The notes beneath the pieces were generated by a model. The model had not been told where the DNA came from, did no database searches, and worked only from the letters and a program-made list of their open reading frames with translations. Position numbers and translations under genes: made by a program. A DNA stretch of 43,575 bases from Wenzhouxiangella sp. XN79A (lineage in GTDB: Bacteria > Pseudomonadota > Gammaproteobacteria > Xanthomonadales > Wenzhouxiangellaceae). Numbering within the stretch: the first letter of the stretch is position 1; every line of letters starts with the position of its first letter. Shown piece by piece: positions 1 through 43,575 of the stretch. Where the stretch lies: positions 1-43,575 of the forward strand of contig NZ_JAAWWS010000129.1 in assembly GCF_012272825.1 (NCBI RefSeq). The letters run 5' to 3'.

Positions 1-25
1 GGCTATATCCGGATCTCGCAAAGCT
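1..25. repeat. Left terminal inverted repeat of the ISL3 element
   Basis: Matches the reverse complement of 1402-1426 at 19 of the first 23 positions. It lies 69 bp beyond the transposase stop codon. It defines the left boundary of the element, which is also the window edge. Confidence 0.8.
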
Positions 26-69
26 CTGATCGCCCGCAGCGCCTGATCTGACTGTCTTTGCCGGCGTTT

Positions 70-1311
70 TCATAGTGTGCGGAACCGCACTGGAATTTGC
101 CCAGGCAGATCGAGGTCTCCAACGGTCAGGTAGATCATGTCGGAGAACGCATCGAGATGGCGGAAGCCACTGGCGCGATTCTTGACGATCTTGACGATGC
201 GATTGAGTCCTTCAGCAATAGCGTTGGTCACGCGGGTGCCGATGAAGGCCAGCACGGCATCCTGGTGGCGTCGGAGGGTATGGACGAACTTTCGCAGCGG
301 CTCCAGGCGGCTGAGCAATGCACTTTTGGTCCACTGCTTCAGGAACCGCTCTGCCGCCCAGGGTGCCTGGTAGGTCCAGAAGTGCTCGAACTCTTCTTTC
401 AGGCGCCAGGCGCGATAGATTCGCCGGTTGTGTTTGTCGAGCGCATTGAGGTTTTGGGTATCGCGCCGGCTTCGGGTCGACGAATGGCGTGAGAGCAGCC
501 AGCGCAGCCCTTTGAGCGCCTTGCGTTCATCCCGGGTAGCCTCCCGCCACTGCTCTTTGCGAACCTCGTCGACGGCCTCGTTGAGCGCCTTAACGATGTG
601 GAAGCGGTCCAGCACCAGGGTGGCGTTCGGGCAGTGTGTCTGGATGGCCCCGATGTAGGCCTGGCTCATGTCGCAGCAGGCGGTCTGGATCCTGGCCTTC
701 TGGTAGTCGCTGAGCGCTTCGTTGAAGAACCGGTCGATCGCCGCTCGGGCCTTGCCCTGGCCGATCCAGACCACGCAGGAGCGCTCCAGGTCATAGACCA
801 GCGTGGCGTACTTGTGACCCTTGTGATAGGAGATTTCGTCAACGCCGATGGTCTTGAGGCCTCGGATGCGATGGCCCTCGCGCAACCGGCCAATGGTGCG
901 ATGGAGCAGATCCGAAAGGGTCGAGGCGGGCAACCGCAGCAGCTGGGCGGCGGCCTTTTGCGGCATGATCTGGCAGTAGCGCAGCATCAGGTATTCAAAG
1001 CGGTGACTCACCCGGCTGCCCGCCTCAGACCAAGGTAGCTGCTCGGTCACCCGGCCGTGGGTGTCACAACAGATCTCACGCGGCCAGTACATCAGCCAGA
1101 TCGACCAGGGTCCGACCGGAATATCACGCCAGTAGCGCACCTCGGAGCGCTGGCGAACGATACGTCCCCGCCGGCCGCACTCCGGACAGCGGCAGCCGTT
1201 CTTGTAGGGCTTGACCAATACCTCGAGCCGGTTGCCGCGCCGAAAGGCCAGTCCATTGCACCGGAAATCCTTGAACTTGAGCAGCTTTGCGATAAGCTTG
1301 TAGACGGTCAT
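70..1311 (-). CDS. ISL3-family transposase
   Basis: A 413-aa transposase that would cut and paste the surrounding element. The N-terminus carries a cysteine zinc-finger (CRCPECGRRG, about residues 40-48), as in ISL3 transposases. This is followed by a DDE-type catalytic region: Asp in GVDEISYHKGHKY, Asp in CCDMSQAY, and the late Glu in NAIAEGLNRIVK. LDRFHIVKALNEAVDEVR is also characteristic of the family. The start is the ATG at 1311, because AAAGGAAC lies just upstream of it; an in-frame extension to 1368 has no such site and begins within the element's leader. No frameshift or stop interrupts the frame, so it may be active. Confidence 0.9.
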   Translation of the reverse strand: MTVYKLIAKLLKFKDFRCNGLAFRRGNRLEVLVKPYKNGCRCPECGRRGRIVRQRSEVRYWRDIPVGPWSIWLMYWPREICCDTHGRVTEQLPWSEAGSRVSHRFEYLMLRYCQIMPQKAAAQLLRLPASTLSDLLHRTIGRLREGHRIRGLKTIGVDEISYHKGHKYATLVYDLERSCVVWIGQGKARAAIDRFFNEALSDYQKARIQTACCDMSQAYIGAIQTHCPNATLVLDRFHIVKALNEAVDEVRKEQWREATRDERKALKGLRWLLSRHSSTRSRRDTQNLNALDKHNRRIYRAWRLKEEFEHFWTYQAPWAAERFLKQWTKSALLSRLEPLRKFVHTLRRHQDAVLAFIGTRVTNAIAEGLNRIVKIVKNRASGFRHLDAFSDMIYLTVGDLDLPGQIPVRFRTL

Positions 1312-1401
1312 GGGGGTTCCTTTCTGTACTGTTTGTTCTGGAAAACAAAACTTTACAGGAGGCCCCATGACCTCTCAAATCAGACCGGATCAAGTCTGAA
1401 A

Positions 1402-1426
1402 TCCGTTGCGAGATTCGGATAGACCC
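1402..1426. repeat. Right terminal inverted repeat of the ISL3 element
   Basis: The reverse complement begins GGGTCTATCCGAATCTCGCA and pairs with bases 1-25. It lies 90 bp upstream of the transposase start, so the transposase promoter probably lies between this repeat and 1311. The A-rich tract just outside it (1425-1433) may be the target site. Confidence 0.8.
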
Positions 1427-1542
1427 AAAAAAATACAGAATCAGGCCTATCTCTCGAAAGCAGTAGTGTAGAAACTGGAAGCAAGCAATGAGCTGTGACT
1501 TTTTCGATATTTGAATCTGGCAGAAGCCGGCAGAGAACAGGG

Positions 1543-2610
1543 TCAAGAATTCGGCAGCAAAAGAACCAGGACCGAGAAGGCAAAAAGATTCTGCACCAGG
1601 TGCAGAACCATGACTAGTGAAATCGAGTTTTTCTTCTCTCGAATAAAATAGAACAGCATCCCAAAACAAAGAACGGTGGCCAAATAGGCCACCCAGGAAA
1701 AAAACAGCGAAATGTTGAAGCGCGCCCCATCTGTAGCAATCAAAAGGCTCCAAAGATAAGGTATGGAGTGAGCACCTGCAAAAAACCAACCGTTTATTCC
1801 CGCCCGGACGATGAGCCGAAGCCCCTTCGCCCTTCGTTCATAAAGCCAGCCTCTGAAGACAGCCTCCTCCCAGATCGGCGCAAGAACAATCGCGCTTAAA
1901 AAGAAAAACAACAGCAACTGCGGCTGATTAGTTTCAGCTTCTGATGCGACAAAATCCTGCCGAAGGACAACTTGCTCGCCATCGACGACCGGGCCGAAAG
2001 AGAAAACGAGCAAAGCATAAATAAGGCTTGAAACCAGCACCCCGAAAACTACCGGCACCAAGAGCCACCACGGCCGAACAATGATTTCGTTCGCTGCACG
2101 AAGAATATCGTCACGCATTGAAACCTTTCGCAACGCGAACCATACGACCGGAAAATGAATGAGGATGTAAACAAGCAATAGCCAAGGTGGGAATGACAGC
2201 TCCGTAGAATCTTCGAAACTTATATTTGAGACAGAAAATCCTGATTCATCCAGGAATTCAGCTAATGAAACGAACTGGTCATATGCTTTGTCAAGGCTGG
2301 TTTCCGAAAATCGGCAGAATGTGAATCGCGCACCCTGACCGGTCGATACCCCTTTGCCACATCTCCCTCCAAAACGCGCCGCCAAAGACCCTATGGACTC
2401 TCTGACTTTCTCGAGTTCAGCGCCATTCAGACTTGAATCAGAATCAAGAATCAAGAATTCGACATCGACATTAGCTGGCGAAATGTACGAACCAGCTACA
2501 AAAACAAGCGCACTGGCGAGCAAACCGAAAAAAACACAAAACCCGGCGGCTTTCGCGTGCAGGAGAATTTGCTCAACTAAAAGCCCGATCTTCTTACGCA
2601 TTACTTTCAT
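1543..2610 (-). CDS. CPBP-family intramembrane metalloprotease
   Basis: A 355-aa multispanning membrane protein of the CPBP (Abi/CAAX prenyl protease-like) family. All three signature motifs are visible: EEAVFR at residues 248-253 (EExxxR), the FxxxH motif ending at His281, and HLVQN at 337-341 (HxxxN). Together these form the metal-binding active site within the membrane. Hydrophobic spans occur at about 22-42, 142-160, 182-205, 232-247, 300-325 and 330-352. A soluble, probably periplasmic, domain occupies about 48-140, longer than usual before the catalytic core. The start could also be the second Met (residue 4); neither has a strong ribosome site. The gene is clearly less GC-rich than its chromosomal neighbours and sits between an IS and a secreted-protein gene on the same strand, which suggests acquired DNA. 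Bacterial CPBP members act in peptide processing or self-immunity, but the substrate here is unknown. Confidence 0.85.
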   Translation of the reverse strand: MKVMRKKIGLLVEQILLHAKAAGFCVFFGLLASALVFVAGSYISPANVDVEFLILDSDSSLNGAELEKVRESIGSLAARFGGRCGKGVSTGQGARFTFCRFSETSLDKAYDQFVSLAEFLDESGFSVSNISFEDSTELSFPPWLLLVYILIHFPVVWFALRKVSMRDDILRAANEIIVRPWWLLVPVVFGVLVSSLIYALLVFSFGPVVDGEQVVLRQDFVASEAETNQPQLLLFFFLSAIVLAPIWEEAVFRGWLYERRAKGLRLIVRAGINGWFFAGAHSIPYLWSLLIATDGARFNISLFFSWVAYLATVLCFGMLFYFIREKKNSISLVMVLHLVQNLFAFSVLVLLLPNS

Positions 2611-2674
2611 GCACAGTTATCGGCGCGGCAGTTGCCGCGCCTGCTCATCAATCGAAAGTCTTCTTGTGAGAAAA

Positions 2675-3250
2675 TCAACGCACCACAACGAAGTCCCTGC
2701 ATGAATGGCTTGCGCCAACTCCGCAGGCTCCCGCCTCGAAGGAATCGATGCCGCCGAAATTGGAACACGACCGGATTGCCCGTCTGTGAGCATTCTGATC
2801 TCGCATCTCACATAACGTAGAGCTGATCACCAGCCCAACGGCACAAAACCCAAAACTGAGCGGGTTGGAAACACATGGAATCCAGATTCCTTCGGTCGCA
2901 CTCGGCGGCAGCACTCCCCCAGAGGAAGTTCCGTCAGCACTGATTGCGCTCCAAGTCCCAGATTCGAAGTTCATCTGATAACTCGTCAATTCACCTTGAA
3001 TAGGCTTTGCAATATCGAACCGGAGAATGGATCTGGCAACGTCAACATCCAAGCTACCAGCGTCAAGGAAATCTTCTGCATTGATTTCGACATACTGACT
3101 CGCGATGCCAGGTACAGAAAAGAGCACTAATGACAAGACCCCTGCTGCTGCGAAAAAAGAAGCAGTGCAGGATTTCTTCTCCTCATGAACTCTTCGTTCA
3201 TTGCCGGATTCATTCCTCCTGAAAACACGAAGTGACGTATAGTTCTTCAT
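2675..3250 (-). CDS. Secreted cysteine-containing protein, function unknown
   Basis: A 191-aa protein I do not recognise. It has a long charged N-region (residues 1-30), a hydrophobic stretch (31-48) and an AS-Q type cleavage site near residue 51, so it is probably exported. The mature part has six cysteines (126, 136, 147, 162, 176, 184), five of them in the last 60 residues, preceded by a Ser/Gly-rich linker (about 104-115). A short hydrophobic segment at 129-145 could insert in a membrane. The start is firmly placed by GAGGAG eight bases upstream of the ATG. The stop lies 64 bp before the CPBP protease gene on the same strand, so the two are probably co-transcribed. Base composition is AT-richer than the chromosome around it. 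Confidence 0.65.
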   Translation of the reverse strand: MKNYTSLRVFRRNESGNERRVHEEKKSCTASFFAAAGVLSLVLFSVPGIASQYVEINAEDFLDAGSLDVDVARSILRFDIAKPIQGELTSYQMNFESGTWSAISADGTSSGGVLPPSATEGIWIPCVSNPLSFGFCAVGLVISSTLCEMRDQNAHRRAIRSCSNFGGIDSFEAGACGVGASHSCRDFVVVR

Positions 3251-3262
3251 AAGACAAGCTCC

Positions 3263-3460
3263 TCAGATTGGCCATGAATAGTGAAATCCGGCCGCTTCAG
3301 CCTGCAAAATAATCGAACAACCGTAGGCTGTTTCAACCAGATGGAAGCGTGTAGTTGGAACGACCTTTCCCCAGCAACAACGCTCGCTCATAGCCTGCAA
3401 GAGCTTCCTGAACTCGTGAATCGGCAAATTTCTGTAAATTCCGTAGGAAATCGACGCCAC
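3263..3460 (-). CDS. Possible small protein upstream of the secreted protein
   Basis: A 65-codon frame starting with GTG and sharing the low-GC character of the islet. Its TGA stop overlaps the ribosome site (GAGGAG) of the 191-aa secreted-protein gene and lies 12 bp before that gene's ATG, an arrangement typical of translational coupling. The product is not recognised and has no signal peptide or transmembrane helix. The GTG has only a poor ribosome site, so this may instead be leader sequence. The fused E1 gene ends 36 bp away on the same strand. Confidence 0.3.
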   Translation of the reverse strand: MASISYGIYRNLPIHEFRKLLQAMSERCCWGKVVPTTRFHLVETAYGCSIILQAEAAGFHYSWPI

Positions 3461-3496
3461 CTCACGTGGTACGAATTCCTACATCGATCAGTAGAT

Positions 3497-5716
3497 TTAT
3501 CCCAGCAAACCGACTATCGCAGCTCGGACACGCGCCTCGTCCGGCAGCATCAACCCGGCCGCATCGCCCAGCGGAATGTAGCAATCCACCCCGGTCACGC
3601 GGCGGATCGGGCGGTCGGCCGCGCCGTGTTCGACCAGGCCGGTGACCAGGCCTTCGCCGATACCGCCGTCCGGCCGACCCTCGTCGAGAACGAGCACCGC
3701 CGAGCAGTCCTTCGCGTGTTCGGCCACGGCTTCGACGTTCAGGGGTTTGAGCCAGCGCAGGTCGAGCACGCGGATCGCGATACCGCGTGATTCGGCCAGG
3801 TCTTTCGCCACGCGCAGCGCCATCGGCACGCCGTTGCCGTAGGTGGCGATCAGCAGGTCGGTGGCATCTTCGTGGTAGATGCGGGGCAAGAACGGCTCGA
3901 GGAACTCGCTCGGGGCCGGGTAGGCAAAGCTCCACTGGCCGTCGTCCTTCTCGTACAGGTCCTTGGTCATGTACAGGGCGATCGGCTCGATGATCGCGGT
4001 CACGCGGCCGTCGACGGTGGCCAGGGCGGCCAGGGTGCGCAGCATGCGCGCGGCATCGTCGCCGCGCGACGGGCAGCCGACGACCAGGCTTGGGATGTCG
4101 CGTAGCGCGGTCACCGAGTTGTCGTTGTGGAAGTGCCCGCCGAAGCCCTTCTGGTAGCCCAGCCCGGCGATCCGCGCGACCATCGGGTTGCGGAATTGAT
4201 CATTGGAAAAGTACTGCAGCGAACAGGCCTCGCCGCGCACCTGGTCGCAGGCGTTGTGGAAGTAGGCCAGGTACTGGATCTCGGGAATCGGCAGGTAGCC
4301 CATTGCGCCGTAGCCCTGGGCCAGGCCCAGGATGGTGGTCTCGTCGAGCAGCGTGTTGAACACGCGGGCCTGGCCGAAGCGCTTCCACAGGCCCTTGGTG
4401 ATCGTGTACACCCCGCCCTTGCGCGCCACGTCCTCGCCGAAGGCCAGCGCCTCCGGGTACTTCAGCAGCAGGTCGTGCAGCGCGCGGTTGATCTGGATCG
4501 CCATGTGCTTCGGCACGTCGTCTTCGGGCAGCCGACCGAAGCTTTCCTGCCGGAGCGACTGCGCGATGGTGCGGCCGGCCTCGTTGGCGACCTCGTCGGG
4601 CGAATACGGCGCCAGCGGGCGGACGATGTCCTCGACGGTGGTCAGGCGCGGCTTCGCGTCGGCCCGGTCGGCCTCGTCGAGGCACTGCCGACGCAGCGCC
4701 TCGTAGCGCTCGCGGATGCGCTTCGGCGTGGTCAGGCCGCGCGCGACCAGCCGCGTCGCCGAGACCAGCAGCGGGTCCAGCCCTTCCTGCTGCTCGAGTT
4801 CGTCGGGCGGGCGGTACTCGATCTCGAAGTCGGTGCCGGCATGGCCCATCAGGCGGGTCGTGTTCAGGTGCAGGAACACCGGCCGACGGCGGCCGCGGCA
4901 GAAGGCGACCGCGTCCTGCACCGGCTGCCAGCCGGCGGCCAGGTCCAGGCCGTCGGCGTAGCGGTACTCCAGCCCGTAGCGCGCGGCCATGGACTTCGCG
5001 ATCCACTGCGACGGCGTCGGCACGGAGATCCCGACCCGGTTGTCCTCGCAGACGAACAGGATCGGCAGCGGCAGGCTCTGGTGGGCGGTCCAGGCCGCGG
5101 TGTTGAACGCGGCCTGGGCCGTGGCGTGGTTGGTGCTGGCATCGCCGAAGCTGCAGACCACGATGGCGTCGTCGGGCACCGGCAGTTCGTGGTCGATGCG
5201 CTTGCCGTGGGTAATCGCCAGCGCGGTGCCGACCGCCTTCGGCAGGTGGCTGGCGATCGTCGAGGTCTGCGGCAGGATCCACAGGCCGCGATGTCCCCAG
5301 ACCTTGTGCCGGCCGCCGGACGCGACATCGTCGGCCGCGGCGGCGAAGGACAGGCAGGTGTCGTGGATGAAATCGGCGTCGGCGTCCTTCCGGTACCGCT
5401 CGGCGACGAAGGCGCCGGAGCGGTAGTGCAGAAAGGCCGGGTCGGTGGCGCGCGTGGCGCGACCGACCATCGCGTTGCCCTCGTGGCCCGACGAGCCGAT
5501 CGTGTAGAAGACCTTGTTCTCCTGGCGCTTGACCCGGGCCATCAGGTCGAGCTGGCGCGAGGCCAGCTGGCTGTCGAACAGTTCGAGCAGGTCCGAATCA
5601 TCGGGTCCCGGCGTTTCGCGACGCGGCGGGTCGCGCTCCAGCGCGTCGAGGTGGTCGAGGAATTGCCGATCGACGACCTCGGCGCGGTTCAGCTGGCGGG
5701 CACGAGACTGGCTCAT
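3497..5716 (-). CDS. Fused alpha-beta E1 component of 2-oxoacid dehydrogenase
   Basis: A 739-aa thiamine-diphosphate enzyme in which both E1 subunits of a branched-chain-type 2-oxoacid dehydrogenase are joined in one chain. Residues ~45-360 are the alpha-like half, with the ThDP/Mg motif GDASTN at 191-196 and the downstream CEDNRVGIS. Residues ~425-739 are the beta-like half (FGEDVARKGGVY, then EIQYLAYFHNACDQ). It would decarboxylate a 2-oxoacid and pass the acyl group to a lipoyl E2. No E2 or E3 gene is in the window. The start at 5716 is chosen because AGGGAG lies 5 bp upstream; the frame extends further upstream without support. It lies divergent from the DUF819 gene, and its 3' end abuts the low-GC islet. 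Confidence 0.88.
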   Translation of the reverse strand: MSQSRARQLNRAEVVDRQFLDHLDALERDPPRRETPGPDDSDLLELFDSQLASRQLDLMARVKRQENKVFYTIGSSGHEGNAMVGRATRATDPAFLHYRSGAFVAERYRKDADADFIHDTCLSFAAAADDVASGGRHKVWGHRGLWILPQTSTIASHLPKAVGTALAITHGKRIDHELPVPDDAIVVCSFGDASTNHATAQAAFNTAAWTAHQSLPLPILFVCEDNRVGISVPTPSQWIAKSMAARYGLEYRYADGLDLAAGWQPVQDAVAFCRGRRRPVFLHLNTTRLMGHAGTDFEIEYRPPDELEQQEGLDPLLVSATRLVARGLTTPKRIRERYEALRRQCLDEADRADAKPRLTTVEDIVRPLAPYSPDEVANEAGRTIAQSLRQESFGRLPEDDVPKHMAIQINRALHDLLLKYPEALAFGEDVARKGGVYTITKGLWKRFGQARVFNTLLDETTILGLAQGYGAMGYLPIPEIQYLAYFHNACDQVRGEACSLQYFSNDQFRNPMVARIAGLGYQKGFGGHFHNDNSVTALRDIPSLVVGCPSRGDDAARMLRTLAALATVDGRVTAIIEPIALYMTKDLYEKDDGQWSFAYPAPSEFLEPFLPRIYHEDATDLLIATYGNGVPMALRVAKDLAESRGIAIRVLDLRWLKPLNVEAVAEHAKDCSAVLVLDEGRPDGGIGEGLVTGLVEHGAADRPIRRVTGVDCYIPLGDAAGLMLPDEARVRAAIVGLLG

Positions 5717-5841
5717 GCGGACTCCCTGATTGAATGACGGTCTTCCGTAGCGCGGATTGTAAAGGCGCCCCGGTCCCGGCACACGCCGCTGCACCGCTTC
5801 GACCGGCTAGGATGCAGACACGCCCCCGACCCCGATCCGCC

Positions 5842-6987
5842 ATGTCGTCGATCCACATCCTCGCCGTCCTGCTCGCCGTCGTCGCCGCCGCCGACTGGCT
5901 CGGCCGCAAGCCCGGCGGCCGCATCCTCGGCGGCGCGCTGCTGGTCATCGTGCTGGCGGCGATCCTGGCCAATATCGGCGTGATCCCGCTGGCGTCGGCG
6001 AACGTGCCCGTCTACAACCAGCTGCTCGGCACGCTGGCGCCGATCTCGATCTTCTGGCTGCTGCTGAACGCGAAGCTCGGCTCGCTGAAGCGCGCCGGCG
6101 GCCCGATGCTGGCGATGTTCGCGATTGCGGCATTCGGCACCGTGCTCGGCGTGGTCGTCGCCGGTCTCTTGCTCGGCGCACCGGACTGGATGGGCGAGTG
6201 GTACGGCCCCCTGTCGGGCATGTTCGCGGCCACCTACATCGGCGGCGGCGCCAACTTCAACGCGCTGGCGATTCACTACGAGGTCTATGAGGCCGGCAAC
6301 CTGTACGCCGCCTCGGCAGTGGCCGACCACGTCATGACCGTGGTCTGGATCGCGCTGCTGCTGGCCTTTCCGAAGCTGGTTCGGGGCCTGCTGCCGAAGA
6401 TCGACGCCGTGCAGGAGGCCGACGACCCGGACGCACCCGGCCACCGCCCCGGCAAGCCCGGCCTGACCGATCTGGCCATGCTCGGCGCGCTCGGCGTCGG
6501 CGCCTTCGTCGTCTCCGACGCGCTGGCCGCGTGGAGCGCCGACGTGCTCGGCATCGCGATCCCGTCGATCCTGATCCTGACCACGCTGGCACTGATCCTG
6601 GCCCAGTTCGAGGCCATCGCCAGGCTCAGAGGCACCCAGGTGCTCGGCATGTACGGCGCCTACCTGTTCCTGGCCGCGCTGGCCGCCTACTGCGAAGTCG
6701 CCGCGCTCGGCGCGCTGGGCTGGCTCGGCATCAAGCTGCTCGCCTTCGTCGTGCTGCTCATCGCCATCCACGGCGCGGTCGTGATTCTCGGCGGCCGGCT
6801 GATGAAACAGTCGGCCGAAACCACCGCCGTGGTCTCGGCCACGACCGTCGGCGGCTCGACCGTCGTCCTGCCGCTGGTCGAGAAGTTCGACCGCCCGGAC
6901 CTGCTGCTGCCCGGCGTCGTGCTCGGCACGCTGGGCAATCTGCTCGGCACCTACGTCGGGTTCCTGCTGGTCTGGGCCCTTGCCTGA
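5842..6987 (+). CDS. DUF819-family integral membrane protein
   Basis: A 381-aa protein with about ten hydrophobic helices, of the DUF819 (YjcL-like) family. Recognisable family segments are MFAATYIGGGANFNALA near residue 130 and the late SAETTAVVSATTVGGSTVV; their duplicated Gly-rich half-motifs resemble those of secondary transporters. A polar loop (about 195-210) separates the two halves. Substrate and role are not established for this family. The ATG at 5842 begins directly before the first helix; upstream codons read through non-hydrophobic, Arg-rich sequence and are unlikely to be translated. It is divergent from the E1 gene (125-bp gap) and followed by a small membrane-protein gene. Confidence 0.82.
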   Translation: MSSIHILAVLLAVVAAADWLGRKPGGRILGGALLVIVLAAILANIGVIPLASANVPVYNQLLGTLAPISIFWLLLNAKLGSLKRAGGPMLAMFAIAAFGTVLGVVVAGLLLGAPDWMGEWYGPLSGMFAATYIGGGANFNALAIHYEVYEAGNLYAASAVADHVMTVVWIALLLAFPKLVRGLLPKIDAVQEADDPDAPGHRPGKPGLTDLAMLGALGVGAFVVSDALAAWSADVLGIAIPSILILTTLALILAQFEAIARLRGTQVLGMYGAYLFLAALAAYCEVAALGALGWLGIKLLAFVVLLIAIHGAVVILGGRLMKQSAETTAVVSATTVGGSTVVLPLVEKFDRPDLLLPGVVLGTLGNLLGTYVGFLLVWALA

Positions 6988-7059
6988 GGATCCCGGCCGT
7001 TGACCGCCCCCTCCCTCTGATCTAGTCTTCCCGGCTGACGTTGGACTCGAACACGAACC

Positions 7060-7266
7060 ATGGATCGTTCCCTGCTCGGACTGATCGTCGCGATCGTGCT
7101 GGTGACGATTCCGGCCGGCCTCTACGCGTGGCGGACCCTGCGCTCCCTCGATGAGAAAGAGCCTGCCGCCGAGGACCGCTTCGAAACCGGACTCTGGCTC
7201 GGCGCCGGCGCCGCCCTGGCGTGGTTCCTGGCCCTGCAGCTGACCCTGGGCATCGCCTTTCGCTGA
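7060..7266 (+). CDS. Small two-helix membrane protein, unknown function
   Basis: A 68-aa protein with hydrophobic helices at about residues 5-23 and 46-66, separated by an acidic loop (LDEKEPAAEDRFE). This helix-loop-helix pattern and its good codon use support a real gene. It lies 72 bp after the DUF819 gene and 61 bp before hrpB on the same strand. I cannot assign a function. A TATAGT at 7296-7301, just downstream, may be the -10 box for hrpB. Confidence 0.6.
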   Translation: MDRSLLGLIVAIVLVTIPAGLYAWRTLRSLDEKEPAAEDRFETGLWLGAGAALAWFLALQLTLGIAFR

Positions 7267-7327
7267 CGGCCGCCGGCGGGCCGCGCCGCGGTCGCTATAG
7301 TGCGCAGGTCCCGACGATCCGCCGCCC

Positions 7328-9820
7328 ATGCCCGTTTCTCTTCCGATCGACCCGCTGCTGCCCCGCCTGCGCGAAACGCTGGCCGAGGCGTCGTGCGTGT
7401 TGCTGCAGGCCCCGCCCGGGGCCGGCAAGACCACGCGCGTGCCGCCGGCGCTGCTGGACTGCACGTGGCGCGAAGGCCGGAAGATCGTCATGCTGGAGCC
7501 GCGGCGGCTGGCCGCGCGGGCCGCGGCACGGTTCATGGCCGGGCAGATCGGCGAGCCGGTCGGCGGGACGGTCGGCTTCCGGACGCGGCTCGAATCGAAG
7601 GTCTCCGCCGACACGGTCATCGACGTCGTCACCGAGGGCATCCTGCTGCGGCAGCTCCAGGCCGACCCGGAGCTGGCCGACGTGGCCTGCGTGCTGTTCG
7701 ACGAGTTCCACGAACGTTCGCTCAACGCCGATCTCGGCCTGGCGCTGGTCCGCGAGTCCCAGGCCGCGCTGCGCCCGGACCTGCGCGTGGTGGTCATGTC
7801 AGCCACGCTCGACACAGCACCACTGGCAAAGCTGCTCGACGACGCGCCGGTGCTGACCAGCGAAGGACGTAGTTTTCCCGTCGAAGTGAGCTATCGCCCG
7901 CCGCGCCGCGAGCAGCGGCCGGACGACGCCGCAGCCGCCGCCGTGCGCGATGCGCTGGCCGCCGAGCCGGGCTCGGTGCTCGTGTTCCTGCCCGGCGTCG
8001 GCGAGATCAAGCGTGTCGAGGAGCGGCTGGCCGGAACGCTGCCTGACGACACGGACCTGTGCCCGCTCTACGGTGCCCTGAACCCGGCGCAGCAGGACGC
8101 CGCGATCGCCCCGGCGCCCGAGGGGCGGCGCAAGGTGGTCCTGGCCACGGCCATCGCCGAGACCAGCCTGACCATCGAGGGCGTACGGATCGTGATCGAC
8201 GCCGGCCTGGAGCGGCGGCCGAAGTTCGATCCCGGCTCCGGCATGACACGGCTGATCACCGAGCGCGTCTCCAGGTCGTCGGCCGAGCAGCGCCGCGGCC
8301 GCGCCGGGCGCCTCGAGCCGGGCCGCTGCATCCGCTTGTGGAGCGAAGGCGAACAGGCGCGGCTGAAGCCCCACGCCGCACCGGAGATCCTGGAGGCCGA
8401 CCTGGCGCCGACCGTACTGCAGCTGGCCCAGTGGGGCGCGACGGACCCGGGCGACCTGGACTGGCTGGACCCACCACCCCGCGCGCACTGGGACCAGGCC
8501 GTCGACCTGCTCGAGGCCTTCGACGCGCTGGACGAGAACGGCCGGATCACCGCGCACGGCCGGGCGCTGCTCGAACCGGGCCTCGACCCGCGCCTGGCCC
8601 AACTGCTGGTCGGCGGCCGCGAGCGCCGGCTCGGCCGGACCGCCGCCGCGTTGGCCGCGCTGCTGTCGGACCGCGACCCGCTGCCGCGCGACGCCGGCAG
8701 CGATCTCGAACTCCGCTTGCGCGCGCTGGAAGGAAAGGGCCTGCCCGGCGTGCACCGCGGCCGGCTGCAGCAGGCCCGGCAGCTGATGAAGCGGCTGACG
8801 CGAACGCAGGACCGTGAGGCCATCGACCCGCACGCCGCCGGCCGGCTGCTGGCGCTGGCCTGGCCCGACCGCATCGCGATGCGCCGCCCCGGCGGCCCGG
8901 CCCGCTTCCGGCTGGCCAACGGCCGCGGCGCCTGGCTGCCGGACGACGACCCGCTGGCCGGTTCCGAGTTCCTCGTCGCCGCCGAGCTCGACGGCCGAGA
9001 ACGCGAGGCGAAGATCTTCCTCGCCGCCCGCGTGACGCGCGACGAACTCGAAGCGGACCCGGCGCTGCACGTCGCCGACGTCGAAGTCTCGGACTGGGAC
9101 GAGGCGCGCGGTGCCGTGGTGGTCCGGCGGCAGCGCAGGCTCGGCGCGCTGGTCCTCGAGGAAACCGTGGACGCGGCGCGCGACCCGGAGGCCGTGCAGC
9201 GCGGCCTGCTGGCGGCGGTCCGCAAGCGCGGGCTCGACGCGCTGGACGGCGCGGAGCGGACGAAAGGCGTTCGCCAGCGCATCGAGTGGCTGCGCCGCCA
9301 CGGCCACGCCGACTGGCCGGCCTTCGACGACGAGACGCTGCTGGCCGAACTCGAGGACTGGCTGGGCCCGTTCCTGCCCGGCATCACCCGCTGGAAGGAG
9401 CTGGCCGCGCTCGACCTGCGCCCGGCGCTGGAGCACCGGCTGGGCCACGACCGCAAGCAGGTGCTCGACCGCGAAGCGCCGGTCGCCATCGACGTGCCCG
9501 AAGGCTCGCGGATCCGGCTCGACTACGGCGCCGAGCCCGGTCCGGCGCTGGCCGTCAAGCTGCAGGCCGTGTTCGGCTGGAGCGAAACGCCGCGGGTCGC
9601 CAACGGCCGCGCGCCGGTCGTACTGCACCTGCTCTCGCCGGCCCAGCGCCCGGTGGCGGTGACCTCGGACCTGGCCAGCTTCTGGGCCAACGGCTACCCG
9701 GACGTCGTCCGCGACATGCGCGGCCGCTACCCGAAGCACCCGTGGCCCGACGATCCGATGGGCGCCGAGGCCACGATGCGCACGAAGCGCGGCAGCGCCG
9801 GCCCGAATCGACGAAAATAG
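7328..9820 (+). CDS. hrpB: ATP-dependent helicase HrpB
   Basis: An 830-aa DEAH-type helicase of the HrpB family, close to the usual ~820 aa. Visible motifs: Walker A PPGAGKTT (29-36), motif Ia LEPRRLAARA, DEFH at 125-128 in the Walker B position, SAT at 158-160, and motif VI QRRGRAGR near residue 320. The C-terminal half has the HrpB-specific region (about 500-830), including RYPKHPWPDDP close to the end. The family unwinds or remodels nucleic acid and is implicated in RNA metabolism; the exact substrate is not known. The N-terminus is normal for the family, so the ATG at 7328 is a good choice. Confidence 0.93.
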   Translation: MPVSLPIDPLLPRLRETLAEASCVLLQAPPGAGKTTRVPPALLDCTWREGRKIVMLEPRRLAARAAARFMAGQIGEPVGGTVGFRTRLESKVSADTVIDVVTEGILLRQLQADPELADVACVLFDEFHERSLNADLGLALVRESQAALRPDLRVVVMSATLDTAPLAKLLDDAPVLTSEGRSFPVEVSYRPPRREQRPDDAAAAAVRDALAAEPGSVLVFLPGVGEIKRVEERLAGTLPDDTDLCPLYGALNPAQQDAAIAPAPEGRRKVVLATAIAETSLTIEGVRIVIDAGLERRPKFDPGSGMTRLITERVSRSSAEQRRGRAGRLEPGRCIRLWSEGEQARLKPHAAPEILEADLAPTVLQLAQWGATDPGDLDWLDPPPRAHWDQAVDLLEAFDALDENGRITAHGRALLEPGLDPRLAQLLVGGRERRLGRTAAALAALLSDRDPLPRDAGSDLELRLRALEGKGLPGVHRGRLQQARQLMKRLTRTQDREAIDPHAAGRLLALAWPDRIAMRRPGGPARFRLANGRGAWLPDDDPLAGSEFLVAAELDGREREAKIFLAARVTRDELEADPALHVADVEVSDWDEARGAVVVRRQRRLGALVLEETVDAARDPEAVQRGLLAAVRKRGLDALDGAERTKGVRQRIEWLRRHGHADWPAFDDETLLAELEDWLGPFLPGITRWKELAALDLRPALEHRLGHDRKQVLDREAPVAIDVPEGSRIRLDYGAEPGPALAVKLQAVFGWSETPRVANGRAPVVLHLLSPAQRPVAVTSDLASFWANGYPDVVRDMRGRYPKHPWPDDPMGAEATMRTKRGSAGPNRRK

Positions 9821-9846
9821 CGGGCTTCCCCTCCCGGAGCGCGCCC

Positions 9847-10335
9847 GTGAAGCTTCTTCAGGTCATCACCACCGGCGGCACGATCGACAAGATCTACTAC
9901 GACGAGAAGTCCGACTACCAGATCGGCGAGCCGGAAATCGCGCGCATCCTGACCGACATGAAGGTCGCCTTCCGCTGGCAGGTCCAGCCGCTGCTGAGAA
10001 AGGACTCGCTGGAACTGACCGACGCCGACCGCGACCTGGTCCGCCGCGCCGTCGAGGCCTCGGACGCAAAGCACATCCTGATCACCCACGGCACCGACAC
10101 CATGACCGAGACGGCCAGGGTGCTCGAAGGTCTCGGCGACCGCGTCATCGTGCTGACCGGCGCCCTGAACCCGGCCCGTTTCATCGGCTCCGATGCCGTG
10201 TTCAACATCGGCTGCGCGGTCGGCGCCGTCCAGGCCCTCGATCCCGGCGTCTGGATCGCGATGAACGGGCGGGTGTGGGATCCGCGGAAGGTCAGGAAGA
10301 ATCGGGAGGCGAACCGGTTCGAGGCGGTGGATTAG
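9847..10335 (+). CDS. Short asparaginase-domain protein
   Basis: A 162-aa protein equal to the N-terminal domain of type I/II asparaginases. It keeps TGGTI (9-13) with the nucleophile Thr12, HGTDTM (81-86) with the second Thr-Asp pair, TGALNP (104-109), and the lysine-containing segment near 148-157. The C-terminal domain that completes the dimer interface of full-length (~330 aa) asparaginases is absent, with no sign of a frameshift. Short forms of this kind are known in proteobacteria, so it is probably a natural single-domain form rather than a fragment. It starts with GTG 26 bp after hrpB. Whether it hydrolyses asparagine is unknown. Confidence 0.75.
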   Translation: MKLLQVITTGGTIDKIYYDEKSDYQIGEPEIARILTDMKVAFRWQVQPLLRKDSLELTDADRDLVRRAVEASDAKHILITHGTDTMTETARVLEGLGDRVIVLTGALNPARFIGSDAVFNIGCAVGAVQALDPGVWIAMNGRVWDPRKVRKNREANRFEAVD

Positions 10336-10474
10336 GGTTTCCGGGTTTCCGGGTTCCGGTTTTAAAAGCGTTTCGCCGCTGGCTGCGCCAGCGGATGAGA
10401 CCTACGCTTGTGATGACAATCGGGGCCGCTGCATGTCTGAGCCAAGTCGAAAGCGGCTTCCTGCCCCGCATCGT

Positions 10475-10545
10475 CTGTGGGAGGGCGCTTGCGCGCGAAC
10501 GGGTCCAGGCGAGTTCACCTTTCGCCCCAAAGCTGCCTCCCACAG
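10475..10545. repeat. REP-like hairpin (TGTGGGAG family)
   Basis: The perfect 10-bp outer stem CTGTGGGAGG (10475-10484) pairs with CCTCCCACAG (10536-10545). The inner part GCTTGCGCGCGAA followed by TTCGCCC resembles the repeats at 43409-43472 and 43505-43570, which are bounded by the same kind of ends. It is thus a dispersed family in this genome. Confidence 0.6.
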
Positions 10546-10562
10546 TAGAAGAATCCTCTTCT

Positions 10563-10595
10563 TCTGTCATCCCGGATCAAGTCCGGGGCGACAGA
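10563..10595. repeat. Short palindromic repeat with CCCGGA/TCCGGG core
   Basis: TCTGTC and GACAGA flank a CCCGGA-TCAAG-TCCGGG hairpin. Similar TCATCCCGGATCAAGTCCGG palindromes are common between bacterial genes. It may act as a terminator-like structure between the converging genes, though no U-tract follows. Confidence 0.45.
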
Positions 10596-10904
10596 ATGGG
10601 GGCATGGCACCGCCTTGAATCCACCTCGATGGCGAGGAGAAGCGCAGGGGCGAGTGGAACGATTGTGATAACAATCCGCCGCTGCATGTCCGAGCGGAAG
10701 CGGCGAAGCGACTGGAGCGAGTTCAGCGGGGCCCACTCGCACCGGGCAGCGCAGGGAACCCGAGCGAAGCTCGGGCACCAGTTCGGCAACAGTTCGTAGC
10801 CAGGGTAAGCGCAGCGCACCCGGGAATGTCGTGGCGATCCCGAACGTCAAACGCCTTTCGACACCGCCTACATGACCAGCAGGATACCGAATACTCGCCG
10901 CTGG

Positions 10905-12221
10905 CTAGGGAATGGTTCCTTCGAAACCGTCGGCGAAAATCTGCTCGATATTGCCGTTGAATCTGTGCACCGCGCTTCCGGACACGACATACAAGTTGCC
11001 CTGCTCATCCTGACCGAAGGAACGGACGCTGAAAACGGGCGAAGGAAACTCCGTGGAGGTCCAAGTACTCCCACTCTCATTGGCGAACCAGATATTCCCG
11101 GATACGGCATCACCGAAAACATAGAGACCCTTCATGCTCGTGACCGGTCCGCGATATCGATACCCACCGGTAATCGACCGCCCGAAGGTAGCACCGGTGG
11201 GATATTCAAGAACGGGAATCACGGAGTCGGGCAGCAAGTTCTCGCACGGTGTCGTCGATGATCCCCGTTCGGTGCTGCCCTCGCAGATTTTCCAACCAAG
11301 ATCGTCACCGCCTGCAAGCGGCCAGTTCAGGAGGCTGACTTCTTCGGTTGTATTCTGACCTACGTCACCGATCCAGAGATCACCGGTCGTCCGATCGAAG
11401 CTCCAGCGCCACGGGTTTCTCAAGCCATATAGAAAGACTTCACCACAACGATTCGTCTCACCCTCGAAGGGATTGGTCGGCGGTATGGAATACTCGGCAG
11501 ACCCATCGCTGTTCGCTGCGCACAGATTGTTGCTGCCAGCCGGCGTCGGGGTGTCCACATCGATCCGTAGCATCTTGCCCAGCAGAGCGACGGATCGGTC
11601 ACTCTCGCACGAACCGCCGGTCACGATCGATGCCGGGTCGAGGGTCTGCGCCCGATCGCAGGGATCGTTCCCGCTCCCGCCATCACCGAGGCCGAGATAC
11701 AGGTAGCCATCCGGGCCGAAGCGCATCTGGCCGCCATTGTGATTGGCGAAATCCTGCCGAACAGTAAGGATGATCCGGTCGGGCGAATTGTTCGCGACAT
11801 CAGGGTCGCCCGTGATCGAGAATTCGCCGACCACTGTGTCACCTTCGTCTACGCCAGCGGGACGAACGGGACCCGCCGAATAATGCAGGTAGAACCGGCC
11901 GTTGACCGCGAACTGCGGATGGAACGCGATATCGAGCAGGCCCCGCTCGCTCGCACTGACCGCAGTTCGGGAACCGATATCCACGAACGGATCCGGTAGC
12001 AGCGTGCCGTCCTCGTCGAGGATGCGGACGATCCCGTTCTGCTGAACGATGAACAACCGGCCGGACCCGTCATCGGCATTCTTCAAGCCGAGCGCTCCGG
12101 ACAAGCCGCTGATGCCAGGCAAGGCGTCCAGCGTGACATCGCTCGGCACCTGCGCCATGGACGAGGCCGCCGCGGCCAGGACGGCCAGCGTGAACAGACT
12201 CTTCAATGCCCCTTGTCGCAT
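10905..12221 (-). CDS. Secreted PQQ-dependent sugar dehydrogenase
   Basis: A 438-aa six-bladed beta-propeller of the glucose/sorbosone dehydrogenase family, which oxidises aldose sugars with pyrroloquinoline quinone in the periplasm or outside the cell. Residues 1-23 form a signal peptide ending in an alanine site. Family motifs are SERGLLDIAFHPQF (91-104), NHNGGQMRFGPDGYLYLG (160-177, with the probable catalytic His161), YGLRNPWRWSFD, DLWIGDVGQN, and late SITGGYRYRGP. The chain ends in IEQIFADGFEGTIP, a tail resembling the VFRDSFELP end of the metalloprotease at 29884. The start at 12221 has AGGAG 7 bp upstream. It is divergent from the gamma-glutamyltransferase, sharing a 97-bp promoter region. 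Confidence 0.85.
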   Translation of the reverse strand: MRQGALKSLFTLAVLAAAASSMAQVPSDVTLDALPGISGLSGALGLKNADDGSGRLFIVQQNGIVRILDEDGTLLPDPFVDIGSRTAVSASERGLLDIAFHPQFAVNGRFYLHYSAGPVRPAGVDEGDTVVGEFSITGDPDVANNSPDRIILTVRQDFANHNGGQMRFGPDGYLYLGLGDGGSGNDPCDRAQTLDPASIVTGGSCESDRSVALLGKMLRIDVDTPTPAGSNNLCAANSDGSAEYSIPPTNPFEGETNRCGEVFLYGLRNPWRWSFDRTTGDLWIGDVGQNTTEEVSLLNWPLAGGDDLGWKICEGSTERGSSTTPCENLLPDSVIPVLEYPTGATFGRSITGGYRYRGPVTSMKGLYVFGDAVSGNIWFANESGSTWTSTEFPSPVFSVRSFGQDEQGNLYVVSGSAVHRFNGNIEQIFADGFEGTIP

Positions 12222-12318
12222 CGCGCATCTCCTGCGTAGGTGTCGAGCGTCCGAGTATATCCATCCGATCATTACGCGACTGCGATGCGGTTCACATCGC
12301 CGACCGCGTCGGGGCAGA

Positions 12319-13854
12319 ATGCTGTCGATGAACGGCACCGGCGCCCAGGTCGCGAGCGGCCATCCCGAGACCACGAACGCGGCCTGCGAGGTCCTCGCCG
12401 CCGGCGGCAACGCGGTCGATGCGCTGGTCGCCGCGGCCTGGACGGCCTGCGTGGCCGAGCCGATCTTCTGCTCTCCCGGCGGCGGCGGGCACGCAATGAT
12501 CCGGATGCCGGGCCGGGCGCCGGTGATCGCCGACTTCTTCGCCCAGACCCCGCGCCGGCGCCGGATGGACGACCTGGAGTTCTACCCGATCCACGGCAAC
12601 TTCGGGACCGACGTGCAGGAGTTCCACGTCGGCATGGGGGCCGCGGCCACGCCGGGCATGGTGGCCGGCCTGTTCGAGCTTCAGCGCCGCCACGGCTCGC
12701 TGCCGATGACCGCACTGGTCGAGCCGGCCGTGACCGTGGCGCGGGAAGGCTGCGCCCTGACCGAGACCCAGGCCTTCGCGCTGCAGATCCTCGAGCCGAT
12801 CGTCCGCGCAACGCCGGAGGCCAGCGCGATGTTCGGCCTGGACGCGCACGACGGGCCGCTGCCCCGGGTCGGCACGGTGGTGACCAATCGGCCGTTGGCC
12901 GACTGGATCGAGCGCATCGCCGTCGACGGGCCGGACGCGCTGCACCACGGCGAGCAGGCCATCGCCATCGCCGAAGACGCACAGGCCCACGGCGGCCACC
13001 TGACGCTGGCCGACCTGGCCGGCTACCGGGTCCACTGGCGCCGCCCGATGCGCTGGACGCTGGGCGATGCGACGGTCTGGTCGAACCCGCCGCCGGCCTT
13101 CGGCGGCCTGATGGTGGCGCTGATGACCCAGGCGCTGGAACACCGCCTGCCGGCCGGCGTCCGATTCGGCGACGACGCCCACCTCGACGCGCTGACCGAG
13201 GCGATGGGGGTCAGCGAGCGCGAACGCCAGCGGCTGGAGCAACCCGATACGCTGGGCTGCAGCCGCCGGCTGATGCAGACCTTCCGGCAGCTGGAAGGCG
13301 AACTGCGCGTCAGCCGCGGCACGACCCACATCGGCGTGCGCGACGCGGCCGGCGGCTTCGCCGGCATGACCGCGTCGAACGGCGAGGGCTGCGGGCGGAT
13401 CGTGCCCGGCACCGGGTTCATGCTCAACAACATGCTCGGCGAGGAGGACCTGAACCGGCCCGGCTTCCACAACTGGCCCCTGAACCGCCGCCTGGCCTCG
13501 ATGATGGCGCCGACCCTTGTCCTCCGGAACGGCCGGCGTGTGCTGCTGGGCAGCGGCGGTTCGAACCGCATCCGCACGGCGATCGCCCAGGTGCTGGCCA
13601 ATCTGATGCACTTCGACCTCGACCTGGCCGAGGCGATTTGCGCACCCCGGCTGCACCTCGAGGGCGATCGGCTCGCGATCGAGCACCCGCACCCGGATTG
13701 GCCCGCACAGGTGGCCGACTGGCTGGCCCGTTCGGCGCCGGAGGCACGCTGCTGGCCGGCACCGAACCTGTACTTCGGCGGCGTCCACGCCGTCGCCGAC
13801 GATGCCGCGGCGGCCGACCCGCGGCGCGGCGGGACGGCTCGTTCGCTGAACTGA
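12319..13854 (+). CDS. Gamma-glutamyltransferase family protein
   Basis: A 511-aa N-terminal-nucleophile hydrolase of the gamma-glutamyltranspeptidase family, which self-cleaves into two subunits. The cleavage/nucleophile motif RGTTHIGV lies at 333-340, with Thr335 the expected new N-terminus. It is followed by a degenerate small-subunit motif and GTGFMLNNMLGEED (364-377). The large-subunit opening is typical (VASGHPETTNAACEVLAAGG). There is no signal peptide, so unlike enteric Ggt it is probably cytoplasmic and may hydrolyse gamma-glutamyl or similar amide compounds other than glutathione. Two ATGs (12319, 12328) are possible; the first has GGGG just upstream. Confidence 0.85.
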   Translation: MLSMNGTGAQVASGHPETTNAACEVLAAGGNAVDALVAAAWTACVAEPIFCSPGGGGHAMIRMPGRAPVIADFFAQTPRRRRMDDLEFYPIHGNFGTDVQEFHVGMGAAATPGMVAGLFELQRRHGSLPMTALVEPAVTVAREGCALTETQAFALQILEPIVRATPEASAMFGLDAHDGPLPRVGTVVTNRPLADWIERIAVDGPDALHHGEQAIAIAEDAQAHGGHLTLADLAGYRVHWRRPMRWTLGDATVWSNPPPAFGGLMVALMTQALEHRLPAGVRFGDDAHLDALTEAMGVSERERQRLEQPDTLGCSRRLMQTFRQLEGELRVSRGTTHIGVRDAAGGFAGMTASNGEGCGRIVPGTGFMLNNMLGEEDLNRPGFHNWPLNRRLASMMAPTLVLRNGRRVLLGSGGSNRIRTAIAQVLANLMHFDLDLAEAICAPRLHLEGDRLAIEHPHPDWPAQVADWLARSAPEARCWPAPNLYFGGVHAVADDAAAADPRRGGTARSLN

Positions 13855-13943
13855 CCCAACTCCCATCGTTGCGGGTCTCACGCGGCCGTCGTAGGATAAG
13901 GCCTTGATCTGAACAAGCCCCGACGACGGGACAGGAGGCAGCA

Positions 13944-14222
13944 ATGTCCGGACGCACGCTTCGAATCGCACTGGCCTGCGCGCTGATCGCCGCCGGCTCT
14001 GCCCTGACCGGCTGCGCCAGCTCGGCTCAGCAGCAGGCCGCCCGACAGGGGCCGACGAGCTCGGATGTCTACGTTCATCGGATCAATGAAGCGGCCGACC
14101 GGCAGGGCATGACCGACGTGATCTGGGTCAACCCGCCGCGCGGCGGCGAGGCGGCCCGGATCACCTACTCGCTGCAGGCCACGGTCGGCGACGAGGACGA
14201 GGAGAAGGACGAGGACGGCTGA
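13944..14222 (+). CDS. Small lipoprotein, unknown function
   Basis: A 92-aa protein with a lipoprotein signal: MSGRTLRI, then a hydrophobic stretch and the lipobox LTGC, with the lipidated cysteine at residue 24. The mature part is only ~69 aa, contains VIWVNPPR, and ends in a strongly acidic tail (DEDEEKDEDG). There is no Asp at the +2 position after Cys, so outer-membrane sorting is expected. GGACAGGAGGC upstream of the ATG is a strong ribosome site. It is followed by a perfect terminator hairpin. Confidence 0.75.
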   Translation: MSGRTLRIALACALIAAGSALTGCASSAQQQAARQGPTSSDVYVHRINEAADRQGMTDVIWVNPPRGGEAARITYSLQATVGDEDEEKDEDG

Positions 14223-14260
14223 TCGCTGCGCCGTCGACCGACGCAGGTCTCGCGCACGCG

Positions 14261-14290
14261 AAACGCCCGTCCGGCCCCGGACGGGCGTTT
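14261..14290. terminator. Bidirectional intrinsic terminator
   Basis: AAACGCCCGTCCGG pairs perfectly with CCGGACGGGCGTTT across a two-base loop. The 14-bp GC-rich stem is flanked by A and T runs. It lies between the convergent lipoprotein gene and priA, so it can stop transcription from both sides. Confidence 0.88.
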
Positions 14291-14293
14291 TCG

Positions 14294-16450
14294 TTACAGC
14301 TCCAGCGGATCGACATCCACGTGCCAGCGCACCCGCGCGGCGTCGCGGTCGGCCGGGATCGTGTCCAGCAGCCGCGCCACCGTCCGCTGGATCGGCGCTC
14401 TCTCGGGCGCCATCAGCCACAGCTGGTAGCGCCAGTGGCCGGCGCGCCGCTGCAGCAGCGCCGGCAGTGGACCGGCCAGCCGGACTTCGTTCGAGCCCAC
14501 CGTGCCGGCCACCCGGGCCAGGAAGGCGCGGGCACGGTCGGCCGACTGGGCCTCGGCCCGGACCATGGCCAGCGACCAGGCCGGCGGCAGTTCGGCGGCG
14601 GCCCGCTCGGCGCGCAGCAGCTCGGCCAGCTTCAGGTACGACCCGGCCGCCATCGCCTGGACCAGCGCGTGCTCGGGGTGACGGGTCTGCAGCACGAATT
14701 CCCCCGGATCGCGCCGGCCGGCCCGGCCGGCGACCTGGAACACGGTCTGGGCCAGCCGCTCGGGTGCGCGGAAATCGGCGCTGAACAGCGAGGTGTCGGC
14801 GTCCAGGACCACGGCCAGGCCGATGCCCGGCAGGTGGTGGCCCTTGGCCAGCATCTGGGTGCCGACCAGGATGCAGGGATCGCCCCGGCCGACCTGCTCC
14901 AGGAGCTGTTCGAACTCGTCGCGACCGCGCATGCTGTCGCGATCCACGCGCAGCACCGGCACGTCGGGAAACCGCTCGTTCAGCGCGTGCTCGATGCGCT
15001 CGGTACCGCTGCCGGCCGCCGCCAGCCGCGGCGAATCGCACTCCGGGCAGCGCGGCGGCACGGGCCGCTGCTGGCCGCAGTGGTGGCAGCTCAGGCGAGC
15101 GGCCTGGCGATGCCAGGTCAGGTGCGCGCTGCAGCGGCTGCAGTCGGCCTGCCAGCCGCATTCGTCGCACATCAGCACCGGCGCGAAGCCGCGGCGGTTG
15201 CGGTAGACCAGCACCTGTTCGCCGGCCTCGAGCCGACGCCGGATCCGCTCGACCAGCGCCTCGGTCAGCCCCTCGCGTCGCGTCGCGCCGCGCAGGTCCT
15301 CGATCCGCCAGCGCGGCATCACGGCGCCGCCGGCCCGGCGCGGCAGGTCGAGCAGGCGATAGCGACCGTCGTGAACGTTCTGCAGGCTCTCCAGCGAGGG
15401 CGTGGCGCTTCCCAGCACGATCGGGATGCCCAGCCGGCTGGCCCGCAGCACGGCCACGTCGCGGCCGTGGTAGCGCATGCCGTCGAACTGCTTGAACGAG
15501 CTGTCGTGTTCTTCGTCGACGACGATCAGGCCCGGGTTCCTCAACGGCAGGAACACCGCCGAACGGGTGCCGATCAACACCCGTGCCTCGCCGCTGTGCG
15601 CGGCCTCCCAGGTCGCCACCCGCTCGCCGTCGGACAGGCCCGAGTGGTAGACATGGGCGGCGAAGCCCAGCCGCGCTTCGACCCGGCGGACCAGCTGCGG
15701 CGTCAGGCCGATTTCCGGCAACAGCAGCAGCACCTGGCGGCCGCGGCGGACCAGCGCACGGGCCGCCTGCAGGTAGACCTCGGTCTTGCCGCTGCCGGTC
15801 ACTCCGGCCAGCACGAAGGCCTCGAAGCGATGGCGCGCGGCCAGCACGGCGGCCACGGCAACGCGCTGCTCCGGGTTCAGCGTCGGCCCGGGCACCGGCT
15901 CGCGGGCCGGCGCGTCGCAGGTCTCGATCCGGCCCTGCTCCAGCATCCGGCGCAGGGCATCGGCCGGGTGGCCCGCGGCCTGCAGCGCATCGCGCCGCTG
16001 CGGGCCGTCGGTGAGCGCCTCGACCACCTCGGCCTGGCGCGGCGCGCGGGCCAGGTCGACGGCCCGGCCGGCATCGGTCAGGTGCAGCCACGCCGGTCCG
16101 GCGCGACGGAACGGCTCGGGCCGGCGCAGCGCCACCGGGAGGGCGTGGGTGACCAGTTCGCCGGGCGGGCTGGCGTAGTAGCGGGTGGTCCAGCGCAGCA
16201 GGTCCAGGTGCTCACGGTCCAGCAGCGCGTCGTCGAGCACCTGCAGCACGGGCTTGAGCCTGTCGGGGTCGAAGGTCGTGGAATCGGCGCGCTCGATCAC
16301 CACGCCGACCAGTCGCCGACGACCGAAGGGCACGACCACGCGCGCGCCCGGCGACGGCGGATTGCCGTCGACCGGCGGCGCGTAGTCGAACAGGCCGTGC
16401 AGCGGCACCGGCACCGCTACGCGCACGACGGTGGGACGACCGCCGCTCAC
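14294..16450 (-). CDS. priA: Primosomal protein N' (PriA helicase)
   Basis: A 718-aa replication-restart helicase. The N-terminal DNA-binding domain starts VVRVAVPVPLHGLFDY. Walker A GVTGSGKT lies at 216-223 and Walker B DEEH at 312-315. The eight-cysteine zinc region (about 425-470) reads CDECGWQADCSRC, then CHHCGQQ and CPEC. Motif V/VI segments GTQMLAKGHH and FQVAGRAGR follow. The length is normal. The start is GTG (no nearby ATG), and no ribosome site precedes it. Instead, the U-tract of the prc terminator runs right up to the start codon, so expression must come from readthrough or from a start inside that hairpin region. Confidence 0.94.
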   Translation of the reverse strand: MSGGRPTVVRVAVPVPLHGLFDYAPPVDGNPPSPGARVVVPFGRRRLVGVVIERADSTTFDPDRLKPVLQVLDDALLDREHLDLLRWTTRYYASPPGELVTHALPVALRRPEPFRRAGPAWLHLTDAGRAVDLARAPRQAEVVEALTDGPQRRDALQAAGHPADALRRMLEQGRIETCDAPAREPVPGPTLNPEQRVAVAAVLAARHRFEAFVLAGVTGSGKTEVYLQAARALVRRGRQVLLLLPEIGLTPQLVRRVEARLGFAAHVYHSGLSDGERVATWEAAHSGEARVLIGTRSAVFLPLRNPGLIVVDEEHDSSFKQFDGMRYHGRDVAVLRASRLGIPIVLGSATPSLESLQNVHDGRYRLLDLPRRAGGAVMPRWRIEDLRGATRREGLTEALVERIRRRLEAGEQVLVYRNRRGFAPVLMCDECGWQADCSRCSAHLTWHRQAARLSCHHCGQQRPVPPRCPECDSPRLAAAGSGTERIEHALNERFPDVPVLRVDRDSMRGRDEFEQLLEQVGRGDPCILVGTQMLAKGHHLPGIGLAVVLDADTSLFSADFRAPERLAQTVFQVAGRAGRRDPGEFVLQTRHPEHALVQAMAAGSYLKLAELLRAERAAAELPPAWSLAMVRAEAQSADRARAFLARVAGTVGSNEVRLAGPLPALLQRRAGHWRYQLWLMAPERAPIQRTVARLLDTIPADRDAARVRWHVDVDPLEL

Positions 16451-16451
16451 G

Positions 16452-16481
16452 AAAAAGGACCGGCCGCAGTGCGACCGGTCC
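16452..16481 (-). terminator. Intrinsic terminator after prc
   Basis: Read on the minus strand, GGACCGG and CCGGTCC form a 7-bp stem with an 11-base loop, followed at once by TTTTTC. It lies 43 bp beyond the prc stop and directly before the GTG start of priA. Confidence 0.75.
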
Positions 16482-16523
16482 CGGATCGGTTGAAGCGGCC
16501 GGCCGCCACGCGGCGGTCCGGGC

Positions 16524-18701
16524 TCAGTCCAGGCCGCCGCCGCCCGGCAGCACCGGGTCGGTGGCCTGGACCAGGCGATGCTGGTCCCGGTCCAACTCGA
16601 TCAGGTCGGCGAGAATGCGGGCCGATTCCTGCAGCAGCACGTCGGGTTCTTCGATCGCGTCGTCGTCGACGTTCGCGACCTCACCTTCGCCGGCCTCGCC
16701 GTCCGGGTCGACGGTCGGGTCCGCGCCTTCGTCACCGCCGCCTTCGTCGGCAGCATCGTCGTCGGCATCATCGACCGCGGCCAGTCCGCCGTAGCGGGCC
16801 TTGCGGCGCGCCTCGGCTTCTGCGTGCTCGCGTCGCCGCTCGGATTCCAGCAGCGACACACTGGTGCGGTCGGCCAGTTCTTCGAACTCGCCGAACTCGT
16901 CGATCAGGTCGCGCAGATCGGTGTTCGACTCGCGGCGATCCCGATGCCGGGCTTCGGCCGGCGACATCAGCGGCGACAGGTCGGCCACCGGCCGGAAGTC
17001 GGCCTGGTCGATCTCGGCCCAGGGCAGCGCGAAGTCCAGCGCCGACTCGCCGTATTCCGACGGGTCGCCGAAGCTCGGCAGCAGGATGTCGGGCACCACG
17101 CCCCGGGCCTGGGTCGAGCCGCCGTTGATGCGGAAGAACTGGGCCATGGTCAGCTTGACCTGGCCGAGCCGCATATCGTCGGACTGGCGCGCGTAGTCGT
17201 CGAGGTTGAACAGGTTCTGCACCGTGCCCTTGCCGTAGGTCGGCTCGCCGATGATCACGCCGCGGCCGTAGTCCTGGATCGCGGCGGCGAAGATTTCCGA
17301 CGCCGAGGCGCTGGCCCGGTTGACCAGCACGGCCAGCGGTCCGTCCCAGGCCATGCCGGGCTCGCGATCTTCCTCGACCGTCACCCGGCCGCTGTGGTCG
17401 CGGATCTGGACCACCGGGCCTTCGTCGATGAACAGGCCGGTCATGGTCGTCGCCTCGATCAATGCACCGCCGCCGTTGTTGCGCAGGTCGACGACCAGAC
17501 CGTCGATGTCCTCGGCGCGCAGTTCGTTGATCAAGCGGCGCACGTCGCGGGTCGACGAGCGGTAGTCCGGTTCGTTGCGGGCGCGGCCGCGGAAGTCGAC
17601 GTAGAAGACCGGCACCTGGATCACGCCGATCCGACGGGTCCGGCCGTCGACCTCGATCTCCTCGACCTGGGCCTGGGCGGCCTGCTCCTCGAGCTTGACC
17701 TCGTTGCGGACGATATCGATGACCTTGGCCGGACCCTTCAGGCCGGTGTCGCCGGGCAGCACCTCCAGCCGGACCACGGTCTCGCGCTCGCCGCGGATCA
17801 GGTCGACGACATCGTCCAGCCGCCAGCCGACCACGTCCTGGAACGCCTCTTCGCCCTGGGCCACGCCGATGATCCGGTCGCCGGCCTTCAGCCGACCGTC
17901 GAGGTCGGCCGGGCCGCCGGTGACGACTTCCTGGACCTCGACATACTCGTTGTCGACGCTCAACAGCGCGCCGATGCCGTCCAGCGAAAGCTTCATCGAG
18001 ATTTCGAAGTTGTCGGCCAGCCGCGGCGACATGTACGAGGAATGCGGCTCGATCGAGCCGGCGTAGGCGTTCATGAAGTACTGGAACACGTCCTGGGCGT
18101 TGAAGTCGCGGACCCGGCGCTCGATGTTGGCGTAACGCTCGTCGAGCGTCTCACGGATGTCATCGACCTCGCGGTCGGCCAGCATCAGGCCCAGCCAATC
18201 GTTCTTGACCCGCTTTCGCCAGATTTCGTCCAGCTCGGCGTTGTCGGCGACCCAGTCGGCCTCGCTGCGGTCGAAGCGGTAGCGCTCATCGACGCTGAAG
18301 TCGAACTCCGAATCGAGCATCCGGCGGGCGTGATCGATGCGCTCGACCGCGCGTTCGCGGTAGCGGTTGAAGATGATGTAGGCCGGCTCGAGGTCGCGGG
18401 TCTTCAGCGCCTCGTCCAGCACCGTGCGGAAGCGCGCCATTTCCTCGATGTCGCTGGCCAGGAAATACATCCGGTTCGGGTCCAGCAGCTCCAGATAGCG
18501 CTCGAACACGCGCTCGGACAGCGCGTCGTCCAGCGGCATGCGACGGTAGTGGTAATTGGACATGAACCGGGTCGCCAGGCTGGTCGCGAAGCGATGTTCG
18601 ATGGCCGGCTCGAGCGGTTCGATCGGTTCCACCTTGGCCAGCGCGGGCACGATCAGCGCCAGACCGAGGACGAGTGCGGAAAGCTTGATTCGTTTCTTCA
18701 T
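16524..18701 (-). CDS. prc: Carboxy-terminal processing protease (Prc/Tsp)
   Basis: A ~725-aa periplasmic serine protease that degrades proteins from exposed C-termini. Signal peptide 1-22 (ALIVPALAK). An N-terminal domain (about 35-220) and a PDZ domain (about 235-320) follow. The catalytic core has NNGGGAL, the nucleophile Ser466 in SASASEIF, Asp477 and Lys491 in PTYGKGT, matching the Ser-Asp-Lys spacing of E. coli Tsp. The C-terminal helical domain contains an extremely acidic low-complexity stretch (about 644-690), unusual for Prc. The ATG at 18701 (MKKRIK) is chosen; an ATG two codons earlier is possible. Neither has a clear ribosome site. The gene lies downstream of lipB, separated by a 157-bp foldback element, and ends at its own terminator. 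Confidence 0.92.
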   Translation of the reverse strand: MKKRIKLSALVLGLALIVPALAKVEPIEPLEPAIEHRFATSLATRFMSNYHYRRMPLDDALSERVFERYLELLDPNRMYFLASDIEEMARFRTVLDEALKTRDLEPAYIIFNRYRERAVERIDHARRMLDSEFDFSVDERYRFDRSEADWVADNAELDEIWRKRVKNDWLGLMLADREVDDIRETLDERYANIERRVRDFNAQDVFQYFMNAYAGSIEPHSSYMSPRLADNFEISMKLSLDGIGALLSVDNEYVEVQEVVTGGPADLDGRLKAGDRIIGVAQGEEAFQDVVGWRLDDVVDLIRGERETVVRLEVLPGDTGLKGPAKVIDIVRNEVKLEEQAAQAQVEEIEVDGRTRRIGVIQVPVFYVDFRGRARNEPDYRSSTRDVRRLINELRAEDIDGLVVDLRNNGGGALIEATTMTGLFIDEGPVVQIRDHSGRVTVEEDREPGMAWDGPLAVLVNRASASASEIFAAAIQDYGRGVIIGEPTYGKGTVQNLFNLDDYARQSDDMRLGQVKLTMAQFFRINGGSTQARGVVPDILLPSFGDPSEYGESALDFALPWAEIDQADFRPVADLSPLMSPAEARHRDRRESNTDLRDLIDEFGEFEELADRTSVSLLESERRREHAEAEARRKARYGGLAAVDDADDDAADEGGGDEGADPTVDPDGEAGEGEVANVDDDAIEEPDVLLQESARILADLIELDRDQHRLVQATDPVLPGGGGLD

Positions 18702-18793
18702 GACCATGTCAGACCAGCGCAACGGGTTCGGGTTTCATCGGGATGTGGCCGGCCGGCGAACTGCGCGGACGCGGTGCGGACCTTCAAGCGAGT

Positions 18794-18950
18794 GTACCCC
18801 GCCACTCATTGTGTAACGTATGGCGAATCGGAGAGCGTTTGACTGCAAGGCCTGTCTCGCAGGGAATGGCAGCGTCCTTTCCAGGAGACAGAACGCCGCA
18901 GATGAATGCTCCCGGGCTCGCCATACGTCACACAATGAGTGACGGGGAAC
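18794..18950. repeat. 157-bp foldback (MITE-like) element
   Basis: The 34-bp arms 18794-18827 and 18917-18950 are inverted copies agreeing at 30 of 34 positions (core CACTCATTGTGT / ACACAATGAGTG). The interior is also partly self-complementary (CTGTCTC near 18859, GAGACAG near 18883), so the whole element can fold into one long hairpin. It has no coding capacity. Its right arm stops one base before the lipB stop codon, and its left arm lies ~90 bp upstream of prc, so it occupies most of the lipB-prc gap. Confidence 0.75.
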
Positions 18951-18951
18951 A

Positions 18952-19635
18952 CTAGCGAACGCCGGACAACAGTGCGTGAGGGCCATCATCGGCCGCGGCC
19001 GGACGGCAGTCAAGCCCCAGCCGCTGGCCGAGCCGGTCGACGAAATCCCGGCGCGCCTGCAGCGGGTCGACGGCCGGCGCGAGGTCGGCCAGCCGGGTCA
19101 TCGCCTGTCCGGCATAGCCGCAGGGATTGATCCGCGCGAACGGCGCCAGGTCGACATCCAGGTTGAAGGCCAGGCCGTGGTAAGTGCAGCCGCGGCGCAC
19201 CTTCAGGCCGATCGAGGCGATCTTGGCGCCGTCGACGTAGACGCCCGGGGCGCCGTCCTTGCGCGCACCGACCAGGCCGTAGCCGGCCAGCTGGACGATC
19301 ACCGCCTCCTCCAGTTCGTGGACCAGGCAGCGGATGCCCAGGCCCAGCCGCTCCAGGTCGAGCAGCGGGTAGGCCACCAGCTGGCCGGGGCCGTGGTAGG
19401 TGACCTGGCCGCCGCGATCGGTCTGGACCACCGGAATGTCGCCGGGCGCCAGCACGTGCTCGGGCCGCCCGGCCAGGCCCTGGGTGAACACCGGCGGATG
19501 CTCCAGCAGCCACAGCGCGTCCGGCGTGTCGGCGTCGCGCGCATCGGTGAACTCGCGCATCGCCGTCCAGCTGTCGGGATACGGCACCCGACCCAGCCAG
19601 TAGACGTCCAGGCGTCGCGGCGCGGCTTCGGTCAC
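18952..19635 (-). CDS. lipB: Lipoyl(octanoyl) transferase
   Basis: A 227-aa enzyme that moves octanoyl from acyl carrier protein to the lipoyl domains of 2-oxoacid dehydrogenases and the glycine cleavage H protein. The motif RGGQVTYHGPGQL lies at 74-86. The catalytic Cys172 sits in NPCGYAGQAMTRL, and the conserved Lys is in AKIASIGLKV (137-146). Length is normal. Its ATG overlaps the ybeD stop by 4 bp, the usual ybeD-lipB pairing. The lipA gene, which commonly follows lipB in gammaproteobacteria, is not here; the foldback element and prc follow instead. Confidence 0.95.
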   Translation of the reverse strand: MTEAAPRRLDVYWLGRVPYPDSWTAMREFTDARDADTPDALWLLEHPPVFTQGLAGRPEHVLAPGDIPVVQTDRGGQVTYHGPGQLVAYPLLDLERLGLGIRCLVHELEEAVIVQLAGYGLVGARKDGAPGVYVDGAKIASIGLKVRRGCTYHGLAFNLDVDLAPFARINPCGYAGQAMTRLADLAPAVDPLQARRDFVDRLGQRLGLDCRPAAADDGPHALLSGVR

Positions 19636-19913
19636 AGGGTCATCACCACGATGTCGAGCGCGCGCAGCGCGGCGTAGACGGCCTCCAGGGTCGGTCGGGA
19701 ATCGACCTCGACCTCGACCGTGATGCTCTGGAACCGGCCGTTGCGGCTGGGCCGGATGGTCACGGTTTCATGGTCGACCGCCACGTCCAGCGCGGCGATC
19801 GCGGCCAGCACCTGGTCGAGCGCCTGCTCGCGGGTGCGGGTCAGTGCCTTGACCGGGTAGCGGCACGGGAATTCCAGCGCTCCGTCCTTGTCGAGTCTCA
19901 GGTCGTCAGTCAT
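19632..19913 (-). CDS. ybeD: YbeD-family (DUF493) protein
   Basis: A 93-aa protein of the DUF493/YbeD family, a small ACT-like alpha-beta fold whose function is not well known. LEFPCRYPVKAL at the N-terminus and the FQSITVEVEVDS strand are family features. It overlaps dacA by 8 bp and lipB by 4 bp, so it is translationally coupled to both, in the usual gene order. Confidence 0.9.
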   Translation of the reverse strand: MTDDLRLDKDGALEFPCRYPVKALTRTREQALDQVLAAIAALDVAVDHETVTIRPSRNGRFQSITVEVEVDSRPTLEAVYAALRALDIVVMTL

Positions 19914-21069
19914 CGCCGCCGAACAGACCGCCGAACCAGAGGCCGATGCCGTCGGTGGTCCGCCCCCACCAGCCGGCCTCGGGCACGTCGTGCATGACGA
20001 CCAGCGGCTGCTCCAGCTCCAGCTCGCCGTCGAGCAGGATCTGCAGCGTGCCGTAGTCCTGTCCTTCGCTGAACGGCGCCACCGGGCGACGCGGTACCAC
20101 CAGCTCGGCGGCCAGCCGATCCTGGCGGCCGCGCGGCACGGTCAGGAACACGTCGCCGGCCACGCCCAGCGCCATCTCGTCGAGCGCGCCCTTCCAGACC
20201 TCGGCACGGGTCAGCTCCTCGCCGGCCGAATACAGCTTGAAGGTCTCGAAGAAGCGGAAGCCGTAGTTCAGCAGCGACTGGCTGGCCTCGGCCCGCGCGT
20301 TCTCGCTGGCCGTGCCCATGACCACGCTGATCAGCCGCATCCCGTCGCGCTGGGCCGAGGTGGCCAGGCAGTACCCGGCGGCCTCGGTGTGGCCGGTCTT
20401 CAGGCCGTCGACCGAGTCATCGCGCCGCAGCAGCAGGTTGCGATTGGTCTGGCGAATATCGTTGAAGGTGAATTCCAGCTGGGAATACCAGGCGTAGTAC
20501 TCCGGGAATTCAGCGATCAGCGCGCGCGACAGCGTCGCGACGTCGGCCGCGGTGGTGTAGTGGTCGGCGTCGGGCAGCCCGGTGGAGTTCCGGTAGTTCG
20601 TGCCGGTCATGCCCAGGCGCTGGGCCTCGGCGTTCATCATCTGGGCAAACACCGACTCGGTGCCGGCCACGTGCTCGGCCAGCGCCACGCTGGCGTCGTT
20701 GCCCGACTGGATGATCACGCCCTTGAGCAGGTCCTCGACGCTGACCTCGGTGCCGACCTCGACGAACATCTTCGAGCCACCGGTGCGCCAGGCCTTCTCG
20801 CTGATCCGGACCGACTCGTCCAGACGCAGGTTGCCCGAGGCCAGTTCGCGGAACACCACGTAGCTGGTCATCAGCTTGGTGATGCTGGCCGGTTCGACCT
20901 GCAGCTCGGGGTCCCTGGCGGCGATGATCTCGCCGGAGTGGAAGTCCTGCAGCACGAAGCTGGTCGCGGCCAGGTCGGGTGCCGCGGGCACCGGCACCTG
21001 GGCCGCGGCGCGGCCGGCGGCCAGCACCAGCAGCAGGAAGCAGAACATCAGTCGTCGTTGAAAGGTCAT
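19906..21069 (-). CDS. dacA: D-alanyl-D-alanine carboxypeptidase (PBP5/6 type)
   Basis: A 387-aa low-molecular-weight penicillin-binding protein that trims the terminal D-Ala of peptidoglycan stem peptides. Signal peptide 1-23. Active-site motifs: SITK at 62-65, SGN at 122-124 and KTG at 224-226, at normal spacing. The C-terminal beta domain (about 275-365) is present. The end VPEAGWWGRTTDGIGLWFGGLFG is the amphipathic membrane anchor of this family. It lies downstream of rlpA (91-bp gap) in the elongation cluster. Confidence 0.94.
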   Translation of the reverse strand: MTFQRRLMFCFLLLVLAAGRAAAQVPVPAAPDLAATSFVLQDFHSGEIIAARDPELQVEPASITKLMTSYVVFRELASGNLRLDESVRISEKAWRTGGSKMFVEVGTEVSVEDLLKGVIIQSGNDASVALAEHVAGTESVFAQMMNAEAQRLGMTGTNYRNSTGLPDADHYTTAADVATLSRALIAEFPEYYAWYSQLEFTFNDIRQTNRNLLLRRDDSVDGLKTGHTEAAGYCLATSAQRDGMRLISVVMGTASENARAEASQSLLNYGFRFFETFKLYSAGEELTRAEVWKGALDEMALGVAGDVFLTVPRGRQDRLAAELVVPRRPVAPFSEGQDYGTLQILLDGELELEQPLVVMHDVPEAGWWGRTTDGIGLWFGGLFGGDD

Positions 21070-21160
21070 TGGATCCGTTTCGTTGGTGTGGGGTGGTCGG
21101 CTGGAGCCTGTCCAGCCTATGAACGCCGCAACCGATGCCGGGTTCCCCGGGCGCCGCGTC

Positions 21161-21949
21161 TCAAGGATAGACGTAGACCGGCGGGCCGAGGCCCATGCCG
21201 GCGATCCGCCGGGACAGCGCCTCGGCCCGCGCGGCGTCGCGCAGCGGCCCGATTCGCACCCGCCAGAAGGTCCGTCCGTCGACCCGGTCGCGCTCGACGC
21301 GCACGCGGTCGATGTCGGCCTGGCGCAGCTGGCGCGCGACGCCCTCGGCGGTCCGTTCGTTCGAGAATGCCCCGGCCTGGATCAGCACCGGCAGTTCGCG
21401 CGGGCTGCCGATGGTATCGACCGGCAGCTCGGCCTGGTCGATGGCCCGCACCTCGACCCGCGCGGTGCCGCTGTCGACCACGTCGAGCAGCACCGCCGCG
21501 GCATACGACAGGTCGATGATCCGGCCGTCCTTGAACGGACCGCGATCGTTGACCCGGATCGTCAGCGTCCGACCGTTGTCCAGGTTGGTCACCTCGACCC
21601 AGGTCGGCAGCGGCAGCGTCTTGTGCGCAGCCGAGACCCGGTACATGTCGAAGGGCTCGCCGGACGAGGTCGGGCGGCCGTGGAACTTGCTGCCGTACCA
21701 CGACGCCAGGCCGCGCTCCCGATAGCCACGCGCTGACGGCAGCACGTGGTAGGTGCGGCCGAGCACGGTGTACGGGCTGTGGTTGCCGTAGCGGGCGCGC
21801 GGCTCCGGGCGCGGCTCGGGCACTTCGATCCGGCTCGGGTCCAGCGGCCGGCCAGCGCCATCGCGCGGCTCGCGGACCTCGCGCCCGCCGCATCCGGCCA
21901 GCAGGAAGATCAGCAGCAGCAGGGCCGAGCGGGCCAGGACCGTCGTCAT
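21161..21949 (-). CDS. rlpA: Septal-ring lytic transglycosylase RlpA (lipoprotein)
   Basis: A 262-aa lipoprotein with lipobox LAGC (Cys about 19). A double-psi beta-barrel follows (GLASWYGSKFHGRPTSSGE; later TIRVNDRGPF with the catalytic Asp), then a C-terminal SPOR domain (about 185-258) that binds denuded peptidoglycan. In other bacteria RlpA cleaves glycan strands lacking stem peptides. The ATG at 21949 is chosen because it starts the signal sequence; the upstream codons lie within the mltB 3' end. It lies 7 bp after the mltB stop and precedes dacA. Confidence 0.92.
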   Translation of the reverse strand: MTTVLARSALLLLIFLLAGCGGREVREPRDGAGRPLDPSRIEVPEPRPEPRARYGNHSPYTVLGRTYHVLPSARGYRERGLASWYGSKFHGRPTSSGEPFDMYRVSAAHKTLPLPTWVEVTNLDNGRTLTIRVNDRGPFKDGRIIDLSYAAAVLLDVVDSGTARVEVRAIDQAELPVDTIGSPRELPVLIQAGAFSNERTAEGVARQLRQADIDRVRVERDRVDGRTFWRVRIGPLRDAARAEALSRRIAGMGLGPPVYVYP

Positions 21950-21956
21950 CGTGCGC

Positions 21957-22967
21957 TCATTCACCCAGCGCGGCCAGGCTCGGCCCGCTCTCGACACCGG
22001 CCGTCCGCGCGATCTCCGCGGCCAGCTGCGAGACGGCCATCGCGTACAGCGGCGAGCGGTTGTAGCGGGTGATCACGTAGAAGTTGAACAGGCCGATCCA
22101 GTGCTCCGGACCGTTCTCGCCCTGCAGCTCGATCAGCGTGGCGTCGGTGTCGCCCGGCAGGCCGCGCGCATCGAACTCGATGCCCAGCTCGGCCAGGTCG
22201 TCCAGCGTGGTTTCCGGCTTGATCGGGAATTCGCGGTCCAGGCCGGCCGGCAGCGCGCGGATCGGCAGCACCGACGGCTGGTCCGGGCGCCAGCCGTGGA
22301 CCTTGAGGTAGTTCGCCACCGAGCCCAGCGCATCGGGCAGCGACTGCCACAGGTCGCGCGAGCCGGTGCCGTCGAAATCGACCGCGTAGGCGCGGTAGCT
22401 CGAGGGAATGAACTGGCCCAGGCCCATCGCGCCGGCATAGGAGCCGCGCACCTCTTCCAGCGGCAGACCCTCCTCGGCGGCCAGCTGGAAGTACTGGCCC
22501 AGTTCGCGAGCGAAGAACGCGCCGCGACGCGGGTAGTAGAAGCCCAGCGTGGCCAGCGCATCGACCACGCGGTAACTGCCGGTGATGGTGCCGTAGTTGG
22601 TCTCGACCCCGATGATCGCCAGCACGAACGGCGCCGGCACGCCGAACTCGGTGGCGACCCGGTCGATCAGCTCGCGATGCTCGGTCCAGTACGCCGCGCC
22701 GGCGTCGATCCGCGTCCGGCCAAGGAAGATCGGCCGGTACTGGTACCAGGGCTTGCTTTCGGCCGGCCGGGTGATCGCATCGATGATCGCCTGCTGGTAC
22801 TCGGCACGCTCGAGCACGGCGCGCACGTGGGCGGGGTCGAGGTCGTATTCGGCCACGACCCGCTCGACGAACGCGTCCGCGCCGGGATGGGGTTCGGCCG
22901 AAGCCGGGCCGGCGCTCGTCGCCAGCGTGAACACAGCGGTGAACAGGAACAGCGAGAGCTTGTGCAT
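21957..22967 (-). CDS. mltB: Membrane-bound lytic murein transglycosylase B
   Basis: A 336-aa lytic transglycosylase of the MltB/SLT2 family that cuts glycan strands to give 1,6-anhydro ends. Signal peptide 1-24 ending in an ASA site without a lipobox, so this form is probably soluble in the periplasm. The catalytic Glu122 is in GVETNYG, followed by FFARELGQYFQL and SYAGAMGLGQFIPSS. The ATG at 22967 has CGGAG 5 bp upstream; the long frame upstream is only the shadow of rodA. It lies between rodA and rlpA. Confidence 0.92.
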   Translation of the reverse strand: MHKLSLFLFTAVFTLATSAGPASAEPHPGADAFVERVVAEYDLDPAHVRAVLERAEYQQAIIDAITRPAESKPWYQYRPIFLGRTRIDAGAAYWTEHRELIDRVATEFGVPAPFVLAIIGVETNYGTITGSYRVVDALATLGFYYPRRGAFFARELGQYFQLAAEEGLPLEEVRGSYAGAMGLGQFIPSSYRAYAVDFDGTGSRDLWQSLPDALGSVANYLKVHGWRPDQPSVLPIRALPAGLDREFPIKPETTLDDLAELGIEFDARGLPGDTDATLIELQGENGPEHWIGLFNFYVITRYNRSPLYAMAVSQLAAEIARTAGVESGPSLAALGE

Positions 22968-23044
22968 CGGATCTCCGTCGAAGAATGCGCCGCAGCGTAA
23001 TCGGACCATGAATGAAAGACCACCAACGACGCCGACGATTCCGT

Positions 23045-24139
23045 TCACTTCATGAATTTCCGTCGGCTGTACAGGCCCATGATGATACCGAAGGCGGTGA
23101 GCAGGGTCGCGGCCGACGTGCCGCCGTAGCTGACCAGCGGCAGCGGAACGCCGACCACCGGCAGCAGTCCGCTGACCATGCCGGCGTTGACCAGGAGGTA
23201 GACGAAGAACAGGAACACCAGACTGCCGCCGAGCAGGCGAGCGAACACGTCGCGCATCTGGCCGACCAGCACCATCGCGCGCAGCAGGATGGCCACGTAC
23301 AGCGCCATCAGCCCGAGCACGCCGAGAAAGCCGAACTCCTCCGACAGCACCGCCAGGATGAAGTCGGTGTGCGGCTCGGGCAGGAACTCCAGCCGCGACT
23401 GGCTGCCCTCCATCCAGCCCCGCCCGGTCAGCCCGCCGGTGCCGACCGCGATCTTGCTCTGGATGATGTTCCAGCCCTCGCCGAGCGGATCGGATTCGGG
23501 GTTGAGGAAGGTCAGCACCCGGTTCTTCTGGTAGTCGTGCAGCCGCGACCAGATCAGTGGCGCGGCCGCCACCAGGCCGGCCAGGCCGAGCAGGATCCAG
23601 CGCCAGCGAACGCCGGCCAGGAACAACACCATGACCCCGCCGGCCGCGACCAGCACCGAGGTGCCGAGGTCCGGCTGGACGACGATCAACCCGGTCGGCA
23701 CGCCGATCAGCACCGCGCAGGCGGCGAAGTCCTTCAGCGTCGGCGGCAGCGGCTTCTGGTGCAGCCAGCTGGCCACCATCAGCGGCACCGCGATCTTCAT
23801 GATCTCCGAGGGCTGGAAACGGATCAGGCCGATGTCGAGCCAGCGCTGTGCGCCGCGTCCGACGCCGAACAGCAGCACGGCGATCAGCAGCGCCACCCCG
23901 CCGGCATAGATCCACGGCGCCCAGCGCCGGTAGAACGACGCCGGCAGCTGGGCGGCGATCACCAGCAGCCCGAAACCGAACCCGAGCCGGACGATCTGTC
24001 GCCAGACCAGGCCCGTACTGCCGTCGCTGGCGCTGTAGAGCACCAGCAGGCCGAAGCCCATCAGCACCACCAGCAGGCCGAGCAGCCACGGGTCGAAGCG
24101 CAGCAGGCGCGGCCGCAGATCGATCGGCCCGGTGTCCAT
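23045..24139 (-). CDS. rodA: Rod-shape peptidoglycan polymerase RodA
   Basis: A 364-aa SEDS-family glycosyltransferase with about ten transmembrane helices that polymerises lipid II in the elongasome with PBP2. Family segments: IRFQPSEIMKIAVPLM (about 105-120), VVQPDLGTSV with the key Asp, GWNIIQSKIAVGTGGLTGRGW, EPHTDFILAVLSEEFG, and GVPLPLVSYGGTS near the end. The ATG overlaps the mrdA stop (TGATG), so the two are translationally coupled, as their joint function requires. Confidence 0.96.
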   Translation of the reverse strand: MDTGPIDLRPRLLRFDPWLLGLLVVLMGFGLLVLYSASDGSTGLVWRQIVRLGFGFGLLVIAAQLPASFYRRWAPWIYAGGVALLIAVLLFGVGRGAQRWLDIGLIRFQPSEIMKIAVPLMVASWLHQKPLPPTLKDFAACAVLIGVPTGLIVVQPDLGTSVLVAAGGVMVLFLAGVRWRWILLGLAGLVAAAPLIWSRLHDYQKNRVLTFLNPESDPLGEGWNIIQSKIAVGTGGLTGRGWMEGSQSRLEFLPEPHTDFILAVLSEEFGFLGVLGLMALYVAILLRAMVLVGQMRDVFARLLGGSLVFLFFVYLLVNAGMVSGLLPVVGVPLPLVSYGGTSAATLLTAFGIIMGLYSRRKFMK

Positions 24140-25977
24140 CACCGCCCGTCCCCGTCGACCAGGCTTCGATCGTCCGGCGCGCCGACCGCCCGCGCAATGA
24201 CCCGGGCCGCGACCGGCGCGGCCACGGTGGCGCCCCCGCCGCCGTGCTCGGCGACCACGGCCACCGCGACCCGCGGCGCATCGACCGGCGCGAACCCGAT
24301 GAATAGCGCGTGGTTGCGCAGGAACTCGGGCAGTTCTTCGTCGTCTTCGTCCTCGCCGTCCTGCGGCCGCCCGAACACCTGCGCGGTGCCGGTCTTGCCG
24401 GCCAGCGGCACCGGCACCTCCGCGGCGATCGCACGCGCGGTCCCGCGCGCACCGACGATGACGGCTTCCAGTCCGTCGAACACCGCGTCCCAGTCGGCCG
24501 GGTCGTGCGCGATGACCCGGACCGGCTCGGCCCGACCGACCAGTCGGGGCGGCGCGGTGTGGCCTCGGCCGGCCAGCGCGGCGGTCATCCAGGCCAGCTG
24601 CAGCGGAGTCACCACGGTGAAGCCCTGGCCGATGCCGGTGATCACGGTCTCGCCGGGGAACCACGGTTCGTTCAGCTCGCGCCGCTTCCAGCTGCGGCTG
24701 GGCAACACGCCGGCGAATTCGCCGCGCAGGTCGATGCCGGTCGGCTGGCCGAGGCCGAACAGGGCCAGCTCGCGCGAGATGGCGTCGATGCCCAGGTCGT
24801 TGGCCAGCTGGTAGAAATACACGTTCACCGACTGTTCCAGCGAGGCCCGCAGATCGACCCAGCCGTGACCGCCCTCGCGCCAGTCGCGGTATTCGCGCGA
24901 GTGGCCCGGCAAGCGGAACACGCCGCTGGAAAACACCCGCGTCTGCGGGGTGATCCGGCCGGACTCGAGCCCGGCCAGGGCGATGAAGGGCTTGATCGTC
25001 GAACCCGGCTCGTAGCCGCCGGACAGGAACCGGTTGAACAGCGGCCGGTAGGGGTTCTCGAGCAGCGCCCGGTAGGCCGACGACGAGATGCCGTTGACGA
25101 AGTCGTTGGGGTCGTAGCCCGGCTTGCTGACCAGCGCCAGCACCTCGCCGGTCGCGACGTCCAGCGCGACCACCGCGCCGGACTGGGTGCCCAGCGCCTC
25201 GAGCGCGGTGAGCTGGAGATCCAGGTCGATGTTCAGGCGCAGGTCCTCGCCCGGGATCGGATCGACGCGCTCCAGCACCCGGACGACCCGACCCTGGGCG
25301 TTGGTCTCGACCCGCTCGACGCCCGAAGTGCCGTGCAGCAGATCCTCGTAATAGCGCTCGATGCCGGTCTTGCCGGTGTGCGTGGTGGCGCGATAATCAT
25401 CCGGGTCCAGGCGGTCGAGGTCGCTGGCGTCCAGCCGCGCGACATAGCCGATGACGTGCGACAGCGCCTCGCCGTGCGGGTAGTGCCGGGTCAGGTACGG
25501 CTCGATTTCCAGGCCTTCGAGCCGATGCCGCTTCAGGGCCAGCGCGGCGACCTCGTCTTCGGTCAGGTTGGTCTTGAGGGTGACCGGCTGGAACGGGCGA
25601 CTGCGCATCCGGTCCAGCGCGAAGCGCTCGCGCTCTTCGTCGCTGAGACCGACCAGCCCATCGACGGCATCGAGCATCGCGGCCCGGTCCTCGACCCGTT
25701 CCGGCACCACCACCAGCCGGTAGGCCGCCCGATTCTCGGCCAGCACGCGGCCGTGGCGATCGAGAATCAGCCCCCGGTTCGGCGCGACCGCCTGCAGACG
25801 GACCCGATTGTTCTCGGCCCGCGCGGCCAGGGCATCGTGGCTGGCCAGCTGGAGGTAGGCAAACCGCGCGACCACGCCGCCGAGCGCCAGCAGCATCAGC
25901 ACGGTGACGATCACCAATCGGCGGTTGACGCGCAGCTGCGCCAGCGGGTCGATCGAGGCGGTGGTCCAGCCCTTCAT
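24139..25977 (-). CDS. mrdA: Penicillin-binding protein 2 (elongasome transpeptidase)
   Basis: A 612-aa class B PBP that cross-links peptidoglycan during lateral growth. One N-terminal membrane anchor (about 20-42) precedes the pedestal domain (about 60-240) and the transpeptidase domain, with STIK at 326-329, SVN at 383-385 and KTG at 528-530. After KTGTAQVFGRPQ there is a short acidic insert (GEDEDDEELP, about 541-550). The start lies 13 bp after mreD; frames further upstream overlap mreD. It is coupled to rodA downstream. Confidence 0.95.
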   Translation of the reverse strand: MKGWTTASIDPLAQLRVNRRLVIVTVLMLLALGGVVARFAYLQLASHDALAARAENNRVRLQAVAPNRGLILDRHGRVLAENRAAYRLVVVPERVEDRAAMLDAVDGLVGLSDEERERFALDRMRSRPFQPVTLKTNLTEDEVAALALKRHRLEGLEIEPYLTRHYPHGEALSHVIGYVARLDASDLDRLDPDDYRATTHTGKTGIERYYEDLLHGTSGVERVETNAQGRVVRVLERVDPIPGEDLRLNIDLDLQLTALEALGTQSGAVVALDVATGEVLALVSKPGYDPNDFVNGISSSAYRALLENPYRPLFNRFLSGGYEPGSTIKPFIALAGLESGRITPQTRVFSSGVFRLPGHSREYRDWREGGHGWVDLRASLEQSVNVYFYQLANDLGIDAISRELALFGLGQPTGIDLRGEFAGVLPSRSWKRRELNEPWFPGETVITGIGQGFTVVTPLQLAWMTAALAGRGHTAPPRLVGRAEPVRVIAHDPADWDAVFDGLEAVIVGARGTARAIAAEVPVPLAGKTGTAQVFGRPQDGEDEDDEELPEFLRNHALFIGFAPVDAPRVAVAVVAEHGGGGATVAAPVAARVIARAVGAPDDRSLVDGDGR

Positions 25978-25990
25978 GGCGCCGGCCCGT

Positions 25991-26488
25991 TCATGCGCGC
26001 CCCCCGCGCCGCCGCGAGCGCAGCCCGTCGAGCAGCAGGAACAGCCATGGCCACAGCGCCATACCGACCAGCGGCGGCAGCCAGAAGGCCCAGCCCGGCC
26101 AGGACCGCTCCAGCAGGCCGACCACCCACAGGTGGACGACCCGGTCGTTGAGCAGCAGCGCACCGACGGCCAGCGCCTGCTGCCAGGGCGGGAAGAAGCG
26201 GATGCGGTTGCGGAAGCGGCGCAGCAGGAAATTCAGGATCACCAGGCTCAGCGCATGGCGACCGAGCAGCGCACCGGTCAGCACGTCGACGACCAGGCCC
26301 AGCGCAAAGGCCGGGCCCAGCCCGTGCAGCCGGCCCGACTCCAGGTGCCAGTAGATCATCACCAGCGCCACCCAGTAGGGCCGGAACGGCTCGAGCGCGA
26401 CCGGCAACGGCACCACCGTAAGCACCAGCGCGGCCAGCACCGAGCCGGCCACCACCAGCATGCCCTCGCGATCGTCCCGGCGGCTCAT
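25991..26488 (-). CDS. mreD: Rod shape-determining protein MreD
   Basis: A 165-aa integral membrane protein with five or six helices. It contains the family pattern VVDVLTGALLGRHALS (about 76-91), which corresponds to the substrate-specific-component-like fold of MreD. It is part of the MreBCD scaffold that directs RodA-PBP2. Its start overlaps the mreC stop by 4 bp. Confidence 0.92.
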   Translation of the reverse strand: MSRRDDREGMLVVAGSVLAALVLTVVPLPVALEPFRPYWVALVMIYWHLESGRLHGLGPAFALGLVVDVLTGALLGRHALSLVILNFLLRRFRNRIRFFPPWQQALAVGALLLNDRVVHLWVVGLLERSWPGWAFWLPPLVGMALWPWLFLLLDGLRSRRRGGRA

Positions 26489-27480
26489 TGCAGCCCCTCC
26501 GCGGACGCCGGCAGCGGCTCGGCCGGCGTTGGCTGTCGGTCGTTGTCGTTCTCCCCGGCCTCGCCCGGCTGTGCACCGTTGTCGATCGCCGGCGCGCCCT
26601 CCGGCGGCGTGTCCGGCCGGGTCTCGGCCTCGAGCGATTCGGGCGCCGGCGCACTCTGCAGGATCAGCACCATCCGGTTCCGATCCATTCCGGCCAGCGG
26701 CTCGACCTCGGCACGGGCGAACGGCTCGCCGTCGGGCCGCTCCAGCGCGAACAGCCGGCCGACCGGCAGGCCGGGCGGAAACTGGCCGCCGAGGCCCGAA
26801 GTCACGACCAGGTCGCCGGTCTTCACGGTGGTGTTCATCGGCAGGTCGTTGAGGCGCAGCCGGTCGACCCGCCCCGAGCCGTAGGCAATGGTGCGCTCGC
26901 CGGACGGCAGCACCTGGACCGGCAACGCGTGATCGGGGTCGGTCAGGAGGATGACCCGGGCGGTCGACCGGTCGGACTGCTCGACCTGGCCGACCACGCC
27001 GCGTGCGTCGATCACCGGCATGCCGATGCCGACGCCGTCGGTCGATCCGCGCTTGACGACGATGCGGTGGGCGAAGGGATCGAGATCGATCGCGACCAGT
27101 TCGGCGGCAAGAGCGCGCTGGGGCTGGCGCGCGGCAGCGTCGATCAGCGCGCGCAGACGGGCGTTCTCGGCGGCCAGGTCGGCCAGTTCGCCGAGCGCGG
27201 CGTCGCGCGCCAGCGCCTCACGCTCCAGCGAGCGCACCCGGTCGACCAACTCGACTCGCTGGGTCCAGAACTCGTTCAGTCGTTCGGCACTCTGGAACGG
27301 CAGGTCGATCAGCAGCACCAGCGGCTCGACCAGCTGGGTCGCGATATCGCGCAGGTGGTCGACGTAGCGACCGCGGTGGTCCAGCGCCATCAGCGTGATG
27401 GCCAGCAGCGAATACGCCATCAGGCGCGCCGTGCCGCTGGAGACGCCGATCAGCGCACGCTGGCCGTACGGGCCATTCAC
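26485..27480 (-). CDS. mreC: Rod shape-determining protein MreC
   Basis: A 331-aa protein with one N-terminal membrane anchor (about 19-34). A coiled coil follows (about 70-118, ERLNEFWTQRVELVDRVRSLE onward), then the beta-barrel MreC core (about 120-275), with GVGIGMPVIDARGVVGQV and DLVVTSGLGGQFPPGLPVG. Beyond the core, residues ~277-331 are an acidic, Pro/Glu-rich disordered tail that looks lineage-specific. It activates PBP2 and bridges MreB to the periplasmic enzymes. Confidence 0.94.
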   Translation of the reverse strand: MNGPYGQRALIGVSSGTARLMAYSLLAITLMALDHRGRYVDHLRDIATQLVEPLVLLIDLPFQSAERLNEFWTQRVELVDRVRSLEREALARDAALGELADLAAENARLRALIDAAARQPQRALAAELVAIDLDPFAHRIVVKRGSTDGVGIGMPVIDARGVVGQVEQSDRSTARVILLTDPDHALPVQVLPSGERTIAYGSGRVDRLRLNDLPMNTTVKTGDLVVTSGLGGQFPPGLPVGRLFALERPDGEPFARAEVEPLAGMDRNRMVLILQSAPAPESLEAETRPDTPPEGAPAIDNGAQPGEAGENDNDRQPTPAEPLPASAEGLQ

Positions 27481-27541
27481 GACGGCCCGGTTTCAGGGTG
27501 GGGTTCGTGACGCCGGCAAGTCACCCGTGCCTCTACGACCG

Positions 27542-28783
<1,242 letters not shown>

Positions 28784-28784
28784 T

Positions 28785-28790
28785 TATACT
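28785..28790 (+). promoter_or_regulatory. Candidate -10 box (TATACT) for the PfkB kinase gene
   Basis: TATACT lies 33 bp upstream of the kinase ATG in the divergent mreB-kinase gap. It fits a sigma-70 -10 box at 5 of 6 positions. No good -35 box is visible at the right distance, so the call rests on the -10 alone. Confidence 0.35.
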
Positions 28791-28823
28791 GCCGGGCTGA
28801 TTCGACACCGGGACCTTTCCCTC

Positions 28824-29765
28824 ATGTCCATCCTGATCTGCGGCTCGCTGGCCTACGACAACATCATGGTCTTTCCCGAGCGCTTCAAGGACCACATCCT
28901 CCCCGACAAGACCCACATGCTCAACGTCGCTTTCCTGGTGCCGGAAATGCATCGGAACTTCGGCGGCTGCGCCGGCAACATCGCCTACGGCCTGCAGCAA
29001 CTCGGCGGCACGCCGCTGCCGATGGCCGCGGTCGGGGCCGATTTCGATCGCTATGCCGAACGGCTCGACGAACTGGGCATCAGTCGGCGGTACGTGCTGC
29101 GCGACGACGACCACTTCACCGCCCAGGCCTACATCACCACCGACCTGGACGACAACCAGATCACCGCCTTCCACCCCGGCGCGATGAACGAGAACCACCG
29201 CAACACCGTGCCGACCGACGGCTCGATCGCCTGGGGCATCATCTCGCCCGACGGCAAGCAGGCCATGCTCGAGCATTCCGAGCAGTTCAAGGCCGCCGGC
29301 ATCCCGCACATCTTCGACCCCGGCCAGGCACTGCCGATGTTCAACGGCGACGAGTTGCGCGACCTGGTCGCCAACGCCGACTGGCTGACCGTCAACTCCT
29401 ACGAGTGGGAAATGATCGCCAGCAAGACCGGCTGGACCCGCGGCGAAGCGCTGAAGGGCCTCAACGGCGGGCTGATCATCACCCACGGCGGCGAGGGCTC
29501 GCAGCTGCTGACCAATGACGGCGAAGCCGCGATCCCGGCCGTCAAGCCGGCGTGCATCGCCGATCCGACCGGCTGCGGCGACGCCTACCGGGCCGGCCTG
29601 CTGTTCGGCCTCGAGCGCGGCTGGGACCCGGTCGATGCGGCCCGCCTCGGCTCATTGCTCGGCTCGATCAAGATCGCCGAGAACGCGCCGCAGGGCTACG
29701 CGCTGGACATGACCGACCTGAAGGCCCGCTACAAGGACGCGTTCGGGCGCTCGATGCCGGGCTGA
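28824..29765 (+). CDS. PfkB-family carbohydrate/nucleoside kinase
   Basis: A 313-aa ribokinase-fold kinase. The N-terminal substrate region contains FGGCAGNIAYGLQQLGG (46-62), and the C-terminal anion-hole/catalytic motif is DPTGCGDAYRAG (247-258), with Asp253 as the catalytic base. The opening ICGSLAYDNIMVFP and the FGGCAGNIA pattern are closest to adenosine-kinase-like PfkB proteins, so adenosine is a reasonable substrate guess; fructose or ribose cannot be ruled out. It stands alone on the plus strand, divergent from mreB. Confidence 0.85.
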   Translation: MSILICGSLAYDNIMVFPERFKDHILPDKTHMLNVAFLVPEMHRNFGGCAGNIAYGLQQLGGTPLPMAAVGADFDRYAERLDELGISRRYVLRDDDHFTAQAYITTDLDDNQITAFHPGAMNENHRNTVPTDGSIAWGIISPDGKQAMLEHSEQFKAAGIPHIFDPGQALPMFNGDELRDLVANADWLTVNSYEWEMIASKTGWTRGEALKGLNGGLIITHGGEGSQLLTNDGEAAIPAVKPACIADPTGCGDAYRAGLLFGLERGWDPVDAARLGSLLGSIKIAENAPQGYALDMTDLKARYKDAFGRSMPG

Positions 29766-29883
29766 TCGGGCGCCGGCACGTCCCGGGCCATCGACGTTCG
29801 CCGAGCCGCTCGGCGACGCTGGAGCGGCGCCGGGATTCTGGAGTAGACTCCGAACTTCGGCGCTTGCCCCGGGAGCTCGCCAG

Positions 29884-31071
29884 ATGCACTGGAACCGCCT
29901 GACCCACCTCGTCCTGGCCGCCCTGGCGTGGGCCGGACTTGCCGCCGCAGCCGCCGCGGAATCACCTCGACTGCAGCGCTTCGAAGCCGTCGAGCCCAGG
30001 CTGGAGAGCCGCGCCGCCGGCCTGACGATGGAACTGGCCGGCGACGGCCAGCGCTGGACGCTCGACCTCGAGGACAACACCGAGCTGCTGGCGAAGCTGA
30101 CCCCGCCGCAGCGCACGCGGCTGCAGTCGCTGGACGCGCGCTGGATGAAAGGCGTCGTGCGCGGACGCCCCGGCTCCTGGGCCCGTCTGACGCGAATCGG
30201 CGAGCGCTGGACCGGCGGCTTCTTCGACGGCGAGTCGTTGCTGCTGATCGATCGCGCCGAGGCGTTTCTCGGCGCCCGGCACGCCGGCGAGACGCTGCTG
30301 TTCCGCTTCCGCGACCTCGAGTGGTCCGGCCCGATCGATTCCGGCGGCATCTCACCGCTCGGCACCCGGCAGGCTCATGCCGGTATCGGGCCGAGCTATT
30401 CCGACTTCATCGCCCACCTGCGCGACGCGCTCGGCCCGCGCGCCGCCGCCCCCCTGGCCCTGCCGGTCACGCTGGTCCTGGATACCGAGTTCCAGGGGCT
30501 CCACCCGGGCACGGCCGAAGCCGTGGCGACCGGTCGGCTGAATTTCGTCGACGGAATCTATGCCGAACAGGTCGGCGTCGGCATCGCGCTCTGGCATCTC
30601 GAGTCGCTGGCCAGCAACGGTCCCTTGACGCCGACCGACCCGTTTTCCCTGCTGCAGGAATTCCAGGACTTCATGCGCTCCGGTGGCGGCAGCAGCCTGC
30701 CGTTCGCCGGCCTTGCCCAGCTGTTCAGCGGGAAGGATTTCGACGGCGGCACGGTCGGTCTGGCCTACGTCGGCGTGCTGTGCAGCAGCTCCTTCGGCTA
30801 CGGCATCAACCAGGACTTCGGTGGCGAAACCGTCAGTTCGGTGATCGTCGCCCACGAGCTGGGCCACAACTTCGGCTCGTTCCACGACGGCGACGGCAAC
30901 ACCTGTCCGAGCTCGGGATTCATCATGGCGCCGTCCGTCGGCGGCTCGCCGCCGACCTCGTTCAGCAGCTGCAGCCTCGACGTGATGACGCCTGCCGCGA
31001 CCGCTGCCGGCTGCCTGATCGAACTCGAACCGGCCGACCTGGTCTTTCGTGACAGTTTCGAACTGCCCTGA
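29884..31071 (+). CDS. Secreted ADAM-like (M12) zinc metalloprotease
   Basis: A 395-aa exported protease. Signal peptide 1-25. Residues ~30-160 form a propeptide-like region. The catalytic domain (about 190-380) carries AHELGHNFGSFHD (323-335), the HExxHxxGxxHD zinc site of metzincins, and the Met-turn IMAPSV at 347-352. Cys300, 341, 363 and 377 may form disulfides, as in reprolysins. The chain ends in DLVFRDSFELP, a short tail of the FxDxFE type also seen on the sugar dehydrogenase at 10905. It stands alone, with 118 bp free upstream. Confidence 0.85.
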   Translation: MHWNRLTHLVLAALAWAGLAAAAAAESPRLQRFEAVEPRLESRAAGLTMELAGDGQRWTLDLEDNTELLAKLTPPQRTRLQSLDARWMKGVVRGRPGSWARLTRIGERWTGGFFDGESLLLIDRAEAFLGARHAGETLLFRFRDLEWSGPIDSGGISPLGTRQAHAGIGPSYSDFIAHLRDALGPRAAAPLALPVTLVLDTEFQGLHPGTAEAVATGRLNFVDGIYAEQVGVGIALWHLESLASNGPLTPTDPFSLLQEFQDFMRSGGGSSLPFAGLAQLFSGKDFDGGTVGLAYVGVLCSSSFGYGINQDFGGETVSSVIVAHELGHNFGSFHDGDGNTCPSSGFIMAPSVGGSPPTSFSSCSLDVMTPAATAAGCLIELEPADLVFRDSFELP

Positions 31072-31149
31072 GTTCTTGCTCGAGGCCCTACGCTGGCCGG
31101 TCGGGACCGCCCTCGAACACACGACCACGACGTGCCGTAGATTCCGACC

Positions 31150-32430
31150 ATGAAGATCGTCATCATCGGCGCCGGCATCGTCGGCAGCACCACCGCGCTG
31201 GTGCTGACCGAGCGCGGCATCGAGGTCACCCTGATCGACGCCGAGCCCGAACCGGGCCGCGGCACCAGCCATGCCAACGGCAGCAGCCTGACGCCGGCCC
31301 ACGCCGAGCCGTGGAATCCGCCGGGCGCCGGCCGCAAGCTTCTCGGCGCACTCCTCCGGCGCCGGCAGGCCTACCGCGTGTACCCGCAGGCCCTGCCCGG
31401 CCTGGTCCGCTGGGGTACGGCCTTTCTGCGCGAGTCGACGCCGGCGCGCTACTACCCGAACGCGCGGCACTGCATCCGGCTGGCCTTCCACGCGACCCGT
31501 TGCCTGGCCGAGCTGCGCGAGCGCCATGCGCTCCAGTACGACCAGCGCCTCGGCGGATCGCTGGAGCTCTACCGAACGGCCCGGGGCCTGGCCGCAGCGA
31601 TCGAACTGCGCCGCCGGATCGGCGATCCGGACATCGAGTACGAACAGCTCGATCCGACCGAACTGGTCGGGGCCGAGCCGGCCCTGGCGCCGGTGGCCGA
31701 CCAGTTCGTGGCCGCACTGCGGTTCCCGGCCCACGAATCCGGCGACGCGCGCCTGTTCAGCCTGGCCGCGGCCGCTCGCGCCCAGGCCCTGGGAGCCACG
31801 CTGCAGTTCGCCACCCGGGTCCGTACGATCGAACCAGCCGGCAACGGGAAGATTCGCATTTCGGCGACGATCGACGAAGAACGCCACATGTACGAGGCAG
31901 ATCGAGTCATCCTGTGCACAGGAGCCGATACCCGACGGCTGCTCGAACCACTCGGCCTGCGCGTGCCGATCTACCCGGTGCAGGGGTACTCACTGACTCT
32001 TCCGGTCGGCCCGGAGATGCCGGCGCCGGCCTGGCCGCTGCTCGACTTCGAGCGCCGCTTCGTGACCGCCCGACTGGGTCCGAACCGCCTGCGGATCGCC
32101 GGCCTGGCCGACTTCACCGGCGGCAACCGATCGCTGCGCCCCGAACGGCTGGACTTCCTGCGCGACAACGCCGCGGCGCTGCTGCCCGAGCTGGCCGAGC
32201 TGATCCGGACCCACCCCGGCGAGGCCTGGACCGGCCTGCGCCCGATGACCCCGGACGGCCCGCCGCTGATCGGCCCGACCCCGGTCGACGGCCTATGGCT
32301 GAACACCGGCCACGGCGCGATGGGCTGGACCATGGCCGCCGGCTCGGCCGACCTGCTGGCCGACCGGCTGCTCGGAGAAGCCCCGAAGATCGCGCCCGAG
32401 GGCCTGGACGCCGAGCGCGCCTTCCGCTGA
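31150..32430 (+). CDS. dadA: D-amino acid dehydrogenase
   Basis: A 426-aa FAD-dependent dehydrogenase of the DadA/DAO family, of normal length. The N-terminal dinucleotide fold VIIGAGIVGSTTAL has GxGxxG at 7-12. ANGSSLTPAHAEPWNPPG corresponds to the DadA segment after it. The C-terminal FAD/substrate region has PMTPDGPPLIGPT and LNTGHGAMGWTMAAGSADLLADR. It would oxidise D-amino acids (typically D-Ala) to 2-oxoacids, passing electrons to the respiratory chain. No alanine racemase gene lies beside it, so its exact amino-acid substrate is open. Confidence 0.87.
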   Translation: MKIVIIGAGIVGSTTALVLTERGIEVTLIDAEPEPGRGTSHANGSSLTPAHAEPWNPPGAGRKLLGALLRRRQAYRVYPQALPGLVRWGTAFLRESTPARYYPNARHCIRLAFHATRCLAELRERHALQYDQRLGGSLELYRTARGLAAAIELRRRIGDPDIEYEQLDPTELVGAEPALAPVADQFVAALRFPAHESGDARLFSLAAAARAQALGATLQFATRVRTIEPAGNGKIRISATIDEERHMYEADRVILCTGADTRRLLEPLGLRVPIYPVQGYSLTLPVGPEMPAPAWPLLDFERRFVTARLGPNRLRIAGLADFTGGNRSLRPERLDFLRDNAAALLPELAELIRTHPGEAWTGLRPMTPDGPPLIGPTPVDGLWLNTGHGAMGWTMAAGSADLLADRLLGEAPKIAPEGLDAERAFR

Positions 32431-32444
32431 AGACCCGGCCGGTA

Positions 32445-32473
32445 TTGACATCCCCGAAGCGCCACGCAACAAT
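32445..32473 (+). promoter_or_regulatory. Sigma-70 promoter of tRNA-Met
   Basis: A perfect -35 TTGACA (32445-32450), a 17-bp spacer and AACAAT (32468-32473, 4 of 6 matches) are followed by a GC-rich discriminator before the tRNA. Such a discriminator is typical of stringently controlled stable-RNA promoters. It lies just after the dadA stop. Confidence 0.7.
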
Positions 32474-32488
32474 ACGCGGCTTCCTCGT

Positions 32489-32565
32489 GGCTACGTAGCT
32501 CAGCTGGTTAGAGCGCGGCACTCATAATGCTGAGGTCGGTGGTTCAAGTCCACCCGTAGCCACCA
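32489..32565 (+). tRNA. tRNA-Met (CAT), elongator
   Basis: A 77-nt cloverleaf including an encoded CCA end. The acceptor stem GGCTACG/CGTAGCC is fully paired, with D stem GCTC/GAGC, anticodon loop CTCATAA, and T arm GGTGG-TTCAAGT-CCACC. The paired first base and the absence of the three G-C pairs in the anticodon stem exclude an initiator tRNA. The sequence closely resembles enteric elongator tRNA-Met, which makes a lysidine-modified tRNA-Ile unlikely. Confidence 0.95.
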
Positions 32566-32707
32566 TTTCCTCCTTCACGATGCGTTCGACGCCGCCGGAT
32601 CGAGCCGGTGCGGCGAATTTCGACGTGCGCGGTCGGCGCCGAGCGCTCAGGAAAAGGGGCCAGGGTCGAGGGGAGAGGGACGAGTGGGCGGCTCGGGCGG
32701 GGTGGAC

Positions 32708-32775
32708 GATTCAGGTCACGGTCGGCGGCTTCGCTCCTTGAGAGGACAGACGCAAAGAAGCAAAGGTGCCAAGGG
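32708..32775 (+). repeat. Dispersed ~67-bp element, copy 1
   Basis: About 80% identical to 35088-35153 (shared blocks GGTCACG, GACGCAAAGA, AAGGTGCCA). Each copy is followed shortly by heptanucleotide tandem repeats. A GACGCAAAGA-type intergenic core occurs in many bacterial genomes; its function is unknown to me. Confidence 0.65.
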
Positions 32776-32783
32776 CGCAAGGA

Positions 32784-32832
32784 AAAACTGAAAACTGAAA
32801 ACTGAAAACTGAAAACTGAAAACTGAAAACTG
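32784..32832 (+). repeat. Heptanucleotide tandem array, 7 x AAAACTG
   Basis: Seven perfect consecutive copies of AAAACTG (49 bp), AT-rich inside a GC-rich genome. It is not coding and has no spacers. Confidence 0.95.
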
Positions 32833-32835
32833 AGC

Positions 32836-32863
32836 ACCGTTCACCGCTCACCGCTCACCGTTC
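32836..32863 (+). repeat. Heptanucleotide tandem array, 4 x ACCGYTC
   Basis: Four consecutive heptamers (ACCGTTC, ACCGCTC, ACCGCTC, ACCGTTC) begin three bases after the AAAACTG array. The unit is different but the period is the same. Confidence 0.85.
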
Positions 32864-32904
32864 TCCGAAACCCGAATCAGCGTCTCCCCACCCCCGCCCC
32901 ACGA

Positions 32905-33885
32905 TCACCGCACGCGACGATCCCCGCTCTCGCCCCTCGCCCCTTTCCCGGCATCGTCAAGCAGCGCTTTGACCGCGGCGTTCAGTTCGTCAACGTCGGC
33001 CCCGTCGCGCGTGAACCCGAACTCGTGCTCCGGCTGCAGCTCACGATCGAGCCAGATACCGCCCTCGGCCGGGATGGGCGGGCGCTCGGCGGCCAGCCAC
33101 AGGATGGTATCGGCGCCCTGGTCGGCGTTGCGCAGCACCTTCTTCAGTGCGGCCCGGAAGCCCGGCAGCGCGGTCTTCACGCCCTCCGTATCGACCCAGC
33201 CCGGGTGCATGACCTGGACCGTCGGCGCGCCCTGCCAGCGCTCGTTCCAGGCCCGCGTCAGCGCGACCTGGGCACGCTTGTGCATCGCATAGGCCGCCAT
33301 GCCGTCCCAGTCGTCGGGGTCGGGCGCGAGCATCGGCTCGATCGTCAGCGGCGTGCCGTACATGCCGCCGGACGAGACTTCGATCACCAGCGCGTCGTCG
33401 CCGAACCGGCCGGCGTCGCGCAGCCCCTCGGCGAGCACCACGTGACCGAGCAGGTTGGTTGCCAGCGAGCACTCCAGGTTCTCTTCGGTGATCCAGAAAT
33501 CGTTCAGCAGCACGCCGACGTTGTCGACCAGCACGTCGATGCCGCCCTCGGCAACGGTCGGGTCGTCGACCAGCGCGCGGACCTCGCGCAGCAGCGAAAG
33601 ATCGGCCCGCAGCGGACGGATCCGGCCTGCCCCCTCCGCTTCGGCCCGCAGCGTGTCGAGCTTGTCGTCGCTGCGTGCGATCGCGATCACCTCGGCGCCG
33701 AACCGACACGCCGCCAGCGCCGTGGCGCGTCCGATGCCGCCGGTTGCGCCGGTGACGACCCAGCGCTGGCCGGAAAGATCGGGCGCCAGCGGCCGCCAGT
33801 CGCGCGCGCGGCGGCGGAAACCCAGCGCGGAGAACGAGCGCAGGAAGCGGGTGTAGAAGACCAGGCTGCCGAGGGTGCGGATCAT
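32905..33885 (-). CDS. Short-chain dehydrogenase/reductase
   Basis: A 326-aa SDR with a ~40-residue N-terminal extension before the Rossmann fold. Cofactor motif TGATGGIG at 45-52, the DVLVDNVG strand, Ser in VSSGGMYG, and the catalytic YxxxK as YAMHK near residue 214. The extension (FYTRFLRSF) and layout resemble DHRS12-like SDRs. The substrate is unknown. The start is the ATG at 33885 (MIRTLG); the longer upstream frame is a shadow region. It is divergent from the XRE/small membrane gene set. Confidence 0.8.
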   Translation of the reverse strand: MIRTLGSLVFYTRFLRSFSALGFRRRARDWRPLAPDLSGQRWVVTGATGGIGRATALAACRFGAEVIAIARSDDKLDTLRAEAEGAGRIRPLRADLSLLREVRALVDDPTVAEGGIDVLVDNVGVLLNDFWITEENLECSLATNLLGHVVLAEGLRDAGRFGDDALVIEVSSGGMYGTPLTIEPMLAPDPDDWDGMAAYAMHKRAQVALTRAWNERWQGAPTVQVMHPGWVDTEGVKTALPGFRAALKKVLRNADQGADTILWLAAERPPIPAEGGIWLDRELQPEHEFGFTRDGADVDELNAAVKALLDDAGKGARGESGDRRVR

Positions 33886-34075
33886 CTTGAACTCCGGCGT
33901 TTTGCGCCGTTGCGGGGCCTGCCGGTACGATACGCGGTGTGCGTCGGCAGCAGGCGACACCGCGCTGACGCACTGCTGTCGCACGCCAGTCGGCCGCCGT
34001 GGCGGTCCGCTGACGTTCCGTCGGCCCGCTCGTGTCGGTTCAATGGCCCCGAACCCGACGGCCAAGGAGCCCGAC

Positions 34076-34531
34076 ATGAACCGAACCACCGCACACGACG
34101 ATATGAAACGCAACGGTCTGAACATCCACTGGAAGAACGGCATCCGGTCCTGGTTCGACCTCGATGGCATCACGATCGAGGTCTGGGGATCGAGCTGGAG
34201 CGGGCGCGAGGAAATTCGCGTCGATGGTCAGCTCGTGTCCCGCCTCCGCAGTCTGCGGCGGTCCAGCCGGCACGAGTTCACCCACGGCGGGCACGACTAC
34301 GCGGTCGAGTTTTCCTGCCTGGCCCTCGGCAGCGGCACGTTCCGGATCACGCTGTACCGCGACGGCATCGAGGTCGACTCCGACGTCGGCAGCGCGATGG
34401 GCCCGGGCCTGCTCGACGCCGACGGCAAGGTGATCTGGCGGCGCGCCTGGAAGAAGATGCTGCCGATCTTCCTCATCAGCGGCCTGGCCGGCGGGGTGTT
34501 CGGCTACACCCTGGCCAGCATCCTGCCGTGA
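34076..34531 (+). CDS. Single-span membrane protein of an XRE-linked operon
   Basis: A 151-aa protein I do not recognise. Residues ~15-115 look like a beta-rich soluble domain (IRSWFDLDGITIEVWGSS, then EEIRVDGQLVS). A C-terminal helix (about 130-150, LPIFLISGLAGGVFGYTL) anchors it, tail-anchor fashion. AAGGAG lies 7 bp before the ATG. It is the first gene of a tight three-gene set with a 60-aa membrane protein and an XRE regulator, so a sensory or signal-relay role is possible but unproven. Confidence 0.65.
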   Translation: MNRTTAHDDMKRNGLNIHWKNGIRSWFDLDGITIEVWGSSWSGREEIRVDGQLVSRLRSLRRSSRHEFTHGGHDYAVEFSCLALGSGTFRITLYRDGIEVDSDVGSAMGPGLLDADGKVIWRRAWKKMLPIFLISGLAGGVFGYTLASILP

Positions 34532-34543
34532 TGGAGGGCCGCG

Positions 34544-34726
34544 ATGACCATCTCGAACCGAAGCATCGGGGAGCGCCGCGGGCCGTCCCGTTCCGGACTG
34601 GGCCCTCGTCGGCCCGCCGAGCGCGGCGCGCTGGATGCCCTGGCCGGTCTGACCCTCTGGCTGACGCTGATGCACGGCGTGGCCGGGACCGGGGTCGGCT
34701 TCGTTATCGGCAGCTTCGCGCTGTGA
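34544..34726 (+). CDS. Small single-helix membrane protein
   Basis: A 60-aa protein with an Arg-rich N-terminus (1-30) and one hydrophobic helix at about 34-58. GGAGGG lies just upstream of its ATG, and it sits 12 bp after the preceding gene and 10 bp before the XRE gene. Spacing and ribosome site support a real gene. Function unknown. Confidence 0.55.
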   Translation: MTISNRSIGERRGPSRSGLGPRRPAERGALDALAGLTLWLTLMHGVAGTGVGFVIGSFAL

Positions 34727-34736
34727 GGGGCCGGCG

Positions 34737-35051
34737 ATGATGATCGATTCCGAACTCGTCCGCGATCAGCGCACCCGTCGCGGCTGGACCCAGCAGCAGC
34801 TGGCCGAGGTGGCCGACCTGAGCCTGCGCACCGTCCAGCGCGTCGAGAACCAGGGCGTGGCGTCGAACGAAAGCGTCTCGGCGCTGTCGGCGGTGCTGGA
34901 ACTGCCGCGCGAGGCGCTGCTGGTCCAGCCGCCGAAGCCCGGCCCGCAGCGCGCCGCCGCCGAGCGCCGCCTGGTCTGGCTCACCGCCCTGGCCGCCACC
35001 GCCGGCGCCGGCGTCGGGACCGTGGTCACGCTGCTGGTGGTCGGGGTGTGA
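34737..35051 (+). CDS. XRE-family regulator with C-terminal membrane helix
   Basis: A 104-aa protein. Residues ~5-60 are a helix-turn-helix of the Cro/CI (XRE) type (LVRDQRTRRGWTQQQLAEVA, then SLRTVQRVENQG). Residues ~78-104 are a hydrophobic helix that would tether the DNA-binding domain to the inner membrane. It is the last gene of the three-gene set. It probably regulates its own operon. Two adjacent ATGs are possible; the first is used. Confidence 0.75.
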   Translation: MMIDSELVRDQRTRRGWTQQQLAEVADLSLRTVQRVENQGVASNESVSALSAVLELPREALLVQPPKPGPQRAAAERRLVWLTALAATAGAGVGTVVTLLVVGV

Positions 35052-35087
35052 CGCCGGACCGGGGACGAGGGGCCCGAGCGGGCGGCG

Positions 35088-35153
35088 GATTCCGGTCACG
35101 CTCGGCGCCTTCGTTCCTCGGAGGATGGACGCAAAGACGCGAAGGTGCCAGGA
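35088..35153 (+). repeat. Dispersed ~67-bp element, copy 2
   Basis: About 80% identical to 32708-32775, in the same orientation, and likewise followed by heptanucleotide repeats 48 bp downstream. Confidence 0.65.
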
Positions 35154-35200
35154 CCGCGGAGATTGAACCGACCCGAGCACCCAACCCCGGACCTTCTGAA

Positions 35201-35249
35201 TCCCTGATCCCTGATCCCTGATCCCTGATCCCTGATCCCTGATCCCTAA
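35201..35249 (+). repeat. Heptanucleotide array, TCCCTGA x 6 plus TCCCTAA
   Basis: Six perfect TCCCTGA units followed by one TCCCTAA unit, which joins directly, without a break in the 7-bp period, to the next array. Confidence 0.95.
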
Positions 35250-35371
35250 AACCCGAAACCTGAAACCTGAAACCTGAAACCTGAAACCCGAAACCCGAAA
35301 CCCGAAACCCGAAACCCGAAACCCGAAACCCGAAACCCGAAACCCGAAACCGAAACCGAAACCGAAACCGA
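35250..35371 (+). repeat. Heptanucleotide array AACCYGA x 14, then AACCGA x 4
   Basis: Fourteen heptamers in blocks: one AACCCGA, four AACCTGA, nine AACCCGA. These are followed by four hexamers AACCGA. Blockwise variants suggest local expansion by slippage after point changes. The minus-strand YceI gene ends at 35390. Confidence 0.95.
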
Positions 35372-35389
35372 AAACAGCCTACCCCGCCC

Positions 35390-36016
35390 TCACCGACCGC
35401 CGTCGTCCGCCACCCCGTCGTTCAACGCCTCGAACTCGAACCGCAACACCACCTCGTCGCCGACCAGGTCGTTGTCCAGCGCGTAGGTCATGCCCCACTC
35501 GCTGCGGCGCAGCGTGGTGGTGGCCGAGATGCCCAGCGTGTCCTTGCCGTGGCCGAACGGGTAGTCGGCGCGGCGGTTGATGGTGGTCTCGAGTTCCACG
35601 GGGTGCGACTGGCCGCGCAGGGTCAGGTTGCCGGACAGCGTGCCCTGGCCGTTCGCGCCGGGTTCGTAGTCGGTGGCCTCGAACACGATCTCCGGATGGT
35701 CGTCGGCGGACAGGAAGTCGTCGCTGCGCACGTGCCGGTCGCGACGGTCGTGGTCGGTGAACACGCTGTCGGCCTGGACGACGACGCGGCCGGAGGACAG
35801 TGTCCCGGTCTCGGGGTCGTAGACGAACCGGCCCTCGGCGTCCAGGAACAGGCCCAGGGTCCGGGCGTAGCCGATGTGCATGACCTCGAAGCCGATCGAG
35901 AAATGATCCGGATCGATCGCCCATTCGATCGGCTCGGCGCGCGCCGACCAGCAGGGCGCAAGCGCCAGCGCGGCGACCAGGGGGGCAAGCGGGGTGGCAA
36001 GACGTCGAAGGTTCAT
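35390..36016 (-). CDS. YceI-family periplasmic lipid-binding protein
   Basis: A 208-aa protein with a signal peptide (1-27, ending ARA) and a single YceI lipocalin-like barrel. Family features are WAIDPDHFSIGFEVMHIGYARTLGLF, then SGRVVVQADSVFTDHDRRDRHVRSDDFL and FEATDYEP. YceI proteins bind amphiphilic molecules such as polyisoprenoids in the periplasm. It overlaps the CDP-alcohol phosphatidyltransferase gene by 4 bp, so the two are coupled. It could carry the lipid-like product of the neighbouring cluster, which is inference. Confidence 0.87.
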   Translation of the reverse strand: MNLRRLATPLAPLVAALALAPCWSARAEPIEWAIDPDHFSIGFEVMHIGYARTLGLFLDAEGRFVYDPETGTLSSGRVVVQADSVFTDHDRRDRHVRSDDFLSADDHPEIVFEATDYEPGANGQGTLSGNLTLRGQSHPVELETTINRRADYPFGHGKDTLGISATTTLRRSEWGMTYALDNDLVGDEVVLRFEFEALNDGVADDGGR

Positions 36017-36741
36017 CGCGGTTCTCCTGCCGGATCGGGCCGGCGTGCGAGTTCGGTGGTGTCGAAAATGAAGGAAGCGGTCAGCGCCAGCAGCGAAAGC
36101 GAGGCCAGAGCGGTGGCCCAGCCGGCCGGCACCGCCGGGACGAGACAGGCCGCCAGGACAACGCCCTGCAGCACGCAGATCACCTTGCGGGTGCGGCCGG
36201 GGCGGAGTTCGGCGGTGAGCTTCGGCCAGGCCCGGCCGGCCAGGACGAAGGCGTAGCGCATCAGGCCGATCGCCAGCACCCACGGACCGACCTTGCCGGT
36301 CAGGGCCAGCGCCAGGCTCAGCACCAGGATCAGCAGGGCGTCGATTTCCATGTCGAAGCGGGCGCCGAACGCGCTGACCCGGCCGGTGATCCGGGCCAGC
36401 CAGCCGTCCAGGCCGTCGAGCAGCAGCGCCAGCGCGGCGAGTGCGGCCAGCATCTGCCCGTGCTCGGCGATTGCCGCCGGCGCGACCAGCAGTCCGGCCA
36501 GGACCGCGACCAGCGCCGCGCGGGCCAGGGTCACGCGGTTGGGCCAGCCGAACTCGCGCCTGTGCGCCGGCCAGGCCCGGCCGATCGCCGCGGCGACCCC
36601 GGCGTAGACCGCGACCGTGGCCAGCATCGCCAGCGCGCCGACCCGCAGCGAAAGCGGCAGCGCGGCCTGCACGACCATCGCCAGCCCGGCGCCGGCGGCC
36701 AGGTCGGGCAGGATCGGGCGGATTCGTTCGGCGATCGGCAT
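36013..36741 (-). CDS. CDP-alcohol phosphatidyltransferase family protein
   Basis: A 242-aa membrane enzyme with about six helices. The full family signature is present: Asp109, then DGxxAR at 112-117, Gly126, Asp130 and Asp134 (LLDGLDGWLAR, then GARFDMEID). Such enzymes transfer a phospho-alkyl group from a CDP-alcohol to an acceptor alcohol, as in phospholipid or polar-headgroup synthesis. The acceptor is unknown. It is longer at the N-terminus than PgsA. It is divergent from the dehydrogenase-PTPS-glycosyltransferase run (75-bp gap) and coupled to YceI. Confidence 0.85.
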   Translation of the reverse strand: MPIAERIRPILPDLAAGAGLAMVVQAALPLSLRVGALAMLATVAVYAGVAAAIGRAWPAHRREFGWPNRVTLARAALVAVLAGLLVAPAAIAEHGQMLAALAALALLLDGLDGWLARITGRVSAFGARFDMEIDALLILVLSLALALTGKVGPWVLAIGLMRYAFVLAGRAWPKLTAELRPGRTRKVICVLQGVVLAACLVPAVPAGWATALASLSLLALTASFIFDTTELARRPDPAGEPR

Positions 36742-36816
36742 CCGGATACCCTACTCCTTTCGCATGCTCGAGACTCGGCGCCCCGACGATGACGCCGACG
36801 TTACACAATAGAGCGC

Positions 36817-37818
36817 ATGAGTGAAACCAGGCCCACGATCGCTCGAGGATTCTGGACCGTCGCGCCGGGCCGCGGCGAGCTGCGCGAGTGCGTGCTCGAC
36901 CCGCCCGGCCCGGACCAGGTGCGCGTCCGCACGCGCTACAGCGGCATCAGTCGGGGCAGCGAATCGCTGGTCTTCCACGGCCGCGTCCCGGAGAGCGAGT
37001 ACCGGCGAATGCGCGCGCCGTTCCAGCGCGGCGAGTTTCCGTTCCCGGTGCAGTACGGTTACGCCTGCGTCGGCGAGGTCGAGGCCGGACCCGATCGGCT
37101 TCTCGGCCGAACCGTGTTCTGCCTGCACCCGCACCAGGACCGCTTCGTGGTGCCGGCCGAGGCGGTGCACGTGCTGCCCGAAGGGGTCCCGGCCGGACGC
37201 GCGGTGCTCGCGGCCAATGCCGAGACCGCATTGAACGCGCTGTGGGACGCCCAGGCCGGCCCCGGCGACCGGATCACCGTGGTCGGCGGCGGGGTGGTCG
37301 GGCTGCTGGTTACCCGGCTGGCCGCCCAACTCCCGGGCGCCGAGCTCACCCTGATCGACGTCGACCCGGCCCGCCGGGCCGTGGCCGAGCGGCTGGGCGC
37401 GACCTTCGCCCTCCCCGACGAGGCCCCGACCGACCAGGACCTCGTGTTCCATGCCAGCGCCACCGCCGAGGGCCTGCAGACCGCGCTGAACGCGGCCGGC
37501 TTCGAGGCCGAGATCATCGAGCTGAGCTGGTACGGCGAAGGTCGAACCCCGGTCGCGCTGGGCGGCGCGTTCCACGCCCGACGGCTGACGCTGCGGGCCA
37601 GCCAGGTCGGCCGGGTACCGGCACGGCGCCGGGCACGCTGGACCCCTCGCCGCCGGCTGGCCGCCGCACTGGCCCTGCTGGCCGACGATGCACTGGACGC
37701 GCTGATCGACGACGAGTGCACCTTCGACGCGCTGCCGGCGCGGATGCCCGGCCTGGCCAACGCGCAGGCCGCCGGCCTGTGCCTGCGGGTCGCCTATCCC
37801 GACCGACATGCCGACTGA
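36817..37818 (+). CDS. BchC-like medium-chain dehydrogenase/reductase
   Basis: A 333-aa MDR-superfamily oxidoreductase. The catalytic domain has YSGISRGSESLVFHGRVP at about 41-58, where zinc alcohol dehydrogenases have the Cys ligand; the Ser here suggests no catalytic zinc, as in BchC-type enzymes. Nucleotide-binding motif VVGGGVVGL lies at about 155-163, followed by LTLIDVDPARR. Its substrate is unknown. It is the first gene of a plus-strand run with PTPS-like, glycosyltransferase, methyltransferase and flippase-like genes. The stop codon lies within a 12-bp tandem repeat. Confidence 0.75.
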   Translation: MSETRPTIARGFWTVAPGRGELRECVLDPPGPDQVRVRTRYSGISRGSESLVFHGRVPESEYRRMRAPFQRGEFPFPVQYGYACVGEVEAGPDRLLGRTVFCLHPHQDRFVVPAEAVHVLPEGVPAGRAVLAANAETALNALWDAQAGPGDRITVVGGGVVGLLVTRLAAQLPGAELTLIDVDPARRAVAERLGATFALPDEAPTDQDLVFHASATAEGLQTALNAAGFEAEIIELSWYGEGRTPVALGGAFHARRLTLRASQVGRVPARRRARWTPRRRLAAALALLADDALDALIDDECTFDALPARMPGLANAQAAGLCLRVAYPDRHAD

Positions 37819-37855
37819 TCTGCCGACCGACCTGCCGACCGACCTGCCGATCGAG
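37808..37855 (+). repeat. 12-bp tandem repeat (CTGCCGACCGAC) x 4
   Basis: Four 12-bp units: a variant ATGCCGACTGAT that carries the dehydrogenase stop codon, two perfect CTGCCGACCGAC, and CTGCCGATCGAG. The period is a multiple of three, so copy-number change would not alter frame. It lies in the 93-bp gap before the PTPS-like gene. Confidence 0.8.
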
Positions 37856-37911
37856 CGAGGTCGTCGTCCGCCGCCGCTCGATCGGGCTCCCCATCCGCAC
37901 GAGGAAATCCG

Positions 37912-38310
37912 ATGTACCACCTGACCGTTCGCGACCACTTCATGATCGCCCACAGCTTCCGCGGCGAGATCTTCGGCCCCGCCCAGGGGGTGCACGGCGC
38001 CACCTACGTGGTCGACGCCCGGTTCTCGCGTGCCGCGCTCGACGGCGACAACCTGGTCGTCGACATCGGCCTGGCCGGCGACGTGCTGGCCGGCATCCTG
38101 GCCGAGCTGAACTACCGCAACCTCGACGACGAGGAGCGCTTCGCCGGACAGAACACCACCACCGAGTTCCTGGCCGGCCACATCCACGCGCGCCTGGCCG
38201 AAGCCGCCCGCGACGGCCGCCTGGGACCCGGCGGCCGGGACATCGAGCGAATCGCCGTGACCCTGTCGGAATCCCACGTCGCCCGCGCCGGCTTCGAAGG
38301 GCCGGTGTGA
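37912..38310 (+). CDS. PTPS/QueD-family protein with altered active site
   Basis: A 132-aa protein of the 6-pyruvoyl-tetrahydropterin synthase fold. It aligns with E. coli QueD over its length: AHSF (His14 = His16), GVHGATY (His28 = His31), ELNYRNLDD (LDHHYLND in QueD), QNTTTEFLAGHI (NPTSEVLAKWI), and LSESHVARAG (VKETCTAG). The catalytic Cys27, Asp70 and His71 of QueD are replaced by Ala24, Asn and Tyr, and the third zinc ligand His33 by Ala30; the pterin-anchoring Glu110 remains. It thus probably binds a pterin- or pyrimidine-like ligand but does not catalyse the normal reaction. Its stop overlaps the glycosyltransferase start (GTGA). No queC, queE or queF genes are nearby. Confidence 0.8.
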   Translation: MYHLTVRDHFMIAHSFRGEIFGPAQGVHGATYVVDARFSRAALDGDNLVVDIGLAGDVLAGILAELNYRNLDDEERFAGQNTTTEFLAGHIHARLAEAARDGRLGPGGRDIERIAVTLSESHVARAGFEGPV

Positions 38311-39371
38311 GTCCGACGCCGGCACTCGACCTGCTGGTGCCCGGCGACCCGACGCGGCGCACCGGCGGCTCGCTGTACGACGCGCGGATCGCCGAAGGCC
38401 TGCGCGCGGCCGGCTGGACGGTCGGCGTGCACGGGCTGGACGGCGATTTTCCGGTCGCCGACGACACCGCCCGCCGGGCCTTCGACGCCGCGCTGGCCGG
38501 CCTCCCCGACGGCGCCACGGCCGTGGTCGACGGACTGGCGCTCGGCGGTCTGCCCGAGGTCGCCGAGGCCCACGCCGGGCGACTCGACCTGGTGGCCCTG
38601 GTCCACCACCCGCTGTGCGACGAGACCGGCCTGGCCGCCGCGCGTGCCGAGCGACTGCGGGCCTCGGAGACCCGCGCCGTGGCGGCCTGTCGCCGCATCG
38701 TCACCACCAGCCGGTTCACCGCGCGCCGTCTGCAGGCGCTGGGCATGGCCACCGCTTCGATTGCGGTGGTCGAACCCGGCACCGACCCGGCACCGCCGGC
38801 CCGCTCGGCCGTCGCCGGCTCCGACGGCGGCGAACGGTTCGAGCTGCTCTCGGTCGGCAGCCTGGTGCCGCGCAAGGCCCAGGACCTGCTCGTCGATGCC
38901 CTGGCGCGAGTGGCCGACCGGCCCTGGGCGTGTCGACTGGTCGGCGCCCCCCGCGACCCGGCCTTCGCCGAGCGCGTCGGTGCCCGGATCCGCGAGCACG
39001 GCCTGGCCGACCGCATCGACCTGCCCGGCGAGGCCGAGCCGCGGGTGCTGGACGCGGCCTACCACGCGGCCGACCTGTTCGTGCTGCCGTCGCACTACGA
39101 GGGCTTCGGCATGGTCGTCACCGAGGCCCTGGCGCGCGGCCTGCCGCTCGTCGCCACGACCGGCGGCGCGCTGGCCGACACCGTGCCCGAGACCGCCGCG
39201 CTGAAAGTGGCACCGGCCGATCCCGACGCGCTGGCCGCGGCCCTGGCCCGCTGGTTCGACGAGCGCGCGCTGCGCGCGCGCCTCCGCGCCGGGGCGATGC
39301 AGGCCCGCGCCGGGCTGCCCGACTGGCCGAGCGCCGCGCAGCGCTTCGCCGACGCGGTCCAGCTCCGATGA
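38307..39371 (+). CDS. GT4-family glycosyltransferase
   Basis: A 354-aa GT-B fold glycosyltransferase of family 4. The N-terminal domain has LLVPGDPTRRTGGSLYDARI, with VHHPLCDETGL and TTSRFTARRL. The C-terminal nucleotide-sugar domain has SVGSLVPRKAQDLL, then LPSHYEGFGMVVTEALARGLPLVAT with the paired Glu of family 4. It would move a sugar from an NDP-sugar to an unknown acceptor. It starts at a GTG overlapping the PTPS-like stop, and its end overlaps the methyltransferase start by 4 bp, so expression is tightly coupled. Confidence 0.85.
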   Translation: MSPTPALDLLVPGDPTRRTGGSLYDARIAEGLRAAGWTVGVHGLDGDFPVADDTARRAFDAALAGLPDGATAVVDGLALGGLPEVAEAHAGRLDLVALVHHPLCDETGLAAARAERLRASETRAVAACRRIVTTSRFTARRLQALGMATASIAVVEPGTDPAPPARSAVAGSDGGERFELLSVGSLVPRKAQDLLVDALARVADRPWACRLVGAPRDPAFAERVGARIREHGLADRIDLPGEAEPRVLDAAYHAADLFVLPSHYEGFGMVVTEALARGLPLVATTGGALADTVPETAALKVAPADPDALAAALARWFDERALRARLRAGAMQARAGLPDWPSAAQRFADAVQLR

Positions 39372-40273
39372 GCGAAGAGCATCGCGACAGTGGTCACAAC
39401 GATCGCTTCCAGGCCGACTGGCTGGCGCTGCGCGAGCCGGCCGACCATGCCGCCCGGTCGACCGCGCTCGAGGCCGAGCTTCGCGAAGCGCTGGCCGGCC
39501 GCGCTGCACCGCTGCACATCGTCGACCTGGGCGCCGGCACCGGCAGCAATGCAGCGCACCTGGCCCCGCGGCTGCCCTGCGCACAGCACTGGCGGCTGGT
39601 CGATCACGATGCCGCGTTGCTGGAGCGGGCCCGACGACGACTGGGGCGAATCGAGGGCCCGCCGGACTCCGATCCCGGCATCGAGCTCGAGATCGAACTC
39701 GATCTCCGTTCGCTGGCCGATCTCGACGCGGTGCTCGATCGCCCCTGCGACCTGGTCACCGCCTCGGCGCTGCTCGACCTGGTCTCGCGCGATTGGATCG
39801 AATCGCTGGCCGCTGCCATGGCGCACCGGCGCTGCGCGGTGCTGATGGTGCTCAGCGTCGACGGCCGCTGGCGCTTTCTCGGGCCCGATGGGCGCGGCGT
39901 GTCCGACGCCGACGACGACCGGATGCTCCAGCACTACCGCGACCACCAGGCGCGCGACAAGGGCCTGGGCGCGGCCCTCGGCGGCGAGGCGCCGGGCGTG
40001 CTGGCCGCCGCCCTCGAGCGGCATGGGTACATCGTCCGCACCGCGCCCAGCCCATGGCGGCTGCCGGCCGGCCTCCACGACGCGCTGACCGGCCGACTGC
40101 TGGCCGGCTGGGCCGAAGCGATCGCCATCCAGGTGCCCGAGGCACGGGCCGAGATCGACGACTGGTCGGCCCGACGCGCCCGCGCGCTGCGCGACGGTCG
40201 GATCGGCGTCGAGGTCGGCCACGTCGACCTGTTCGCGCAGCCGCCGGCATCGCCCGGAGCTGCTCGACGATGA
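39368..40273 (+). CDS. SAM-dependent methyltransferase
   Basis: A 301-aa class I methyltransferase. The SAM-binding motif I is HIVDLGAGTGSNAAHL (about 50-65), followed by LVDHDAALLERARRRL (motif II acidic residue) and the motif-IV-like DLVTASALLDLVSRDWI (about 123-139). The acceptor cannot be read from the sequence. Its start overlaps the glycosyltransferase stop (ATGA), so it is coupled to that gene and the PTPS-like gene. Confidence 0.8.
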   Translation: MSEEHRDSGHNDRFQADWLALREPADHAARSTALEAELREALAGRAAPLHIVDLGAGTGSNAAHLAPRLPCAQHWRLVDHDAALLERARRRLGRIEGPPDSDPGIELEIELDLRSLADLDAVLDRPCDLVTASALLDLVSRDWIESLAAAMAHRRCAVLMVLSVDGRWRFLGPDGRGVSDADDDRMLQHYRDHQARDKGLGAALGGEAPGVLAAALERHGYIVRTAPSPWRLPAGLHDALTGRLLAGWAEAIAIQVPEARAEIDDWSARRARALRDGRIGVEVGHVDLFAQPPASPGAARR

Positions 40274-40295
40274 ATGCACGCCCGGGCATCGGACC

Positions 40296-41213
40296 ATGAC
40301 CGCGCGCTGGCGCCTGGCCCTGCGCGTGCTGACCAGCCTCGGTCTGCTGGTGCTGCTGGCGTGCCTGCTCGACCCGGCCGAGATCGCCGACCAGGTGCGG
40401 CGCATCGACCCGTCGTGGCTGGCGGTCGGCCTGGCGCTGTGCGTGCTGCAGATGCTGGCCGCAGCCGCCCGCTGGCGCCTGACGGCGATCGCGATCGGCG
40501 TTCCGCTGTCGCGTCGCCGCGCGATCTACGACTACTACCTGGCCGGCCTGGCCAACCAGCTGCTGCCCGGCGGCGTGGCCGGCGACGCGGCCCGCGCCGT
40601 CCGCCATGCCCGCAGCAGCGGACGGACCGGGCTGGCCGTGCGCGCGGTTGTGCTGGAACGCGCCTCGGGCCAGCTGGTGCTGTTGACGATCACCGCGCTG
40701 CTGCTCATCACCACCCCGCTGGGCCGCACCATCGCCGGCACTGCCGACAAGGCGCTGGGGCCGGCGCTGCCGGCTGCTGCCGCGCTCGGCGCGCTGGCGC
40801 TGGTCGTGCTGCTCCGGCGCCGACCGGACTGGCTCCAGGCGCTGTGGACCGACGCCCGCCGCGCGCTGCTGTCGCGCCGCTACGGCCCGCGGCAGCTGCT
40901 GCTGTCGCTGGTGGTGTTCGGCACACTGTGCGGCGCCTTCGCCAGCGCCGGTCGCATGCTGGGCGTGGAGGTCGGCGGCGCCGACCTGCTGGTCCTTGCG
41001 CCGCTGGTGCTGCTGGCCATGCTGATCCCGCTCTCGGTCGGCGGCTGGGGCGTGCGCGAATCGGCCGCCGCCGGTCTGTTCGCGCTGGCCGGCTACGCGC
41101 CCGAAACCGGCGTCGCCGTGTCGATCGCCTACGGGCTGGTCACACTGCTGGCAACGCTGCCGGGCGCGCTGGTTCCGCTGCTGGAGCCGGACGAGCGCTC
41201 CACCGCATCCTGA
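40296..41213 (+). CDS. Flippase-like integral membrane protein (LPG-synthase TM type)
   Basis: A 305-aa protein with about eight helices, of the UPF0104/lysylphosphatidylglycerol-synthase transmembrane family, without the soluble synthase domain. Family features are ANQLLPGGVAGDAARAVRHAR (about 87-107), RAVVLERASGQL, and IPLSVGGWGVRESAAAGLFAL (about 247-267). Relatives are thought to flip lipids or lipid-linked molecules. It follows the methyltransferase by 22 bp and converges with the RibD-like gene (48-bp gap). Confidence 0.82.
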   Translation: MTARWRLALRVLTSLGLLVLLACLLDPAEIADQVRRIDPSWLAVGLALCVLQMLAAAARWRLTAIAIGVPLSRRRAIYDYYLAGLANQLLPGGVAGDAARAVRHARSSGRTGLAVRAVVLERASGQLVLLTITALLLITTPLGRTIAGTADKALGPALPAAAALGALALVVLLRRRPDWLQALWTDARRALLSRRYGPRQLLLSLVVFGTLCGAFASAGRMLGVEVGGADLLVLAPLVLLAMLIPLSVGGWGVRESAAAGLFALAGYAPETGVAVSIAYGLVTLLATLPGALVPLLEPDERSTAS

Positions 41214-41261
41214 TCGATTGCGGGGACGACTGTCGAAACGATGGCCGGATCGATTGCCGGA

Positions 41262-42128
41262 TCAGTCGTCGAATCGATCGTTGCCTCCGGCGCCGTACGC
41301 GCCGCTCAGGGCAACGTCGAACAGCGTATCGTCGCCCAGCGCCACGCGCCGCACCGTCGGCCGCAGCGCCTCATCGACGGTCCGGATCGGGCGCAGCGCG
41401 AGCCCGCAGCGGCCCGAGCCCATCAGCATCGGCGCGACCAGCAGGTGCAGGCGGTCCAGCGCGCCGGCGTCGATGAAGCGCGACAGCGTCACCGCGCCAC
41501 CCTCGACCAGCACCCGCCGGAGCCCGCGCGCGGCCAGCGCCTCGAGCACCGCCACGGGCTCGACCCCATCGGGGCCGACCTCGATCGTCGCGCGCTCGAC
41601 GTGCGGCCCGGCGGCCGATTCCCCGACCGCCGGTCCCACCAGGTGCAGCGTTGCCGCCGCACCGGGCGCGGCAGCCAGCGGCGAGGTGTCGAGCGGTGCC
41701 CGACCGCGCGGATCGAGCACCACGCGCACCGGGTCGTCGCCCGGCACGTGGCGAACCGTCAAACGGGGCTGATCGGCGACTACCGTTCCGACGCCGACCA
41801 GGACGGCATCGACCAGCGCGCGCAGCCGGTGCAGGTGGACCAGGGCGGCGTGGCCGTTGATGGTGTGCGAATGCCCGGTCTCGGTCGCGATCCGGCCGTC
41901 CAGGGTCTGGCCGAGCTGACCGACCACCCAGCGCGGACCGGCCGCGGCCACCGGAGCGAGCGCATCGAGCAGGTCGGCCGCATCCGCATCGACCGGCCGA
42001 TCGCCGGCCCAGCCGTCCGGGGCGATGTGCAGGTCCGGACAGGCCTGTCCGCCCCGCCCGGCGCGCGCCCGCAGCGCGGACCAGGCGGTCTCGAGATCGA
42101 TCGGATCGGCGGCGTCGGGCATCGGCAC
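41262..42128 (-). CDS. RibD C-terminal-type (DHFR-like) reductase
   Basis: A 288-aa protein with one RibD_C/DHFR-like reductase domain (about 65-280) and no deaminase domain. Family motifs: VGQLGQTLDGRIATETG, VHLHRLRALVDAVLVGVGTVVADQPRLTVR, VRVVLDPRGR, and RRVLVEGGAVTLSRFI. Such enzymes reduce a ribosylamino- to a ribitylamino-pyrimidine with NAD(P)H, or reduce a pterin-like substrate. The first ~60 residues are not recognised. The start is GTG at 42128 (AGGA 5 bp upstream) or the ATG two codons later. It is divergent from the GTP cyclohydrolase II gene, so the two riboflavin-type enzymes share a promoter region. Confidence 0.8.
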   Translation of the reverse strand: MPMPDAADPIDLETAWSALRARAGRGGQACPDLHIAPDGWAGDRPVDADAADLLDALAPVAAAGPRWVVGQLGQTLDGRIATETGHSHTINGHAALVHLHRLRALVDAVLVGVGTVVADQPRLTVRHVPGDDPVRVVLDPRGRAPLDTSPLAAAPGAAATLHLVGPAVGESAAGPHVERATIEVGPDGVEPVAVLEALAARGLRRVLVEGGAVTLSRFIDAGALDRLHLLVAPMLMGSGRCGLALRPIRTVDEALRPTVRRVALGDDTLFDVALSGAYGAGGNDRFDD

Positions 42129-42281
42129 GGGGTTCCTGGACGGTCGTTGGAGAGGCTCGCTGCGCGGCCTGAACGACCGCCAGCGCGTTGAACTCTAGCC
42201 CAACCGCCGCAATATCGGTTCACGCACGCGTCGTCCCTGCCGCGCTATCTTGGCGCTTTGAACGCCCCGGTGAATCCCGCC

Positions 42282-43373
42282 ATGCATCAATCCGAACGCG
42301 CCGTTTTCGACCTGCGTCGCGGCCTGCCGGTCCTGATCCGCGCCGCCGACGGCGATCGGGTTGCCTACCCGGTGGAGCGCGGCAGCGCGCTGCTCGACGC
42401 GCTGGAGCCGGCCGAGGACGCCGCGCTGGCGCTGGTGCTGCGGCGCCCACGGCTGGCCGCGCTGGGCCTGCCGGCCGATGACGATGCCCGGCTGCCCGCG
42501 CGCCTTCGCGGGCCGATCGCCCGCGACCGGCTGGCTGCCTGGGCCACCGGCGACGGCCGGCCGGCGGACGACGCGTTCGGACCGCTGGAGCCGGCCGGCA
42601 GCGCCGACCGCGCCGCGCTGGCGCTGATGCGGCGGGCCCGGCTGATCCCGGCGGCGATCACCGGGCCGGTCACGCCAGAGCTCGAGGCCCTTGCCGAGCG
42701 CGGCCCGCTGCTTCGGGTCGAGGCCACCGAGGCCGCGGACTGCGCCGACCAGGCCGCCGACCGGGTCCGCCGGGTCAGCGAAGCGCCGGTGCCGCTGGCC
42801 GACGCGCCCGACAGCCGGTTCGTGCTGTTCCGCGAGGCCGACGGCCTGCGTGAGCATATCGCGGTGGTCATCGGCCAGCCCGAGAGCTGGCCCGACCCGG
42901 TGCCCGTTCGCCTGCACTCGGCCTGCCTGACCGGCGACCTGTTCGGCAGCCTCCGCTGCGACTGCGGCGAACAGCTGCGCAACGCGGTCGCCACCATCGC
43001 CCGGCTCGGCGGCGGCGTGTTGCTGTACCTGGACCAGGAAGGCCGCGGCATCGGCCTGGCCAACAAGCTGCGCGCCTACACGCTGCAGGACGCCGGCCAC
43101 GACACCGTCGACGCCGACGGCCTGCTCGGCTTCCACCACGACGAGCGCCGCTTCGCCTCGGCCGCGAGCATGCTGGAATCGGTGGGCGTCAAACGCTGCC
43201 GCCTGCTGACCAACAACCCGTCCAAGATCGAGGCCCTGACCGCCCACGGCATCGAGGTCCACGCCCGGGAAGCCGTCTACGGCCGCCTGACCGAACAGAA
43301 CCGACGCTACCTCAGCGCCAAGGCCGAACGCTCCGGCCACCTGCTCGACGACGTGCTCGACGCCGAGTCCTGA
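42282..43373 (+). CDS. GTP cyclohydrolase II with unusual N-terminal domain
   Basis: A 363-aa protein. Residues ~175-363 are a complete GTP cyclohydrolase II: zinc cysteines in SACLTGDLFGSLRCDCG (Cys215, 226, 228), LLYLDQEGRGIGLANKLRAY (248-266), HDERRF, and LLTNNPSKIEAL. It should open the GTP ring to give the diaminopyrimidine that starts riboflavin synthesis. Residues 1-~170 loosely resemble a degenerate DHBP-synthase-like half (FDLRRGLPVLIRAADGDRVA) but lack the acidic active-site run, so that half is probably not a working RibB. The ATG at 42282 is chosen; an in-frame TTG 24 bp upstream is weaker. It is divergent from the RibD-type reductase. Confidence 0.82.
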   Translation: MHQSERAVFDLRRGLPVLIRAADGDRVAYPVERGSALLDALEPAEDAALALVLRRPRLAALGLPADDDARLPARLRGPIARDRLAAWATGDGRPADDAFGPLEPAGSADRAALALMRRARLIPAAITGPVTPELEALAERGPLLRVEATEAADCADQAADRVRRVSEAPVPLADAPDSRFVLFREADGLREHIAVVIGQPESWPDPVPVRLHSACLTGDLFGSLRCDCGEQLRNAVATIARLGGGVLLYLDQEGRGIGLANKLRAYTLQDAGHDTVDADGLLGFHHDERRFASAASMLESVGVKRCRLLTNNPSKIEALTAHGIEVHAREAVYGRLTEQNRRYLSAKAERSGHLLDDVLDAES

Positions 43374-43408
43374 TCGTCGGACCCATCGCCGGCGCTGGAC
43401 CGAAGGCC

Positions 43409-43472
43409 TGCGGAAGGCCGGCTGTGCCGGGCGAAGGGTGGCCCGGCCTTCGCGAGCAAGCTCCCTCCAACA
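43409..43472. repeat. REP-like hairpin, TGTGGGAG family (copy 2)
   Basis: Foldback bounded by TGCGGAAGG and CCCTCCAACA, with GGCCGG/CCGGCC inner stems and CTTCGCGAGCAAGC. It is less well paired than the copy at 43505. Confidence 0.5.
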
Positions 43473-43504
43473 GGCGAATCAGCGCCGGCGCCGGATCGAA
43501 GGCC

Positions 43505-43570
43505 TGTTGGAGGCCGCTTGCGGGCGAAGGGTGGCCGGTTCCGGCCTTCGCGAGCAAGCTCGCTCCCACA
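43505..43570. repeat. REP-like hairpin, TGTGGGAG family (copy 3)
   Basis: TGTTGGAGG pairs with CTCCCACA, with inner GCTTGCGGGCGAAGG and CCTTCGCGAGCAAGC arms. It matches the hairpin at 10475-10545 in ends and inner arm. Confidence 0.6.
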
Positions 43571-43575
43571 AGCAT

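What the first reader, a model, noticed from the sequence alone, without database searches (positions are those of the whole stretch)
1427..3490. Low-GC islet: secreted Cys-rich protein with a CPBP membrane protease beside an IS
Two or three same-strand genes with AT-richer composition lie between an ISL3 element and housekeeping genes. An exported protein with six cysteines paired with a CPBP protease resembles arrangements in which such proteases process or give immunity to secreted peptides. The link is inference from context.
Basis: partly seen in the sequence, partly recalled or inferred. Interest (0 to 1): 0.5.

Follow-up and report, generated by a model that had tools for sequence, protein, structure and literature searches.

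The report
Exported cysteine-rich protein–membrane protease pair
A small, apparently horizontally acquired two-gene cassette pairs an exported cysteine-rich protein with its own membrane-embedded protease; the pair was found in eight places in six bacterial genomes and looks like an undescribed secreted-peptide system, possibly an antimicrobial one.

Summary
Window 1543-3250 (-) carries two co-directional low-GC genes (0.49 against 0.70) between an ISL3 element, whose repeat ends at 1426, and a dehydrogenase gene: a 191-aa exported protein with six C-terminal cysteines and a 355-aa CPBP protease with intact catalytic residues. The possible third gene is unsupported. A diverged copy (27% identity in both genes) lies elsewhere in the same genome; in all, eight pairs in six genomes and three families of one order, in the same order and strand. 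Every relative of the exported protein that I accepted has the protease; the protease also occurs alone. Additions: the CPBP has an extra, probably periplasmic domain; seven of eight gaps hold a hairpin; in three relatives the exported-protein gene starts with a heptanucleotide repeat with differing frames, suggesting phase variation; in four relatives the cysteine spacing resembles defensins (CSαβ), and the window protein lacks the two cysteines that would form one bond of it. Best reading: a dedicated precursor–protease pair, most likely a secreted antimicrobial-type peptide that its CPBP processes or neutralises. The main rival is a MrtJ/JDVT-like sorting pair. No function is shown.

The parts
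1..1426 (-). ISL3-type insertion sequence (transposase 70-1368), flanking; it starts at the contig edge, so the DNA to its left is unknown
   Evidence: PF01610 7e-69 and PF13542; inverted repeats 1-21/1406-1426, 18 of 21
1543..2610 (-). CPBP intramembrane protease gene (355 aa)
   Evidence: PF02517 4e-11, 43.5 bits; EE-x3-R, F-x3-H, H-x3-N invariant in the 11 sequences aligned
1582..1920 (-). CPBP catalytic core (residues 231-343)
   Evidence: Pfam match
2209..2469 (-). extra domain between TM1 and TM2 (about residues 48-134), presumably periplasmic; cysteine C84 conserved in six of the eight paired proteins; beta-alpha-beta-beta-alpha-beta order in the model
   Evidence: Hydropathy; alignment; AlphaFold model, mean pLDDT 47.0, block means 39-64 here; Foldseek list mostly ferredoxin-like folds by my reading of the names, none significant
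2622..2641 (-). 8-bp perfect hairpin between the two genes
   Evidence: RNA fold; a clear hairpin in the same gap in 7 of 8 pairs
2675..3250 (-). exported cysteine-rich protein gene (191 aa)
   Evidence: ORF; no Pfam, NCBIfam, PHROGs or PADLOC family; homologues
2678..2887 (-). C-terminal Cys-rich domain (about residues 122-191) with six cysteines; hydrophobic stretch, polar helix, two strands in a low-confidence model
   Evidence: Alignments; model mean pLDDT 40.7, block means 58-72 over residues 151-190
3098..3250 (-). long n-region plus signal-peptide-like segment (cleavage site guessed after residue 51)
   Evidence: Hydropathy, KD 2.16 at residues 30-46; cleavage site by eye
3259..3264 (-). 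GAGGAG, likely ribosome-binding site 8 nt before the ATG
   Evidence: Read by eye in the sequence

Best explanation
The islet is a mobile two-gene cassette coding for a dedicated precursor-protease pair. The first gene makes a precursor with a Sec-type signal peptide, a variable middle domain and a C-terminal hydrophobic, disulfide-type cysteine-rich domain. The second makes a CPBP intramembrane protease whose added exported domain probably recognises that precursor. I commit to an antimicrobial-type peptide (bacteriocin-like, with a defensin-like cysteine framework in some relatives), which the CPBP matures and/or neutralises so that the producer survives. Shown: both genes and their conserved adjacency, order and strand; intact catalytic motifs; cysteine conservation; low GC and absence from the close relatives searched. 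Inferred: export, disulfides, cleavage, antimicrobial action, immunity, and a hairpin that sets precursor above protease.
For: Pair at 8 loci in 6 genomes and 3 families, exported gene first, same strand, gaps of 53-197 nt with the start codons I chose. Five of five further loci found from the exported protein have the CPBP next to it. Second copy in the same genome, both genes only 27% identical, all six C-terminal cysteines kept. A profile of the six CPBPs then known separates a full-length subfamily (7 hits, E 4e-144 to 7e-74) from core-only CPBPs (next 4.8e-27) in 398 genomes; six of the seven are the profile's own sequences, so this shows a distinct subfamily, not a pairing rate. Catalytic residues kept in 11 of 11 aligned. 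Pair GC below its surroundings in 8 of 8: by 0.17-0.22 in the window's genome, by only 0.02-0.06 elsewhere. No match in the other 42 genomes of the family, and no BLASTN match to the islets beside the flanking genes in genus relatives. Hairpin in 7 of 8 gaps. Heptanucleotide repeat at the start of the precursor gene in three relatives. CPBP genes without a visible partner, as expected of immunity genes. CPBP proteins are reported in bacteriocin production or immunity (PMC9298176 abstract).
Against: No match to a known antimicrobial family in NCBIfam or Pfam. Within four relatives the middle domain is as conserved as the cysteine domain, which would suit a functional protein with a sorting tail as well as a propeptide. 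C-domain net charge runs from -4 to +3, not strongly cationic. I saw no exporter or regulator shared by the neighbourhoods I read (not tested systematically); an ABC/HlyD pair follows L097 only among those read. The two f9 members have a different cysteine spacing. The one full-length CPBP hit that was not in the profile (L093) has no partner.
Confidence: 0.5

Rival explanations
1. A dedicated C-terminal sorting pair like MrtJ/JDVT-CTERM or myxosortase/MYXO-CTERM: the Cys motif plus hydrophobic segment plus basic residues is a tag that the CPBP cuts, so that the N-terminal domain is placed at the cell surface.
For: [quoted passage not shown] The window CPBP hits MrtJ NF033192 at 20.8 bits and relatives at up to 40.9 bits. 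A C or CxxC before a hydrophobic stretch, then R residues in most members, is present.
Against: MrtJ scores are below the curated cut-off of 75. No CTERM family matches the 8 targets (window protein at E<=1; the others at E<=10). A MYXO-CTERM tail ends in a short Arg-rich segment; here 41-85 residues with 3-7 further cysteines follow the hydrophobic stretch (positions).
Confidence: 0.3
2. A membrane-active toxin with a pure degradation-type immunity CPBP (Abi/CaaX immunity), the precursor being matured by signal peptidase and other proteases.
For: CPBP genes without a visible partner, including a full-length one; mobile, multi-copy, low-GC context; recalled: Abi proteins protect producers of some class II bacteriocins. 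After my check the pairing rate of the CPBP can no longer be held against this rival (the earlier figure was circular), so I raised it from 0.12 to 0.14.
Against: The added exported domain suggests substrate binding rather than general clearance (inference); nothing else separates it from the best explanation.
Confidence: 0.14
3. The two genes are unrelated neighbours carried by the same mobile DNA.
For: Low-GC mobile context next to an IS.
Against: Eight loci in three families with the same order and strand.
Confidence: 0.03

Closest known systems
MrtJ + JDVT-CTERM two-gene systems (and myxosortase MrtX/MYXO-CTERM)
   Same: CPBP protease beside a single exported target that has cysteine and a hydrophobic segment near its C-terminus; sporadic in gammaproteobacteria (PMC11980579 passages)
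   Different: Scores below the MrtJ cut-off; target matches no CTERM model; a long cysteine-patterned tail follows the hydrophobic stretch; the protease has an added exported domain
Bacterial cis-defensins (CSαβ), classes I-V, and actifensins
   Same: L036 fits the published spacing CX(2,18)CX(3)CX(2,12)CX(4,17)CXC and three more f8 members miss it by one residue in one loop (spacings, pattern); GxC present; helix then two strands in the low-confidence window model
   Different: Window protein lacks two of the six cysteines; precursor is 191 aa (the survey kept 30-130 aa); no profile match; 'CAAX' and 'CPBP' occur 0 times in the two papers searched
CAAX/CPBP proteins of bacteriocin loci (e.g. 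SilX of Streptococcus anginosus)
   Same: CPBP protease encoded beside a secreted peptide system (PMC9298176 abstract)
   Different: Here a Sec-type precursor with a large middle domain, in gammaproteobacteria, and an extra exported domain in the CPBP
Halocin C8 and SdpC-type toxins (recalled)
   Same: Long exported precursor with a hydrophobic cysteine-containing toxin at or near its C-terminus (recalled)
   Different: No such NCBIfam match; no call compared the sequences directly

Membership tests
CPBP / Rce1-like glutamic intramembrane proteases | Pfam PF02517 above gathering score | tested here: met
   43.5 bits against 22.4; nine relatives also above it
CPBP / Rce1-like glutamic intramembrane proteases | EE-x3-R, F-x3-H and H-x3-N motifs | tested here: met
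   Invariant in 11 of 11 aligned sequences
MrtJ/JDVT-CTERM | CPBP reaches NF033192 cut-off (75 bits) | tested here: not met
   20.8 bits for the window protein; 25.1-40.9 for the 7 other paired CPBPs
MrtJ/JDVT-CTERM | Target carries a CTERM sorting signal known to NCBIfam | tested here: not met
   No such match for 8 of 8 targets
MrtJ/JDVT-CTERM | Two-gene neighbourhood of protease and one target | tested here: met
   8 loci
Bacterial cis-defensin (CSαβ) | Spacing CX(2,18)CX(3)CX(2,12)CX(4,17)CXC | tested here: not met
   Window protein: no. Of 8 family members 1 (L036) meets it; 3 have 13 instead of at most 12 residues in one loop; 4 do not (judged from the spacings; the regexes run there were slightly different; pattern)
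Bacterial cis-defensin (CSαβ) | Helix plus beta-hairpin fold held by C1-C4, C2-C5, C3-C6 | tested here: inconclusive
   Low-confidence model has helix 141-161, strands 167-172 and 181-185. The only PDB sequence matched by the f8 profile at E<=10 is the scorpion toxin kurtoxin (E 2.5, cysteines in register); the six-row profile and a single f8 sequence matched no defensin. Pairing order recalled
Bacteriocin with Abi/CaaX immunity | Antimicrobial activity and CPBP-dependent self-protection | not testable with these tools
   Needs experiment
Anti-phage defence | PADLOC model match | tested here: not met
   0 of 6 proteins at E<=0.1

The most novel reading that the evidence does not exclude
A phase-variable bacterial system in which a long Sec-exported precursor carries a defensin-like (CSαβ-framework) cysteine peptide that is released or neutralised by a dedicated intramembrane protease with its own exported substrate-binding domain; related cassettes in other families carry other cysteine frameworks on the same chassis.
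Probability: 0.25. Interest if true: 0.8.

Novelty: new variant of a known kind. Interest (0 to 1): 0.58.

Why it matters
Natural substrates of bacterial CPBP proteases remain largely unexplored (so the PMC11980579 abstract). Here protease and presumed substrate come as a minimal two-gene cassette with eight diverged natural versions, which makes the substrate question directly testable by co-expression and mass spectrometry. If the peptide is antimicrobial, it would add a Gram-negative precursor type with a dedicated protease; if it is a sorting pair, it would be a further kind beside MrtJ/JDVT. The heptanucleotide repeats in three relatives suggest that expression of the exported protein, not of the protease, is switched, which hints at conflict or exposure at the cell surface.

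Tried and rejected
Class-wide search with the C-terminal domain profile (369 genomes): 24 genomes besides the window's own gave weak matches at E<=0.05. None of those loci held a full CPBP partner by profile (only a 51-aa stretch in L009 at E 0.053), several matches contained stops, one (L007) I judged by eye to lie against a regulator gene; I treat them as chance and left all out of the counts. Plasmids and viral contigs: no relatives. The genome-contig scan returned four loci that are copies of four already known. A full-length CPBP profile at class level (369 genomes, E<=1e-20) found only the window genome's two as full-length.

Precursor searches are insensitive: the two-row profile missed G142 and G170, which a three-row profile found, and the seven-row profile found only its own member L076 in family f9 and missed L097. 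Counts of pairs are lower bounds, and absence elsewhere is weak evidence.

Of the 213 genomes with CPBP matches, neighbours were screened for 26 loci (L067-L092) by a crude cysteine filter only; the rest were not looked at. Eight regions beyond L093 were read individually (L068, L076, L092, L096-L100): 2 of 8 held a pair (L076, L097), 6 did not. With L093 that is 2 of 9. Absence of a partner was judged on the few kilobases held.

Structure predictions were poor (mean pLDDT 40.7 and 47.0). Foldseek gave nothing at E<=0.001. PHROGs gave one weak hit for the C50 CPBP (3.5e-4, unknown function) and PADLOC none. Promoter and terminator scans of the islet were near chance (2 against 1.5, and 5 against 3.9). 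L076's precursor has a sub-threshold NCBIfam match to GLPGLI (E 0.017, 14.9 bits against 50), not pursued. Halocin C8 and SdpC were considered from memory only.

Notebook entry 3 called the L035 gene simply in frame; one search shows that its ribosome-site-proximal ATG is out of frame and a second ATG 7 nt downstream is in frame.

Full report
What is there. The segment between an ISL3 element and a fused E1 dehydrogenase gene holds two genes on the minus strand: a 191-aa protein (2675-3250) and a 355-aa CPBP protease (1543-2610), 64 nt apart. GC is 0.489 in the pair and 0.705 in window 3500-43575. The 191-aa protein has a signal-peptide-like segment and six cysteines in its last third. No family in Pfam, NCBIfam, PHROGs or PADLOC matches it. 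The possible third gene (3263-3460) has no support.

Does the pair recur? The window genome has a second copy on contig C50 beside pgk, with the same gene order and strand; both proteins are 27% identical to those of the window and all six C-terminal cysteines are kept. A two-row profile of the exported protein searched in 398 genomes of the order found one more locus, L003, in another family. A three-row profile in the 39 genomes of that family added L034, L035 and L036. So five of five further loci found from the exported protein have a CPBP directly downstream; weak class-wide hits are excluded as chance. In the reverse direction, a profile of the six known CPBPs searched in the same 398 genomes gave seven full-length hits (E 4e-144 to 7e-74) and then a gap to 4.8e-27, where the listed matches cover mainly the catalytic core. 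Six of the seven are the profile's own rows; the seventh, L093, lies between yaaA and an adenosine deaminase gene without a partner. Reading eight more CPBP regions gave two further pairs, L076 and L097, in a third family; six had none. Total: eight pairs, six genomes, three families, one order. The exported protein is thus always seen with the protease, but the protease often without it. Two genomes carry two copies each (G000, G142).

Distribution. No match to the 191-aa protein was found in the other 42 genomes of the family, by a search that is insensitive to distant members. The dehydrogenase gene was found in 4 of 5 genus relatives and pgk in 4 of 5; BLASTN of their roughly 1.4-1.5-kb downstream flanks shows no match to the islets. 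In G003 the DNA beyond the dehydrogenase gene is 0.66-0.73 GC. The left flank of the window islet is the contig edge, so a clean empty site cannot be shown. In all eight loci the pair is lower in GC than its surroundings: by 0.17-0.22 in the window's genome but only by 0.02-0.06 in the six others, so horizontal arrival is best supported for the window's genome. Beside the C50 pair, a diverged copy (107 of 132 identical) of part of the 3' end of pgk lies 3.7 kb downstream, as after recombination with foreign DNA. Plasmids and viral contigs gave nothing, nor did a sample of 369 genomes of the class.

The protease. Catalytic motifs are invariant in 11 of 11 aligned sequences. An extra domain lies between TM1 and TM2; the basic N-terminus suggests that it faces the periplasm (inference). 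Its cysteine C84 is invariant in the six proteins of the first alignment; by eye the two f9 proteins have none there. The model is weak (mean pLDDT 47.0, block means 39-64 over this domain) but gives beta-alpha-beta-beta-alpha-beta, and the Foldseek list is, by my reading, dominated by ferredoxin-like folds without significance. The only solved structure matched by sequence at E<=0.01 is Rce1 4cad (7.2e-5, core only).

The exported protein. Layout: signal peptide, middle domain (about 69-128 aa), then C or CxxC, a hydrophobic stretch and a cysteine-patterned tail (boundaries partly by eye). In four f8 members the tail reads C-x10-C-x3-C-x11 or 13-C-x5 or 6-C-x-C, with G two residues before the fourth cysteine (alignment). 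The published pattern for bacterial defensins is CX(2,18)CX(3)CX(2,12)CX(4,17)CXC (PMC11561630, methods section 13 read): L036 fits, the other three exceed one loop by one residue. Shuffles of the same segments meet a similar pattern that also admits the longer loop and asks for one of a set of residues two before the fourth cysteine in 41-72 of 20,000; the four sequences are related, so this is one observation, and it was made after the fact. The window and C50 proteins lack the second and fifth of these cysteines, which pair with each other in defensins (recalled), and keep two further cysteines upstream (C126, C136 in the window). The low-confidence window model has helix 141-161 and strands 167-172 and 181-185. 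The f8 profile has a single PDB match at E<=10, the scorpion toxin kurtoxin, with cysteines in register but E 2.5; the six-row profile hit the peptide AG41 at E 0.33 and two antibody chains, a single f8 sequence hit an antibody domain at E 1.1, and Pfam has no defensin match. The two f9 members have other spacings. I therefore call this a defensin-like framework in part of the family, not membership.

Operon anatomy and switching. Seven of eight intergenic gaps contain a clear hairpin, several followed by U-rich sequence. Against mononucleotide shuffles the whole gaps score z from -0.9 to -6.1; L003, L035 and L036 are not unusual overall, and L003 has no strong hairpin. Such hairpins could lower protease relative to precursor expression or simply separate two transcripts. 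In L034, L035 and L036 the precursor gene begins with a heptanucleotide array (GCAACAC)n of 23, 65 and 22 nt (Tandem Repeats Finder gives 10.3 copies in L035). The two-unit word occurs only at these loci in the two genomes concerned and not at all in four others searched. The ATG nearest the ribosome-binding site is in frame in L036 and out of frame in L034 and L035; L035 has a second ATG 7 nt downstream that is in frame. Seven is not a multiple of three, so copy-number change shifts the frame: this is the layout of a phase-variable gene. The window gene and C50 have no such repeat. These are assemblies from metagenomes, so the repeat count could be misassembled, least likely in the two short arrays.

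How it works. The best-supported core statement is that the two proteins act together (my estimate about 0.95). Which way is open. For an antimicrobial-type peptide: the cysteine-patterned hydrophobic C-terminus, mobile multi-copy cassettes, partnerless CPBP copies, frame-switching repeats on the precursor only, and reported CPBP roles with bacteriocins; SilX of S. anginosus is needed for bacteriocin activity, apparently through processing of a signal peptide, and not for immunity (PMC9298176 abstract). For a sorting pair: MrtJ with a single JDVT-CTERM target is a known two-gene arrangement (PMC11980579 passages), the CPBPs score towards MrtJ (20.8-40.9 bits against a cut-off of 75), and within f8 the middle domain is as conserved as the tail (37-52% against 33-47%), whereas the tail is the better conserved part between the two f1 proteins (26% against 20%) and the two f9 proteins (46% against 26%). 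Against sorting: the tail after the hydrophobic segment is long and patterned, and no CTERM model matches.

Literature. The listings of searches in the held open-access library showed no description of this pair; subscription papers are not covered. In PMC11561630 and PMC6989792 'CAAX' and 'CPBP' occur 0 times. Of PMC11561630 I saw the outline, passages, the first part of the results and section 13; of PMC5234102 the abstract; of PMC6989792, PMC9200625 and PMC11980579 passages; of PMC9298176 the abstract.

Noticed in passing
L035 1256-1327 (+), L034 2161-2183 (-), L036 2169-2190 (-): Heptanucleotide (GCAACAC)n arrays directly behind the start codon of the exported-protein gene, found only at these loci in their genomes, with different frame states: likely phase variation.
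   Followed up: partly
L051 15241-15372 (G000 contig C50); L049 4058-4155 (G001): A diverged (107 of 132 identical) fragment of the 3' part of pgk lies 3.7 kb downstream of the native pgk, with the second cassette and an acyltransferase gene between. In the genus relative G001 a second pgk-like stretch also lies about 1.4 kb beyond pgk. Possible insertion hotspot at pgk.
   Followed up: partly
L093 6099-7034 (-): Full-length relative of the CPBP without a precursor gene, between yaaA and an adenosine deaminase gene; the search reported one TAA inside the match.
   Followed up: partly
L096 5037-6044 (-): In a genus relative (G003) a related CPBP with the extra domain sits without a visible partner upstream of rsmG and a parA-like gene.
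   Followed up: partly
L097 3606-5230 (+): ABC-transporter ATPase and HlyD-like genes directly downstream of one pair; could be an exporter for the peptide or chance.
   Followed up: no
L052 (G142 contig C123) and L053 (G142 contig C125): Two diverged cassettes in one metagenome-assembled genome (precursors 46% identical), as in the window's genome.
   Followed up: no
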